DNA from: an uncultured Oscillospiraceae bacterium
Lineage (GTDB): Bacteria > Bacillota > Clostridia > Oscillospirales > Oscillospiraceae
Assembly: GCA_947585425.1 (NCBI GenBank)
Contig: CANPWZ010000011.1
Span: 1-52,573 of the forward strand
DNA: 52,573 nt
Direction: 5' to 3'
The notes under the pieces were generated by a model, which was not told where the DNA came from, searched no databases, and was given only the letters and a program-made list of their open reading frames with translations. The position numbers and the translations under genes are program-made. Shown piece after piece: positions 1 through 52,573 of this stretch (positions are counted from its first letter, which is position 1; each line of letters begins with the position of its first letter).

Positions 1-170
1 TCTGCGTCATGGGGGATGGCATACCCGCTGCTCCACATCTCCGGGAACAGGGCGATGTCCGCGCCCCGCGCACTGGCCTCTTTGCAGCATCGAACGCCTT
101 TTTCCATGTTCTGTTCAATGCTCCCTGTGGGCAGGATTTGCAGCAGAGCGATGTTTATCGAATCGTTCAT
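1..170 (-). CDS. Carbon-nitrogen hydrolase (nitrilase superfamily), N-terminal part only
   Basis: Reading leftward from an ATG at 168-170, the first 56 residues begin MNDSINIALLQILPTGS and include ADIALFPEMWSSGY. The FPEMW segment matches the first catalytic glutamate of the nitrilase/amidase superfamily, whose Lys and Cys would lie beyond the window edge. The ribosome site AGGAAG sits 6 nt before the ATG. The start lies 13 nt downstream of the Nudix stop, so the two are probably cotranscribed. Family members hydrolyse non-peptide C-N bonds (amides, nitriles, carbamoyl compounds) in the cytoplasm; the substrate cannot be told from the N-terminus. Confidence 0.8.
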   Translation of the reverse strand, partial: MNDSINIALLQILPTGSIEQNMEKGVRCCKEASARGADIALFPEMWSSGYAIPHDA

Positions 171-183
171 TGCAGCTTCCTTT

Positions 184-696
184 CTATCTTCCATTTCCCG
201 AAAAATCGGAACGCTGCCGCTCGTCGGTCAAAAAATATTTGACTTCCCGGCTCGGGGCAAGGAGCTCTGTTCGGAAAAAGCCCGGATAGTACGGCACCGG
301 CGTGTCAACAGGTACCCAGTGCAGAAATTCTTTCTGCCCGTCCTCGGTAAAGGAGCCGCAGGCGGGGGCAAAATCCGTGGGGGCCTTCATGTAAAAATAG
401 AAGGAGATCTCATAAATCAGCTTTCCCATGTTGGCGGGAACGTCGCCGTAAAAGTAGTTTTCATGCACAAAGCCGAGCCGGTCGACCGCCATGTCCACAC
501 CGGTTTCCTCCCGCACTTCCCGCCTTACGGCCTCCTCGGCGGTCTCGCCGAACTGGATGCGCCCGCCGACGGAATACAGGTACTCCGGGCTGCGCTTGCT
601 GCCGACCATGAGAATCTGGCCGTCCTTCATAATGATGGCGCCGACGCGCAGGTTGATGAGTCCGCCCTCACAGGGGACGCACATATCTGTTCCCAT
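184..696 (-). CDS. Nudix hydrolase
   Basis: A 170-residue protein with a complete Nudix box: GRIQFGE, seven residues, then REVREETGV (about residues 45-67), which fits G-x5-E-x7-REUxEExGU. It should bind Mg2+ and hydrolyse a nucleoside diphosphate linked to another group; the substrate is unknown. The start at 696 is chosen over a more upstream in-frame codon because AAGGAGG lies 8 nt before this ATG. A nitrilase-family gene follows 13 nt after the stop. The pair sits at the outer end of the accessory region, downstream of the MATE gene but separated from it by 122 bp. Confidence 0.88.
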   Translation of the reverse strand: MGTDMCVPCEGGLINLRVGAIIMKDGQILMVGSKRSPEYLYSVGGRIQFGETAEEAVRREVREETGVDMAVDRLGFVHENYFYGDVPANMGKLIYEISFYFYMKAPTDFAPACGSFTEDGQKEFLHWVPVDTPVPYYPGFFRTELLAPSREVKYFLTDERQRSDFSGNGR

Positions 697-818
697 CGCT
701 TTTGCCTCCTTCAAATCCCGATTTACTAAATGATTCTCCTTACTTGTCTTACTTTCCCTTGCGCTTTTTTGCATTATACTACACGATCAGCATCCATTTC
801 GCAAATGTTTTTGTGCCC

Positions 819-2144
819 TCACGCTTTCAGCTGGTTCATCCATCCCCGGCGCTGGAAAACGACCAGGGAGACGGCGAAGCGGATGCACTCCTCCAGGGAC
901 AAAGTGAGATAGGCCAGGGGGATGGGCCAGTGGAACACGAAGGCTGAGAGAAGGCCCAGGGGTACGCCGAAAAGCCAGGTGCCCATCAAATCGATGACCA
1001 TAACGTAGGTCGTCTTTCCGCCGCTGCGCAGGATGCCGCTGCCGATGATCATATTCAGCACCTTGAAGGGCATGACCGCGGCGTAGGCGGCGAGGATCTG
1101 GACCGTCAGTTCCCGGATGCCGGTCTCCACCTTGAAAATGCGCACATACCAGGGGCTTACAAGGAATATCACCACGGACAGCAGCAGGGAGCCCGCCAGG
1201 CCGTAGAGCAGGAGCTTTTTCGCCTCCTGATAGGCCGCCTCCCTGTCCCCGTCGCCAAGGCGTTTGCCGGTGAGGATCGCCGCCGCCTGGCTCAGACCGC
1301 ACAATGCCCCGATGGCCAGGGACTGCACGGGGTTCGTCAGCGTCATGGCGGCGGTGGCGTCGGTGCCCAGGTGCCCGTAGATGCCCGCGTACACGTTTTC
1401 ACCCAGAACCCACATAAATTCACTGACCAACAGCGGCAGAAGCATGGACAGGTACTGGCCCCAGGCAAAGGGGCCCGCCGGGTCGTTCTCCGCTCTCTCC
1501 CGGTATTTCAGATACATCACAAGGATGACCACAAAATAGACAAGCTGAGAGATCAGCGTGGCCAGCGCCGCCCCTGTGACGCCGAGGGCCGGGGCGCCCA
1601 GCTTTCCGAAAATCAGTATCCAGTTGAGGCCGGTGTTGACCGCCGCCGACGCGATCCCGGCGTACAGCGGAAGGGGCGCCTTCTCCATGCACCGCAGGGA
1701 GGTGGACAGGATGGTGACCCCCGCCGCGGGGAGGAAGGTGCCTGACACGATGAGCAGATACCGCCCCGCCGCCTCAACAGTCGCGGGATCCTCGATATAG
1801 AGGCCCATGATCCGCCCTGGAACGGCGACGCCGGCCAGGGTGAACAGCGCGGCGAGGATGAGGCACACCCGCAGATTGAGGACCATGCTCCGCCGTGTCT
1901 CGGCGGTATTCTTCTGGCCCATGTACTGGGAGATCATGATCCCCGCCACAGCGCCCACGGCGGAGACCACCACGTTGAATATCCCCGTGAATTTCCCGGC
2001 CAGTCCCACTGCGGCCACTTCCACGCCTCCAAGCTGGCCGATCATGACCTGATCCACCACGCCGAAGGACGCCTGAAGCATAGATTGCAGCGCTACGGGA
2101 ATGGCCAGGGCGCAGACGGAACGGAAAAAAGATCGATCATTCAT
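819..2144 (-). CDS. MATE family efflux transporter
   Basis: A 441-residue, highly hydrophobic protein with about 12 membrane segments and the MATE N-terminus (AIPVALQSMLQASFGVVDQVMIG), repeated in the second half around residue 235 (LLPLLVSEFMWVLGENVYAG). MATE proteins export cationic drugs or metabolites by Na+ or H+ antiport. Length is typical. The ribosome site AGGAGGTG is ideal but lies entirely in the 3' arm of a perfect 14-bp inverted repeat (2150-2187), suggesting translational control. A LacI-family gene lies about 100 bp upstream on the same strand. It is only distantly similar to the second MATE protein at 18907. Confidence 0.93.
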   Translation of the reverse strand: MNDRSFFRSVCALAIPVALQSMLQASFGVVDQVMIGQLGGVEVAAVGLAGKFTGIFNVVVSAVGAVAGIMISQYMGQKNTAETRRSMVLNLRVCLILAALFTLAGVAVPGRIMGLYIEDPATVEAAGRYLLIVSGTFLPAAGVTILSTSLRCMEKAPLPLYAGIASAAVNTGLNWILIFGKLGAPALGVTGAALATLISQLVYFVVILVMYLKYRERAENDPAGPFAWGQYLSMLLPLLVSEFMWVLGENVYAGIYGHLGTDATAAMTLTNPVQSLAIGALCGLSQAAAILTGKRLGDGDREAAYQEAKKLLLYGLAGSLLLSVVIFLVSPWYVRIFKVETGIRELTVQILAAYAAVMPFKVLNMIIGSGILRSGGKTTYVMVIDLMGTWLFGVPLGLLSAFVFHWPIPLAYLTLSLEECIRFAVSLVVFQRRGWMNQLKA

Positions 2145-2149
2145 AGAAG

Positions 2150-2187
2150 CACCTCCTGACAGGCTGATGATAACCTGTCAGGAGGTG
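2150..2187 (-). promoter_or_regulatory. Perfect hairpin that sequesters the MATE Shine-Dalgarno
   Basis: The arms are 2150-2163 and 2174-2187, perfectly complementary over 14 bp, with a 10-nt loop. In the minus-strand RNA the 3' arm ends in AGGAGGUG, five nt before the MATE AUG. The 5' arm begins CACCUCCU, the same as the anti-Shine-Dalgarno of 16S rRNA. No U-run follows, so it is not a standard terminator. Expected effect: the MATE mRNA is poorly translated unless the hairpin is opened. Confidence 0.75.
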
Positions 2188-2199
2188 TACTTTCAAAAC

Positions 2200-2235
2200 T
2201 TAAATCCGTAAGCAGCGACAAAAAATGAACTTCAT
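2200..2235 (-). CDS. Possible 11-residue leader peptide upstream of the MATE hairpin
   Basis: An ATG at 2233-2235 opens an 11-codon frame (MKFIFCRCLRI) that stops 12 nt before the hairpin. The geometry resembles translational attenuation leaders of erm and cat genes, where a stalled leader ribosome melts a hairpin that hides the next ribosome site. Against this, no Shine-Dalgarno precedes it, so initiation would rely on ribosomes finishing lacI 12 nt upstream. A chance ORF is quite possible. Confidence 0.3.
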   Translation of the reverse strand: MKFIFCRCLRI

Positions 2236-2247
2236 ATTTGTGCAAGA

Positions 2248-3246
2248 TTACAGCTCCCGCGTACTCCCGCGCACGACCAGTTCCGTCGGGAGGGTGACGG
2301 AAAGTTCCGCAGTCTCTCCCGCCCGCATTTTTGTAAGAGCGTCCAGAGCGCACTTTGCCCGCGCCGCCGTATCCTGCCGGACCGTGGTGAGGGCGGGATA
2401 CACCAGGCCGCAAAGGGGTGTGTCGTCAAATCCGGCGACGGAGATCTCGCCCGGTATATCGATGCCGCTGCTTTGCAAAAAGCGGATGAGATCGACGGCG
2501 TAGTAGTCCGATACGGCAAAAACAGCGGAGAAGTCCCTGATCTCCGGCAGCTTTTCCCGGTAAAAGGCCATCCGCTCCGACTTGATCATCGGGATCATCA
2601 TAAACTCCGCGCCGCTCCCGAAGCCCTCCCGAAAGCCCTTCCAGCGTTCCAGGTCCATGTCGATCTCGTTGTCGGACAGGCACAGGGCGCGGCGATGCCC
2701 GCAAAGGCGGAAATACTCGCCCACCTGAAATCCTCCGTGGCGGTCGTCGATGTTCACGGCGCAGACCCGCTCCGCTGTGACGCCGCAGGCGTCATAGACC
2801 GCAAAGGGTACGCGGACGCTCTCTCTGAGGCGTCCGTAATCCGCGCTGCAAAAGCCGATCAGGACCAGCCCCTCCAGGTTCCACATGGTGGCGAAGGAGA
2901 CGATCTCGTCCAGGTCGTTCACGGTCCTCACCATCATCTGCAACCCGCGCCGGGCCGTCTCCGCGCTCAGGGCATTGAGCGCGGAGGCGATAAAGGCGTC
3001 CTCGATCACGTGGGCCTCATATTTCTCGTGGGCATTGATGACCACCCCCACGATCTTCGCCGGATTCTCCGCCAGCAGCACCTCCGCCGCCCGCGGCAGA
3101 TACCCCCGCTCCTCCAGGGCGCGGCGCACCCTGACCGCCGTTCGCTCCGACACCATGCCGGTCTTGCCGTGGAGCACATACGACACCGCCGCCGTACTGA
3201 GCCCCAGCTCCTCCGCGATATCCGAAAGCCGCACTTTTTCTTCCAT
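2248..3246 (-). CDS. LacI family transcriptional regulator
   Basis: A 332-residue protein. Residues about 5-55 form the LacI helix-turn-helix and hinge (VRLSDIAEELGLSTAAVSYV, then a GYLP-type hinge), followed by a periplasmic-binding-protein-like sugar/effector domain (DIPGEISVAGFDDTPLC near the C-terminus). The start is the ATG at 3246 with AGAGGTG just upstream; an in-frame GTG 18 nt earlier has a worse ribosome site. It is transcribed toward the MATE gene, which it may control. A 17-bp palindrome directly upstream (3265-3281) is a candidate autoregulatory operator. The effector is unknown. Confidence 0.92.
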   Translation of the reverse strand: MEEKVRLSDIAEELGLSTAAVSYVLHGKTGMVSERTAVRVRRALEERGYLPRAAEVLLAENPAKIVGVVINAHEKYEAHVIEDAFIASALNALSAETARRGLQMMVRTVNDLDEIVSFATMWNLEGLVLIGFCSADYGRLRESVRVPFAVYDACGVTAERVCAVNIDDRHGGFQVGEYFRLCGHRRALCLSDNEIDMDLERWKGFREGFGSGAEFMMIPMIKSERMAFYREKLPEIRDFSAVFAVSDYYAVDLIRFLQSSGIDIPGEISVAGFDDTPLCGLVYPALTTVRQDTAARAKCALDALTKMRAGETAELSVTLPTELVVRGSTREL

Positions 3247-3264
3247 GTCACACCTCTGTTCCAC

Positions 3265-3281
3265 TTCCCGTTAAACGGGAA
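3265..3281. promoter_or_regulatory. Candidate LacI-family operator palindrome
   Basis: TTCCCGTTAAACGGGAA has perfect 8-bp arms around a single central A. It sits between the upstream GNAT stop (3283) and the lacI start (3246). An odd-centred operator and this position fit autoregulation, but a weak hairpin in the GNAT 3' end is an alternative. Confidence 0.4.
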
Positions 3282-3282
3282 T

Positions 3283-3750
3283 TTACCGAAACTTCTCCAG
3301 CCGCAGCAACCCTTCGGCATCCGGCGTAGTGATCCCGTTTTTATAATCATAGCCCATTTTGCGATAGAATGGCACAGCTGTGATCGAGGCGGGAATTTCT
3401 ATCCGCTTTGCTCTTAAAAAGTATTCATCTTTTTCGAGCGTTTGAATGATTTTCCTGCCGATTCCCTGTCCCTGATATTCAGGCAGGACAAAAATAGTAA
3501 ACAGACTGCTCTCATCTGTTTTCCCCCAGAAAGGGCCGATCGCACCGCATCCAACTATTTTTTCGTCCTCACAGAAAACGTAGAAATGCGTCCAGCTTGC
3601 TCTCTCCAAAATACTTTGAGGCTGCAAAACTTTGACCTCGTTTTCGATGTATTCCGCTGAATAGTCCTTACTATTCGTAGTCCGAAGTGTTGTCGCGATC
3701 AATGCAGAAACTTCACCTGCGTCCTTTTCTTGTAACTTTCTTATTTCCAT
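3283..3750 (-). CDS. GNAT family N-acetyltransferase
   Basis: A 155-residue single-domain GNAT. The acetyl-CoA binding motif is LPEYQGQGIGRKII (Q/R-x-x-G-x-G/A), followed by the C-terminal strand motif VPFYRKMGY. It transfers an acetyl group from acetyl-CoA to an amine; the acceptor is not evident. GGAGGATTA precedes the ATG. The gene is noticeably more AT-rich than the flanking genes, as is the next acetyltransferase upstream, which suggests transfer. Its leader region carries diverged copies of the leader of that neighbour (3756-3835 against 4324-4361). Confidence 0.9.
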   Translation of the reverse strand: MEIRKLQEKDAGEVSALIATTLRTTNSKDYSAEYIENEVKVLQPQSILERASWTHFYVFCEDEKIVGCGAIGPFWGKTDESSLFTIFVLPEYQGQGIGRKIIQTLEKDEYFLRAKRIEIPASITAVPFYRKMGYDYKNGITTPDAEGLLRLEKFR

Positions 3751-3755
3751 GACTA

Positions 3756-3835
3756 ATCCTCCGCAAGTCCCAATTTTCGCTCCGATCCACTTCCAAAAAA
3801 ACAGGAATCTCTATGCCCTCCACAAATCCCGATTT
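3756..3835 (-). repeat. Two degenerate copies of the AAC(6')-like gene leader
   Basis: Segment 3812-3835 matches 4326-4349 at 23 of 24 positions. Segment 3756-3788 matches about 4330-4362 with a few substitutions and one gap. Each copy carries a ribosome-site-like GGAGG on the minus strand. The 138-bp gap between the two acetyltransferase genes therefore contains two leader copies but only one downstream gene, which suggests duplication and then loss of a gene. Confidence 0.6.
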
Positions 3836-3888
3836 CACATTCAACTTTGCTCCTTGTCAAGAAGGAAGTTAAAGTGATTCTACCTTGT

Positions 3889-4323
3889 TTATATATCTTT
3901 CCTGAAACAAATAATCCGATTTGCCACCTCAAACCCCATCGCTGTATGAAAACGCAAACTGTCGTCATTTTCGAGCTCACAATCACTTGCAAACTCTGTA
4001 CAATGTTTTTCTTTTGCCCATGCTTCACACGCTCTCAGCAGTGTCTTGGCATGGCCGTGCTTGCGATACGCATCTTCAACAAAGATACCTTCCAAATATC
4101 CAACGGGAGAGCTGTCAGTCCCTTCCACATACTCGTGCCTGAGCTGGCACTGCGCAAAGCCTATCGCTTTCCCGTCAACATATTGAAGGAAACACACCGC
4201 ATTGTCATCGAAAATGAGATTTTCAAACATATTCGCCATTTCCGGTATAGAATGCCCCTTCCACAGCTTCGTTGCCAATCCAGCCAATGTCATGGCGTCA
4301 CCTGGTTTTGCCTGTTTTACCAT
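3889..4323 (-). CDS. Aminoglycoside 6'-N-acetyltransferase-like GNAT protein
   Basis: A 144-residue GNAT strongly resembling chromosomal AAC(6') enzymes by recalled sequence: RHEYVEGTDSSPVGYLEGI, the CoA motif EDAYRKHGHAKTLL, EAWAKEKHCTEFASDCELEN and a C-terminal FHTAMGFEVANRIICFRK. These enzymes inactivate aminoglycosides by acetylating the 6'-amino group, though some have other physiological acceptors. GGAGGG precedes the ATG. It lies directly downstream of the TetR/ABC exporter operon on the same strand and may be part of that transcript. It is AT-rich relative to the core genome. Actual resistance is inferred, not shown. Confidence 0.78.
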   Translation of the reverse strand: MVKQAKPGDAMTLAGLATKLWKGHSIPEMANMFENLIFDDNAVCFLQYVDGKAIGFAQCQLRHEYVEGTDSSPVGYLEGIFVEDAYRKHGHAKTLLRACEAWAKEKHCTEFASDCELENDDSLRFHTAMGFEVANRIICFRKDI

Positions 4324-4364
4324 AATATGCCCTCCACAAATCCCAATTTGTCGATCCGATCCAT
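4317..4364 (-). CDS. Possible 15-residue leader ORF overlapping the AAC(6') start
   Basis: An ATG at 4362-4364 opens MDRIDKLGFVEGILW. This frame spans the acetyltransferase ribosome site and stops 4 nt inside that gene. It begins 11 nt after the permease stop codon, so it could couple permease and acetyltransferase translation. It has no ribosome site of its own. Low confidence; a chance frame is likely. Confidence 0.22.
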   Translation of the reverse strand: MDRIDKLGFVEGILW

Positions 4365-4375
4365 ATATTGTTGAC

Positions 4376-5107
4376 TCACTGTCTTTTCATCTGCCGCAAA
4401 AAGGCGAATACCGCTATGGCGGTCACGGCGGCGGCGTAGCCTGTTACCCACCAGATGTGAGGGAACACCCCCGCATAATCGCCCTGAAGGACGGCCCGCT
4501 CCATCTCCACGGCGTGGACGAACGGCAGGAGATTCGCGATTTTTTGGAACGCGCCGCCCACCAGCCCCAGGTCAAACCAGATGCCGGAGAGCCACGCCGT
4601 CAGGTTCGTCAGCAGCGCCCCGCAGATGCCGCCCACCTGCTTATCGGTGAAGATACTGCCGCAGAGCAGGCCCAGCGACACAAACAGCAGCGCGACGGGG
4701 AGCGCAAAGAGAACGGCGGCCACGAGATGGACCGTCACCTCAAGACCCAAAAGCACCGCCGCCCCATAGCAGATGACAGACTGGGCGATACAGATGGGCA
4801 GGATCGGCAGGAGATAGCCCAGAATAAAGTCCCCCGCCGTCAGGGGCGTGGTGTACAGCCTTTGCAGGAAGGAACTGCCCCTGTCCTTCGCGATCAGCGT
4901 GGCGGAGAACAGCGTCATAAACGACAGCCCGAACACGGCGATCCCCGGCGCCAGGCGCCCGATCTCAAACATCGCCGCCGGGATATTGGCCTGGATTGCG
5001 GTCAGCAGGAGCAGCAGGACGATGGGAAAGCCCACCCCGAAAAACAGGTTGAGCGGGTCGCGCAAAACCTCCAGATCGTTCCGTTTGGAAAACGCCAAAC
5101 CTTTCAC
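4376..5107 (-). CDS. ABC-2 type transporter permease
   Basis: A 243-residue membrane protein with about six helices and the ABC-2 layout (long N-terminal cytosolic segment VKGLAFSKRNDLEVLRDPL, then helices, and a C-terminal GYAAAVTAIAVFAFL segment). The start is a GTG at 5105-5107 with AGGAGGG upstream; it overlaps the ATPase stop by four bases (GTGA), typical of translational coupling. A much longer open frame extends upstream but is antisense-like shadow within the ATPase. Together with the ATPase it should form an exporter of drugs or peptides/lipids. Confidence 0.92.
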   Translation of the reverse strand: MKGLAFSKRNDLEVLRDPLNLFFGVGFPIVLLLLLTAIQANIPAAMFEIGRLAPGIAVFGLSFMTLFSATLIAKDRGSSFLQRLYTTPLTAGDFILGYLLPILPICIAQSVICYGAAVLLGLEVTVHLVAAVLFALPVALLFVSLGLLCGSIFTDKQVGGICGALLTNLTAWLSGIWFDLGLVGGAFQKIANLLPFVHAVEMERAVLQGDYAGVFPHIWWVTGYAAAVTAIAVFAFLRQMKRQ

Positions 5108-5832
5108 GGCTGTCCCTCCTTTACGATGCGCACGAACGCCTCGTCGAATTTGTCCGTACCCGCCTGGGCTTTGATCTCCGCAGGGGTGCCGGTGAGCAGG
5201 AGCCGTCCGCTTTTCAGAATGGCCACCCGGTCGGAGAGCGCCTCGGCCTCCTCCATGTAATGGGTCGTCAGGATCACGGTCATGCTCCCTTTGAGGGCGC
5301 GGATCATGTCCCACAGTTCGCTTCTCGCCAAAACGTCCAGCCCCAGGGTGGGCTCGTCCAGAAACAGGATCTGCGGATCGCTGATGAGCGCCATGGCGAT
5401 GCTGAGCCGCCGCTGCCATCCGCCGGACAGCTTTCCGGCTCTTTTGTCCGCGATCTCCCCCAAACTGAAACGGCCACTCAATTCCGCGGCCTTGTCTCTG
5501 GCCTCGGCTTTTGAGAAACCGTGGACCCCCGCCATCAGTTCCAGGTTCTCCCGGACCGTCAGATTGGGGGCCACCGCCGTCTCCTGGGGCGATACCGCAA
5601 TCATGGTCTTGACCGCCGCAGCCTCCGTCAAAATGCTTTTCCCGTTCAGAAAAGCGTCGCCGGAGGTGGGCCGGGTGAGTCCCGTCAGCATCTTGATGGT
5701 GGTGGTCTTGCCCGCGCCGTTGACCCCCAGCAGGGACAGCAGCTCGCCCTGCCGGACGGTGAGGTCCAGCCCATCCACGGCGGTCACATTTTTGTATTTT
5801 TTTGTGAGATCGATCGTTTTGATGGCGTCCAT
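5104..5832 (-). CDS. ABC transporter ATP-binding protein
   Basis: A 242-residue ATPase with Walker A GVNGAGKTTT (about residue 38), signature KLSGGWQRRLSIA, Walker B ILFLDEPTLGLD and the switch His in LTTHYMEEAE. It powers export by the overlapping downstream permease. It begins 4 bp after the TetR gene, so TetR, ATPase and permease form one operon. Proteins of this DrrA-like branch commonly move drugs out of the cell; the substrate is unknown. Confidence 0.95.
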   Translation of the reverse strand: MDAIKTIDLTKKYKNVTAVDGLDLTVRQGELLSLLGVNGAGKTTTIKMLTGLTRPTSGDAFLNGKSILTEAAAVKTMIAVSPQETAVAPNLTVRENLELMAGVHGFSKAEARDKAAELSGRFSLGEIADKRAGKLSGGWQRRLSIAMALISDPQILFLDEPTLGLDVLARSELWDMIRALKGSMTVILTTHYMEEAEALSDRVAILKSGRLLLTGTPAEIKAQAGTDKFDEAFVRIVKEGQP

Positions 5833-5836
5833 GTTC

Positions 5837-6400
5837 TTATTCCTCCGCCGCGCAAAAACGCGCCTTCAGCCCCATGTAGGCGTCGGTCAGCACACCGCTG
5901 ACAGTCTCCATCTCCCAATCCAGATAGGAGGTGGCGATCATGGACGCGACGCCATGCACGAAGATCCACAGCTCCAAATGAAAGCGCTCCGCCCTCTCCC
6001 TGGAAAGCCCCGTGTTTTTCATAATAAGGGGGATGATCACATCCATTTCCCTGCCCGGCTCCGGCGGCTCCCCTTTGCGGTCGCACATGAAAAGCAGCTT
6101 GAACAGCTCTTTTTCCTCCCTGGCAAAACGGATATAGCCCATGCCGCTGGCCTTGTAGGGGGGGTACTTCCCCGCAGCCATATCCTCGGCAAGATAGCTC
6201 TGGTACAAGTCCTGTGCTGCGGACAGAACCGCGCTCTGCACTTCCTCCATGTTTTTGAACAGCCCAAAGATCGGCTTGACCGAGCACCCCAGCTTCTCCG
6301 CCAGCGCCCGCGCGGTGAGCCCGTCGGGGCCGGCTTCGCGTGTCAGGTTAAGTGCGGCGCTTGTGATCTCATCCCGTGTGAATTTGAATTTTGGCGGCAT
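5837..6400 (-). CDS. TetR/AcrR family transcriptional regulator
   Basis: A 187-residue protein with an N-terminal helix-turn-helix (ITSAALNLTREAGPDGLTARALAEKLGCSVKPIFGLF, residues about 11-47) and a helical ligand-binding domain that includes ERFHLELWIFVHGVASMIAT. GCAGGAGG lies upstream of the ATG. It is the first gene of the exporter operon and presumably represses it until a drug-like ligand binds. A consensus promoter and a near-palindrome (6433-6442) lie just upstream. Confidence 0.93.
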   Translation of the reverse strand: MPPKFKFTRDEITSAALNLTREAGPDGLTARALAEKLGCSVKPIFGLFKNMEEVQSAVLSAAQDLYQSYLAEDMAAGKYPPYKASGMGYIRFAREEKELFKLLFMCDRKGEPPEPGREMDVIIPLIMKNTGLSRERAERFHLELWIFVHGVASMIATSYLDWEMETVSGVLTDAYMGLKARFCAAEE

Positions 6401-6432
6401 GACCGTGTTCCTCCTGCCTTAAAGCATCTATC

Positions 6433-6481
6433 GTTACGCAACTGTTGTTTCTTATTATACCTGCTTCTCTGAAAATGTCAA
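6433..6481 (-). promoter_or_regulatory. Consensus sigma-A promoter of the TetR/ABC operon with candidate operator
   Basis: On the minus strand TTGACA (6476-6481) and TATAAT (6454-6459) match consensus exactly with a 16-bp spacer. Just downstream, GTTGCGTAAC (6433-6442) is symmetric except at two inner positions and would cover the transcription start, a reasonable TetR operator position. Confidence 0.75.
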
Positions 6482-6490
6482 GATAATTTT

Positions 6491-6524
6491 TAGTGGCGGA
6501 GCGTTCACAAACGTTCCGCCACTA
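6491..6524. other. 15-bp hairpin upstream of the TetR promoter
   Basis: Arms 6491-6505 and 6510-6524 pair with one mismatch around a 4-nt loop. No U-run follows on either strand. It lies between the DUF2798 remnant and the TetR promoter, so it may be a vestigial terminator of the lost gene or a DNA-binding site. Confidence 0.5.
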
Positions 6525-6527
6525 AAT

Positions 6528-6716
6528 TCATGCCTGTTTCAGGTCTTTGGCAAACAGCCGCTTGAACACCGTCCGTACAAACGGTTGAATAAAGAAAAGC
6601 TGCGTGAAAAATGCAAATGGAAAATTGAAACACACAAGCTTCAGCCAGTCGGCAAGAAGGGTCCATAGATTTCCTGCCCTGCAAAAAATGAGTAATTCGG
6701 TATGCCCCGCGCAATC
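6528..6716 (-). pseudogene. 3' remnant of a DUF2798 membrane protein gene
   Basis: An open frame without a usable start encodes 62 residues that end LFAKDLKQA. The segment LADWLKLVCFNFPFAFFTQ followed by LFFIQPFVRTVFKRLF resembles the C-terminal helix of DUF2798 proteins, which typically end in a NFPMAL..QLFFAGPLVR-type stretch. A stop codon at 6717-6719 and the loss of the N-terminal three-quarters show truncation. It abuts the attachment-site region, so it was probably cut when the element inserted or decayed. Confidence 0.6.
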
Positions 6717-6724
6717 TTAAAAAG

Positions 6725-6747
6725 TTAGCCTTATTTTTAGCCTTATT
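6725..6747 (+). repeat. Tandem TTAGCCTTATT motifs (integrase arm-site candidates)
   Basis: Two copies at 6725-6735 and 6737-6747, 12 bp apart. A third copy with one further shared base lies at 6945-6955, on the other side of the tRNA fragment. Short direct repeats around an attachment core are typical arm-type sites of tyrosine recombinases. Confidence 0.45.
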
Positions 6748-6863
6748 GGTTCGTTACTGGTGGGTTTCAATCAACAGGAAATAACAGGAACAAACGCCGG
6801 GAAGCCTTGAACCGCAAGGGTTTTCAGAACAGGATAAAACTGGATAACCTGATCGGTCCGCAA

Positions 6864-6886
6864 TTCGACTCCCGCCTTGCGCACCA
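6864..6886 (+). other. Partial tRNA 3' end (attachment-site core, attR-like)
   Basis: TTCGACT (T-loop), CCCGC (3' half of the T-stem), CTTGCGC (3' acceptor strand), discriminator A and encoded CCA follow in the right order and spacing. The upstream bases do not form the other half of the T-stem, so only the last 23 nt of a tRNA are present. A rho-independent terminator follows 4 nt later, as after a real tRNA gene. Confidence 0.65.
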
Positions 6887-6890
6887 TCGG

Positions 6891-6926
6891 AAAACCCCCG
6901 AAACAACTGGAGTTTCGGGGGTTTTT
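6891..6926 (+). terminator. Rho-independent terminator after the tRNA fragment
   Basis: A perfect 14-bp stem (6891-6904 with 6912-6925), a 7-nt loop and a terminal T-run in the plus direction. Its only plausible client is the tRNA whose 3' end precedes it. Confidence 0.85.
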
Positions 6927-6944
6927 CATGTCCTTCCCCCGGGG

Positions 6945-6956
6945 TTAGCCTTATTG
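6945..6956 (+). repeat. Third TTAGCCTTATTG motif
   Basis: Identical over 12 bp to 6737-6748, but located beyond the tRNA fragment and terminator. Confidence 0.45.
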
Positions 6957-7017
6957 CTATGCGGGGGTTACTATGGGGGATAAAATGTGCCGGAATTTTT
7001 TTGCGGTTTTTGTCGTA

Positions 7018-7509
7018 TCAAACGATGTTTCGCGTATGGCGTCCTCCCAGTTCAACGAAAAACCCTACCACAGCCACCCCGCAGACCGCACCCAGCACAT
7101 TGAGCCCCGCCTCGCTCCAGGTCAGATGCCGTCCGGGCACCGCCAGCTTGCCCACCTCCGCCAGCACCGCCACGAGGGCGCAGAAAACCGCCGCAATCCA
7201 AAATGCCGCCCTTCCCCTGCCCCGGGGCAGGCTCGCGAAAAGCGCCCCGGCGGCCAGGAGCCCCGTGACGAAAAACACGCCGAAGTGGGCGAACAGCCGC
7301 AGCCCCGCATGGAACCGCTGGGCGTCGGGCCTGACGCCCAGCTTCCCCAGCAAATCCAGCAGGAACCGGGCGATCCGCTGGCTGAACCCCGCCGTCTCCT
7401 CCCCTGTCTGCCAGGAGAGATAGAGGCAGAAGGCGAGCCAGAGGATCGTCAAAAGCCAGAGGATGACCTGGATCATGATTTGCTTTTTACTGCTCTTTTC
7501 TGAAAACAT
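7018..7509 (-). CDS. VanZ family membrane protein
   Basis: A 163-residue protein with four predicted helices. It carries the VanZ-type features W..LIL...SxQTGEET near the N-terminus (LYLSWQTGEETAGFSQRIA), HFGVFFVTG in the second helix, and the late AVPGRHLTWSEAGLNVLGAV motif. VanZ proteins are linked to low-level teicoplanin resistance and cell-envelope functions; the mechanism is unsettled. The ribosome site is weak. It is the last gene of the deoxysugar operon, 37 bp after rfbB, and its stop lies beside the tRNA scar. Confidence 0.85.
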   Translation of the reverse strand: MFSEKSSKKQIMIQVILWLLTILWLAFCLYLSWQTGEETAGFSQRIARFLLDLLGKLGVRPDAQRFHAGLRLFAHFGVFFVTGLLAAGALFASLPRGRGRAAFWIAAVFCALVAVLAEVGKLAVPGRHLTWSEAGLNVLGAVCGVAVVGFFVELGGRHTRNIV

Positions 7510-7546
7510 AAGAGGTCTTCACAACTCCATCGTTCATTGGGAAATA

Positions 7547-8566
7547 CTATCTCTCACCGTACATCCTCGCGTAATACTCCCGATATTCGCCGCTTATAAT
7601 CTCCTCCCACCACTCCCGGTGAGCGAGGTACCACTGTATCGTCTTGACGATCCCGGCTTCAAAGTCCGTCTCCGGGAGCCAGCCAAGCTCGGCGTGGATC
7701 TTCGACGGGTCGATGGCGTACCGCAAATCGTGGCCCTTCCGATCCGTAACATATGTGATGAGGCGCTCCGATTTGCCAAGCTCCTTGCAGATCAGCCTCA
7801 CGATGTCGATGTTCCGCATCTCGTTGTGCCCGCCGATGTTATAGACCTCACCCACGCGGCCATTTTGAAGGATAAGGTCGACAGCCTTACAGTGGTCCTC
7901 CACATAGAGCCAATCCCGCACGTTGAGCCCCTTGCCGTATACCGGCAGGGGCTTGTCGTTTAAGGCGTTGGAGATCATCAGCGGGATGAGCTTCTCCGGG
8001 AATTGATAGGGCCCATAGTTGTTGGAGCACCGGCTGATGGTCACGGGCAGGCCATAGGTGCGGTGATAGGCCAGCACGAGCAGGTCCGCCGAGGCCTTCG
8101 ACGCGCTATACGGACTGCTGGCATGGAGCGGAGTCAACTCCGTAAAGAGCAGGTCCGGCCTGTCCAGGGGCAGGTCGCCGTAGACCTCGTCGGTGGAGAC
8201 CTGATGGAACCGCTTTACGGCAAACTTGACGCAGGCGTCCATCAGCACCTGAGTCCCGAGGATATTGGTTTGCAGGAAGACGCCGGGGTCCTCGATGCTG
8301 CGGTCCACATGACTTTCCGCCGCGAAGTTGACCACCGTATCCGGCTTTTCCTCCGCAAAGAGCTTTTCCACCGCGTCCCGGTCGCAGATGTCCCCCTTGA
8401 CAAAGCGAAAACTCGGACTCTCCATCACGGGCGCCAGGGTGGACAGATTCCCCGCGTAGGTCAGCTTGTCCAGACACACGATGCGGTGATCCGGGTGGGC
8501 CCTCCGCATATAGAAGATGAAATTGGAGCCGATGAATCCGGCCCCGCCGGTGACGATGATGGTCAT
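7547..8566 (-). CDS. rfbB: dTDP-glucose 4,6-dehydratase
   Basis: A 339-residue short-chain dehydrogenase/reductase of the extended type: Rossmann motif GGAGFIGSNF at residue 7, TDEVYGD containing the catalytic Thr-Asp-Glu, and YSASKASADLL with catalytic Tyr and Lys. It converts dTDP-D-glucose to dTDP-4-keto-6-deoxy-D-glucose using bound NAD+. Length is typical. It starts 3 bp after the rfbA stop. No rfbC or rfbD is in the window, so the product is probably not rhamnose; the neighbours point to 2-deoxygenation instead. Confidence 0.96.
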   Translation of the reverse strand: MTIIVTGGAGFIGSNFIFYMRRAHPDHRIVCLDKLTYAGNLSTLAPVMESPSFRFVKGDICDRDAVEKLFAEEKPDTVVNFAAESHVDRSIEDPGVFLQTNILGTQVLMDACVKFAVKRFHQVSTDEVYGDLPLDRPDLLFTELTPLHASSPYSASKASADLLVLAYHRTYGLPVTISRCSNNYGPYQFPEKLIPLMISNALNDKPLPVYGKGLNVRDWLYVEDHCKAVDLILQNGRVGEVYNIGGHNEMRNIDIVRLICKELGKSERLITYVTDRKGHDLRYAIDPSKIHAELGWLPETDFEAGIVKTIQWYLAHREWWEEIISGEYREYYARMYGER

Positions 8567-8569
8567 TGG

Positions 8570-9445
8570 TCAATTCCCCTTGCAGAGTGAGATCAGGTAC
8601 TGCCCGTATTCGGTCATGCTCAGCTCCCCGCCGAGCCTGCGGAGCTGTTCCGTGCTGATGAATCCCCGCCGCCACGCGATCTCCTCGATACAGGAGATGT
8701 AGAATCCCTGCATATCCTGGACCGTCCGCACAAACCCGCTGGCCTTGTGCATCCCCCTGGGCGAGCCCGTGTCCAGCCAGACCATCCCGCGGCCCATCAG
8801 GGTCACCTGGAGCTTGCCGCAGCGGAGGTACTCGTTGTTTACGGCTGTGATCTCGATCTCCCCGCGCTCAGAGGGGGCCACTCGTTTCGCGATCTCCACT
8901 ACCTCGTTATTGTAGAAATAAAGCCCCGGCACAGCGTAATTTGACTTTGGGTTTTGGGGCTTTTCCTCAATGGACAGGACCCGGCCGCTCTCGTCGAACT
9001 CCACCACGCCGAAGTCCTCCGGGTCCTTCACCGGGTACCCGAATACCGCCGCGCCGTGGGTCTCCGCCTGTTGTTGGGCCTTTCGGAGCACACCGGTGAA
9101 ATACTGGCCATAGAAGATGTTGTCCCCCAGGACCAGACAGACGCTGTCGGAACCGATAAAATCCGCGCCGATGATAAAAGCGTCCGCCAGCCCCCGGGGT
9201 TCGCTCTGGACAGCGTACGTAATGCTCACGCCGATGCGCGATCCGTCCCCCAGCAGAGTTCTGAAGCTATCGACGTCCCGCGGCGTGGTGATCACAAGGA
9301 TCTCCCGGATCCCGGCCAGCAGCAGCACCGAAAGAGGATAATAGATCAGCGGCTTGTCGTAGACAGGCAGAAGCTGTTTGGAAACGGAGATCGTGTTGGG
9401 GTAGAGCCGCGTGCCCTTTCCCCCCGCCATAATGATACCCTTCAT
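8570..9445 (-). CDS. rfbA: Glucose-1-phosphate thymidylyltransferase
   Basis: A 291-residue nucleotidyltransferase with the signature [11 protein letters not shown] near the N-terminus and [13 protein letters not shown]. It joins dTTP and glucose-1-phosphate to form dTDP-glucose. Length matches RmlA. GGGGAGATC precedes the ATG. It lies between the Gfo/Idh gene and rfbB and supplies the first intermediate of the deoxysugar pathway encoded by this operon. Confidence 0.96.
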
Positions 9446-9471
9446 TTTGATCTCCCCAATCTGTCTTTGAT

Positions 9472-9516
9472 CTACTCGAATTTCTCAAACACACGCTCGA
9501 CGCCTGCTCCGGCCAT
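9472..9516 (-). CDS. Possible 14-residue ORF between the Gfo/Idh gene and rfbA
   Basis: [14 protein letters not shown], preceded by GGAAGGG at 6 nt spacing, starts immediately after the Gfo/Idh stop codon. It may be the start of a deleted gene, a coupling ORF or chance. No homology is recognised. Confidence 0.22.
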
Positions 9517-9519
9517 GGC

Positions 9520-10527
9520 TTACCCTTCCCTGACCTTCTCTACCAGCTCCGCCTGCCGGGCGATGGCGGCGTAGTTCTCTACGCGCTCCCCGTCGTCCGC
9601 CACGCACCGGCAGAACTTTTGGATGGATTTCTTGAATGTATCGTCCGCGGACAGCTTCACCGTCCGGGTCTCGTTCCCGATTTTGACCTCCGCCGTGGGC
9701 TCAAAGCCCTCCGGGGCGGTCAGGATGCGCCCGGTGGTCAGGCAGCCCTTGCTGCCCCAGATCTCCAGTTCGCACTTGTAGCTGTTGTCCATGCCGAAGG
9801 AGAGCTGGGCCGTCACGCCGGCGTCGTTCACCATGGTGGCGCTGCCGTACATATCCACCTCAAAGCCGTCGATATAGTTGAGCTGTGACGTGGCGACCCG
9901 GGCCGTCTCGCCCAAAAGCATGGACGCCAGCTTCAACGTATAGCCCCCGCAGTCCAGCAGCGCCCCGCCGCCAAGAGCTTTGTTGTAGCGGAAATCGTTT
10001 TGGGCCCGCCGCGGGAACCCGAAGGCGACGCGGTAGAGCCTCACGTCCCCCAGCTCACCGCGATCGACAATATCCGCTATCTCCGCAAGCTGCCTGTGGA
10101 AGGCGAACATATAGTTCTCATGGACGGCCAGGCCCTTGGCCGCGGCCAGGTCCAGAAGCTCCCTGGTGTCCCCTGCCGACGTCGTGGACGGCTTCTCCAA
10201 AAAGATATGCCTGCCGTTTTCCAGTGCCCTTTTCGCCCAGCGGTAGTGGAGCGCCGGCGGCAGGGGGAGATAGACCGCGTCCACATCGGGCGACGTGATC
10301 AGCTCCGTATAGCTGGAGTAGACCCTGCCGCCATATTGGGCCCGGAACGCCTCGGCCTTGGCCCGCTCGGCGTCCATCAGACCGCTGGGGACGGCTCCGT
10401 CCCACTCCTGCAAAGATGCGTTGGCCACGCCCACATATTCCGCCTCGCCGCAGGTTTGGATCGCCGGCATAAAGCGGCGAAGCGCGATCTCGGAGGGGCA
10501 TATGATCCCGATCCTCACTTTGTCCAT
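9520..10527 (-). CDS. Gfo/Idh/MocA family oxidoreductase, probable NDP-sugar 3-ketoreductase
   Basis: A 335-residue protein with an N-terminal Rossmann fold (VRIGIICPSEIA) and the family motif FLEKPSTT containing the active Lys. The usual aspartate-x-glycine-x-histidine position reads LDCGGYTLKLA, with Tyr in place of His, as recalled for KijD10-type sugar 3-ketoreductases. Together with the adjacent 2,3-dehydratase this predicts NADPH reduction of dTDP-3,4-diketo-2,6-dideoxyglucose at C3. It starts 1 bp after the dehydratase stop. Family assignment is firm; the specific reaction is inferred from context. Confidence 0.88.
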   Translation of the reverse strand: MDKVRIGIICPSEIALRRFMPAIQTCGEAEYVGVANASLQEWDGAVPSGLMDAERAKAEAFRAQYGGRVYSSYTELITSPDVDAVYLPLPPALHYRWAKRALENGRHIFLEKPSTTSAGDTRELLDLAAAKGLAVHENYMFAFHRQLAEIADIVDRGELGDVRLYRVAFGFPRRAQNDFRYNKALGGGALLDCGGYTLKLASMLLGETARVATSQLNYIDGFEVDMYGSATMVNDAGVTAQLSFGMDNSYKCELEIWGSKGCLTTGRILTAPEGFEPTAEVKIGNETRTVKLSADDTFKKSIQKFCRCVADDGERVENYAAIARQAELVEKVREG

Positions 10528-10528
10528 G

Positions 10529-11845
10529 TCACCACTCCAATACCGACAGCAGGTTCCGAAGCTGGATGTTCAGGCAGTTATTGATCTTCACCAGTGTCCC
10601 AAGGGTCTTGTAGTCCGTCCAGAAGTAGCCCTCAGGCAGATCTGTCAGCTCGCCCGGGGCGGTCTCAATCACCACGTTTCGGTTCTGCTCATGGTAGAAC
10701 CGGCCACCCTCCTCGGACAGCAGGGTATCGAACCTCACGCCGTCTCTCTGCTGGAGCTTGCGGTCAAAGAGCCTGTCCACCTCCGTGAGCTCACCTCTGT
10801 GAACAAACTCACGCTGGACCGTGGGACCCAGTTCGATCTTGTCAAAGCAGCCGACCTCCGGCGCCGCCCGGACCAAAAACTCGCGGATACCGTCTTTCAC
10901 TCTTGTGAAGAGGCCGAAGGTGGCGATCCCCGCCGCCTCAAACAGCGGCTGATTCCAGCGGCGGACCTCCCGACCCTCGATCTCGATGCCGCAGAAAATG
11001 ACCTTGAAGCTATACGGCTCCCGGCAGACGATCTCGTCGTCCCGCGTCTCCCAGCTCTTGAGCTCCCTGAGCGGGACGAGCCGCCGCCCGGTCTCGTCAA
11101 ACATCTTGTAGTTATTGATATAGTGGTAGATCTCCGTGAGACTGCCCGGATGTACGCCGATGATCGACCGCTTCAGGGCTTCGTCGGTGATCTGATCCAG
11201 ATACTCCGGGCTCTCCAGCGGCAGGCAGGACAGCACGGTGCGGGTGTCCATGTTCACCAGGTTGTCGTGCCGCATCAGCTCTTTGATCTGGGGCATGGTC
11301 ATCCACATATGGCTGGGCAGGACCTCCACGTCCTCATCGCCCACGTCGATGACGATGTTCCGATTGCGCTTGCCCAGAAAGCGAGAAGACTGCTCCGACT
11401 GGATCTGGTCCACCACGATTTTGTATTTCCCCGCGTTGATAAAATAGTCCAGATACGCCGGCCTCTTCCCGCCGTGCTTTTGGGTGAAGTTCGACTTCGT
11501 GGCCTGGATGGTAGGGGAGATCTGGACCTTATTGATGTTCCCCGGCTCGATCTTCGCCTGCATCAGGTAGTGGAACTCGCCATCCATGCGCTTGCGGATG
11601 ATGCCGAGGTAGCCGATCTCGTCCTGCAAAATGACCGGCTGCTCCAGGATCACCCGCTCCCCGCTCAGCACTTGAAGCCCCTTCACCCGGAAGAAGCTCC
11701 CGCCGGGGTTGCGGATCTCGCCGGCGGAGTCGTCGTAATACCAGGGGGAGCAGGATGAAAAATACACTTTCCGTATCTCTACATGAATTTGCTCATTCTG
11801 CTTCTGCACAAAGGAGAGTGTATCCTCTGTTTTCTGCACACTCAT
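10529..11845 (-). CDS. NDP-hexose 2,3-dehydratase family protein
   Basis: A 438-residue protein built of two similar halves: SEQSSRFLGKRNRNIVID in the first and SEEGGRFYHEQNRNVVIE in the second, the latter followed by LPEGYFWTDYKTLGTLVK. This duplicated layout is that of TylX3/EvaA/SpnO dehydratases, which remove water across C2-C3 of dTDP-4-keto-6-deoxyglucose and so start 2-deoxygenation. The ATG at 11845 has AGGGGT 8 nt upstream. It is the first intact gene of the operon; a truncated frame ends 16 bp upstream. Such enzymes are best known from actinomycete antibiotic clusters. Confidence 0.9.
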   Translation of the reverse strand: MSVQKTEDTLSFVQKQNEQIHVEIRKVYFSSCSPWYYDDSAGEIRNPGGSFFRVKGLQVLSGERVILEQPVILQDEIGYLGIIRKRMDGEFHYLMQAKIEPGNINKVQISPTIQATKSNFTQKHGGKRPAYLDYFINAGKYKIVVDQIQSEQSSRFLGKRNRNIVIDVGDEDVEVLPSHMWMTMPQIKELMRHDNLVNMDTRTVLSCLPLESPEYLDQITDEALKRSIIGVHPGSLTEIYHYINNYKMFDETGRRLVPLRELKSWETRDDEIVCREPYSFKVIFCGIEIEGREVRRWNQPLFEAAGIATFGLFTRVKDGIREFLVRAAPEVGCFDKIELGPTVQREFVHRGELTEVDRLFDRKLQQRDGVRFDTLLSEEGGRFYHEQNRNVVIETAPGELTDLPEGYFWTDYKTLGTLVKINNCLNIQLRNLLSVLEW

Positions 11846-11861
11846 CACTGCTGACCCCTAA

Positions 11862-12116
11862 TCATAAGTTCTTTATAGCAACGTATATCCTCTTTAAATT
11901 CCAATTGATCCGACCGAGCATCTCATATCTCTTCCAAGAAGTCATAGCGGCATTTAACAGAGCCCTTCTTCTAAAGCCGAATGTTGCAATGTACGATTTA
12001 TATTCCGTTATATTCTTTTGGATCTTTGCAAAAGCCTCATCGTCCTTGCTCCCAAGCATGGACTCACAGGCTTTCAGGTTCCATACCAGATAATCCTTAA
12101 TGACGAAGTCCAAACT
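11862..12116 (-). pseudogene. 5'-truncated gene fragment at the junction (unidentified)
   Basis: An open frame of 84 codons with no ATG or ribosome site: the frame is closed upstream by a stop at 12117-12119 and only a TTG could serve as start. The residues include LDFVIKDYLVWNLKACES and end WNLKRIYVAIKNL, basic and hydrophobic. The family is not recognised; the C-terminus of a glycosyltransferase is a guess from the operon context. It is AT-rich, ends 16 bp before the 2,3-dehydratase gene, and is probably what is left of that operon's former first gene. Confidence 0.55.
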
Positions 12117-12349
12117 TTAGGGGCTTCGCCCTTATAAGTAAAAACAATATCATATTTTAACGTTTCCCCAGCGGTATATGGCGGGGTAGCCGTCGTTTTA
12201 TCCACTGTCTCTATATCAAAATCATATTGTGCAGCATTTTTTGGAGTCAGTCCCTTGCTCGGAGACCCCGCCGTCGCCGCCCCCGCGGGGAATACACACA
12301 GCGACAGCGTCATCGCGGCCGCCAAAACCATTGCCAACAGTTTTTTCAT
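12074..12349 (-). pseudogene. 3'-truncated gene for a secreted protein
   Basis: The ATG at 12349 starts a clear signal peptide (MKKLLAMVLAAAMTLSLCVF, cleavage near AGA-AT). A mature part follows that includes TATPPYTAGETLKYDIVFTY, looking like the start of a beta-sandwich domain. After GEAPK (about 12120) the frame runs into the neighbouring fragment and stops after 13 unrelated residues. Only about 78 native residues remain. GTGGGGA upstream is a fair ribosome site. A deletion or assembly join explains the fusion. Confidence 0.6.
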
Positions 12350-12385
12350 CGGAATATCCCCACTTTCTACAAATTTAAAGCCCAT

Positions 12386-12436
12386 CATCTCCCCGGGCGG
12401 GGAGATGGCCAGCGCGTACGCGCTGGCGCTTTTTTT
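12386..12436 (+). terminator. Tandem hairpins with T-run, plus direction
   Basis: Hairpin one pairs 12386-12394 with 12399-12407. Hairpin two is the perfect 20-bp palindrome 12408-12427. GC and then seven T follow at 12430-12436. The polarity is plus, although both flanking genes are on the minus strand, so its client gene is missing from this sequence. Confidence 0.6.
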
Positions 12437-12457
12437 ACATGGTTTTGTCTGACCGTG

Positions 12458-14128
12458 CTATCTCTCGTCGGCCAGCGCCTTGATGGCCCCCACCAGGGCG
12501 GGGATCATCTGCTTTTTGCGGCTGACCACCCCGGGGAGGACGGCCATGCCGCCGCTGAGCTCCACGCCGAAGGCCCGGCGGATCACCTCGTCGGCCTGCT
12601 CCCCCGCCCCGATGAGCTCGGTGGTGGAGGTCCGCACGTCGGTGAACATATAGAACACGTAATCCAGCCTCCGCTTGCCCAGGGCCGTCTCCAGGTAGGG
12701 CCGCACCAGCTCCTCGCTGGCCTTCCGGTTCCGCTCGGACATATAGCTGCCCTGGCCCACGCCCAGGCGGATGTCGCCGCTGGTGAACACCTTGAAGTCG
12801 CCGTTGAAGATCTCCTCGCCGGTCTTGCCGGTGACGTCGCCCCCCGCCTCGAACATGGCGTCGGCGTACTCCTCCAGCTCCACCCCGGCGATCCTGGCCA
12901 GGGCCCGGGCCGCCGCCTCGTCCACGGGGGTGCAGGTGGGGCTGCGGAACATGAGGGTGTCGGACAGGATGGCGGAGAGCATCAGCCCGGCGGTGGGCGG
13001 GTCGATGTCCACGCCGTTCTCCTGGTACATCTGGTAGACGATGGTGCAGGTGCAGCCCACGGGCACGTTGCGGAAATAGACGGGGCCGTCGGTCTCCAGG
13101 GTGTTGATGCGGTGGTGGTCGATGATCTCCAGCACCTCGGCCTCGTCCATGCCCTCGGCGGCCTGGGACTTTTCGTTGTGGTCCACCAGGATGAGCTGCT
13201 TTTTGCGCTGGTTCAGCAGGTTCCGGCGGGAGATGACCCCTAAGTACTTCCCGTCGCTGTCCAGCACGGGGAAATATCGGTGCCGCACGGCGGCCATGAC
13301 CTTGGACACGTCCTCCACCAGGCTGTCCAGGGTGAAGGTCATCAGGCCCTCCGACACCATAAAGTGCCGGATGGGGGCCGCCTGGGGGATCATCTGCCCG
13401 GCGGCGTAGGTGTCGTAGCCGGTGCGCAGGATGATGCAGCCCTTCTCCTCCGCCAGCATGCAGATGGCCCGGGACACCTTGGAGCCGCCGCAGACCACGA
13501 TGCAGGCCGCGTCCATCTCCATGGCGGTGAGCTGCCCCTCCGCCCGGTTGCCCAGGATGACGATGTCCCCCCGGGAGATGACCTTCTCCATCTGCTCGGG
13601 GCTGCTGGCCCCGATGACGATGTGGCCCTCCACCGTCCTGCCCTCGGTGTCGCCCACCAGCACCTCGGCGTTCAGGGTCTCCACCACGTTTTTGAAGCTG
13701 GTTTTGGAGTCGGCCAGGATGCCGGTACCCATCACGTCCATGTTGGCGGTGGCGATGTCCGTCACCGTGATGAGGCCCCTGAGGGCGTCGCCCTCCACCA
13801 CGCAGAGGGTGTCCAGATCCTCCTCCCGCATGGTCTTCCAGGCCTGCCGCAGGCTCATCTCCCCGTCCACGCCGGGGCGCCGGCGGTAATCCACATCCCG
13901 GATCTGGGGGCTCACGTCGGTACACAGCTGGGGGGCGGGGACCTGATAGTGGTTGAGGGCGAACTCCGTCTCCCGGTTCAGCATCCCCGCCCGGCAGGGC
14001 AGGTAGGTGTGCGCCGGGTCGATGCGCCCCTTCAGGCGGCTGTACGCGATGGCCGCGCAGATGGAGTCGGTGTCCGGGTTGCGGTGCCCGATGACCCGGA
14101 TGGCGCGGTCGGCTGTCAGATCGCTCAT
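12458..14128 (-). CDS. ppaC: Manganese-dependent inorganic pyrophosphatase with CBS-DRTGG-CBS insert
   Basis: A 556-residue family II (DHH) pyrophosphatase: GHRNPDTDS at residue 14 is the first metal motif, LVDHNE and IDHHRIN are the DHH-region motifs, SDTLMF binds metal, and SRKKQ near the C-terminus is the substrate-binding RKK. Between about residues 70 and 310 lie CBS domains flanking a DRTGG-like domain, the nucleotide-regulated form known from clostridia, where AMP or ADP inhibits and ATP or diadenosine polyphosphates activate. It hydrolyses pyrophosphate in the cytoplasm. It is the first typical GC-rich core gene right of the 12.1-kb junction. Confidence 0.95.
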   Translation of the reverse strand: MSDLTADRAIRVIGHRNPDTDSICAAIAYSRLKGRIDPAHTYLPCRAGMLNRETEFALNHYQVPAPQLCTDVSPQIRDVDYRRRPGVDGEMSLRQAWKTMREEDLDTLCVVEGDALRGLITVTDIATANMDVMGTGILADSKTSFKNVVETLNAEVLVGDTEGRTVEGHIVIGASSPEQMEKVISRGDIVILGNRAEGQLTAMEMDAACIVVCGGSKVSRAICMLAEEKGCIILRTGYDTYAAGQMIPQAAPIRHFMVSEGLMTFTLDSLVEDVSKVMAAVRHRYFPVLDSDGKYLGVISRRNLLNQRKKQLILVDHNEKSQAAEGMDEAEVLEIIDHHRINTLETDGPVYFRNVPVGCTCTIVYQMYQENGVDIDPPTAGLMLSAILSDTLMFRSPTCTPVDEAAARALARIAGVELEEYADAMFEAGGDVTGKTGEEIFNGDFKVFTSGDIRLGVGQGSYMSERNRKASEELVRPYLETALGKRRLDYVFYMFTDVRTSTTELIGAGEQADEVIRRAFGVELSGGMAVLPGVVSRKKQMIPALVGAIKALADER

Positions 14129-14259
14129 ATCCTTCCCCCGTTCCCTGTTCGGACCCGCTTTGGCCCGGACATTTTTCTAATTATCCATTTTATCACAATC
14201 GAAACGCCACTGCAACGGTTTTTTTCGTTAAACTGCCCGAATTTTGATTCTACAGCGCG

Positions 14260-14304
14260 GCAGGGCCCCGGCTGCCAAACGAGGAGCCGGGGCCCTGCCT
14301 TTTG
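14260..14304. terminator. Strong hairpin between hemolysin III-type gene and ppaC
   Basis: A perfect 14-bp stem (14260-14273 with 14285-14298) and CTTTT on the plus side. It lies 16 bp beyond the stop of the hemolysin III-type gene; the T-run is poor in that gene's direction. Confidence 0.55.
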
Positions 14305-14314
14305 AGGTATTGTC

Positions 14315-15043
14315 CTACAGGGGCAGAAGCACCCGGTAGACCAGCATAAAGTGTGCGATGGAACCCAGCACGATGAACACATGGAATATCTCGTGGCAGC
14401 CGAAGCGGGGATTGTCCCGGCCCGGCCACTTCAGGGCGTAGGACAGCCCTCCCACGGTGTACAGCACCCCGCCCAGGGCCAGCCAGAACATCCCCCGGCC
14501 GCCCAGGGCCTTCCACAGGGGCCAGATGGCGATGAGCGACATCCAGCCCATGGCCAGGTAGATCCCGGCGGTGAGCTGCCGGGGGCAGTCGATCCAGGCG
14601 AAGGTCATCACCAGCCCGGCGATGGTCAGCCCCCACACCACCCCGAACACGGACCAGCCCCAGGGCCCCCGCAGGGCGGTGAGGCAGATGGGCGTGTAGG
14701 TCCCGGCGATGAGGAAGTAGATGGAGGCGTGGTCATACCTCCGCAGGGCCAGCCTGCCCTTCACCGAGGTGTTCACGCAGTGGTACAGGGTGGAGGCCAG
14801 GTACAGGCAGATCATGGACGCCCCGTAGATGGCGAAGGACACGATCTTCCAGGGACCGCCCCCGGTGAGGGCCGTTTTGACGATCAGGAGCGCCGTGCCG
14901 ATGAGGGCCAGCGCTGCCCCCACCCCGTGGGTGATGGCCGACCAGGGCCGCAGGCCGTCGTAGGGGTCCCTCCCCTTCTCGGTGGGGCGCTCCCTGCGCC
15001 TCGGCATATCCTGATACCCGCTCAGCTCGATGGCCTGTTCCAT
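14315..15043 (-). CDS. Hemolysin III family (PAQR-like) membrane protein
   Basis: A 242-residue protein with seven predicted helices. It has the family motifs SAITHGVG (first conserved His), STLYHCVN, RRYDHASIYFLIAGTYTP, and GCHEIFHVFIVLGSIAHF at the C-terminus; the conserved His, Asp and Ser residues resemble the zinc site of PAQR/alkaline ceramidase-type hydrolases. Despite its name, the family is probably an envelope lipid-active or sensing protein. It is divergent from hemW, with 224 bp of promoter DNA between. Confidence 0.93.
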   Translation of the reverse strand: MEQAIELSGYQDMPRRRERPTEKGRDPYDGLRPWSAITHGVGAALALIGTALLIVKTALTGGGPWKIVSFAIYGASMICLYLASTLYHCVNTSVKGRLALRRYDHASIYFLIAGTYTPICLTALRGPWGWSVFGVVWGLTIAGLVMTFAWIDCPRQLTAGIYLAMGWMSLIAIWPLWKALGGRGMFWLALGGVLYTVGGLSYALKWPGRDNPRFGCHEIFHVFIVLGSIAHFMLVYRVLLPL

Positions 15044-15189
15044 AGCCGCCGCCCCTTTCCAAAAATCACGGGATGTATTTTCGTTATCATGATAGTACGC
15101 TTTTTGAAATGAGATGTCAAGTCAAAATGATAAGAAATAATTTTAAAAATCAGATTTGAGGTTTTCTGTCGAAATCCGCCCCGCCGGGA

Positions 15190-15218
15190 TTGCAAGTAAA
15201 GCGTAAAAGAGGTATACT
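15190..15218 (+). promoter_or_regulatory. Promoter of hemW
   Basis: TTGCAA (15190-15195), a 17-bp spacer and TATACT (15213-15218), about 50 bp before the hemW ATG. Confidence 0.65.
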
Positions 15219-15267
15219 GTTTTACGATCGCTGTTGACTTCCGCCCGCCGGGAAAGGAGACGCCCCC

Positions 15268-16473
15268 ATGGGAAACACATTGGGCCTGTATCTGCACATC
15301 CCCTTCTGCCGAAGCAAGTGCGACTACTGCGACTTCTACTCCGTGGCAGACCGCGCCGACCGCATGGACGACTATCAGAAGGCCCTGCTGAAGCACATCG
15401 CGGAGACCGCTCCCCAGGCCAAGAAGCAGATCGTAAACAGCGTCTACATCGGCGGGGGCACCCCCACCTGGTACGGGGAGCGGCGCCTGCGGGAGCTGCT
15501 CTCCGCCGTGAAGCGGCAGTTCAACGTGGCCCGGGACGCGGAGATCACCGTGGAGGCCAACCCGGACAGCGCCGACTACAAGACCCTGGTCCGCCTCCGC
15601 CGGGCGGGGGTGAACCGGCTGTCCCTGGGGATGCAGTCCTCCAACGACGACGAGCTGGCGGCGGTGGGCCGCCCCCACAAGTTCTATCAGGTGAAGGAGG
15701 CGGTGGCCGCCGCCCGGAAGGCGAAGATCAAAAACCTGAACCTGGATCTCATCTTCGGCCTGCCGGGGCAGACCCCCGAGCGCTGGATCCAGACCGTGGA
15801 GGACGCCCTGGCCCTGGAGCCGGAGCATCTGTCCTGCTACGCCCTCACGGTGGAGGAGGGCACTCCCCTGGCGAAGCGTGCGGCGGCCGGCCTGGTCCTC
15901 CCGGACGACGACCAGCTGGCGGACCGCTACCTGTGGACGGTGGACCGCCTGGCGGAGGCGGGCTACGAGCAGTACGAGGTGTCCAACTTCGCCAGGCCGG
16001 GGTATCAGTCCCGGCACAACCTGAAATACTGGATGGGGGAGCCCTATGTGGGCCTGGGGGCAGCCGCCCACTCCGACTTCGGCGGCTGCCGGTACTCCTT
16101 CGTCCGGGATCTGGACGGCTACATCCGCGGCGTTTTGGAGGGGGACAGGCTGCTGGACGAGATGGACCGCATCCCCCAGCGGGAGCGGGGCAACGAGTAT
16201 CTGATGCTCCGCATGCGCACCACCCACGGCATCGAGGAGTGGGAGTACCGCCGGGAGTATTACATGAATTTCGACCCCATCGCCGCCAAGCTCGCGGAAT
16301 ACGAGCAAAAGGGCTGGGCCGCCCGCTCGGGCCGCCGCTGGCATTTTACCCCGGAGGGCTTCCTCCTATCCAACCGGCTCATCGGCGAGCTGCTGGAGAA
16401 CCAGGAGGCGGGGAGCGTCGCCAACACCCTGGAGCGGCTCCGGGCCGATCCCCCGAACGTCAAAGCCCAATAA
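15268..16473 (+). CDS. hemW: Radical SAM heme chaperone HemW
   Basis: A 401-residue radical SAM enzyme. IPFCRSKCDYCDF holds the CxxxCxxC cluster ligands (about residues 16-23) and is followed by GGGTPTW, the SAM-binding glycine motif; LDLIFGLPGQT and the C-terminal HemW domain follow. The family was long annotated as oxygen-independent coproporphyrinogen oxidase, but HemW forms lack the extra residues for that activity and act in heme trafficking. The ATG follows GGAAAGGAG. A hairpin terminator follows at 16489-16516. Confidence 0.92.
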   Translation: MGNTLGLYLHIPFCRSKCDYCDFYSVADRADRMDDYQKALLKHIAETAPQAKKQIVNSVYIGGGTPTWYGERRLRELLSAVKRQFNVARDAEITVEANPDSADYKTLVRLRRAGVNRLSLGMQSSNDDELAAVGRPHKFYQVKEAVAAARKAKIKNLNLDLIFGLPGQTPERWIQTVEDALALEPEHLSCYALTVEEGTPLAKRAAAGLVLPDDDQLADRYLWTVDRLAEAGYEQYEVSNFARPGYQSRHNLKYWMGEPYVGLGAAAHSDFGGCRYSFVRDLDGYIRGVLEGDRLLDEMDRIPQRERGNEYLMLRMRTTHGIEEWEYRREYYMNFDPIAAKLAEYEQKGWAARSGRRWHFTPEGFLLSNRLIGELLENQEAGSVANTLERLRADPPNVKAQ

Positions 16474-16488
16474 ACCCCAAAACAGGAA

Positions 16489-16516
16489 GACCCTTCCGTT
16501 GCAAAGCGGGAGGGTC
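16489..16516 (+). terminator. Hairpin after hemW
   Basis: A 10-bp stem with one G-U pair (16489-16498 with 16507-16516) and a weak T-run. Confidence 0.55.
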
Positions 16517-16572
16517 TGTGCTAAGATACTATATGTTGTGTATCCCCCGCTTTCCATACCAAGGAGGTCCCT

Positions 16573-18888
16573 ATGAAAACCACTTCGATCCGGCGGCTCA
16601 CCGCGGCCATCCTCACCCTGACAGTCCTGCTGGGGCTGATCCTTCCCGCCTCCGCCTCTCAGGCCCTGGGCACCGAAAGGACGGCCCGGACCATCACCCT
16701 GGCGGAGGGCGTCACCCTCACCACCCAGAGCCTGTGGTCCGCCTCCAAATCGGATCTGCGCTCCGAGCACTACGTTACATACGCCCCCGGCAGCGGCGCC
16801 GCGCCCATCGTATACAGCGGCGCCTATACCACCAGCTCGGCCACCCTCTCCGCCGCCGCCAAGGCCCTGGAGGGCCAGGGCCTGCGGGTGCTGGCCGGCG
16901 TGAACGGCGGCTTCTTCAACACCGACGGCACCGTCGTCGGTATGCTGATGACCGGCGGCGTGGTGCGCGCCCTGGATGTGGAGAACCACACCATGGTGGG
17001 CTTCACCGCGGACGGGCACGTTTTCATCGACGAGACCGACCCCGTCAAGACCGCCCGGTGGACGGCCTCCGCCGAGCAGCCGGAGCAGCCCGACGTCCCC
17101 GTCCTCACCGACTACTCCTTCCCCATCACCGGGTTCAACGCCTACCGCAGCCAGTACTATCTGGGCGGGCTGTACCTGTACAACCGGGACTTCAACAGCC
17201 GGGTGAACAAGAGCGCCTCCATGGACTGCGTGGCGGTCACCCTGGCCCCGGTCTCCGGCGGGGAGATGACCATGGACTGCTCTTTGACCTTCGCGGTGGA
17301 GGGCATGTGCGACACCGCCGCCGGCGACGAATTCAACGGCGTGCTGGCCGAGGGCCGGTATATGCTCTTCGCCAACGACCATGACAACGCCGATCTGCTC
17401 TCCGCTCTCCGGGCCCTCCGGCCCGGCGACCGCGTCACCGTGTCCGTCTCCGAGACCGACAGCCGGTGGCAGAGCGCCCAATACGGCCTCACCGGGATGT
17501 ACACCCTCCTGCGGGACGGGGAGATCGTGTCCGGCCTGTCCTCCGCCTCCAATCCCTACACCGCCGTCGGCGTCAAGGCCGACGGGACCGTGGTGCTCTA
17601 CACCATCGACGGCCGGCAGAGCGGCTGGTCCGTGGGCGCCACCTACGCCCAGGTGGCCCAGCGGCTCCAGGAGCTGGGCTGCGTGTCCGCCGCCGCTCTG
17701 GACGGGGGCGGCTCCACCACCCTGGGGGCCACCCTGCCGGGCAGCTCCTCCTTTGCCGCGCTGAACCGCCCCTCCGGCGGCAGCCAGCGGCGGGTGAACA
17801 ACTCCGTGCTGCTGGCGGTCCCCGTGGGGACCGCCCTGATGACCCCAGGCTGCTATGTGCAGAGCGAGACCCAGGTGGTCCTGGCCGGGTCCGATCTGGC
17901 CGTGACCGCCGCCCCCTATGACGGCGCTGGGGAACCCTCCGACACCGTCCCCATCTGGTGGGCGGAGGACGGCACCATCGCCGGGGACGGCCTCTCCGCC
18001 GTCTACACCGCGCCCTCCGCGGCGGGGGATTATGACATCTCCGCCGGGGGCGACCCCCTCACCCTCCATGTGACCGACGCCCTCTCCTCCCTGCGAGTGC
18101 GGAAGGAGGGCTCCTCCGCCGCCCTGTCCTCCCTGACGCTGGAGCCCGGGGAGCGGGTGGAACTGACGGCCTCCGGGACCTGGTACAACCTGCCCGTGGC
18201 CATGGACGACGGGGACGTGACCTGGAGCGCCGACGCCGCTGTCGGGACCATCGACAGCCAGGGCGGCTTCACCGCCGGGGACCGCACTGCCACCGGCTCC
18301 ATCACCGCCTCCGCGGGTGGGAAGACGGTCACCGTCAAGGTCACCGTCAACAGCGGCATCCCCTTTACCGACGTGCCCGCCGGCGGCTGGTACACCGACG
18401 CGGTGAAGTGGGCGGCGGAGACCAAGGTCACCGAGGGCTATCCAGACGGCAGATTCGGCCCCGGCGACAACTGCACCCGCGCCCAAATCGTCACCTTCCT
18501 GTGGCGGGCCTATGGCAAGCAGGAGCCCACGTCCATGGCAAGCCCCTTCACCGATGTGACAAATCCCAATGACTTTTACTATAAGGCGGTGCTCTGGGCG
18601 GCGGAAAACGAGATCACCACCGGCTCCGGCGCGGCGGCCACCTTTGACCCCGACAGCACCTGCACCCGCGCCGAAGCGGTGACCTTCCTGTACCGCGCGG
18701 CGAACAAGCCGGCCGTGACCGGCGACGGCTCCACGTTCAGCGACGTGCCGGCCGGCGACTGGTACACCGACGCGGTGAAGTGGGCGGCGGAGCATGAGAT
18801 CGCCCAGGGCAGCGACGGCAAATTCGCGCCCAAAGCCGAATGCACCCGCGCCCATATCGTCACCTTCCTCTACCGCGATCTGGCATAA
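16573..18888 (+). CDS. S-layer-anchored phosphodiester glycosidase family protein
   Basis: A 771-residue exported protein. Residues 1-29 are a signal peptide ending LPASAS. Residues about 60-430 form a phosphodiester glycosidase (NAGPA-type) domain with GVNGGFFNTDG and AALDGGGSTTLG. An Ig-like stretch follows (about 430-595), then three SLH domains starting near residues 597, 657 and 720 (PFTDVPAGGWYTDAVKWAAE, ending VTFLWRA or VTFLYR). The SLH domains should bind secondary wall polymers at the surface. The enzymatic domain may uncap phosphodiester-linked sugars. AAGGAGG precedes the ATG. It stands alone between hemW and a MATE gene. Confidence 0.92.
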   Translation: MKTTSIRRLTAAILTLTVLLGLILPASASQALGTERTARTITLAEGVTLTTQSLWSASKSDLRSEHYVTYAPGSGAAPIVYSGAYTTSSATLSAAAKALEGQGLRVLAGVNGGFFNTDGTVVGMLMTGGVVRALDVENHTMVGFTADGHVFIDETDPVKTARWTASAEQPEQPDVPVLTDYSFPITGFNAYRSQYYLGGLYLYNRDFNSRVNKSASMDCVAVTLAPVSGGEMTMDCSLTFAVEGMCDTAAGDEFNGVLAEGRYMLFANDHDNADLLSALRALRPGDRVTVSVSETDSRWQSAQYGLTGMYTLLRDGEIVSGLSSASNPYTAVGVKADGTVVLYTIDGRQSGWSVGATYAQVAQRLQELGCVSAAALDGGGSTTLGATLPGSSSFAALNRPSGGSQRRVNNSVLLAVPVGTALMTPGCYVQSETQVVLAGSDLAVTAAPYDGAGEPSDTVPIWWAEDGTIAGDGLSAVYTAPSAAGDYDISAGGDPLTLHVTDALSSLRVRKEGSSAALSSLTLEPGERVELTASGTWYNLPVAMDDGDVTWSADAAVGTIDSQGGFTAGDRTATGSITASAGGKTVTVKVTVNSGIPFTDVPAGGWYTDAVKWAAETKVTEGYPDGRFGPGDNCTRAQIVTFLWRAYGKQEPTSMASPFTDVTNPNDFYYKAVLWAAENEITTGSGAAATFDPDSTCTRAEAVTFLYRAANKPAVTGDGSTFSDVPAGDWYTDAVKWAAEHEIAQGSDGKFAPKAECTRAHIVTFLYRDLA

Positions 18889-18906
18889 AGCGAGGGGTCC
18901 TGAACC

Positions 18907-20334
18907 GTGGAAGAACAAGATAAAGAGGTCCAACAGCAGCCCGCCCCCCGGGTCAAAAGCCACGACGTGGACATGACCGAGGGCAGCGTGTTCAAGCATA
19001 TCCTGCTGTTCTCCCTTCCCCTGCTGGCGGGCAATCTGTTCCAGCAGATGTATAACATGGTGGATACCTGGGTGGTGGGCAATTTCGTCAGCGACGCCGC
19101 CTTTTCCGCCGTGGGCACCGTGGCCCCCATCGTGAACATGCTCATCGGCTCCTTCATGGGGCTGTCCAGCGGCGCGGGGGTGGTCATCTCCCAGTACTAC
19201 GGCGCGCGGAAGGACGACCGGGTCAGCGACGCGGTCCACACCTCCATGGTGCTCACCGTCATCCTGACGGTGGCCTTCACCATCCTGGGGCTGACCATGA
19301 CCCCCCTCATGCTCCGGCTGATGAACATCCCGGACGACGTGTTCCCCGAGTCCCGGGCCTATCTCACCATCTATTTCGCCGGCATGGCCGGCCTGCTGTT
19401 CTACAACATGGGGGCCGCCGTCCTCCGGGCGGTGGGGGACTCCCGCCGGCCCTTCTACTTCCTGGTGGTCACGGCGGTCCTCAACACCGCGCTGGATCTG
19501 CTGTTCGTCATCAGGTTCCACTGGGGCGTCCACGGCGTGGCCTACGCCACCATCATCGCCCAGGGGGTGTCCGCGATCCTCACCCTGGCCGTGCTGTTCC
19601 GGGCCAAGTCCGCCATCCGTCTGTCCCTCCGCAAGCTGAAGCTCCACCTGGACCTGCTGGGCCAGATCATCCGGGTGGGCATCCCGGCGGCCCTGCAGAT
19701 GGCGGTGACCTCCTTCTCCAACGTCATCGTCCAGTCCTACATCTTCGGCGCCGCCCCCGGCAGTACCGGCGGCTGGACCGCCTACTCCAAGGTGGACCAG
19801 CTCATCTTCCTGCCCATGCAGTCCATCTCCCTGGCGGCCACCACCTTCGTGGGCCAGAACCTGGGCAGCGGCCAGCGGCACCGGGCCAAGCAGGGCGTCC
19901 GGGCCTCCCTGGGGATGGCCATGGCGGTCACCGTCGCCGTCACCGTGGCGGTCATCGCCACCGCGCCCCAGGTGGTCACCTTCTTCATCGACCAGGACAA
20001 GTCCCCGGAGGTGGTGGAGTACGGCACCCTGTTCCTCCGAACGCTCACCCCCTTCTACGTGCTGTGCTGCGTCAACCAGGTCTACGCCGGGGCCCTCCGG
20101 GGCGCAGGGGACAGCAAGGCCCCCATGTTCATCATGCTGGGCTCCTTCGTGGTGTTCCGGCAGATCTACCTGTTCATCGTGGCCCGGCTCACCCACAACG
20201 CCCTGCTGCCCCTGGCCATGGGCTATCCCGCCGGATGGCTGGTGTGCAGCCTGCTCACCCTGCTCTACTACCGCGTCCGGGGCCTTGGTCACCGCAGCCT
20301 TGCCGAGGAACACGCGAAAAAAACCGCCGGATAA
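18907..20334 (+). CDS. MATE family efflux transporter
   Basis: A 475-residue protein with 12 predicted helices and the MATE motifs SLPLLAGNLFQQMYNMVDTW at the N-terminus, GAAVLRAVGDSRRP, and the second-half equivalent AGALRGAGDSKAP. This is the NorM/DinF-like branch common in Clostridia and differs from the one at 819. It begins with GTG preceded by GAGGGG, 18 bp after the S-layer gene stop, so the two may be cotranscribed. Substrate unknown. Confidence 0.94.
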   Translation: MEEQDKEVQQQPAPRVKSHDVDMTEGSVFKHILLFSLPLLAGNLFQQMYNMVDTWVVGNFVSDAAFSAVGTVAPIVNMLIGSFMGLSSGAGVVISQYYGARKDDRVSDAVHTSMVLTVILTVAFTILGLTMTPLMLRLMNIPDDVFPESRAYLTIYFAGMAGLLFYNMGAAVLRAVGDSRRPFYFLVVTAVLNTALDLLFVIRFHWGVHGVAYATIIAQGVSAILTLAVLFRAKSAIRLSLRKLKLHLDLLGQIIRVGIPAALQMAVTSFSNVIVQSYIFGAAPGSTGGWTAYSKVDQLIFLPMQSISLAATTFVGQNLGSGQRHRAKQGVRASLGMAMAVTVAVTVAVIATAPQVVTFFIDQDKSPEVVEYGTLFLRTLTPFYVLCCVNQVYAGALRGAGDSKAPMFIMLGSFVVFRQIYLFIVARLTHNALLPLAMGYPAGWLVCSLLTLLYYRVRGLGHRSLAEEHAKKTAG

Positions 20335-20377
20335 TCGCGTCAAATCTGGGAATACTGCCCCCAGAGGTGAGTTTCCC

Positions 20378-20824
20378 ATGAAAATGTCCAATCAGGATTA
20401 CAACCAGTACGTCAGCTCCAAAGCCCAGCCCTCCCCCATCTGGAAGGATATGCTGTGGGCCTTCGCCGTGGGCGGCGCCATCTGCGCCGGAGGCCAGGGG
20501 CTTTTGACCCTCTACCAGAGCCTGGGGGCCGACCGGGACTCCGCGGCCTCCTGGGTGTCCATCACCCTCATCTTCCTGGCCTCCCTGCTTACCGGCCTCG
20601 GCGTGTTCGACGACATCGCCAAGCGGGCCGGCGCGGGGACCCTGGTGCCCATCACCGGCTTCTCCAACGCCATGGTCTCCCCCGCCCTGGAGTTCAAGAG
20701 CGAGGGGTTCGTCACCGGCACGGGGGCCAAGCTGTTCACCGTGGCCGGGCCGGTGCTGGCCTACGGGATCAGCGCCAGCGTCATCTACGGCATCATCCTC
20801 TGGATCGTGCAGAGGCTGGCATAG
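20378..20824 (+). CDS. spoVAC: Stage V sporulation protein AC
   Basis: A 148-residue membrane protein with SpoVAC features: a short charged N-terminus, AFAVGGAICAGGQGLLTLYQ, GLGVFDDIAKRAGAGTLVPI, TGFSNAMVSPALEFKSEG and GTGAKLFTVAGPVLAYG. SpoVAC is a mechanosensitive inner-membrane channel that helps load and release dipicolinic acid in spores. The start at 20378 has AGAGGTGAG upstream. Unusually, spoVAD and spoVAE do not follow; a terminator does. Confidence 0.93.
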   Translation: MKMSNQDYNQYVSSKAQPSPIWKDMLWAFAVGGAICAGGQGLLTLYQSLGADRDSAASWVSITLIFLASLLTGLGVFDDIAKRAGAGTLVPITGFSNAMVSPALEFKSEGFVTGTGAKLFTVAGPVLAYGISASVIYGIILWIVQRLA

Positions 20825-20829
20825 GGAAA

Positions 20830-20857
20830 AGCAGGCGGAAACCGCCTGCTTTTTTCT
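20830..20857 (+). terminator. Rho-independent terminator after spoVAC
   Basis: A 9-bp stem (20830-20838 with 20842-20850), a 3-nt loop and TTTTTTC. Confidence 0.9.
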
Positions 20858-20915
20858 TTCCTTTTAGGGAGAACTATGGTACAATATTTCCCACCACACA
20901 CAAAGGAGAAATCCC

Positions 20916-23081
<2,166 letters not shown>

Positions 23082-23095
23082 AGGAGGCTCCCAAA

Positions 23096-23938
23096 ATGGG
23101 CAAACTCTATCTGGTCCCCACCCCCATCGGCAATCTGGGCGATATTTCCCCCCGGGCGGCGGAGACGCTGGCCGCCGTGGACTTCATCGCCGCCGAGGAC
23201 ACCCGGGTGACGGTGAAGCTGCTGAACCACCTGGACATCAAAAAGCCCATGGTCATCTACCACCGGCACAACTGCGACGCCGCCGGCCCCGCCATCCTGG
23301 AGCGCCTGCTGGCGGGGGAGGACTGCGCCCTGGTCACCGACGCGGGCACCCCCGCCATCTCCGACCCCGGTGAGGACCTGGTGGCCCTCTGCGCCCAAAG
23401 CGGCGTGCCGGTGGAGTCCATCCCCGGCCCCTGCGCCCTGACGGTGGCCCTGTCGGCCTCCGGCCTCCCCACCGCCCGATTCGTGTTCGAGGGGTTCCTC
23501 CCCACCAACAAAAAGAACCGCCGGGCCCGTCTGGAGACGCTGGCGGCGGAGGAGCGCACCCTGGTCCTCTACGAGGCCCCCCACAGGCTCCGGGACACCC
23601 TGTCGGACCTGGCGGAGGCCCTGGGCGGAGAGCGCCGGATCTCCGTCTGCCGGGAGCTGACCAAGCTCCACGAGGAGATCTGGCGGGGGACCCTGGGAGA
23701 GGCGAAGGAGCGCTGGGCCGCCCAGGAGCCCCGGGGGGAGTTCGCGCTGGTGATCGCCGGCGCGCCCCAGGGGGAGGATGCCCCTCCCGACGAGGAGGCG
23801 GCTCTCGCCGAAGTGGAAGAGCTGCGGGGCCGTGGGCTGTCCCTGAAGGAGGCGTCCGCCCGGGCGGCGGCAAAGTTTGGCATAAAAAAACGCCGGCTCT
23901 ATGAGCTGGCGCTGGGCAAGGGCGAGGGCCCCGTCTGA
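23096..23938 (+). CDS. rsmI: 16S rRNA (cytidine(1402)-2'-O)-methyltransferase
   Basis: A 280-residue SAM-dependent methyltransferase with RsmI motifs: LVPTPIGNLGDIS at the N-terminus, AAEDTRVT, TDAGTPAISDPG, ESIPGPCALTVALSASGLP and LVLYEAPHRL. It methylates the 2'-hydroxyl of C1402 in the ribosomal decoding centre. AAAGGAGG is 8 nt before the ATG, which lies 14 bp past tex. It is followed by a bidirectional terminator facing abrB. Confidence 0.96.
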   Translation: MGKLYLVPTPIGNLGDISPRAAETLAAVDFIAAEDTRVTVKLLNHLDIKKPMVIYHRHNCDAAGPAILERLLAGEDCALVTDAGTPAISDPGEDLVALCAQSGVPVESIPGPCALTVALSASGLPTARFVFEGFLPTNKKNRRARLETLAAEERTLVLYEAPHRLRDTLSDLAEALGGERRISVCRELTKLHEEIWRGTLGEAKERWAAQEPRGEFALVIAGAPQGEDAPPDEEAALAEVEELRGRGLSLKEASARAAAKFGIKKRRLYELALGKGEGPV

Positions 23939-23988
23939 TTACAATTTGTAATAAAGTTGTCTGTTCATAACCAGTCGCTTTAGCGCAC

Positions 23989-24029
23989 AAAAATGCCGCC
24001 GGAATACCTCAAACCGGCGGTCCATTTTT
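23989..24029. terminator. Bidirectional terminator between rsmI and abrB-like gene
   Basis: CCGCCGG (23996-24002) pairs with CCGGCGG (24014-24020), flanked by AAAAATG and CATTTTT, giving T-runs in both directions for convergent genes. Confidence 0.85.
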
Positions 24030-24041
24030 GCCGGGCCTGTG

Positions 24042-24284
24042 TCACTTGGAGTGGAGCTCCTTCATGCAGGCGCTGCAGACGTTCTTTCCCTTGTAGGAAA
24101 TGATGTCCTTGGAGTCCCCGCAGAAGATGCAGGCGGGCTGATACTTGTTCAAAATGATCGAAGATCCATCCACATAGATCTCCAGGGGGTCGCGCTCCGC
24201 GATGTCCAGTGTTCGCCGGAGCTCGATGGGAAGGACGATGCGGCCCAGCTCATCGACCTTGCGCACGATGCCGGTGGCTTTCAT
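24042..24284 (-). CDS. abrB: AbrB/SpoVT-type transition-state regulator
   Basis: An 80-residue protein with the swapped-hairpin DNA-binding domain of AbrB (ATGIVRKVDELGRIVLPIELRR then LEIYVDGSSIIL). A C-terminal segment has two CxxC pairs (CIFCGD and CSACMKEL) that could bind zinc, as in clostridial AbrB homologues. AbrB represses stationary-phase and sporulation genes. The Shine-Dalgarno is AGGAGG. A near-consensus promoter lies at 24338-24365. It is divergent from spmAB. Confidence 0.92.
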   Translation of the reverse strand: MKATGIVRKVDELGRIVLPIELRRTLDIAERDPLEIYVDGSSIILNKYQPACIFCGDSKDIISYKGKNVCSACMKELHSK

Positions 24285-24337
24285 TTTTTACTTCCTCCTA
24301 TTCTTTCCACACGCTGTTGCGACTACCAACCAGCTTC

Positions 24338-24365
24338 ATTATAACACACCGTATAATTTTGTCAA
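24338..24365 (-). promoter_or_regulatory. Promoter of the abrB-like gene
   Basis: Minus-strand TTGACA (24360-24365), a 16-bp spacer and TATAAT (24338-24343). Confidence 0.8.
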
Positions 24366-24521
24366 CCAAAAATCCGCAAAAAAAGTAAAGTTTTTGGAGA
24401 TTTTGGCGGAAAATTTCCACTGGTTTTCCTTATTGTAGGTATATTAGAATAATTTTCCTCATACTTTGGGACAGGCCCGGCCCCGGAGACCATCCGGGAG
24501 CCCGAAAAGGAGCGTGGTCCC

Positions 24522-25097
24522 ATGGCGATGTCGGTGATCTGGACGGTGATGGTGGGGGCGGCGGTGCTGTGCGGCCTTGCCACCGGGAACGGCCCCGCGG
24601 TGGCGAGGGGAGCGCTGGACGGCGCCGCCGCCGGGGTGGAGCTGTCCCTGTCCACCATGGGGGTCATGTGCCTGTGGACGGGGGTGATGGAGGTCATGCG
24701 CCGGTGCGGCATCGCGGGCGGGCTCTCCCGGCTGCTGCGGCCGGTTTTGCGCCGGCTCTACCCCGGCTATGCGGGCGACCGGCGGGTGATGGACGCGGTG
24801 AGCGCCAATCTCTCCGCCAACCTGCTGGGGCTGGGCAACGCCGCCACCCCCCTGGGGCTGGAGGCCGCCCGGCTCATGGCGGAGGGCTCCGGCGGCACGG
24901 CGTCGGACGGCCTTTGCATGCTGGTGGTGTGCAACACCGCCTCCCTCCAGCTCATCCCCACCACGGTGGCCAGCGTCCGGGCGGCGGCGGGCAGCGCAGA
25001 CCCCTTCGACATCCTGCCGGCGGTGTGGCTGGCCTCGGTCGTCTCCGTGGCGGTGGGGATCGCGGCGGCCAAGCTGCTCTCCAAGGTCTGGAGGTGA
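24522..25097 (+). CDS. spmA: Spore maturation protein A
   Basis: A 191-residue membrane protein with the nucleoside-recognition-type fold: GAAAGVELSLSTMGVMCLWT, then SANLSANLLGLGNAATPLGL and CMLVVCNTASLQLIPTT. SpmA with SpmB is needed for spore-core dehydration. AAAGGAGCG precedes the ATG. It lies 4 bp before spmB, in the same two-gene operon as in other spore-formers. The 237 bp upstream are AT-rich and hold the divergent abrB promoter. Confidence 0.95.
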   Translation: MAMSVIWTVMVGAAVLCGLATGNGPAVARGALDGAAAGVELSLSTMGVMCLWTGVMEVMRRCGIAGGLSRLLRPVLRRLYPGYAGDRRVMDAVSANLSANLLGLGNAATPLGLEAARLMAEGSGGTASDGLCMLVVCNTASLQLIPTTVASVRAAAGSADPFDILPAVWLASVVSVAVGIAAAKLLSKVWR

Positions 25098-25101
25098 GGG
25101 G

Positions 25102-25626
25102 ATGGACCTGTTTTTCACCATGCTGGTGCCCTGCCTGATGCTGGCGGTGGCGACCGCCGCCCTGTTCCGCCGGGTGGACGTCTGGAGCGGGATCACCGAC
25201 GGGGCCCGCGCCGGATTGAAGGTGTCCCTCAACATCATGCCGCCGCTGATCGGCCTTTTGACGGCGGTGTACATGCTCCGGGCCTCCGGGGCGCTGGAGC
25301 TGCTGCGGGACGCCCTCTCCCCCGCCCTGACCGCCATCGGCATCCCGCCGGAGACGGTCCCCCTGCTGCTGGTCCGCCCGGTGAGCGGCTCCGCCGCCCT
25401 GGGGGTGGGGGCGGAGCTGATCCAGACCTACGGCCCCGACTCCCTGGTGGGCCGGACGGCGGCGGTGATGCTGGGCTCCACCGAGACGACCTTCTACACC
25501 GTCGCGGTGTACTTCGGCGCGGCGAAGATCGCCAGGACCCGCTACGCCGTCCCGGCGGCCCTGTGCGCCGACGCGGCGGGCTTTCTGGCCGCCTCCTGGG
25601 CGGTTCGGCTCATCTTTGGAGGATAA
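25102..25626 (+). CDS. spmB: Spore maturation protein B
   Basis: A 174-residue membrane protein with LKVSLNIMPPLIGLLTAVYM, LLLVRPVSGSAALGVGAE and LGSTETTFYTVAVYFGAAKI, the last being the family hallmark. It works with SpmA during spore maturation. GAGGTGAGGGG lies directly before the ATG. It ends just before a terminator whose T-run serves the opposing DUF362 gene. Confidence 0.95.
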   Translation: MDLFFTMLVPCLMLAVATAALFRRVDVWSGITDGARAGLKVSLNIMPPLIGLLTAVYMLRASGALELLRDALSPALTAIGIPPETVPLLLVRPVSGSAALGVGAELIQTYGPDSLVGRTAAVMLGSTETTFYTVAVYFGAAKIARTRYAVPAALCADAAGFLAASWAVRLIFGG

Positions 25627-25631
25627 CAGAC

Positions 25632-25657
25632 AAAAAAAGGGCGGCCAGCGGCCGCCC
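25632..25657 (-). terminator. Terminator of the DUF362 gene
   Basis: An 8-bp GC stem (25639-25646 with 25650-25657) followed by seven T on the minus strand. Confidence 0.85.
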
Positions 25658-25674
25658 TCTCGCCATATGCGCGA

Positions 25675-26550
25675 TCAGTCGATGGAGATCAGCTCGTACT
25701 CGGTGGAGCCCAGGCCCAGCGCCACCGCCGCCTTGACGGTGAGCAGGCCGTTGCGGGACTCGATGCGCTCGATGAGGGCCTTCTTGCCGGGGTCGGGAGA
25801 GTTGTACACCAGATCCAGGCAGGCCTGGTCCAGAGCCACCGGGTCCAGGGAGGCCAGGGCCCCCACGTCGCCCATCTCGGGGTCGGCGGCCACGTCGCAG
25901 CAGTCGCAGTCCACCGACAGGTTGGCCATCACGTTCATGAAGGCGAGCTTGTCGCCGTAGTAGTCCATCACGGCCTTGTCTGCGTCGGCCATGGACTCCA
26001 GGAACGCGTCGTGGTCGGAGGTCATCAGGGCGTTGAAGCCCTCGGCCCCGGTGCCGCCCACATGGATGTGCTGCTTGCCCTTAGAGGAGGCCAGGCCGAT
26101 GGACATGTTCTTCAGCGCGCCGCCGAAGCCGCCCATGGGGTGCCCCTTGAAGTGGGAGAGGATGAACAGGGAGTCGTAGTTCTTCATGTGGGTGCCCACA
26201 TAGTTGACCTTCAGGTGCTTGCCGCCCACAACGGGCAGCTCCATGTCGCCCTCCTCGTCCAGGATGTCCACCGGGGCGGCGTCGGTCCAGCCGTGGGCCT
26301 TCATGGTATCCCAGTGGGCGCGGGTAGTGTCCCGGGTGCCGGGATAGGCGGTGTTGCACTCCACGATGGCGCAGCCCACATGGTTGATGACGGGCCCCAG
26401 CAGGGCGGGGCGGAGGAAGTTCTGGTTGCCCGTCTCGCCGGAGTGGATCTTGACGCCCACCTTGCCGGGAAGCTGGACGCCCAGGGTGTCGTACAGGCGG
26501 ATGAGGGATTCGGGGGTGATGTTCTTCGTGAAATAGACTTTAGACTTCAT
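25675..26550 (-). CDS. DUF362 domain-containing protein
   Basis: A 291-residue protein with DUF362 features: KVGVKIHSGETGNQNFLRP, VECNTAYPGTRDTT, SHFKGHPMGGFGGALKN and IGLASSKGKQ. A CDCCD cluster lies near residue 210, in place of the ferredoxin-like CxxCxxC segment some relatives carry. DUF362 proteins are thought to bind Fe-S clusters, but the reaction is unknown. The ATG at 26550 has AGGAGGTAA upstream. It lies 20 bp after the AI-2E-family gene, so the two form an operon. Confidence 0.9.
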   Translation of the reverse strand: MKSKVYFTKNITPESLIRLYDTLGVQLPGKVGVKIHSGETGNQNFLRPALLGPVINHVGCAIVECNTAYPGTRDTTRAHWDTMKAHGWTDAAPVDILDEEGDMELPVVGGKHLKVNYVGTHMKNYDSLFILSHFKGHPMGGFGGALKNMSIGLASSKGKQHIHVGGTGAEGFNALMTSDHDAFLESMADADKAVMDYYGDKLAFMNVMANLSVDCDCCDVAADPEMGDVGALASLDPVALDQACLDLVYNSPDPGKKALIERIESRNGLLTVKAAVALGLGSTEYELISID

Positions 26551-26570
26551 GTCTTTACCTCCTGTTTTGG

Positions 26571-27785
26571 TTATTTCTTTTCTTCTGATTCCCCGGAGGG
26601 GTCGTTCTCTTTGTCGTATTCGGCCAGCAGCTCCGTGCCGCCGCGCTTTTTCAGTCCGAAGCGGATGAGCCGGCGGGCGATGTCGTAGATGACGGCGAAC
26701 AGGGGCACCCCCACGATCATCCCCAGGATGCCCCACAGCCCGCCGAACAGCAGGATGGAGAACAGCACCCAGAAGCTGGAGAGGCCGGTGGTGTTGCCCA
26801 GGATCTTCGGGCCGATGAGGTTGCCGTCCACCTGCTGGAGGATCACGATGAAGATGAGGAAGTACAGGCAGTGCATGGGGTTTTCCAGCAGGAGCAGGAG
26901 GGCGGAGGGGATGGCGCCGATGAAGGGGCCGAAGAAGGGGATGATGTTGGTGACCCCCACCACCACGCTGATGAGGGCGGCGGACTCAAAGCCCAGCAGG
27001 GAGGTGACGGCAAAGCAGATGACCCCGATGATGGCCGAGTCCACCAGCTTGCCCATGAGGAAGCCGTTGAACATTTTGTCGGCGTAGTGCATCTCGTCCT
27101 CGATGAGGGCGGCGGCCCGGCGGGGGAAGATCCCGTAGAGCACCATCTTGGCCTGGACGGCGAACAGCTTGCGGCTGGCCAGGAAATAGATCGAGATCAG
27201 GATGCCCAGGAACAGGTTTTTCAGCACCGAGAAGAAGGCCGCCAGCTGGGTGGTGATCTGGGTGATGAGGGTGTTCACGGTGGGCATCAGGCCGGTCTGC
27301 ATCCACTCGTTGAATTTGTCGACGGCGGTGGAGTACACCGAGTCCCAAAGGGTCTGGAGCTGGGGCTGATCCTCCAGCACCTTGTGGAGCCAGCGGTTGG
27401 CGTTGGCAAGCTGCCCGGGGATGGCGTTGGCGATGGCCACGATGCTCTCCCACACCTGGGGGATGACCAGCATCACCAGGGCCCAGATGATCAGCACCGC
27501 CAGCGCCAGGGCCAGCACGATGGCGATGGCCGAGCGGACGCCCTTTTTCTCCTTCAACGCGGGGATCTTTGCCAGCAGGTTCTCCAGCCGGTTGCACACA
27601 GGGGACAGCACGTAGGCGATGGCCGCCCCGTAGAGGAAGGGCATCAGGATGCCGGCCACCACGGCCGCGAACCGGGACAGCTCCGGCAGACGGAACAGCA
27701 GGAAGAAGAACAACAGGCTGACCACGATGACCGCCACGCCGGTGACGCCCAGCTTGATATATTTCTTGTTATCAGGGTCCTTCAA
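26571..27785 (-). CDS. AI-2E family transporter (putative permease)
   Basis: About 404 residues with roughly eight helices, the family hallmark ISVVVGVTNIIPFFGPFIGAIP and the C-terminal LIGPKILGNTTGLSSFWVL and GLWGILGMIVGVPLFAVIYD. Family members include the TqsA-type autoinducer exporter and Na+/H+ antiporters, so the substrate is open. The start is placed at a TTG (27785) because GGGGGGTGAT, close to the full anti-16S sequence, sits 4 nt before it; the frame stays open to 27857. The gene precedes DUF362 by 20 bp. Confidence 0.88.
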   Translation of the reverse strand: MKDPDNKKYIKLGVTGVAVIVVSLLFFFLLFRLPELSRFAAVVAGILMPFLYGAAIAYVLSPVCNRLENLLAKIPALKEKKGVRSAIAIVLALALAVLIIWALVMLVIPQVWESIVAIANAIPGQLANANRWLHKVLEDQPQLQTLWDSVYSTAVDKFNEWMQTGLMPTVNTLITQITTQLAAFFSVLKNLFLGILISIYFLASRKLFAVQAKMVLYGIFPRRAAALIEDEMHYADKMFNGFLMGKLVDSAIIGVICFAVTSLLGFESAALISVVVGVTNIIPFFGPFIGAIPSALLLLLENPMHCLYFLIFIVILQQVDGNLIGPKILGNTTGLSSFWVLFSILLFGGLWGILGMIVGVPLFAVIYDIARRLIRFGLKKRGGTELLAEYDKENDPSGESEEKK

Positions 27786-27870
27786 CGGGATCACCCCCCG
27801 GTGAGATCGGAACTCACCACCATGATAGCTAACTGCCGCGGAAAAGTCAAGCGTCAACGGGGCAAAACCG

Positions 27871-30177
27871 CTATTGCCGCACGTCCACCTTCAGGGCGAT
27901 GACGGTGCGGTCGTCCCCCCCGCCGGAGCGCTTCCCGCTCTCCGCCAGCACCCGGGCGGCCAGCTCCTGAGGGGAGAGGCCGTCGAACTCCGCCAGCATG
28001 GCCCGGAGCCACAGATCGTCCTTCCCGGAGACGACGCCGTCGGTGATGAGCAGCACGCAGTCCCCGGCGGCAAGCTCCAGGGGGAACACGTCGGTCCCGT
28101 CCCCGCCCAGGCCCGCGGGGAGGGCGTCCCCCGCCAGCCGCTCCACCTGGGCCCCCCGGCGGAGATAGGTGGGGGCGGCCCCCAGCTTATACACCGCCCC
28201 CTTCCCGGTGAACAGGTCCAGCCGCAGCAGGTCGATGGTGGTGAAGCCCCCCTCCGCCTCCCCCCGGAGGGCCAGGGCCTCCCCCACGGTCTTGAGGGCC
28301 TCCTCCGCCGGCAGACCCGCCCGGAGGAATTTCTCCAGCAGGGAAAGGGCGCACTCGCTGTCGGTGCGGGCGGCGGCGCCGCTGCCCATGCCGTCGCACA
28401 GCAGGAAGCTCAGCACACCGGCGTCGTCCTTGAACCAGAGCCCCGCGTCCCCGCTGACCGGGGTGCCGTCTCGGTCCGCCGCCGCGCCGCCGGCCATCAC
28501 CATCAGCGGCTCCCGCTGGCAGAGGCGGGCGGCGTCCTTGTCCCCCTCCGCCGCCCGGAGGGGGCAGCCCACCACCGAACTCAGGACGGCCAGCTTCTCC
28601 GGGGCAGAGAGGGCCTCGGCGCCGGGGCCGTCCACCTCCACGCGCAGATGGCCGTACTGGTCGGAGTACACCGCGCAGCGGCCCTCCAGCCCCAGGGAGG
28701 CCATGTGCCGCTTCACCAGCCGCTGGCGGCGCACATCCAGGTTGGGCTCTTTCGCCAGTTCCACCGCCGCCCGGTCCAGCACCGCCGCCATCTCCCCGTA
28801 CTGGGCGCAGACGGCTGCCCGGCTCTCCCGCACCCGGCTGTCGTACCGCCGGCGCTGGAGCAGGGCGGCCAGCTCCCAGTTGGCGGCCAAGAGGAAGGAG
28901 TCCAGCCGGACGCACCGGCGGGCAAAGTGGGGCGGGAAGTCCTCCGCCCGGCCCTCCCCCCGGTCCAGCATGGGGGTGAGCGCGTCGGACAGGGCGGTGC
29001 GGGTGGCCTGGTACTCGGTCTGCCAGCACCGCTCCCGCTGCCGGCATTTGACGCACACCCGGTCGGCGGCCCGGTCGAAGATACGGGCGGCGTCCCCGTC
29101 GTTGAGGGGGGCCTCCCGGCGGAAGGCGGAGCGGAGGGAGGCCGACACCGCCCGGAAAGCGGAGGCCGTCTTTCCCAGCTGGGAGGCCGCCAGCCGGCGG
29201 GCCCGGGGCTCCTCCCCGGCGGGGGCCTCCTGCTCCGCCAGCGAGGCGAAGCGGCGGAGCAGCTTATCGGGCAGCAGGAGGAACACCGCCGTCCCCACCG
29301 CCAGTTCCCGCAGGGCGGAGAGAGGGGCGGCCCCCGGCCACGTCCAGAACACCGCCGCCGCCCCGCTGAGCAGGAAGGCCCCGGCGCAGAGCATGCGGTT
29401 CTGTTTGGCGAACAGGCCGGAGAACAGGCCGGGGAAAGCGTAGATCAGGGTGTAACAGGGGGGCGTGCCGGCGGAGAGGTCCATGGCCAGGCCAGCGGTC
29501 ACCCCGGCGGCGGCCCCCATCCCCACCCCGCCCTTCCAGGCGCACAGCAGGGCGGCCGAGGCGCACAGCACCCGCCCCAGGGAGTGGCCCGCCGCCTCCA
29601 CCCGCGCCAGGGTCATGGCCACCGTCACCGCCAGCAGCAGCACCCCGGCGGTCTGGGGGACGGAGAGGCCCTCCTGCCCCCGGCGCTTCTCCCACACGTC
29701 GAAGGCCAGACGGTAGAGGTACACCGCCCCGGCGGTGAGGATCACCTCGGTGACGAAGCCCACCCGCGCCCCGGCGTCCCAGCCGGAGGCGGACTGGTAC
29801 ACGAACCCCACCAGCCCGTTGAGGGCCGCCGCCACTGCCGGCATGAACCAGGTCTTATGGTAGATCTGGAACTCCCCCAGGGCCAGGGCGATGGCGTAGA
29901 CCATCATGGAGGCGGCCACATACCGCAGCCCCTCCGCCAGCCCCCAGAAGGATAAGTAGCCCAGGGCCGCCCCCAGCAGGGCGGCGATCCCCTCCACGCC
30001 GGGGCCGCTGACCCCCACCAGCGCCAGGGCGAACAGGGAGTGCCCTCCCAGCAGCTCCGCCCCCGCCAGCACCGCCGCCAGGAGAAAGCGCACCCCGCAG
30101 TCGCTGAGGCGCAGCGCCAGCGACGCCGGCAGCCGGCGGGCGGGCTTGTCCCCCATGGTATTCTCTTTTGTGAGCAT
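27871..30177 (-). CDS. spoIIE: Stage II sporulation protein E (PP2C-type phosphatase)
   Basis: A 768-residue protein. Residues about 10-290 hold around ten membrane helices; a regulatory region with a CVKCRQRERCW motif follows (about 390-400), then a C-terminal PP2C domain with LLCDGMGSGAAAR, FTTIDLLRLDLFTG, LLITDGVVSGKDD and GGGDDRTVIALKV. SpoIIE dephosphorylates SpoIIAA to activate sigma-F in the forespore and helps asymmetric division. The ATG at 30177 has GGAGGG upstream. TATAAT lies at 30208-30213 without a good -35, as at Spo0A-activated promoters. It is divergent from dusB. Confidence 0.95.
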   Translation of the reverse strand: MLTKENTMGDKPARRLPASLALRLSDCGVRFLLAAVLAGAELLGGHSLFALALVGVSGPGVEGIAALLGAALGYLSFWGLAEGLRYVAASMMVYAIALALGEFQIYHKTWFMPAVAAALNGLVGFVYQSASGWDAGARVGFVTEVILTAGAVYLYRLAFDVWEKRRGQEGLSVPQTAGVLLLAVTVAMTLARVEAAGHSLGRVLCASAALLCAWKGGVGMGAAAGVTAGLAMDLSAGTPPCYTLIYAFPGLFSGLFAKQNRMLCAGAFLLSGAAAVFWTWPGAAPLSALRELAVGTAVFLLLPDKLLRRFASLAEQEAPAGEEPRARRLAASQLGKTASAFRAVSASLRSAFRREAPLNDGDAARIFDRAADRVCVKCRQRERCWQTEYQATRTALSDALTPMLDRGEGRAEDFPPHFARRCVRLDSFLLAANWELAALLQRRRYDSRVRESRAAVCAQYGEMAAVLDRAAVELAKEPNLDVRRQRLVKRHMASLGLEGRCAVYSDQYGHLRVEVDGPGAEALSAPEKLAVLSSVVGCPLRAAEGDKDAARLCQREPLMVMAGGAAADRDGTPVSGDAGLWFKDDAGVLSFLLCDGMGSGAAARTDSECALSLLEKFLRAGLPAEEALKTVGEALALRGEAEGGFTTIDLLRLDLFTGKGAVYKLGAAPTYLRRGAQVERLAGDALPAGLGGDGTDVFPLELAAGDCVLLITDGVVSGKDDLWLRAMLAEFDGLSPQELAARVLAESGKRSGGGDDRTVIALKVDVRQ

Positions 30178-30248
30178 GACCATCCCTCCGAAACCAGTAT
30201 TTCCCATATTATAGGACAGGCCGCCGAAAAAGGCCGTCGGAACCTGTC

Positions 30249-30277
30249 TTGCCCTCGGGAGGGATTTGTGGTACACT
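30249..30277 (+). promoter_or_regulatory. Promoter of the dusB-sigma-anti-sigma operon
   Basis: TTGCCC (30249-30254), a 17-bp spacer and TACACT (30272-30277), 28 bp before the dusB ATG. Confidence 0.55.
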
Positions 30278-30305
30278 ATGGAAAAACCGCGAGGGGAGGC
30301 CGCCT

Positions 30306-31277
30306 ATGAGGATCGGGACTGTGGAAGTGGATACCCGGCTGGCCCTGGCTCCCATGGCGGGGGTCACCGACCTGGCCTTCCGCACGGTGTGCCGGGAGCT
30401 GTCGGGCTGCTATACCGTCAGCGAGATGGTGAGCGCCAAGGCCCTCTGCTACGGGGACAAAAAGACCCCCGGCCTGCTGCGGCTGGGGGAGGAGGAGCGG
30501 CCCGCCGCCGTCCAGATCTTCGGCTCCGACGAGGACGCCATGGAGCGGGGCGCCGCCATCGCCCTGGAGAAGTCGGGGGCGGCGGTGCTGGACGTCAACA
30601 TGGGCTGCCCGGTGCCCAAGGTGGCGAACTCCGGGGACGGCTCCGCCCTGATGCGCGACCCGGAGAAGGCCCAGCGTGTCCTCCGGGCCGCCGTCCGGGG
30701 AGCGGCGGGGGTCCCGGTGACGGTGAAGTTCCGCCTGGGCTGGGACAAGGGCTCCATCAACTGCGTGGAGTTCGCGAAACGCATGGAGGACGCCGGCGCG
30801 GCGGCGGTGGCCGTCCACGGCCGGACCAAGACGCAGATGTACTCCGGCACAGCCAACTGGGACTATATCCGGGCGGTGAAGGAGGCGGTGTCCATCCCGG
30901 TCATCGCCAACGGGGACGTGTTCTCCGCCCGGGACGCGGTGCGCATTTTGAACATCACCGGGGCGGACATGGTGATGGTGGGCCGGGGGACCTTCGGCAA
31001 CCCCTGGCTCATGGAGCAGTGCGCCGCCGCCCTGGAGGGCCGGGAGGTCCCGTCCCCGCCGCCCCTGCCGGAGCGGTGCGACGTGGCCGCGCGGCAGTTC
31101 GAGCTGGCGCGGGCGTACAAGGGGGAGAAGATCGCCTGCCTGGAGATGCGGAAGCACTACGCCTGGTATCTCAGGGGGGTGCCCTACGCCTCCTATTGGA
31201 AGGAGCAGATCTGCAGGATCGAGACGGCGGAGGACTTTTACAAAGTCACCGCCGGGATCAAGCGGGATTTGAGGTAG
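30306..31277 (+). CDS. dusB: tRNA-dihydrouridine synthase B
   Basis: A 323-residue FMN enzyme of the Dus family: LALAPMAGVTDLAFR at the N-terminus, DVNMGCPVPKV with the catalytic Cys, VKFRLGWD, VHGRTKTQMYSG, IANGDVFS and VMVGRGTFGNPWL. It reduces uridines in the tRNA D-loop. GAGGGGAGG precedes the ATG. An ECF sigma gene follows after 11 bp, and the anti-sigma gene after that, so a tRNA-modification gene leads a stress-sigma operon. Confidence 0.94.
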   Translation: MRIGTVEVDTRLALAPMAGVTDLAFRTVCRELSGCYTVSEMVSAKALCYGDKKTPGLLRLGEEERPAAVQIFGSDEDAMERGAAIALEKSGAAVLDVNMGCPVPKVANSGDGSALMRDPEKAQRVLRAAVRGAAGVPVTVKFRLGWDKGSINCVEFAKRMEDAGAAAVAVHGRTKTQMYSGTANWDYIRAVKEAVSIPVIANGDVFSARDAVRILNITGADMVMVGRGTFGNPWLMEQCAAALEGREVPSPPPLPERCDVAARQFELARAYKGEKIACLEMRKHYAWYLRGVPYASYWKEQICRIETAEDFYKVTAGIKRDLR

Positions 31278-31288
31278 GGGGGCGCGGT

Positions 31289-31882
31289 ATGGACGAGACC
31301 GAACTGCTCCGCCGCGCCCGGGCCGGCGACCGGGACGCCTTCGGCGCGCTGGTGGAGCTCCATCAGAAACAGGTGTACCACCACGCCCTGCGCATGGTGG
31401 GGAATGGGGAGGACGCCGCCGACGTGGCCCAGGAGGCCTTTTTCAAGGCGTGGCGGTGCCTGCCCATGTTCCGGGGGGACAGCGCCTTCGCCACCTGGCT
31501 CTATAAACTCACCGACAACGCCGCCATCGACCTGCTCCGCCGGGAGAAAAAGCGCCGGTGGGACCTGGCCCTGGACGAGCTCCCCGCCGACGGGCCGTTC
31601 TTTGCCGGCGGCGCCCCCTCCCCCCAGGAGGCCCTGGAGGGGAAGGAGCTGGAGGAGGCGGTGGCGGTGGGCCTCGCCAAGCTCAGCGAGGACCACCGGC
31701 GGGTCCTGGTGCTGCGGGAGATCGACGGACTTTCCTACGGGGAGATCGCCGAGGCGCTGGACGTGGACCTGGGAACAGTGAAGTCCCGCATCGCCCGGGC
31801 GCGGATGGCCCTGGCGAAAATTTTGCGGGAGGGCGGGAACTTTTCCGGCCCTTCGCCGTCCAACGGTACAGGCAGGAGGTGA
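31289..31882 (+). CDS. RNA polymerase sigma factor, ECF (sigma-70 group 4)
   Basis: A 197-residue sigma factor. Region 2 spans about residues 20-90 (GEDAADVAQEAFFKAW, FATWLYKLTDNAAIDLLRR) and region 4 about 130-185 (RVLVLREIDGLSYGEIAEAL, then GTVKSRIARAR). It directs RNA polymerase to a specific regulon. GGGGGG precedes the ATG. The anti-sigma gene starts 5 bp downstream; its zinc-finger motif supports a sigma/anti-sigma pair of the SigW/RsiW type. Confidence 0.94.
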   Translation: MDETELLRRARAGDRDAFGALVELHQKQVYHHALRMVGNGEDAADVAQEAFFKAWRCLPMFRGDSAFATWLYKLTDNAAIDLLRREKKRRWDLALDELPADGPFFAGGAPSPQEALEGKELEEAVAVGLAKLSEDHRRVLVLREIDGLSYGEIAEALDVDLGTVKSRIARARMALAKILREGGNFSGPSPSNGTGRR

Positions 31883-31887
31883 GGGCC

Positions 31888-32718
31888 GTGGAGCATGACA
31901 AGTACATCGAGTGGATGAGCGCCGCCCTGGACGGGGAGCTGTCCGCCGGGGAGCGGCGGGAGCTGGACGCCCATCTGGCGGAGTGCCCCGAGTGCGCCGC
32001 CCTGTTCCGGGAGCTGTCCGAGCAGTCGGCCGCCCTGCGGTCCCTGGACTGCGGCGCGCCGGAGGACCTGCGGGACAGGATCATGGCCGGCCTGCCGGCG
32101 GAGGAGCCCCCGGCCCCCATCCACGAGCTGAAACAGCGGCCCCGGACAGAGAGTGGCAGGCGGCGCTGGGCGGGGCTCGCCGCCTGCGCGGCACTGGTCA
32201 TCGCCATCGGCGGGGCGGCGGCCCTCCACGGGCTGGGGACCTCCCCTGCCCCCGGCCCCAGAGGGGTATACGCGGCCCCCTCCGGCGAGCCCCTGCTCAT
32301 CGTGGAGACGCCGGGGGACCTTGCCCCGGAGCCGGATCACTATGCCTTTGAAAACGAACAGATCGTGCGGGTGTGCCGGGGCGCCACGCCGGAGGCCCCC
32401 TCCGCCCGGATCATCGGCGGGGCGGAGGAGCTGGCAGCCTTTGCAGCCCTGTTCCCGGAGGACGATCTCTCCGCTGTCACCGGGGCCTATGGCGGCAGCT
32501 TTTTTGAGGAAAACCGCCTGCTGGCGGTGGTGGTGGAGGAGCCCAGCGGCTCCATCCGCCACGCGCTGGACCCGGAGGGCCTGACCCTGGAGCGCGTCAC
32601 CGTGCTGCGGGAGGCCCCGGAGGAGATCACAGACGACAATGCCAGCTGGCTCATTTTGGCCGAGGTGGGGCCCGAATTTGACGGCGGGGACACCCTGGAG
32701 GTCGTGTTCACGGGCTGA
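31888..32718 (+). CDS. Zinc-finger anti-sigma factor, membrane-anchored
   Basis: A 276-residue protein starting at GTG after AGGAGGTGAGG. The N-terminus has the ZAS motif DAHLAECPECAAL (His-x3-Cys-x2-Cys, about residues 25-35), which binds the partner sigma. A single membrane helix follows near residue 95 (WAGLAACAALVIAIGGAA), then an extracytoplasmic domain of about 165 residues with no recognised family. This topology means the signal is probably sensed outside the cell and relayed by proteolysis. A terminator follows at 32737-32765. Confidence 0.9.
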   Translation: MEHDKYIEWMSAALDGELSAGERRELDAHLAECPECAALFRELSEQSAALRSLDCGAPEDLRDRIMAGLPAEEPPAPIHELKQRPRTESGRRRWAGLAACAALVIAIGGAAALHGLGTSPAPGPRGVYAAPSGEPLLIVETPGDLAPEPDHYAFENEQIVRVCRGATPEAPSARIIGGAEELAAFAALFPEDDLSAVTGAYGGSFFEENRLLAVVVEEPSGSIRHALDPEGLTLERVTVLREAPEEITDDNASWLILAEVGPEFDGGDTLEVVFTG

Positions 32719-32736
32719 CCTTCCTTTACATCTCAC

Positions 32737-32765
32737 AGAGGCGGCCGGGGGCCGCCTCTTTTTTT
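32737..32765 (+). terminator. Terminator of the dusB-sigma-anti-sigma operon
   Basis: A 9-bp stem (32737-32745 with 32751-32759), a 5-nt loop and TTTTTTT. Confidence 0.92.
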
Positions 32766-32804
32766 GCCCGCCGAAAATTCCTCGTCAAAATCCTCAAATA
32801 ACCG

Positions 32805-32833
32805 TTGCCAAGCGGCGGATTTTATTGTATAAT
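32805..32833 (+). promoter_or_regulatory. Promoter of the EF-G-like gene and structured leader
   Basis: TTGCCA (32805-32810), a 17-bp spacer and a perfect TATAAT (32828-32833). The transcribed leader holds a strong hairpin at about 32853-32878 (GCGCCGG pairing with CCGGCGC, plus inner pairs), before the ribosome site AGGAG. Confidence 0.8.
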
Positions 32834-32906
32834 TGCGGGTAGCGGTGTTTCGCGCCGGGAGGGACGTCCTCCGGCGCTGACCAATTCGTAAGGAGTGGAA
32901 ACAATT

Positions 32907-34955
32907 ATGAGCTATTCTGTCGACAAGATCCGCAACGTCGCTCTGCTGGGCCACAGCGGCAGCGGCAAGACCACCCTGGCCGAGAGCCTGCTGTTCGTCA
33001 CCGGGGCCATCGACCGCATGGGCAAGACCCCCGACGGCAACACCACCTGCGACTACGACCCCGAGGAGGTCAAGCGCCAGATCTCCATCTCCCTGGCCGT
33101 GGCCCCCGTGGAATATAACGGCTGCAAGATCAACGTGCTGGACGCCCCCGGCGCTTTCGACTTCGCCGGCGAGGTGGCGGAGGCCCTCTGCGCCGCCGAC
33201 GCGGCCATCCTGGTCTGCTCCGCCAAGGACGGTGTGTCCGTGGGCCTGGAGAAGGCCTGGAAGTACTGCGAGGAGCGCAAGCTGCCCCGGCTGATCTACG
33301 TGTCCAAGACCGACGAGGAGAACGCCGACTTTGCCGCCACCCTGGAGGCCCTCCGCACCCGGTTCGGCAACTCCATCGCCCCCGTGGCCGCCCCCGCCCC
33401 CGACGGCAAGACCGTGGTGGACCTGGTGGCGAACAAGGCCTATGAGATGGGCAAGGGCAAGCGCGCCGAGGTGGCCATCCCCGGCTCCATGGCCGACGAG
33501 GTGGAGACCCTCCGGGCCGAGCTGATGGAGTCCGCCGCCGGCACCGACGAGGAGCTGATGGAGAAGTTCTTTGACGCCATGGAGCTCTCCTCCGCCGACA
33601 CCGCCAAGGGCGTGTCCATCGGCGTGCGGGACTGCAGCCTGGTGCCCGTGCTGTGCGGCTCCGCCATCACCGGCCTCGGCAGCGCCATGCTGCTTGACAA
33701 CGTCATCGCCCTGGCCCCCAACCCCGCCGAGGGCAAACCCATGGAGACCGTGGACGGCGAGGCCGTCAAGGTGGATCCCTCCGGCGCCCCCGTGGCCTTC
33801 GTGTTCAAGACGGTGGCCGACCAGTACGGCAAGTATACCCTCATCAAGGCCGTGTCGGGGACCATCACCTCCGATCTGACCCTGTACAATCCCCGGACCA
33901 ACTCCAACGAGAAGCTGGGCCGCCTGTACACCATGCGGGGCAAGAAGACCGAGGAGATCAAGGAGATCCCCTGCGGCGACATCGGCGCCATCGGCAAGAT
34001 GGACAAGGTCAAGACCGGCGACACCCTCTGCAGCCCCGGCAGCAATGTGGAACTGAAGGGCGTGCCCTTCGCCGAGCCCAACTACTCCGTGGCCATCTCC
34101 CCCAAGACCCGGGGCCAGGAGGACAAGGTGGCTCAGGGCCTCTACCGCCTCAACGACGAGGATCCCTCTTTCACCCTGGTCAACAACGCCGAGACCCACC
34201 AGATGGTCCTCACCGGCGCCGGCGACATCCAGACCGACGTGCTGGTGTCCAAGCTCAAGAGCCGCTTCAACGTGGAGGCCGAGCTGGGCGAGACCCGGGT
34301 GGCCTACCGGGAGAAGATCCGCAAGACCGTATCCAAGCAGGGCCGCCACAAGAAGCAGACCGGCGGCAGCGGCCAGTTCGGCGACGTGTGGGTCCGCTTC
34401 GAGCCCAACCCCGAGGAAGAGGAGATGGTCTTTGCCGAGGAGGTCTTCGGCGGCTCCGTGCCCAAAAACTTCTTCCCCGCCGTGGAGAAGGGCCTCCGGG
34501 AGGCCTGCGTCCACGGGCCTCTGGCCGGCTACCCCGTGGTGAACCTGAAGACCGTGCTGTACGACGGCTCCTATCACCCCGTCGATTCTTCCGAGATCGC
34601 CTTCAAGACCGCCGCCCAGCTGGCCTACAAGGCCGCCATGCCCGAGGCCAACCCCGTGCTGCTGGAGCCCATCGGCGAGCTGAAGGTGACCATCCCCGAC
34701 AGCTACATGGGCGACGTGATGGGCGACATCACCAAGCGCCGGGGCCGCGTGATGGGCATGAACCCCACCGGCGACGGCGAGCAGGTGCTGGAGGCCGAGG
34801 TGCCCATGGCCGAGATGACCTCCTACGCCATCGACCTGCGGGCCATGACCCAGTCCCGGGGCTCCTTCACCTTCCACTTCGTGCGGTATGAGGACTGCCC
34901 CCCCGCCGCCCAGGAGAAGGCCATCGCCGCGGCGAAGGCCCTCCAGGAGGAATGA
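32907..34955 (+). CDS. Elongation factor G-like GTPase
   Basis: A 682-residue translational GTPase with the five-domain EF-G layout: G1 GHSGSGKTTL (residue 16), G3 DAPGAFDF, G4 SKTD, domain IV GGSGQFGDVWVRFEPN and domain V IPDSYMGDVMGDITKRRGRV. The G1, G3 and G4 motifs differ from canonical EF-G (GHIDAGKTT, DTPGH, NKMD), as in the EF-G-like paralogue group of Firmicutes and Thermotoga. The exact role is unclear; ribosome interaction is likely. The ATG follows AGGAG. Codon choice is strongly biased, suggesting high expression. Confidence 0.88.
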   Translation: MSYSVDKIRNVALLGHSGSGKTTLAESLLFVTGAIDRMGKTPDGNTTCDYDPEEVKRQISISLAVAPVEYNGCKINVLDAPGAFDFAGEVAEALCAADAAILVCSAKDGVSVGLEKAWKYCEERKLPRLIYVSKTDEENADFAATLEALRTRFGNSIAPVAAPAPDGKTVVDLVANKAYEMGKGKRAEVAIPGSMADEVETLRAELMESAAGTDEELMEKFFDAMELSSADTAKGVSIGVRDCSLVPVLCGSAITGLGSAMLLDNVIALAPNPAEGKPMETVDGEAVKVDPSGAPVAFVFKTVADQYGKYTLIKAVSGTITSDLTLYNPRTNSNEKLGRLYTMRGKKTEEIKEIPCGDIGAIGKMDKVKTGDTLCSPGSNVELKGVPFAEPNYSVAISPKTRGQEDKVAQGLYRLNDEDPSFTLVNNAETHQMVLTGAGDIQTDVLVSKLKSRFNVEAELGETRVAYREKIRKTVSKQGRHKKQTGGSGQFGDVWVRFEPNPEEEEMVFAEEVFGGSVPKNFFPAVEKGLREACVHGPLAGYPVVNLKTVLYDGSYHPVDSSEIAFKTAAQLAYKAAMPEANPVLLEPIGELKVTIPDSYMGDVMGDITKRRGRVMGMNPTGDGEQVLEAEVPMAEMTSYAIDLRAMTQSRGSFTFHFVRYEDCPPAAQEKAIAAAKALQEE

Positions 34956-34969
34956 CCCAGGAAATACGG

Positions 34970-35001
34970 CGATCCCCGTCCGAGAGGACGGGGATCGTTT
35001 T
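34970..35001 (+). terminator. Terminator after the EF-G-like gene
   Basis: A perfect 12-bp stem (34970-34981 with 34986-34997), GAGA loop and TTTTATT. The mnmA stop overlaps its end from the other strand. Confidence 0.92.
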
Positions 35002-36091
35002 ATTGTATGCTCTGTCGCTCCAGCGTCTCCCGGATGGCGCCGCCCCCCAGGACCACTCCGTCCCGGTAGAGAACGGCCGCCTGGCCGGGGGTCACCGCCC
35101 GCTGGGGCTCGTGGAAGCGGAGGATCACCCGCTCCCCCTCCGCCGTGACGGTCACCGGCTGCTCTCTCATGCGGTAGCGGGTCTTGACCTCCGCCTCAAA
35201 GGGCCCCTCGGGGGGCAGGGCCATCCAGTTCCAGTCCTCCGCCACGCAGCCGGAACTGTACAGGGCGCTCTCCGGCCCCAGGGTCACCGTGTTGGCCGCC
35301 ATATCCTTGGCGCAGACGTACACCCGCTCCCCGGCGGGTACCCCCAGGCCCCGCCGCTGGCCGATGGTGTACCCGGCGGCCCCCCGGTGGGCGCCCAGCA
35401 CATTGCCGTTTAAGTCGATGAGGTCGCCTGGGACGCTCCTCTCCCCCGTGTGCCGCTCGATGAAGGAGAGATAGTCCCCGTCGGGGACGAAGCAGATGTC
35501 CTGGCTGTCGTGCTTGCGGGCGTTGACGAAGCCCTCGGACTCGGCCAGGTCCCGGACCTCCCCCTTGGTCATCCCCCCCAGGGGGAACAGGGTGTGGGCC
35601 AGCTGGTCCTGGGTCATGGCGTATAGCACATAGCTCTGGTCCCGGCTGAGATCGGCGGCCTTCTGGAGCAGATACCGTCCGCTCTCCTGGATGATCCGGG
35701 CATAGTGCCCCGTGGCGATGTAATCGCACTTCAATTCCTTGGCCCTCTGATATAGCCGCTGGAATTTCAGATAGCGGTTGCAGTCGATGCAGGGGTTGGG
35801 GGTCTCCCCCGCCCGGTAGCTGCGGATAAACTTCTGGATGACCTTCTCCTCGAAGTCGTCCATGAAGTTGAAGGTGTAGTGGGGGATGCCCAGCCGGTAG
35901 CAGACCGCCTTGGCGTCCTCCACGTCGTCCAGGGTGCAGCAGGGGTGGCCCCTGTCCAGGCCCACGTCCTCGTTGCCGAACAGCCGCATGGTGGCGCCGA
36001 TACACTCGTATCCCTGCCGCGTCAGCAGCAGGGCCGCCGCGCTGGAGTCCACTCCGCCGCTCATGGCCACTAAGACCTTCTCCGCCATCAT
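35000..36091 (-). CDS. mnmA: tRNA-specific 2-thiouridylase
   Basis: A 363-residue enzyme with the PP-loop AMSGGVDSSAAA, the first catalytic Cys in NPCIDCNRYLKF and the second in HDSQDICFVPDG, followed by GYTIGQRRGLG. It activates U34 of Lys, Glu and Gln tRNAs with ATP and inserts sulfur. Start: two adjacent ATGs (36091 and 36088) follow GAGGGGGC; either is possible. It has its own consensus promoter, embedded in the terminator hairpin of ybjQ. Confidence 0.96.
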   Translation of the reverse strand: MMAEKVLVAMSGGVDSSAAALLLTRQGYECIGATMRLFGNEDVGLDRGHPCCTLDDVEDAKAVCYRLGIPHYTFNFMDDFEEKVIQKFIRSYRAGETPNPCIDCNRYLKFQRLYQRAKELKCDYIATGHYARIIQESGRYLLQKAADLSRDQSYVLYAMTQDQLAHTLFPLGGMTKGEVRDLAESEGFVNARKHDSQDICFVPDGDYLSFIERHTGERSVPGDLIDLNGNVLGAHRGAAGYTIGQRRGLGVPAGERVYVCAKDMAANTVTLGPESALYSSGCVAEDWNWMALPPEGPFEAEVKTRYRMREQPVTVTAEGERVILRFHEPQRAVTPGQAAVLYRDGVVLGGGAIRETLERQSIQ

Positions 36092-36121
36092 GCCGCCCCC
36101 TCTCATCAAAGTTTCGCTCAA

Positions 36122-36167
36122 ATTATAAGGCCCCGGCCCCTCCCCTGTCAAGGGAAAGGCCGGGGCC
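36122..36167 (-). promoter_or_regulatory. mnmA promoter overlapping the ybjQ terminator hairpin
   Basis: Minus-strand TTGACA (36146-36151), an 18-bp spacer and TATAAT (36122-36127). The -35 lies in the loop of a 10-bp stem, 36129-36138 with 36158-36167, that follows the ybjQ stop. One stretch thus seems to end one transcript and start the next. Confidence 0.7.
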
Positions 36168-36179
36168 GCTGGTTCAGGC

Positions 36180-36497
36180 TCACTTGTACTTCACGGCGGT
36201 ACCGTAGGCCACCACCTCGGCGGCCCCCTGCATCACCGACGACGAGCCGTAGCGGATGTTCAGGATGGCGTCGGCCCCCAGGGCCTCGGCCTCGTCCACC
36301 ATCCGCTTGGTGGCGATCTGCCGGGCCTCGGTGAGCATCTCGGTGTAGCCCACCACCTCGCCGCCGACGAGGGTCTTCATGCCCGCCATAAAGTCCTTGC
36401 CGAAGTGCTTGCACTGGACGGTGGCGCCCTTCACCACCCCCAGGGCCTCGAACGCCCGATCAGAGCCGGGGATATAGTCGATATTGAGCAGCAGCAT
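36180..36497 (-). CDS. YbjQ family (UPF0145, heavy-metal-binding-like) protein
   Basis: A 105-residue protein of the YbjQ fold: MLLLNIDYIPG, VVKGATVQCKHFGKDFMAG, TEARQIATKRMVDEAEALGADAILNIRY and a terminal VVAYGTAVKYK. Members form compact pentamers of unknown role, once named heavy-metal-binding. The start at 36497 is preferred over an ATG 6 nt upstream, since AGGAGG is only 2 nt before that one but 8 nt before this. It follows merR by 21 bp in one operon, so it is probably a target of the MerR regulator. Confidence 0.9.
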   Translation of the reverse strand: MLLLNIDYIPGSDRAFEALGVVKGATVQCKHFGKDFMAGMKTLVGGEVVGYTEMLTEARQIATKRMVDEAEALGADAILNIRYGSSSVMQGAAEVVAYGTAVKYK

Positions 36498-36518
36498 GGT
36501 CATTTCCTCCTATCAAAT

Positions 36519-37169
36519 TCAGTATTTGCTTGCCTCGTCCTCTTCGCCCCTGCCGATCTCCCGGAAGCGCTGGAACAGGGCCGCCAGCACCCCCACGATG
36601 GCCACCGCCGGCACGGCGATCAGAATGGCCAGCGTCCACAGAGGCGGGGCCGCCTCCGGCTCGGCGGCCCAGGCCCACATCATGATCCCGATGGACGCGG
36701 CCATCAGCGCCACTATCACCAGAGCGATGACGGCGGGCGCCACGTAGCGGGTGATCTTGTCGGTCTTTTTCACGTTCACAAACTTGGTCCCCTCCTGTTC
36801 TTTCTGGGCCATCCGCGCCAGCACCCCGTCGGCGTCCAGAGTGTCCAGCCTCGCATGGTCCTCTTTCAGGGAGGCGCACAGGGCCGACATCTCCGCCAGG
36901 CTGGCCTTTCGCCGCTCCAGCTGGATCACGTGCCGGTCCATGGCGTCCTCCAGGGTCAGCTCCCCGGACTTGAGCCGCTTGATCTCCTCGATGGGCACGT
37001 CCAGCATCCGCAGCAGCCGGATCTTTTTCAGCCACTCCACATCGGCCTCGCCGTAGTCCCGGTAGCCGTTGTCGCTGTTGCGGCCCGGGGTGAGCAGCCC
37101 CTCCTTTTCATAAAAGCGGATGTTGCCCTTGGTGATGCCCGCCAGCCGCTCTACCTCGTTGATCTTCAC
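36519..37169 (-). CDS. MerR family regulator with two C-terminal membrane helices
   Basis: A 216-residue protein. Residues 1-70 form the MerR winged helix (VKINEVERLAGITKGNIRFY, then GYRDYGEADVEWLKKIRLLR); a dimerisation coil follows to about 120. Two hydrophobic helices come next (VAPAVIALVIVALMAASIGI and LWTLAILIAVPAVAIVGVL) and a short acidic tail, so the regulator is likely held in the membrane. No metal-binding cysteines of classic MerR are seen. The start is GTG with GGGAGGCG upstream. Its promoter (37194-37224) has the 19-bp MerR-type spacer and dyad; an identical copy precedes yhfC. Confidence 0.9.
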   Translation of the reverse strand: MKINEVERLAGITKGNIRFYEKEGLLTPGRNSDNGYRDYGEADVEWLKKIRLLRMLDVPIEEIKRLKSGELTLEDAMDRHVIQLERRKASLAEMSALCASLKEDHARLDTLDADGVLARMAQKEQEGTKFVNVKKTDKITRYVAPAVIALVIVALMAASIGIMMWAWAAEPEAAPPLWTLAILIAVPAVAIVGVLAALFQRFREIGRGEEDEASKY

Positions 37170-37193
37170 AGCTCTCGCCTCCCTTCTGAGACC

Positions 37194-37224
37194 ACGGTAC
37201 ACCTTCCACCAAGTGGAAGGTCAA
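37194..37224 (-). promoter_or_regulatory. MerR-type promoter/operator, copy 1 (merR-ybjQ)
   Basis: Minus strand: TTGACC (37219-37224), a 19-bp spacer and TACCGT (37194-37199). The spacer region carries a perfect dyad, CCTTCCAC and GTGGAAGG around 3 bp (37202-37220). Long spacers with a central dyad are the hallmark of promoters untwisted by MerR proteins. The -35 overlaps the yhfC stop codon. The surrounding 33 bp (37193-37225) are repeated exactly at 38020-38052. Confidence 0.85.
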
Positions 37225-37970
37225 GCGTTTTTTTGAGCTTTTTTCAAATTTTGATAGACGATCCCCGCGAGGCAGGCCGCCAGCACCGCAACGGCCGCCG
37301 TGGCCGCCTCCGCCGCCGCGATGCCCGCTTTGGCGTTCAGCGTCACCGCCAGGAAGTTGGCCCCCGCGTGGAGCAGGACGGCGGCTGGATACAGCCAGCC
37401 CTTCCCCGGCTGCCGCGCGGCGGCGAACACCAGCACGGAGTTGCTGACGTGGAGGGCCACCGCCAGCACCCGCTCCAGGGCCGTCCAGAGGAACATCCAC
37501 GCTGGAACAGCCGTCACGGTCTCCGCCGCGGACAGCACCGCCGGGTCGGCGACGGCGCCGCTCCCCGCCAGCAGCAGCACAAGCAGGTTGTTCAGCATGG
37601 CGACGCCCACGATCAGCACCGCCTCGGCGCCGCCGTGGCCCGCGCCATAGGCCAGGGCCGTGGCGGGCGCCGTGTGCTTTTTCAGCAGGAACCGGAAGGC
37701 AATGAACCGCCCCGTCTCCTCAAAGAGCCCTGCCGCCAGGCCGCCGTAGAGGCCGTAAATCCAGATATTCCCCTGGATCGCCCCGCCCAGGGGGCCGCCC
37801 AGCACCAGGGCGTGGAGCACCTGTTCCAGCACCAGGGCGGAGACGACGAAGGTCCCCGCGCCCACCCAGAAGGCGGACCACCTTCCCCCTCTCCCGCGGT
37901 ACCACAGCATCAGACCCAGGGGCAGGGCCAGCGTCAGAAGTCCAGTGAATACGATGGCCGCGATCTGCAT
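37221..37970 (-). CDS. YhfC family intramembrane metalloprotease-like protein
   Basis: A 249-residue protein with about eight helices. Conserved polar motifs within helices are EETGRFIAFRFLL (about residue 85), AYGAGHGGAEAVLI, LERVLAVALHVSNSVLVF and a late LLHAGANFLAV. Glu-Glu, His and His/Asn motifs of this kind place YhfC near the CPBP/PrsW intramembrane protease group. The ATG at 37970 is chosen with GAGGAAGTG upstream. It has the same 33-bp MerR-type promoter as merR. Substrate unknown; the neighbouring membrane-anchored MerR is an attractive candidate. Confidence 0.85.
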   Translation of the reverse strand: MQIAAIVFTGLLTLALPLGLMLWYRGRGGRWSAFWVGAGTFVVSALVLEQVLHALVLGGPLGGAIQGNIWIYGLYGGLAAGLFEETGRFIAFRFLLKKHTAPATALAYGAGHGGAEAVLIVGVAMLNNLLVLLLAGSGAVADPAVLSAAETVTAVPAWMFLWTALERVLAVALHVSNSVLVFAAARQPGKGWLYPAAVLLHAGANFLAVTLNAKAGIAAAEAATAAVAVLAACLAGIVYQNLKKAQKNA

Positions 37971-38020
37971 CGCTCTCACTTCCTCTCCGTTTTTTGGGGC
38001 CGGGGCCCCCGTTCAACGTC

Positions 38021-38051
38021 ACGGTACACCTTCCACCAAGTGGAAGGTCAA
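38021..38051 (-). promoter_or_regulatory. MerR-type promoter/operator, copy 2 (yhfC)
   Basis: Minus-strand TTGACC (38046-38051), a 19-bp spacer and TACCGT (38021-38026), with the dyad at 38029-38047. It is identical to copy 1 across 33 bp, while the sequence outside is unrelated, so the conserved block equals the functional site. Confidence 0.85.
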
Positions 38052-38083
38052 GGGGTTTTTGCAAATTTCCCGAAAAATATTTT

Positions 38084-38109
38084 CGGGGCCGGGGAAACCC
38101 CCGGCCCCG
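38084..38109 (-). terminator. Terminator of the GerMN gene
   Basis: An 11-bp GC stem (38084-38094 with 38099-38109), followed on the minus strand by AAAATATTTTT. Confidence 0.7.
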
Positions 38110-38115
38110 CTGTGT

Positions 38116-39000
38116 TCATGCGTCACGGGCCTCGGGCAGCAGCGGGCCGGACAGGTCGATCTCCCCGTAGCGGTCCACGCTCTCCCCCTCCACCAGGATC
38201 TGCACCTGCTCCACCGCGTCCAGGCTGCACAGGGTGTCCACCATGGACTCGATGACCAGCTCCCGCTCCGCCGCCGCCTCCGGCATTTCGCTCAGCAGCG
38301 CGGAGGACACGTTGACCGAGCACACCCCGCCGTCCATCCAGGCGGCGTACACCGTGAGATCCTCGGGCAGAAGGGGCGCCAGGGCGTCTTTGTTCTCCGG
38401 GCCGGCGATCAGGGCCTCCAGCACCGCCTTGGCGGGGGCCTCGTCCTCGGTGAGGCGGAAGGTCCGCACCTCATAACCCAGGCCGCCGCTGACCATGTGG
38501 AAATAGAGGGTGACGGGCACCTCCACCGGCTCCTCCTCCGCGCCGGAGAACACCACGTCCCCCGCCCGGAGCACCCGGCCCGGGGCCTGGCCCTCCACCG
38601 CCACGCTCACCCCGTCCACTCCGCTGATCTGGATGAGGGTCAGGGCCACGCAGTAATCGGCCAGGGTCCGCTCCACCCCCTCCAGCTCGGCGTAGGGGGC
38701 GGACAGCTCCACCCGGGCCACCCGGCTCTCCACCGACCAGTCCAGCAGGACGGTGCCCGCGGGGGCGAAGGGGATCAGTCCGTCCGCCGCGCCGCCGGGG
38801 CCCCGAAGCAGGGCGGCCATCATGGCGGGAACGGTGCTCTCCCCCTCGTAGCCCGTGGAGGATACCGCCGAGGTCAGATCGTCCTCGGCGGTGGGGAACC
38901 ACAGGAAGGGCCCGCCCGCCGCGCCGCCCCGCCTCTGCCCGCAGGCGGACAGAGACAGCAGCAGCGCCGCCAGCAGCAGGGCTGCAAACCGCTTTTTCAT
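38116..39000 (-). CDS. GerMN domain lipoprotein
   Basis: A 294-residue lipoprotein: signal peptide with lipobox LSLSACG (Cys 20), then two GerMN domains, the first around residues 80-160 (ADYCVALTLIQISGVDGVSV) and the second 165-290 (VTLYFHMVSGG to VEQVQILVEG). GerM is a mother-cell lipoprotein of the sporulation channel in Bacillus. Here the gene overlaps the histidine kinase by four bases (ATGA), so it more likely acts with that kinase outside the membrane. The Bacillus yycFG locus likewise pairs a kinase with accessory envelope proteins. Confidence 0.88.
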   Translation of the reverse strand: MKKRFAALLLAALLLSLSACGQRRGGAAGGPFLWFPTAEDDLTSAVSSTGYEGESTVPAMMAALLRGPGGAADGLIPFAPAGTVLLDWSVESRVARVELSAPYAELEGVERTLADYCVALTLIQISGVDGVSVAVEGQAPGRVLRAGDVVFSGAEEEPVEVPVTLYFHMVSGGLGYEVRTFRLTEDEAPAKAVLEALIAGPENKDALAPLLPEDLTVYAAWMDGGVCSVNVSSALLSEMPEAAAERELVIESMVDTLCSLDAVEQVQILVEGESVDRYGEIDLSGPLLPEARDA

Positions 39001-40484
39001 CCCCGGCCGCCCCCTTCCTCCGTGAGGGCGGGGAACTCCGCGAAAAAGATGCTGCCCCGCCCCGCCGGGTTGGGCTCCACGGTGATGTCCCCGTTGTGGA
39101 GGCGGGCGGTCTCCCGGGCGATGGACAGCCCCAGGCCGGTGCCTCCCCGCTCTCTGGACCGGGCCTTGTCCACCCGGTAGAAGCGGTCGAAGATCCTGGG
39201 CAGGTCGTCCTCCGGGATGCCCACGCCGGTGTCGGCCACCGCCAGCACCACCTTGCCCTCCTGCCGGGAGACGGACACGTCCACCCGCCCTCCGGGCACA
39301 TTGTATTTGATGGCGTTCTCGATGAGGTTGAAGGCCACCTGATAGAGGTCGTCCTCGTTGGCCAAAAGGGCGCAGGCGGGCTCCAGCTCCCGGGTGAGGG
39401 TGATGCCGCCGGCCTCGGCCAGGGGCAGCAGCATGTCGGCCACCCGGGCGGCGACCGCCCCCAGCTCCACCGGCTCCCGCTCCCGCTCGGCGCCCGCGTC
39501 CAGCCGGGTGAGGGTGAGCAGCCGCTCGCTGATGCGGGTGAGCCGGTCGGACTCGTCCCCGATGTCGGACACGAACTCCCGCACGGTGTCCATGTCCACG
39601 CTGTCGTTCTGCAAAATGGAGTCGGTGAGCAGGCGGATGGAGGCCAGAGGAGTTTTCAGCTCGTGGGAGGCGTCGGACACAAAGCGGCGGCGGGCCTCCT
39701 CGGTGGTCTGGAGCCGCTCCGCCATCTGGTTGAACTCGCCTGCCAGCTGTGCCATCTCGTCCCCGCCCCGAATCACCGCCCGGTGCTCATACTCGCCTCC
39801 CTGCAGCCGGCGGATAGCCGCCAGCAGCCGGCCGGCGGACCGGGTGAGCGCCTCGGAGAACAGCAGCGCCAGCACCGCCGCCACAAGGCATATGACGATG
39901 GAGATGTTCCGCAGGGTGTTCTGGATGGACAGGAGGATGTCGGCCTGCCCGCTGTCATATTCATAGAGGTAGACGCAGCCCAGCACCTCCCCCCGGTAGA
40001 CCACCGGCACGGCGGCGCGGCTGCGGAAGGCTCCGTCCCGGTACTCCAGCCTCCACACGTCCCGGCCCCCCAGGGCGGCCACCACCTCCCCCATCAGGGC
40101 ATAGTCGCCGGTGCGGTCATCCAGGGTGGAGTTGTCGTAGAGGATGCGGCCCTCCCGGTCCGCCACCAGCACCCGGGTGGCCTGCACCTCCTCCAGCAGC
40201 GCCATGGTCTGCCCAACGCTCTCCCGGGTCAGCGTCTCGGACACGGACAGGGCCGAGCCGATGACCAGCGCCTGCCGGCGCAGGGACGCGGCCTTGGAGG
40301 AGAACACCATGTCCTCCACCATGATCAGGGGATAGGTGTTCATCACGATGATGATGGCTGCCACCACCAGCAGATAGGTGAGGGCGTATTTCACCCGGAT
40401 GGAGCGCCAGAAGGGGACCCGGCTGGCCCGCTCCCGCTTCGCCTGATTTTGGACGTCCGGCTGTCCCGCCGCGGTCTCCGCCAT
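38997..40484 (-). CDS. Sensor histidine kinase (HAMP, PhoR/WalK-like)
   Basis: A 495-residue kinase: first helix at about residue 32 (YALTYLLVVAAIIIVMNTY), extracytoplasmic sensor of about 140 residues, second helix (ISIVICLVAAVLALLF), HAMP, then the H-box SDASHELKTPLASIR, N-box NLIENAIKYN, G1 ADTGVGIPEDDL and G2 GGTGLGLSIA. It autophosphorylates on the H-box His and passes phosphate to the regulator encoded 65 bp upstream. GGGGAGGAGGGAG precedes the ATG. Its stop overlaps the GerMN start. Confidence 0.95.
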   Translation of the reverse strand: MAETAAGQPDVQNQAKRERASRVPFWRSIRVKYALTYLLVVAAIIIVMNTYPLIMVEDMVFSSKAASLRRQALVIGSALSVSETLTRESVGQTMALLEEVQATRVLVADREGRILYDNSTLDDRTGDYALMGEVVAALGGRDVWRLEYRDGAFRSRAAVPVVYRGEVLGCVYLYEYDSGQADILLSIQNTLRNISIVICLVAAVLALLFSEALTRSAGRLLAAIRRLQGGEYEHRAVIRGGDEMAQLAGEFNQMAERLQTTEEARRRFVSDASHELKTPLASIRLLTDSILQNDSVDMDTVREFVSDIGDESDRLTRISERLLTLTRLDAGAEREREPVELGAVAARVADMLLPLAEAGGITLTRELEPACALLANEDDLYQVAFNLIENAIKYNVPGGRVDVSVSRQEGKVVLAVADTGVGIPEDDLPRIFDRFYRVDKARSRERGGTGLGLSIARETARLHNGDITVEPNPAGRGSIFFAEFPALTEEGGGRG

Positions 40485-40549
40485 GGTCTCCCTCCTCCCC
40501 GGCAGTTAATTATCAGAACATTGATCTCACGCGAAACACAGGGCTCCAA

Positions 40550-41242
40550 TCATTGGCCGCTGGCAAAATAGTAGCCCACGCCCCATTTGGTCATGATATA
40601 CTCGGGGTTGGCCGGATCGGGCTCCAGCTTCTCCCGCAGCCGCCGGACATGGACGTCCACCGTGCGGAACTCGCCGATGTACTCATAGCCCCACACCAGG
40701 TTCAGCAGGTTCTCCCGGCTGTACACCCGGCCCGGATTGCGCATGAGCAGGGCCATCAGATCGAACTCCTTGGCGGTGAGCTCCACCCGCGCCCCGTCCC
40801 GGAAGGCGGAGCGCTCCGCCAGATCCAGGGTGATGCTGCCCCGGGTGAGCCGGTCGGCGTCCTTCTTCTGCTGGGCGGCGGTGCCCGCCCGGCGGAGCAG
40901 CGCCCGGATGCGGGCCTTCAGCTCCAGGATGTTGAAGGGCTTGGTGATGTAGTCGTCCGCCCCGCACTCAAAGCCGATGATCTTGTCCGTGTCCTCGCTC
41001 TTGGCGGTGAGCATGATGACCGGCACGTTGGAGAACTCCCGGATCTTCATGCAGGCCTGGAGCCCGTCGATCCGCGGCATCATCAGATCCAAAATGACCA
41101 GGTCGTACTCCCCGGCCCGGGCCTTTTCCACGGCCTCCTCGCCGTCGTAGCCCACATCCACCTCATAGCCCTCGTTCTCCAGGTTGAATTTGATCCCCTT
41201 CACCAGGACCCGCTCGTCGTCCACCACTAAAATCTTTGGCAT
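40550..41242 (-). CDS. Response regulator, OmpR/PhoB family
   Basis: A 230-residue regulator. The receiver domain has VDDERV, phosphoacceptor Asp in LVILDLMMPRIDG, LTAKSED and ITKPFN with the conserved Lys. The C-terminal winged helix has RVELTAKEFDLMALLMRNPG and RTVDVHVRRLREKLE, ending WGVGYYFA. It is the partner of the adjacent kinase; the WalR/YycF-like sequence suggests a role in cell-wall homeostasis. The gene starts 3 bp past the ComEA-like stop. Confidence 0.96.
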   Translation of the reverse strand: MPKILVVDDERVLVKGIKFNLENEGYEVDVGYDGEEAVEKARAGEYDLVILDLMMPRIDGLQACMKIREFSNVPVIMLTAKSEDTDKIIGFECGADDYITKPFNILELKARIRALLRRAGTAAQQKKDADRLTRGSITLDLAERSAFRDGARVELTAKEFDLMALLMRNPGRVYSRENLLNLVWGYEYIGEFRTVDVHVRRLREKLEPDPANPEYIMTKWGVGYYFASGQ

Positions 41243-41245
41243 TTC

Positions 41246-41602
41246 CTATCCTCCAGTCGTCACATAGTCCAGCAGGCCCTCTAATATGCTCTCGCCGATC
41301 CCCTTCACGTTCAGCAGCTCCTCGGGATAGCGGAAGGGGCCGTGCTCCTCCCGGTAGGCGATGATGGCCGCCGCCTTTGCCTCGCCGATGCCGGGGAGGC
41401 TCATCAGGGCCTCCGCGCCGGCGGTGTTGATGTCCACCAGACCGCCCTCTATGGTCTCGCCCCCGGCGGTGGGGACGGCCTCCGGGGCAAGGGCCGCCAG
41501 GGGCCTCCCCGGCAGGGAGCGCAGCCCAAAGATCACCAGCATGGCCGCCAGCGCCGCCAGAACGGCGGCCACCGCGCCCTTTTCCCCTCTGTTCAGCGCC
41601 AC
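41246..41602 (-). CDS. ComEA-like helix-hairpin-helix protein
   Basis: A 118-residue protein starting at GTG after GGGAGGG. It has one N-terminal membrane helix (GAVAAVLAALAAMLVIFGL), a short linker and a C-terminal ComEA double helix-hairpin-helix (VDINTAGAEALMSLPGIGEA, then ELLNVKGIGESI). ComEA binds incoming DNA at the surface during transformation, but isolated copies occur in non-competent clostridia; no comEC is visible here. It is 3 bp upstream of the response regulator and so cotranscribed with the two-component system. Confidence 0.9.
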   Translation of the reverse strand: MALNRGEKGAVAAVLAALAAMLVIFGLRSLPGRPLAALAPEAVPTAGGETIEGGLVDINTAGAEALMSLPGIGEAKAAAIIAYREEHGPFRYPEELLNVKGIGESILEGLLDYVTTGG

Positions 41603-41730
41603 GGAGCCGCCCTCCCTTCGTAAACATTCTGTAAACCGGTTGCGCGGCGGGTAAATCTCTGCTATAATCCTGGCATAGACGCCTGCGGTCACAGTTAGAA
41701 ATAGTATATCACACTTTTCGGGAGATTGAT

Positions 41731-43116
41731 ATGAAAAAATATCGTTTTGCCGCATTTTTGCTGGCCCTGATCCTGCTGGTATCAGCCGTCGCCCCCGCCG
41801 CCGCCCTGGAGCCGGAGGGAGAGCCCCACGCCACCGCCGCCCTGGTGGTGGACGGGGACAACGACGTGATCCTCTACGAGTACCACGCCCGGGAGAAGCG
41901 CTACCCCGCCTCGGTGACCAAGATCATGACCTCCCTGGTGGTGCTGGACGCCATTGAGAAGGGGGAGCTGTCCCTGGACACGGAGGTCACCGCCTCCTCC
42001 TCAGCGGTCAAGGTGCCCTTCGGCAGTTCCACCGCCGACCCGCCCATCAAGGCCGGGGAGATCATGACCATCGAAAACCTGCTGTGGTGCGACCTGCTGC
42101 CCTCCGCCTGCGAGGCCTGCAACGTCCTGGCCGAGGCGGTCACCGGCCTCACCGGGGACCAGGCCACCGTGGCCTTCGCCCAGCGGATGAACCAGAAGGC
42201 GGCGGAGCTTGGCATGAAGGACTCCCACTTCACCAACCCCCACGGCCTCCACGACGACGACCACTACACCACCGCCTATGACATCTATCTGATGGCCCGG
42301 GAGGCCATGAAGAACGAGACCTTCCGCACCATCGTGGGCACCCCCTCCCACACCATCCCCGCCACCAATCTGTGCGGGGAGCGCACCCTCTACACCACCA
42401 ACGCCCTCATCGGCGGCTACTATGTGGGCGGCTACCGCTATCCCAAGGCCATCGGCATCAAGACCGGCAACACCGGCGAGGCCGGCCGCTGCCTGGCCTC
42501 CGCCGCCACCGACGAGGAGGGCCGCACCTATTACTGCGTCATCCTGGGCTCCGAGTACGTCCGGGAGGAGGACGGCACCCTGAACGCCTACTCCTTCTCC
42601 GAGACCATCCGCCTGCTGGAGTGGGCCTTTGACAACTTCCACATGACCACCCTGCTGGACGCGGAGAGCGCCGACACCATCCGCTCGGTAGACGTCACCC
42701 TGTCCGACCAGGTGGACCACGTGCTGGTCCAGGCCACCGGCTCCATCCAGGCGGTGATGCCCTCCGACTACGACCCGGCCAGGGCGGAGCTACGCTTCGA
42801 CCTGCCCGACTCGGTGGAGGCTCCCGTGAACGCCGGGGACAAGCTGGGTACAGTCACCTTTACATACGAGGGGAAGGAGTACGGCACCCTGGATCTGGTG
42901 GCGGCCGACTCGGTGGAGCGCTCCGAATTCCTCTACAACCTCCAGCGGCTTCAAGACCTGTGGGCCAAGACCTGGGTGAAGGCGCTGGTCATCGGCGGGG
43001 CCGTGGTCCTGCTCCTGCTGATCCTCTGGCTGATCTTCCTGCGGCCCAGACGTCGCCGCCGGACCTACGCCGGCGGAGGCGGCAGAAGGCGCTCCAGCTA
43101 CCGTGGGCGGCGATAA
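41731..43116 (+). CDS. D-alanyl-D-alanine carboxypeptidase (DacF/PBP5-like, S11)
   Basis: A 461-residue secreted protein: signal peptide to about residue 25, catalytic Ser-x-x-Lys in PASVTKIMTSL (residue 61), the second motif at LLPSACEACN (Ser-Ala-Cys where Ser-x-Asn is usual) and KTG in IGIKTGNTGEAG. A PBP5-type C-terminal domain follows, then a membrane helix (VIGGAVVLLLLILWLIFL) and an Arg-rich tail. It trims the terminal D-Ala of peptidoglycan stem peptides and may act in vegetative wall or spore cortex. GGGAG precedes the ATG. It is divergent from the comEA-like gene. Confidence 0.93.
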   Translation: MKKYRFAAFLLALILLVSAVAPAAALEPEGEPHATAALVVDGDNDVILYEYHAREKRYPASVTKIMTSLVVLDAIEKGELSLDTEVTASSSAVKVPFGSSTADPPIKAGEIMTIENLLWCDLLPSACEACNVLAEAVTGLTGDQATVAFAQRMNQKAAELGMKDSHFTNPHGLHDDDHYTTAYDIYLMAREAMKNETFRTIVGTPSHTIPATNLCGERTLYTTNALIGGYYVGGYRYPKAIGIKTGNTGEAGRCLASAATDEEGRTYYCVILGSEYVREEDGTLNAYSFSETIRLLEWAFDNFHMTTLLDAESADTIRSVDVTLSDQVDHVLVQATGSIQAVMPSDYDPARAELRFDLPDSVEAPVNAGDKLGTVTFTYEGKEYGTLDLVAADSVERSEFLYNLQRLQDLWAKTWVKALVIGGAVVLLLLILWLIFLRPRRRRRTYAGGGGRRRSSYRGRR

Positions 43117-43123
43117 TACGGCA

Positions 43124-43157
43124 AAAGACCGTCCGGCTTGCGCCGGACGGTCTTTCT
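43124..43157. terminator. Bidirectional terminator between dacF-like gene and murC
   Basis: A perfect 14-bp stem (43124-43137 with 43142-43155), 4-nt loop, T-rich on the plus side and CTTTT on the minus side. Confidence 0.88.
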
Positions 43158-43162
43158 CTCTG

Positions 43163-44545
43163 TCAGCCGTTCTCCTTTACCAGCGCCTCGCCGGCCAGGT
43201 AGATGTCCCCGGCCCCCACGGTGAGGATCAGGTCGCCGGGCCGGGCGATCTCCCGCAGTTTGGCAGTGACGTCCGCCAGGGTGGGACAGTAGACCGCGCC
43301 GGGGATCTCCTTCGCCAGATCATTGGAGGAGATGCCGATGTCGTTGTCCTCCCGGGCGGCGTAGATCTCCGCCAACACCGTCACGTCGGGCTTTTTCAGG
43401 GCCTTCACGAAGTCCCCGAACAGGGCGTGGGTCCGGGAGTAGGTGTGGGGCTGGAAGGCGCACACGATCCGCTTGTAGTCCAGGGTGGCGGCCATGTCCA
43501 GCAGGGCGTTCAGCTCGTCGGGATGGTGGGCGTAGTCGTCTACCACCTCGGCCCCGTGGCAGCTTCCCTTGTACTCGAACCGCCGGCCGGGGAGCCGGAA
43601 GGTCCGCATCCCGTCCTCCACCGCCTTGCCGGGGAGACCCAGGGCGATGGCGGCGGCGGAGGCCGCCACGGCGTTCTTCACGTTGTGGATACCGGGGACA
43701 GACAGGTCCAGATGGGCATAGACCTTCCCGTCGTACACCACGTCGAAGGAGCCGAAGCCCTTGTGCATATTCAGGCGGGCGGTGTGGACGTCCCCCTGTT
43801 CCAGGCCGAAGGTGAGCATCCGCCGCTTCTCCCCCGCCAGGGCCTCCATGGTGTTGGGGTCCTCGCGGTTGGCGACGATGACGCCGTCCTCGGGCACCTT
43901 GTCGGCAAAGGCCCGGAAGGACCTCTGGATGGCCGCCAAGTCCTTGAAGTAGTCCAGGTGGTCGGCCTCCACGTTCAGGATCACCGCCACGGTGGGGTAG
44001 AAGGACAGGAAGGAGTCGCAGTACTCGCAGGACTCCAGGATGATGGTGTCCCCATGGCCCACCCGGTGGCCCGCCTCCAGCAGGGGCAGGGTGCCGCCGA
44101 TCATCACGGTGGGGTCCTTCTCCGCCGCCATGAAGATGTGGGTACACATGGAGGTGGTGGTGGTCTTGCCGTGGGTGCCGGAGATGCAAAGGGCGTTCTT
44201 GTAGTCCCGCATGATGGCCCCCCAGGCCTGGGCCCGCTCGAACACGGGGATGTTCGCGGCGCGGGCGGCGGCGATCTCGGGGTTGGAGTCGTGGACGGCG
44301 GCGGTGCGCACCACGCACCCGGCCCCCTCCACGCTCTCCGGCAGGTGGCCGATGGTCACCGGGATGCCGATGGAACGCAGGTGCTTCACCGTGGCGCTCT
44401 CCCGCTGGTCGGAGCCGGTGACCTCCACCCCGGCGCCGTGGAGCACCTCGGCCAGGGATGCCATGGACACCCCGCCGATGCCCACCAGGTGGGCCCGCTT
44501 TCCGGGGCGGAGATATTCGCGGATATTGCTTGCTGACGCTGACAT
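43163..44545 (-). CDS. murC: UDP-N-acetylmuramate--L-alanine ligase
   Basis: A 460-residue Mur ligase: N-terminal HLVGIGGVSMASLAEVL, ATP-binding SGTHGKTTTTSMCTHI, central domain motifs ILNVEADHLDYF, and VVDDYAHHPDEL with FQPHTYSRT in the C-terminal domain. It adds L-Ala to UDP-MurNAc in peptidoglycan synthesis. The ATG at 44545 has AGAGGGA 6 nt upstream; earlier in-frame ATGs have none. It is divergent from cca across a 227-bp gap in which no gene is seen. Confidence 0.96.
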   Translation of the reverse strand: MSASASNIREYLRPGKRAHLVGIGGVSMASLAEVLHGAGVEVTGSDQRESATVKHLRSIGIPVTIGHLPESVEGAGCVVRTAAVHDSNPEIAAARAANIPVFERAQAWGAIMRDYKNALCISGTHGKTTTTSMCTHIFMAAEKDPTVMIGGTLPLLEAGHRVGHGDTIILESCEYCDSFLSFYPTVAVILNVEADHLDYFKDLAAIQRSFRAFADKVPEDGVIVANREDPNTMEALAGEKRRMLTFGLEQGDVHTARLNMHKGFGSFDVVYDGKVYAHLDLSVPGIHNVKNAVAASAAAIALGLPGKAVEDGMRTFRLPGRRFEYKGSCHGAEVVDDYAHHPDELNALLDMAATLDYKRIVCAFQPHTYSRTHALFGDFVKALKKPDVTVLAEIYAAREDNDIGISSNDLAKEIPGAVYCPTLADVTAKLREIARPGDLILTVGAGDIYLAGEALVKENG

Positions 44546-44772
44546 ATTCATTCCCTCTGTCATGGAACGCGCGGAAAACACTTGCGTCCGCGCCCAGGAT
44601 GGTATATTCTATGCGGGTAGGCGAAAAATTGCCGCAAAAACCGCTCTGCATACTGCAAACGGTGGTATTATACTACATCATTTCGGAAATGGCAACAGGA
44701 AAATCCACTTTCCCGCCGTTCCGTTCCGGCCGGCCCGCCGGCCGCTATTCTTCACGAAAGAAGGCCCCTCCC

Positions 44773-45765
44773 ATGAGACGATCGCTGATCCCGCCCCACG
44801 CCCTCCATGTCTGCAAGGTCCTCCGCCGGGCCGGATTTCAGGCCTACCCGGTGGGGGGCTGCGTCCGGGATCTGCTGCTGGGCCGGGAGCCCGAGGACTG
44901 GGACGTGTGTACCTCCGCCCTGCCGGAGCAGACCGCCGAGCTGTTCCCCCGGGTGGTGCTGTCCGGGGTGAAGCACGGCACCGTCACCGTCCTCACCAAG
45001 GGCAGCGCGGTGGAGGTGACCACCTTCCGCACCGACGGGGAGTACACCGACGGGCGGCACCCCGACGAGGTCACCTTCGTCAGCGACCTGGAGCGGGACC
45101 TGTTCCGGCGGGACTACACCGTCAACGCCATGGCCATGGACCTGGACTACACCATCATCGACCCCACCGGCGGCCAGGCCGATCTGAGGGCAAAGCTGCT
45201 GCGGGTGGTGGGGGACCCGGAGGAACGCTTCACCGAGGACGCGCTCCGCATCCTCCGGGGCCTCCGGCAGGCGGCCCAGCTGGGGTTCGCCATCGAGCCG
45301 TCGGCCCTGGCCGCCATGGAGAAGTGCGCCCCCCTGGTGGAGCAAATTTCAGACGAGCGGCTGGTGATGGAACTGAAAAAGGCCCTCCTCTCCCGCCACC
45401 CGGAGGGAGTGGAGGAGTTCGCCCGGCTGGGCCTGCTGGACCGATTCGCCCCCGTGCCCCGGGACGCGGACTGGAAATCCCTCCGGGGGACCCCCCCGGA
45501 GCCGGTCCCCCGCTGGCGGGCCCTGGTGAAGCTCACCGGCCTGCCCATCCAGAATATGCCCGTGGGCCGGCAGGTGAAGAACGCCATCCTCTACCCGGAG
45601 CGGGAGGCCCTGAGGACGCTGGCCCTGTCCGGCAACGAGCTGTTCGAGCTGGGGTACACCCGGCGGTCCATCGGCCCCACCCGGCGGAAGCTGGCCCAGC
45701 ACATCATCCGGCACCCGGAGGACAATACCAGGGAAAAGCTGCTGGCGTTTTTGGGGAAGGCATAA
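44773..45765 (+). CDS. cca: CCA tRNA nucleotidyltransferase
   Basis: A 330-residue class II nucleotidyltransferase: AYPVGGCVRDLLLGREPEDWD with the catalytic Asp pair, VTTFRTDGEYTDGRHPDEV, DLERDLFRRDYTVNAMAMD, GDPEERFTEDALRILRGLRQ and SDERLVMELKKAL. It adds or repairs the tRNA 3'-CCA end. Many Firmicute homologues run to 400-450 residues with a longer C-terminal body or HD domain; here the tail region is short, but all catalytic motifs are present. AGAAGG lies 8 nt before the ATG. Confidence 0.94.
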   Translation: MRRSLIPPHALHVCKVLRRAGFQAYPVGGCVRDLLLGREPEDWDVCTSALPEQTAELFPRVVLSGVKHGTVTVLTKGSAVEVTTFRTDGEYTDGRHPDEVTFVSDLERDLFRRDYTVNAMAMDLDYTIIDPTGGQADLRAKLLRVVGDPEERFTEDALRILRGLRQAAQLGFAIEPSALAAMEKCAPLVEQISDERLVMELKKALLSRHPEGVEEFARLGLLDRFAPVPRDADWKSLRGTPPEPVPRWRALVKLTGLPIQNMPVGRQVKNAILYPEREALRTLALSGNELFELGYTRRSIGPTRRKLAQHIIRHPEDNTREKLLAFLGKA

Positions 45766-45774
45766 ATAAAAGAG

Positions 45775-45798
45775 GCCCGTCCGATCACCCGGACGGGC
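45775..45798. terminator. Bidirectional terminator between cca and the DUF1700 gene
   Basis: A 9-bp stem (45775-45783 with 45790-45798) between convergent genes; CTCTTTTATTT follows on the minus strand. Confidence 0.85.
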
Positions 45799-45808
45799 TC
45801 TGTCGTAT

Positions 45809-46930
45809 TCAGTTGATCTCCCAGGCCGTCCCGGTGGGCACGGGAGATGGCCCGACAACGACGATCCCGCTGCCGTCCTCCCCCTGGATGACGCCCGCCA
45901 CGAACTCCTGGCCGAAGGTCAGGGACACGTTCCCCACGCTGGCCCAGGCGTTGAAATCATAGCTGGAGCCCCCGGAGCTGTAAGAGGCGCTGGAGCCGCA
46001 GTTCGTGCCGTCCACCGTCACCGTGCCCACATCGGTGTGGAGGTCATAGGGCACGCTCCTGTCCATGCAGTACAGGGTGGCGCTGATGTCTCCCGTCTCT
46101 GTACTGAGGTAGGTGGAGCCGCCGGCGGCGGGCAGGCCGTCGAACGCCACATCTCCCACGCCCGTGCGGATGGAGAGATAGTGGCTGACGCCCACGATCC
46201 GCTTGGCGGTCACGTTCCCCACCTGGGCCTCCACATACAGCTCATTGCAGGGCTGGAGATCGCTGACCGCCACATCCCCCGCGCCGTTCATGTAGATGCC
46301 GACGCTGTTCAGCTCCCAGGAGGCCGGGATGGCCACGGTGAGGGTGCCGGCGGCTTTCCAGTCGGACTCCCCGTTGCCGTACCAATCCACATAGAGATAC
46401 TGGCCGTCAAAATCCCAGTTCAGGTTGTCACCGTCGGTGCTCACGTCGGCGCGCACCGAGGGGGAGTCGATGTCCTCCGGGTGGAGGTCCACATTAATCC
46501 CGTCCGCGCTGATGGAGATCTCAATGCCGCCGTCCCCGGGGGCGGGCTCATACCACTCCGACGGAGCCTGCTCCACCGGCACGGTGGTCACAAGCTCCAC
46601 CGGGTCCCGGATCACCCGGCGGAAGCCCAGGATCTGGACCAGGGGGCTGAAGGCCATCAGGGGGATGGCGATGGCCACCACGACGACCACCCCCACCAGG
46701 ATCTGCCACATCCGGGGGCCCCTGCGCGTCCCGCCGTAGCCCCGCTCCTCCGCCAGACGGCGGGCCAGGGTGGCCGGGTCGCCCAGTTCTTTGATGACCG
46801 CCTGCTCGTTCCCCTCGCCGGCGTCTTTGAAGTATTCCTCATACCACCGCAGGATGTCCCACCGCTCCTGGTCGGGCACGTACCGCTCCAGGTTGTCGGA
46901 CAGGCGGCTCAGATAGGCTCTCTTATCCAT
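45809..46930 (-). CDS. DUF1700/HAAS domain membrane protein with DUF4097-like beta-helix
   Basis: A 373-residue protein. Residues 1-65 are the DUF1700/HAAS helical domain (YLSRLSDNLERYVPDQERWD, then EEYFKDAGEGNEQAVIKELG); one membrane helix follows (WQILVGVVVVVAIAIPL). The remainder is a repetitive beta-rich domain like DUF4097 (GAGDVAVSDL, VGNVTAKRI, GVGDVAFDGL, ETGDISATLY). Such proteins are typical partners of PadR-type regulators in envelope-stress responses. The start overlaps the padR stop by 8 bases. Confidence 0.9.
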   Translation of the reverse strand: MDKRAYLSRLSDNLERYVPDQERWDILRWYEEYFKDAGEGNEQAVIKELGDPATLARRLAEERGYGGTRRGPRMWQILVGVVVVVAIAIPLMAFSPLVQILGFRRVIRDPVELVTTVPVEQAPSEWYEPAPGDGGIEISISADGINVDLHPEDIDSPSVRADVSTDGDNLNWDFDGQYLYVDWYGNGESDWKAAGTLTVAIPASWELNSVGIYMNGAGDVAVSDLQPCNELYVEAQVGNVTAKRIVGVSHYLSIRTGVGDVAFDGLPAAGGSTYLSTETGDISATLYCMDRSVPYDLHTDVGTVTVDGTNCGSSASYSSGGSSYDFNAWASVGNVSLTFGQEFVAGVIQGEDGSGIVVVGPSPVPTGTAWEIN

Positions 46931-47243
46931 GTTCGCTCTCCTCCTTCAGCAGCGCGTCCACGCCGTCCCGGAACCCGATCCACTCCCCGCGCCGCACATC
47001 CAGATAGGTCCGCCCCACCGGGGTGATGGCGTAGTACCGCCGGTTGCGGCCCTGGAAGGGCCGGTCATACACCCGCAGGTATCCGTCCCGCTCCAGCCGG
47101 CGGAGCACCGGGTACAGGGTGGACTCGGAGATGTCCAGCCGCTCCTTCACCCGCTGGGTCAGCGAGTAGCCGTAGGCGTCCCCGCCGGACAGCACCGCCA
47201 GCACGCAGGCGTCCAGCAGAGGCGTCCCCATCGCGAATGCCAT
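46923..47243 (-). CDS. PadR family transcriptional regulator
   Basis: A 106-residue winged-helix regulator: LDACVLAVLSGGDAYGYSLT, LDISESTLYPVLRRLERDGY, and NRRYYAITPVGRTYL in the wing. It should repress its own operon and the DUF1700 partner. AAGGGAGGGG precedes the ATG. Its promoter is perfect consensus and overlaps a 21-bp dyad, the likely PadR operator. Confidence 0.95.
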   Translation of the reverse strand: MAFAMGTPLLDACVLAVLSGGDAYGYSLTQRVKERLDISESTLYPVLRRLERDGYLRVYDRPFQGRNRRYYAITPVGRTYLDVRRGEWIGFRDGVDALLKEESEHG

Positions 47244-47268
47244 GTCAGCCCCTCCCTTCTCTTGTGCA

Positions 47269-47299
47269 ATATTATACAGTATATAATATACATTGTCAA
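47269..47299 (-). promoter_or_regulatory. Consensus promoter with overlapping PadR operator
   Basis: Minus-strand TTGACA (47294-47299), a 17-bp spacer and TATAAT (47271-47276), all consensus. ATATTATA and TATAATAT (47269-47276, 47282-47289) form a dyad with a 5-bp centre covering the -10, so a bound repressor would block RNA polymerase. Confidence 0.85.
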
Positions 47300-47302
47300 T
47301 AG

Positions 47303-47331
47303 AAAAAGGAGCCGCTTTGCGGCTCCTTTTT
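47303..47331 (-). terminator. Terminator of the malic enzyme gene
   Basis: A perfect 13-bp stem with a 3-nt loop (47303-47315 with 47319-47331), T5 at the end on either strand, just past the malic enzyme stop. Confidence 0.9.
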
Positions 47332-47333
47332 GC

Positions 47334-48506
<1,173 letters not shown>

Positions 48507-48532
48507 ATATGATGCTCCATTCTGATATTGAT

Positions 48533-49135
48533 TTAGATCTCCCGCCGGCCCTCCATGGCCCGCATGAGGGTGGCGTCGTCGGCGTATTCCAGCTGGCCGC
48601 CCACCGGGATGCCGTAGGCCAGCCGGGTGGTTTTGACCCCTAAAGGCTTCAGCAGCCGGGACAGGTACAGGGCGGTGGTCTCCCCCTCGGTGTCCGGGTT
48701 GGTGGCCATCACCACCTCCTCCACCCCGCCGGCGGCCACCCGCTCGATGAGCTGGCGGATGCGCAGGTCGTCAGGCCCCACGTGGTTCATGGGGGAGATG
48801 ACCCCGTGGAGCACATGGTACACCCCCTGATACTCCCGGGATCGCTCCATGGCCACCACGTCCTTGGGGTCGGTCACCACGCAGATGACCGAGTGGTCCC
48901 GCCGGGAGGAGGCGCAGATGGGGCACTCCCCCTCCCCCTCGGTGAGGTTCTGGCACACCGGGCAGCAGCCGATGGACGCCTTGGCATCCAGGATGGCGTC
49001 GGCAAAGGCTTTGGCCTCCTGTTCGGACTGATCCAGGATGAAAAAGGCGAGCCGCTGGGCGCTCTTGCGGCCCACGCCAGGGAGTCTGGCGAACTGCTCC
49101 ACCAGGTTTTCCAGCGCCGCGGGAAAATAGTCCAT
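48533..49135 (-). CDS. recR: Recombination protein RecR
   Basis: A 200-residue DNA repair protein: helix-hairpin-helix LARLPGVGRKSAQRLAFFIL, zinc finger with CCPVCQNLTEGEGECPIC, and TOPRIM motifs ICVVTDPKDVVAMERS and ATNPDTEGETTALYL. It works with RecO to load RecA at gaps. The start at 49135 follows GGAGAGGACG, 13 bp after the rpe stop. recR is often beside dnaX and a YbaB-like gene; neither is here. Confidence 0.96.
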   Translation of the reverse strand: MDYFPAALENLVEQFARLPGVGRKSAQRLAFFILDQSEQEAKAFADAILDAKASIGCCPVCQNLTEGEGECPICASSRRDHSVICVVTDPKDVVAMERSREYQGVYHVLHGVISPMNHVGPDDLRIRQLIERVAAGGVEEVVMATNPDTEGETTALYLSRLLKPLGVKTTRLAYGIPVGGQLEYADDATLMRAMEGRREI

Positions 49136-49148
49136 GGGCGTCCTCTCC

Positions 49149-49808
49149 TTATTTGAGCTGAGCAGCCGCCCGCAGCTCCGCGATGGCCGCCGCCGGGTCG
49201 GCCGCCCTGTACACCGCCGAGCCCGCCACCAGCACGTTGGCCCCCGCCTCGATGAGCCGCTCGGCGGTGACGGGGTCCACCCCGCCGTCCACCTCCAGAT
49301 CGCAGGCGGGGTTGTATTTCTCGATGTACTCCCGCACCGCCCGGACGGTGTCCAGCTGGCTGTCCATGAACTTCTGGCCGCCGAACCCCGGCTCAACCGT
49401 CATCACCAGGACCATGTCCAGCCGCTCCAGATAGGGCAGCACCGCCCTGGGGTCGGTGATGGGCCGCAGGGCCACGGCTTTTTTGACCCCGTGGGCCTCC
49501 ATGCGGTCCAGCGCGGCCTGGATGCCGGTGGGGTGATCGGCCTCCAGATGGACGGACAGCAGGTCCGCCCCGGCCTCGCAGAAGGCGTCGATAAAGCGGA
49601 CGGGTTTCTCCACCATCAGGTGGACGTCCAGGAACATCTCCGTGCGCCTGCGGATGGACGCCACCACCGGCACGCCCACGGTGATGTTGGGCACGAACGC
49701 CCCGTCCATCACGTCCACATGGAGCCAGTCGGCGGACTCCACCCGCCGGATGTCCCGCTCCAGATTGCAAAAATCAGCCGCAAGGATGGAAGGCGCGATC
49801 TTGACCAT
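49149..49808 (-). CDS. rpe: Ribulose-phosphate 3-epimerase
   Basis: A 219-residue TIM-barrel enzyme: IAPSILAADFCNLERDI, WLHVDVMDGAFVPNIT, DVHLMVEKP, MTVEPGFGGQKFM and LEVDGGVDPVTAERLIEAGA. It interconverts ribulose-5-phosphate and xylulose-5-phosphate in the pentose phosphate pathway. The ATG at 49808 has AGAGGGAAA upstream; a longer in-frame extension has no such site. A structured 265-bp gap separates it from ilvA. Confidence 0.96.
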   Translation of the reverse strand: MVKIAPSILAADFCNLERDIRRVESADWLHVDVMDGAFVPNITVGVPVVASIRRRTEMFLDVHLMVEKPVRFIDAFCEAGADLLSVHLEADHPTGIQAALDRMEAHGVKKAVALRPITDPRAVLPYLERLDMVLVMTVEPGFGGQKFMDSQLDTVRAVREYIEKYNPACDLEVDGGVDPVTAERLIEAGANVLVAGSAVYRAADPAAAIAELRAAAQLK

Positions 49809-50073
49809 GGCTTTCCCTCTTTTCTCTGTGTTTTCCCCCAGAGGACAGGGCATGTCTGCCGGCGGCCGCGCCACACCGGGGGGCCTGTCCGAACATAGGA
49901 TAGGGCACGCGGATGTTCGCCGGATGCCCCGGCGGGAGGCTCCCCATGCCCCCCTGCTCGCGCCCGCCGCCCAGGGCCTTCGGCGCGCCGCACCTGTATA
50001 GCCGTCCGATGGGGCGCATCCGCCCCGTCGGGCGGCAGTTGGATCCCCGCCGCGGGGACAGGCCCCCTCCGGC
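49809..50073 (-). other. Structured GC-rich gap between ilvA and rpe, candidate non-coding RNA
   Basis: A 12-bp perfect inverted repeat, GGGGGCCTGTCC (49879-49890) and GGACAGGCCCCC (50056-50067), encloses about 165 nt. Within it lie a 9-bp hairpin with one G-T pair (50008-50016 with 50021-50029) and smaller stems, and beside it TCCCCGCCGCGGGGA (50044-50058). An 81-codon minus-strand frame (49774-50019) overlaps rpe, has no clear ribosome site and no recognised homology. The unit could be a regulatory RNA in the ilvA-rpe transcript or a palindromic repeat element. Confidence 0.4.
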
Positions 50074-51291
50074 TCAGTTCGCCCCGGAGAAGGCCACCTC
50101 CACCACGTCGTACCCGGCGCCCCGGAGGGCGTCCATGATCTCCTTTTTGTGGGCGTGGCCGAAGGCCTCCAGGGTCACCTTCAGCTCCACCCCCGCCTGC
50201 CGGTTGATGTTGACGAACTGGTTGTGCTCCAGCTTGATGATGTTGCCGCTGCATTTGGCCACCAGCTCGGCGATGCGCAGCAGCTCGCCGGGGCGGTCGG
50301 GCAGCTGCACCGAGAAGGTGAAGATCCGCCCCCGGTTGATGAGCCCGTGCTGCACCAGGGAGGAGATGGTGATCACGTCCATGTTGCCGCCGGACAGCAC
50401 CGGGACCACGTTCTCCCCCCTGGGCTCCAGGTGGCTCAGCGCCGCGATGGTGAGCAGGCCCGCGTTCTCCACGATCATCTTGTGCTTCTCCATCACGTCC
50501 AGGAAGGCGTCCACCAGCTCGTCGTCGTCGATGGTGATGATCTCGTCCACATTCTTCTGGATGTAGGGGAACACCTGTTCACCGGGGGTCTTGACGGCCA
50601 CGCCGTCAGCGATGGTGCTGATGGGGTCCACCGTGGTCACATGGCCCGCCTCCAGGCTGGCCTTCATGGAGGCCGCCCCGGAGGGCTCCACCCCGATGAC
50701 CCGCACCGAGGGGTTCAGCAGCTTGGCCAGGGTGGACACCCCCGCCGCCAGCCCGCCGCCCCCGATGGGCACCAGGATGGCGTCCACGTCGGGCAGGTCC
50801 TTGAAGATCTCGTAGGCGATGGTCCCCTGGCCGGTGGAGACGGTGAGATCGTCGAAGGGGTGGACGTATGTGTACCCCTTCTCCTGGCTGAGCCTGGCGG
50901 CCAGGGCCGCCGCGTCGTCAAAGGTCTCGCCGTGGAGGATGACCTCCGCGCCGTAGTCCTTGGTGTTGTTCACCTTCACCAGCGGGGTGGTGGTGGGCAT
51001 GACGATCACCGCGTGGACGCCGGCGGCCTGGGCGGCGTAGGCCACCCCCTGGGCGTGGTTGCCGGCGGAGGCGGTGACCAGCCCCTTGGCCTTCTCCTCC
51101 TCGGTGAGGGTGGAGCATTTATAGTAGGCCCCCCGGATCTTGTAAGCCCCCGTCACCTGCATGTTCTCCGGCTTGATGTACACATGGTTGCCGGTGGCTT
51201 TGCTGAAGAAGGGGCTGTAGATCAGATCGGTGCGGTGGAGCACGCCGTCCAGCACTTTCCGGGCGGCTTTGAAATCGTCTAAGGTCATCAT
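50074..51291 (-). CDS. ilvA: Threonine ammonia-lyase with C-terminal ACT domain
   Basis: A 405-residue PLP enzyme: the PLP Lys is in TGAYKIRGAYYK (about residue 50), then TASAGNHAQGVAYAAQ, the phosphate-binding glycine loop PIGGGGLAAGVS and VLSGGNMD. An ACT domain starts near residue 325 (FSVQLPDRPGELLRIAELVA). It deaminates threonine to 2-oxobutyrate; the short form with one ACT domain may be catabolic or feed isoleucine synthesis. Two adjacent ATGs follow GGGAGGGAG; the first (51291) is used. A repeated palindromic motif abuts the ribosome site. Confidence 0.95.
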   Translation of the reverse strand: MMTLDDFKAARKVLDGVLHRTDLIYSPFFSKATGNHVYIKPENMQVTGAYKIRGAYYKCSTLTEEEKAKGLVTASAGNHAQGVAYAAQAAGVHAVIVMPTTTPLVKVNNTKDYGAEVILHGETFDDAAALAARLSQEKGYTYVHPFDDLTVSTGQGTIAYEIFKDLPDVDAILVPIGGGGLAAGVSTLAKLLNPSVRVIGVEPSGAASMKASLEAGHVTTVDPISTIADGVAVKTPGEQVFPYIQKNVDEIITIDDDELVDAFLDVMEKHKMIVENAGLLTIAALSHLEPRGENVVPVLSGGNMDVITISSLVQHGLINRGRIFTFSVQLPDRPGELLRIAELVAKCSGNIIKLEHNQFVNINRQAGVELKVTLEAFGHAHKKEIMDALRGAGYDVVEVAFSGAN

Positions 51292-51303
51292 GGCAAAAAC
51301 TCC

Positions 51304-51338
51304 CTCCCCGCCGGCGGAAAGGGTCTCCCCGCCGGCGG
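51304..51338 (-). repeat. Direct repeat of a palindromic motif in the ilvA leader
   Basis: A 14-bp sequence occurs exactly at 51304-51317 and 51325-51338 (21-bp period). Each copy contains the self-complementary CCGCCGGCGG, so the copies can also pair with each other as a stem next to the ilvA ribosome site. Confidence 0.6.
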
Positions 51339-51405
51339 GCATAATTATCCGGGGACATTATACTGTAAACGCCGGGTGAAAGTCAATGGCGAGAGTGCCT
51401 TTCCC

Positions 51406-51434
51406 TTGACAGTTTGGGCCGCTGGGAGTAAAAT
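51406..51434 (+). promoter_or_regulatory. Promoter of the xpaC-telA operon
   Basis: TTGACA (51406-51411), a 17-bp spacer and TAAAAT (51429-51434), 43 bp before the xpaC-like start. Confidence 0.8.
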
Positions 51435-51477
51435 ACAGGCTGAGGAAATCTCATCACATCTGAAAGGAGGGGCGGCG

Positions 51478-52239
51478 GTGTCCTACGTGAAGGTCAAATC
51501 TGTCCTGCCCATCTATTTTGTGGGAGCGGTGTGGCTGATCTGGGCCCTGTTCTTCCCGCTGTACCGGCCCATCCACTTCGTTCTGGCGGCCATCGTGTCC
51601 GCCTGCGCCTACTTCCTGGGCAAGATCATTTTCCCCGACCGGGGGTACACGGTGAACCCGGTGGGCCAGCCGGCGGGCGCTCCCCAGGCCGCCCAGGCCC
51701 AGCAGAAGAAGGCCGAGCCCGCCAAAAAGTACCCCCCCGAGATCCAGGAGATCGTGGACGAGCGCGCCCGGGCCATCTCCGAGTTCAGGCGGCTGAACGA
51801 CTCCATCGCCGACGCGAAGGTGTCCGCCCAGATCGACCGCATGGAGGTCACCACCGGCAAGATCATCGACGCGGTAGTGGAGAGCCCCGCCAAGCTGCCC
51901 CAGATCAAAAAGTTCATGAGCTACTACCTGCCCACCACCATGAAGCTGCTCAACGCCTATGATCGGATGGACGCCACCGGCGCCTCCGGGGAGAACATCG
52001 ACGGCACCAAGGGCAGGATCGAGGATATGCTGGAGACGGTGTGCACCGCCTTCGACAAGCAGCTGGACTCCCTCTACGGGGCGGAGGCCCTGGACGTGTC
52101 CACCGACATCACCGTGATGGAGAACCTGCTGGCCCAGGAGGGGCTGGCCGGGCTGGACATCAACGACACAAAGGCCGCCCCCGCGTCCGGCGCGGCCTCC
52201 GCCGCCGCCCAGGACGACGGCATCCAGCTCCACTTCTGA
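51478..52239 (+). CDS. XpaC-like protein (5-bromo-4-chloroindolyl phosphate hydrolysis family)
   Basis: A 253-residue protein starting at GTG after AAAGGAGG. Two N-terminal helices (VLPIYFVGAVWLIWALFF and IHFVLAAIVSACAYFLG) are followed by an Ala/Gln-rich linker and a helical domain with KKFMSYYLPTTMKLLNAYDR and DITVMENLLAQEGL, the conserved core of the XpaC family. The name comes from an old Bacillus phenotype; the molecular role is unknown. As is usual, a telA-family gene follows (44 bp), and the two are thought to act in envelope or toxic-anion tolerance. Confidence 0.92.
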   Translation: MSYVKVKSVLPIYFVGAVWLIWALFFPLYRPIHFVLAAIVSACAYFLGKIIFPDRGYTVNPVGQPAGAPQAAQAQQKKAEPAKKYPPEIQEIVDERARAISEFRRLNDSIADAKVSAQIDRMEVTTGKIIDAVVESPAKLPQIKKFMSYYLPTTMKLLNAYDRMDATGASGENIDGTKGRIEDMLETVCTAFDKQLDSLYGAEALDVSTDITVMENLLAQEGLAGLDINDTKAAPASGAASAAAQDDGIQLHF

Positions 52240-52283
52240 ATCTGACGAAACAAATCCAACATCATTGAACGGAGGAAACTGAC

Positions 52284-52573
52284 ATGGACGATCTGAACCT
52301 GACCCCTGAGCTGACCCTGGATCCCGACGGCGCGTCCGCCGCCGCCCAGGCCCCCGCCGCCCCCGACATCAGCCTCACCCTGGACGGGGAGGCCGCCCAG
52401 GCCGCGGCCGAGCCCCCCAAGCCCGCCGCCGAGCCCGTCCAGCTGGACGAATCCATGCTGTCCGAGCCGGAGAAGAAGATGGTCGACGACTTCGCGGAGA
52501 AGATCGACATCACCGACTCCACCGTGGTCCTCCAGTACGGCGCCGCCGCCCAGAAGAACGTGGCCTCCTTCTC
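52284..52573 (+). CDS. Toxic anion resistance protein (TelA family), N-terminal part
   Basis: The first 96 residues before the window edge. After an acidic Ala/Pro-rich head of about 55 residues comes LSEPEKKMVDDFAEKIDITD and VVLQYGAAAQKNVASF, matching the start of the conserved TelA domain. GGAGGAAAC precedes the ATG. The preceding xpaC-like gene is the normal operon partner. TelA proteins are linked to tellurite and antimicrobial peptide tolerance. Confidence 0.88.
   Translation, partial: MDDLNLTPELTLDPDGASAAAQAPAAPDISLTLDGEAAQAAAEPPKPAAEPVQLDESMLSEPEKKMVDDFAEKIDITDSTVVLQYGAAAQKNVASF

Follow-up and report, generated by a model that had tools for sequence, protein, structure and literature searches.

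Organization of the locus

Within the window (the whole 52,573-nucleotide stretch that was analysed), yhfC, merR and ybjQ follow one another as a unit on the minus strand, with terminator-like hairpins at both ends. The features are as follows.

38084-38109, minus strand: terminator-like hairpin 5' of the yhfC promoter
38021-38051, minus strand: MerR-type promoter/operator of yhfC (TTGACC, 19-bp spacer, TACCGT)
37970-37221, minus strand: yhfC, putative intramembrane metalloprotease (PF10086, E=4.8e-44)
37194-37224, minus strand: identical promoter/operator of merR-ybjQ, overlapping the yhfC 3' end
37172-36519, minus strand: merR (merR-2TM), 217 aa, with a predicted C-terminal membrane hairpin and a tail (PF13411, E=5.9e-20)
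36576-36773, minus strand: part of merR, predicted membrane hairpin, residues 134-199 (from hydrophobicity, charge and an AlphaFold2 model)
36522-36575, minus strand: part of merR, C-terminal tail ending in ...QRFREIGRGEEDEASKY, common to small 2TM proteins
36503-36180, minus strand: ybjQ (PF01906, E=3.8e-34), 16 nt 3' of merR
36129-36167, minus strand: terminator-like hairpin 3' of ybjQ, 18 pairs

Translation of merR more likely starts at the GTG at 37172, which is preceded by GGGAGG, since the GTG at 37202 falls inside the merR promoter (37224-37194). An alternative start of yhfC is a GTG at 37979. The original prediction described a membrane-anchored MerR regulator next to a YhfC intramembrane protease at 36519..37970. 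Its coordinates and motifs hold and the two genes do adjoin, but ybjQ also belongs to the unit and the merR start had to be shifted to 37172. Beyond ybjQ lies what we take to be an MnmA-like frame (36151-35000). The perfect TTGACA-18-TATAAT promoter of this next gene (36122-36151, minus strand) overlaps the terminator stem 3' of ybjQ.

Conservation of the neighbourhood

MerR is matched at E 1e-15 in 133 of 400 genomes of the family. The MerR-2TM set consists of 73 genomes (E up to 5.6e-41) in which the match runs into the hairpin, some matches being cut by contig ends. Two genomes with weaker matches, G046 (1.5e-27) and G058 (1.2e-24), reaching residues 193 and 192, were left out and counted in the control set; neither has the operator box described below. 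A second set comprises 80 named loci, mostly titled Oscillospiraceae, from genomes that partly overlap the first set. At the level of the class, 6 of 291 genomes match MerR at E 1e-30, the window's own genome included. The latter covers the whole 216-position MerR profile, while the matches of the other five are partial, that of G610 extending up to position 189.

The gene directly 3' of merR, often overlapping it, is ybjQ in 71/73 genomes of the family sample and in 79/80 named loci, among them Flavonifractor plautii ATCC 29863 (L202); all misses, two and one respectively, are contig ends. That ybjQ is a mere passenger was rejected on these counts. The position directly 5' of merR is occupied by yhfC in 10/73 and 12/80 loci of the two sets. 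A PF10086 match anywhere in the genome was obtained in 18/73 MerR-2TM genomes (14/53 among those of good quality) and is absent from the other 55 (39/53). A conserved neighbourhood outside this genome, as the original prediction requires, is borne out where merR-ybjQ is concerned; yhfC stands beside merR in a minority. To account for the distribution of operonic yhfC on a tree of 65 of these MerR proteins, 7 gains or losses have to be assumed, of which at least 5 are forced by well-supported branches. The constant position of yhfC before merR would fit an old presence followed by repeated loss.

The MerR protein, its hairpin and its tail

PF13411 matches residues 7-72 of the 221-aa merR frame. 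The protein has the winged helix-turn-helix of the MerR family. Its profile is matched by 39 distinct PDB sequences, with CueR among the best, and the homologues of known structure include the multidrug regulators BmrR, BrlR and MtaN. Among the NCBIfam models, those of CadR-PbrR, the Zn(2+) regulator and CueR score best, but none of these comes near its cut-off. The Pfam scan found no effector domain in MerR.

In a single-chain AlphaFold2 model built with 50 sequences (mean pLDDT 86.5, pTM 0.60), the DNA-binding head is followed by a long helix of dimer type (74-104), a shorter one (114-126) and the two long helices of the hairpin, 134-170 and 178-216, with pLDDT below 50 at residues 211-217. 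No sizeable soluble domain lies between the head with its dimer helix and the hairpin in this model. The hydrophobic segments, 157-175 and 191-209 of the 227-aa frame, correspond to residues 147-165 and 181-199 of the 217-aa protein, and two TM segments are predicted in 73/73 MerR-2TM proteins of the family sample and in 80/80 of the named set. DNA-binding domain and predicted TM segments are therefore found in one protein, as in transmembrane regulators. The mean number of K/R residues over the 73 proteins is 4.0 before TM1, 0.18 in the loop and 3.85 in the tail, which fits a topology with both N- and C-termini inside. The predicted architecture of a MerR domain, a coil and two hydrophobic helices is thus confirmed, as is membrane anchoring in the form of a prediction drawn from hydrophobicity, charge and the single-chain model.

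The tail carries R at position -16 in 72/73 and E at -8 in 71/73 proteins. Its last residue is Y in 69/73 and F in 4/73, one of the four F being a contig cut end and not a genuine C-terminus. C99 and H81 are invariant in 50/50 aligned MerR proteins, and that of the window has no cysteine pair.

The MerR-type operator

The same 31-bp promoter, TTGACCTTCCACTTGGTGGAAGGTGTACCGT, precedes yhfC and merR, with hexamers TTGACC and TACCGT at a 19-bp spacing. A 21-bp perfect dyad, ACCTTCCACTTGGTGGAAGGT, starts within the -35 hexamer. Promoters activated by MerR proteins are typified by a dyad within an overlong spacer (19-20 bp), and here too the dyad lies in such a spacer, of 19 bp (TTGACY-N19-TAnnnT). 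Two copies of the 31-bp promoter exceed chance, as shuffling of the window (n=100) gave a mean of 0.00 when up to 3 mismatches were allowed. A looser box pattern hits two places only in the 2.0-Mb draft genome, the yhfC and merR promoters, each of them on both strands, and the regulon of this genome may therefore be just yhfC and merR-ybjQ.

Boxes are found 5' of merR orthologues in 69/73 cases at up to 6 mismatches (62/73 at up to 4, 61/73 at up to 3), with strong conservation of TTGAC, the dyad arms and TAnnnT. For the four others, the genome scan shows a box just upstream of merR in G086, G089 and G355, and 631 nt upstream in G308. All 10 operonic yhfC genes have a MerR-type box of their own (0-5 mismatches of 27). 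Together with the identical promoters in the window, this upholds the coregulation of yhfC and merR that had been predicted.

Whole genomes were scanned for TTGACYTTCCMCYNGGTGGAAGGTRTA, up to 3 mismatches being allowed, and the reversed pattern served as control. The latter gave 0 in each listed genome, and chance occurrence of the operators was rejected on this ground. The box occurs in 68/73 MerR-2TM genomes as against 2/77 family genomes taken as lacking MerR-2TM (Fisher p=7e-34, with counts uncorrected for relatedness). Within the nine genera that hold both kinds of genome, the figures are 16/18 and 2/13. The MerR-2TM genomes without a box at this threshold are G091, G106, G109, G172 and G264. 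Both box-positive control genomes belong to the window's genus, and their box immediately precedes a different MerR, which also has two TM segments at its C-terminus; some of the sites could thus be driven by another MerR that shares the operator.

Three genomes of this genus without MerR-2TM (L172-L174) have such a different MerR, of about 300 aa and with two C-terminal TM segments, downstream of a similar box (1 mismatch in two, 4 in one). The middle part of this protein gave no Pfam match in the one case that was scanned.

Genes behind the operators

Of the 120 sites that the scan yielded, 65 lie upstream of merR, one of them at the distance of 631 nt and another on the contig that carries the first piece of the gene. 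Seven more stand in front of operonic yhfC. The remaining 48 are found elsewhere, spread over 40 genomes, and all of them were retrieved. Of these further boxes, 41 precede genes of envelope-defence type, the classes being assigned by homology to representatives of which one per class was Pfam-scanned, not each member. The largest class (23/48) is formed by operons of a MacA-like adaptor and an ATPase. MacB is present in 15 of them, and the remaining 8 stretches end before its position; a TetR gene leads 13 of the 23, the match in L115 being weak. The MacA-like adaptor also matches the CusB-named domains PF16576 and PF00529. Nine boxes precede beta-lactamase-family proteins (PF00144), five precede ABC ATPase-permease pairs (the permease of the scanned pair has no Pfam match), two NfeD-SPFH pairs and one a PLD/cardiolipin-synthase-like protein. 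One more precedes an unlinked yhfC (L083, genome G252, 2 mismatches); an unlinked yhfC of G351, a genome of the window's genus, has a 4-mismatch box upstream of its likely start. The other 7 of the 48 do not clearly fit the envelope theme.

The theme of the regulon would be defence of membrane and wall. The sigmaW regulon of B. subtilis has a similar target set. This regulon fits the other suggestion of the original prediction, that MerR senses the membrane state directly, although the signal itself is a guess from the targets.

YbjQ and the hairpin-tail module

YbjQ belongs to the PF01906 family, with relatives of solved structure (1y2i, 1vr4 and 2gtc). It has no TM segment. The family is widespread, being represented in 10/14 control genomes, including E. 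coli and archaea; a limited literature search found no function for YbjQ.

Between merR and ybjQ, 36 of the 71 operons hold one to three small 2TM proteins (64 in total) that end in the same tail. The search pattern demanded a final Y/F and acidic residues, so these tail positions are partly imposed. The operon of the window is without such a protein; its two nearest relatives (L034 and L035) have one. No Pfam family matches the small 2TM proteins above cut-off, and sub-threshold matches to Rv2743c (about 0.001) were left unused.

Outside the family, ybjQ is matched in 97/291 genomes of the class. From these, 50 loci were taken, 30 as the best by E-value and 20 more in listed order, irrespective of their neighbours; one near a contig end was skipped, some genomes give two loci, and two loci have less than 300 nt upstream. 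A small 2TM-tail protein stands directly before ybjQ, without MerR, in 8/50, and among the 520 ORFs of at least 60 aa in these loci the tail ending occurs in only these 8. Its absence from the other 42 indicates that YbjQ does not always need the tail. In two genomes of the family without MerR-2TM (L011 and L022), the order is yhfC, 2TM-tail protein, ybjQ; in L011 this set stands behind an SPFH gene.

We infer that hairpin and tail form a module that partners YbjQ, and that MerR-2TM arose by fusion of a MerR head to this module. Since hairpin and tail also exist as small proteins paired with YbjQ, the latter is most likely the cytoplasmic partner that contacts the tail. A wider conjecture, offered as tentative and more doubtful than not, is that R..EI..GEEDDxSKY with its free C-terminal Tyr, carried by small membrane hairpins, is a YbjQ docking signal, that YbjQ and hairpin form a membrane-state sensor beyond the family, that the MerR fusion of Oscillospiraceae is a transcription factor for membrane stress that replaces sigmaW-like control, and that YhfC, where it occurs, trims the hairpin proteins.

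YhfC

The EET, GHGG and HVSN motifs, which had been read from the sequence of the window's YhfC together with its family, are indeed present, the first as EETGR. An alignment of 12 proteins (that of the window and 11 others) shows no variation at E87, E88, R91, H115, H177 and H204, but does so at the N of HVSN. Loss of the putative catalytic residues in homologues, which would have spoken against the original prediction, is thus not seen in these 12 proteins. According to PMC6588880, CPBP-PrsW-like proteases combine an EExxR/EExxxR motif with histidines that are conserved in further TM segments, as YhfC does in the 12 aligned proteins. Comparison with PDB sequences gave no match at E 1.

The box in front of all 10 operonic yhfC genes and of the two unlinked copies (G252 and G351) suggests that YhfC is a target of the regulon and not the trigger of MerR.

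Proposed mechanism and alternatives

We consider it probable that the locus encodes, in reduced form, a regulatory system built on a membrane-tethered MerR, in which this activator would govern an envelope-stress regulon with YbjQ as the partner of its tail. MerR would bind the 21-bp dyad that fills the overlong 19-bp spacer and activate its own operon and envelope-defence genes, yhfC included. The C-terminal hairpin would keep MerR in the membrane and most likely reads a membrane or envelope disturbance, which the long dimer helix would relay to the head that binds DNA; MerR could then act without needing to be cut free. YbjQ, via the tail, would determine how active or how stable the hairpin proteins are. 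YhfC would be a regulon product working in defence, perhaps with feedback on the hairpin proteins. The membrane location, binding and activation, signal, tail-YbjQ contact and role of YhfC assumed here are deduced from what comparison offers, namely the promoter architecture, the boxes before merR and yhfC, the recurrent targets, the merR-ybjQ link and the common hairpin and tail.

The original prediction had proposed that cleavage releases MerR. In such regulated intramembrane proteolysis, YhfC would cut the MerR hairpin and free the head, or remove MerR as an off-switch. This is compatible with the EExxR motif and histidines that YhfC keeps, with the yhfC-hairpin-ybjQ order in two genomes without MerR-2TM, and with the HTH regulators of several designs, all with predicted membrane segments, that adjoin at least 11/53 yhfC genes of the family sample (MerR-2TM in 3, MerR with a CxxC zinc-ribbon-like end in 6, XRE with TM in 2). 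More of them may lie there, as only 10 proteins around the 53 genes, one itself PF10086, were run against Pfam. A functional link between yhfC and these regulators is plausible, but coregulated defence explains the recurrence equally well. The protease is not constantly beside the regulator: 55/73 MerR-2TM genomes are without a PF10086 match, the gene adjoins merR in 10/73 and its operonic state requires 7 changes on the tree, whereas YbjQ is the constant partner. The boxes of yhfC fit a target, and membrane-bound regulators can work from the membrane, as stated in PMC10269533. Release by YhfC was therefore rejected as the core mechanism; the proteolytic reading as a whole is unlikely, and what survives of it is that cleavage may play an accessory part, or switch MerR off, in the minority of genomes with yhfC.

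Two other readings keep the tether but change the signal. MerR might sense a metal or a thiol in the manner of CueR, with YbjQ handling the metal. The Pfam label of YbjQ ("putative heavy-metal-binding"), the metal-type NCBIfam models (all far below cut-off), the CusB-named matches of the MacA-like adaptor, and the invariant C99 and H81, of which C99 leaves thiol or metal sensing possible, agree with this, as does the operator, which we take to resemble the CueR box with CueR-like half-sites. However, the window's MerR lacks a cysteine pair, and no metal pump or chaperone family appears among the scanned representatives of the 41 classified sites, nor among 8 proteins scanned at the 7 remaining sites; two of these proteins have just a Cu amine oxidase N-terminal domain. 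We hold this reading to be improbable. The hairpin might, on the other hand, merely dock MerR near membrane machinery while a soluble ligand is sensed, for general drug efflux as with BmrR/Mta. Multidrug regulators are among the homologues of known structure and MacAB-like efflux is the commonest target, but MerR has neither a Pfam effector domain nor a sizeable soluble domain between dimer helix and hairpin, and the NfeD-SPFH and cardiolipin-synthase-like targets speak against general drug efflux; there is little to expect from this reading either.

Relation to known systems

Like CueR/ZntR activators, the proposed membrane-tethered activator has an HTH and a dimer helix, and its dyad is set in a 19-bp spacer. 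It differs in having a predicted membrane hairpin where no metal-binding C-terminus is seen, and in its targets of envelope-defence type. The PrsW-RsiW-sigmaW system of B. subtilis combines membrane-bound control with a CPBP-related protease, and its targets include NfeD/flotillin, ABC and MacAB-like exporters and a beta-lactamase-family protein. Control and targets would thus be similar, but the present operon has no sigma or anti-sigma factor, and the protease appears as a target and is missing from most MerR-2TM genomes. B. subtilis is the sole control genome with PF10086. Its yhfC, of the same Pfam family, is a FapR lipid-regulon gene (PMC4525379), unlike the yhfC studied here, which is under a MerR-type box.

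More than 100 DNA-binding domains are found in transmembrane transcription regulators according to the survey PMC10269533, and MerR is not named in its main text. With ToxR, CadC, TcpP and BcrR, MerR-2TM has in common a cytoplasmic DNA-binding domain and membrane segments in one polypeptide, as predicted here; it differs by the MerR-type domain, the overlong-spacer promoter, the C-terminal hairpin with its conserved tail, and a proposed partner, YbjQ, that has no TM segment. A literature search in which subscription journals are thinly covered found no description of a membrane-bound MerR regulator, and none of this combination, the available parts of PMC10269533, PMC7939560, PMC4525379 and PMC6588880 included. 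The parts are all of known families or kinds; the combination is an apparently new variant of transmembrane transcription regulator. If true, a membrane-reading MerR with a defined operator would be a new control of envelope-defence genes in gut Clostridia. With a constant genetic partner that carries a conserved C-terminal tail, the function of YbjQ becomes a testable question of binding, and the MerR-2TM regulon gives YhfC proteins a concrete physiological setting.

Other settings of YhfC-like proteins

For 6/53 yhfC genes of the family sample (L013, L014, L015, L017, L020 and L177), the gene immediately before, which overlaps yhfC, encodes a second type of MerR, with 1-2 predicted TM segments and a zinc-ribbon-like CxxC end. 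XRE-type HTH proteins with predicted TM segments stand beside yhfC in L258 (606-1235, minus strand), where the protein has a CxxC zinc-ribbon-like end, and in L026 (2325-2960, minus strand). SdpI-family proteins lie directly beside yhfC in L008 (2223-2900, minus strand) and L030 (2252-2959, minus strand), a setting that resembles peptide immunity. Lower-scoring PF10086 proteins form a separate recurrent setting directly behind an ftsZ-like gene (L077, L078, L263, L267-L274, L276 and L277), the ftsZ-like identity being Pfam-checked in L268 alone. A six-TM protein follows the ftsZ-linked PF10086 gene in L077, L263, L268 and L269.
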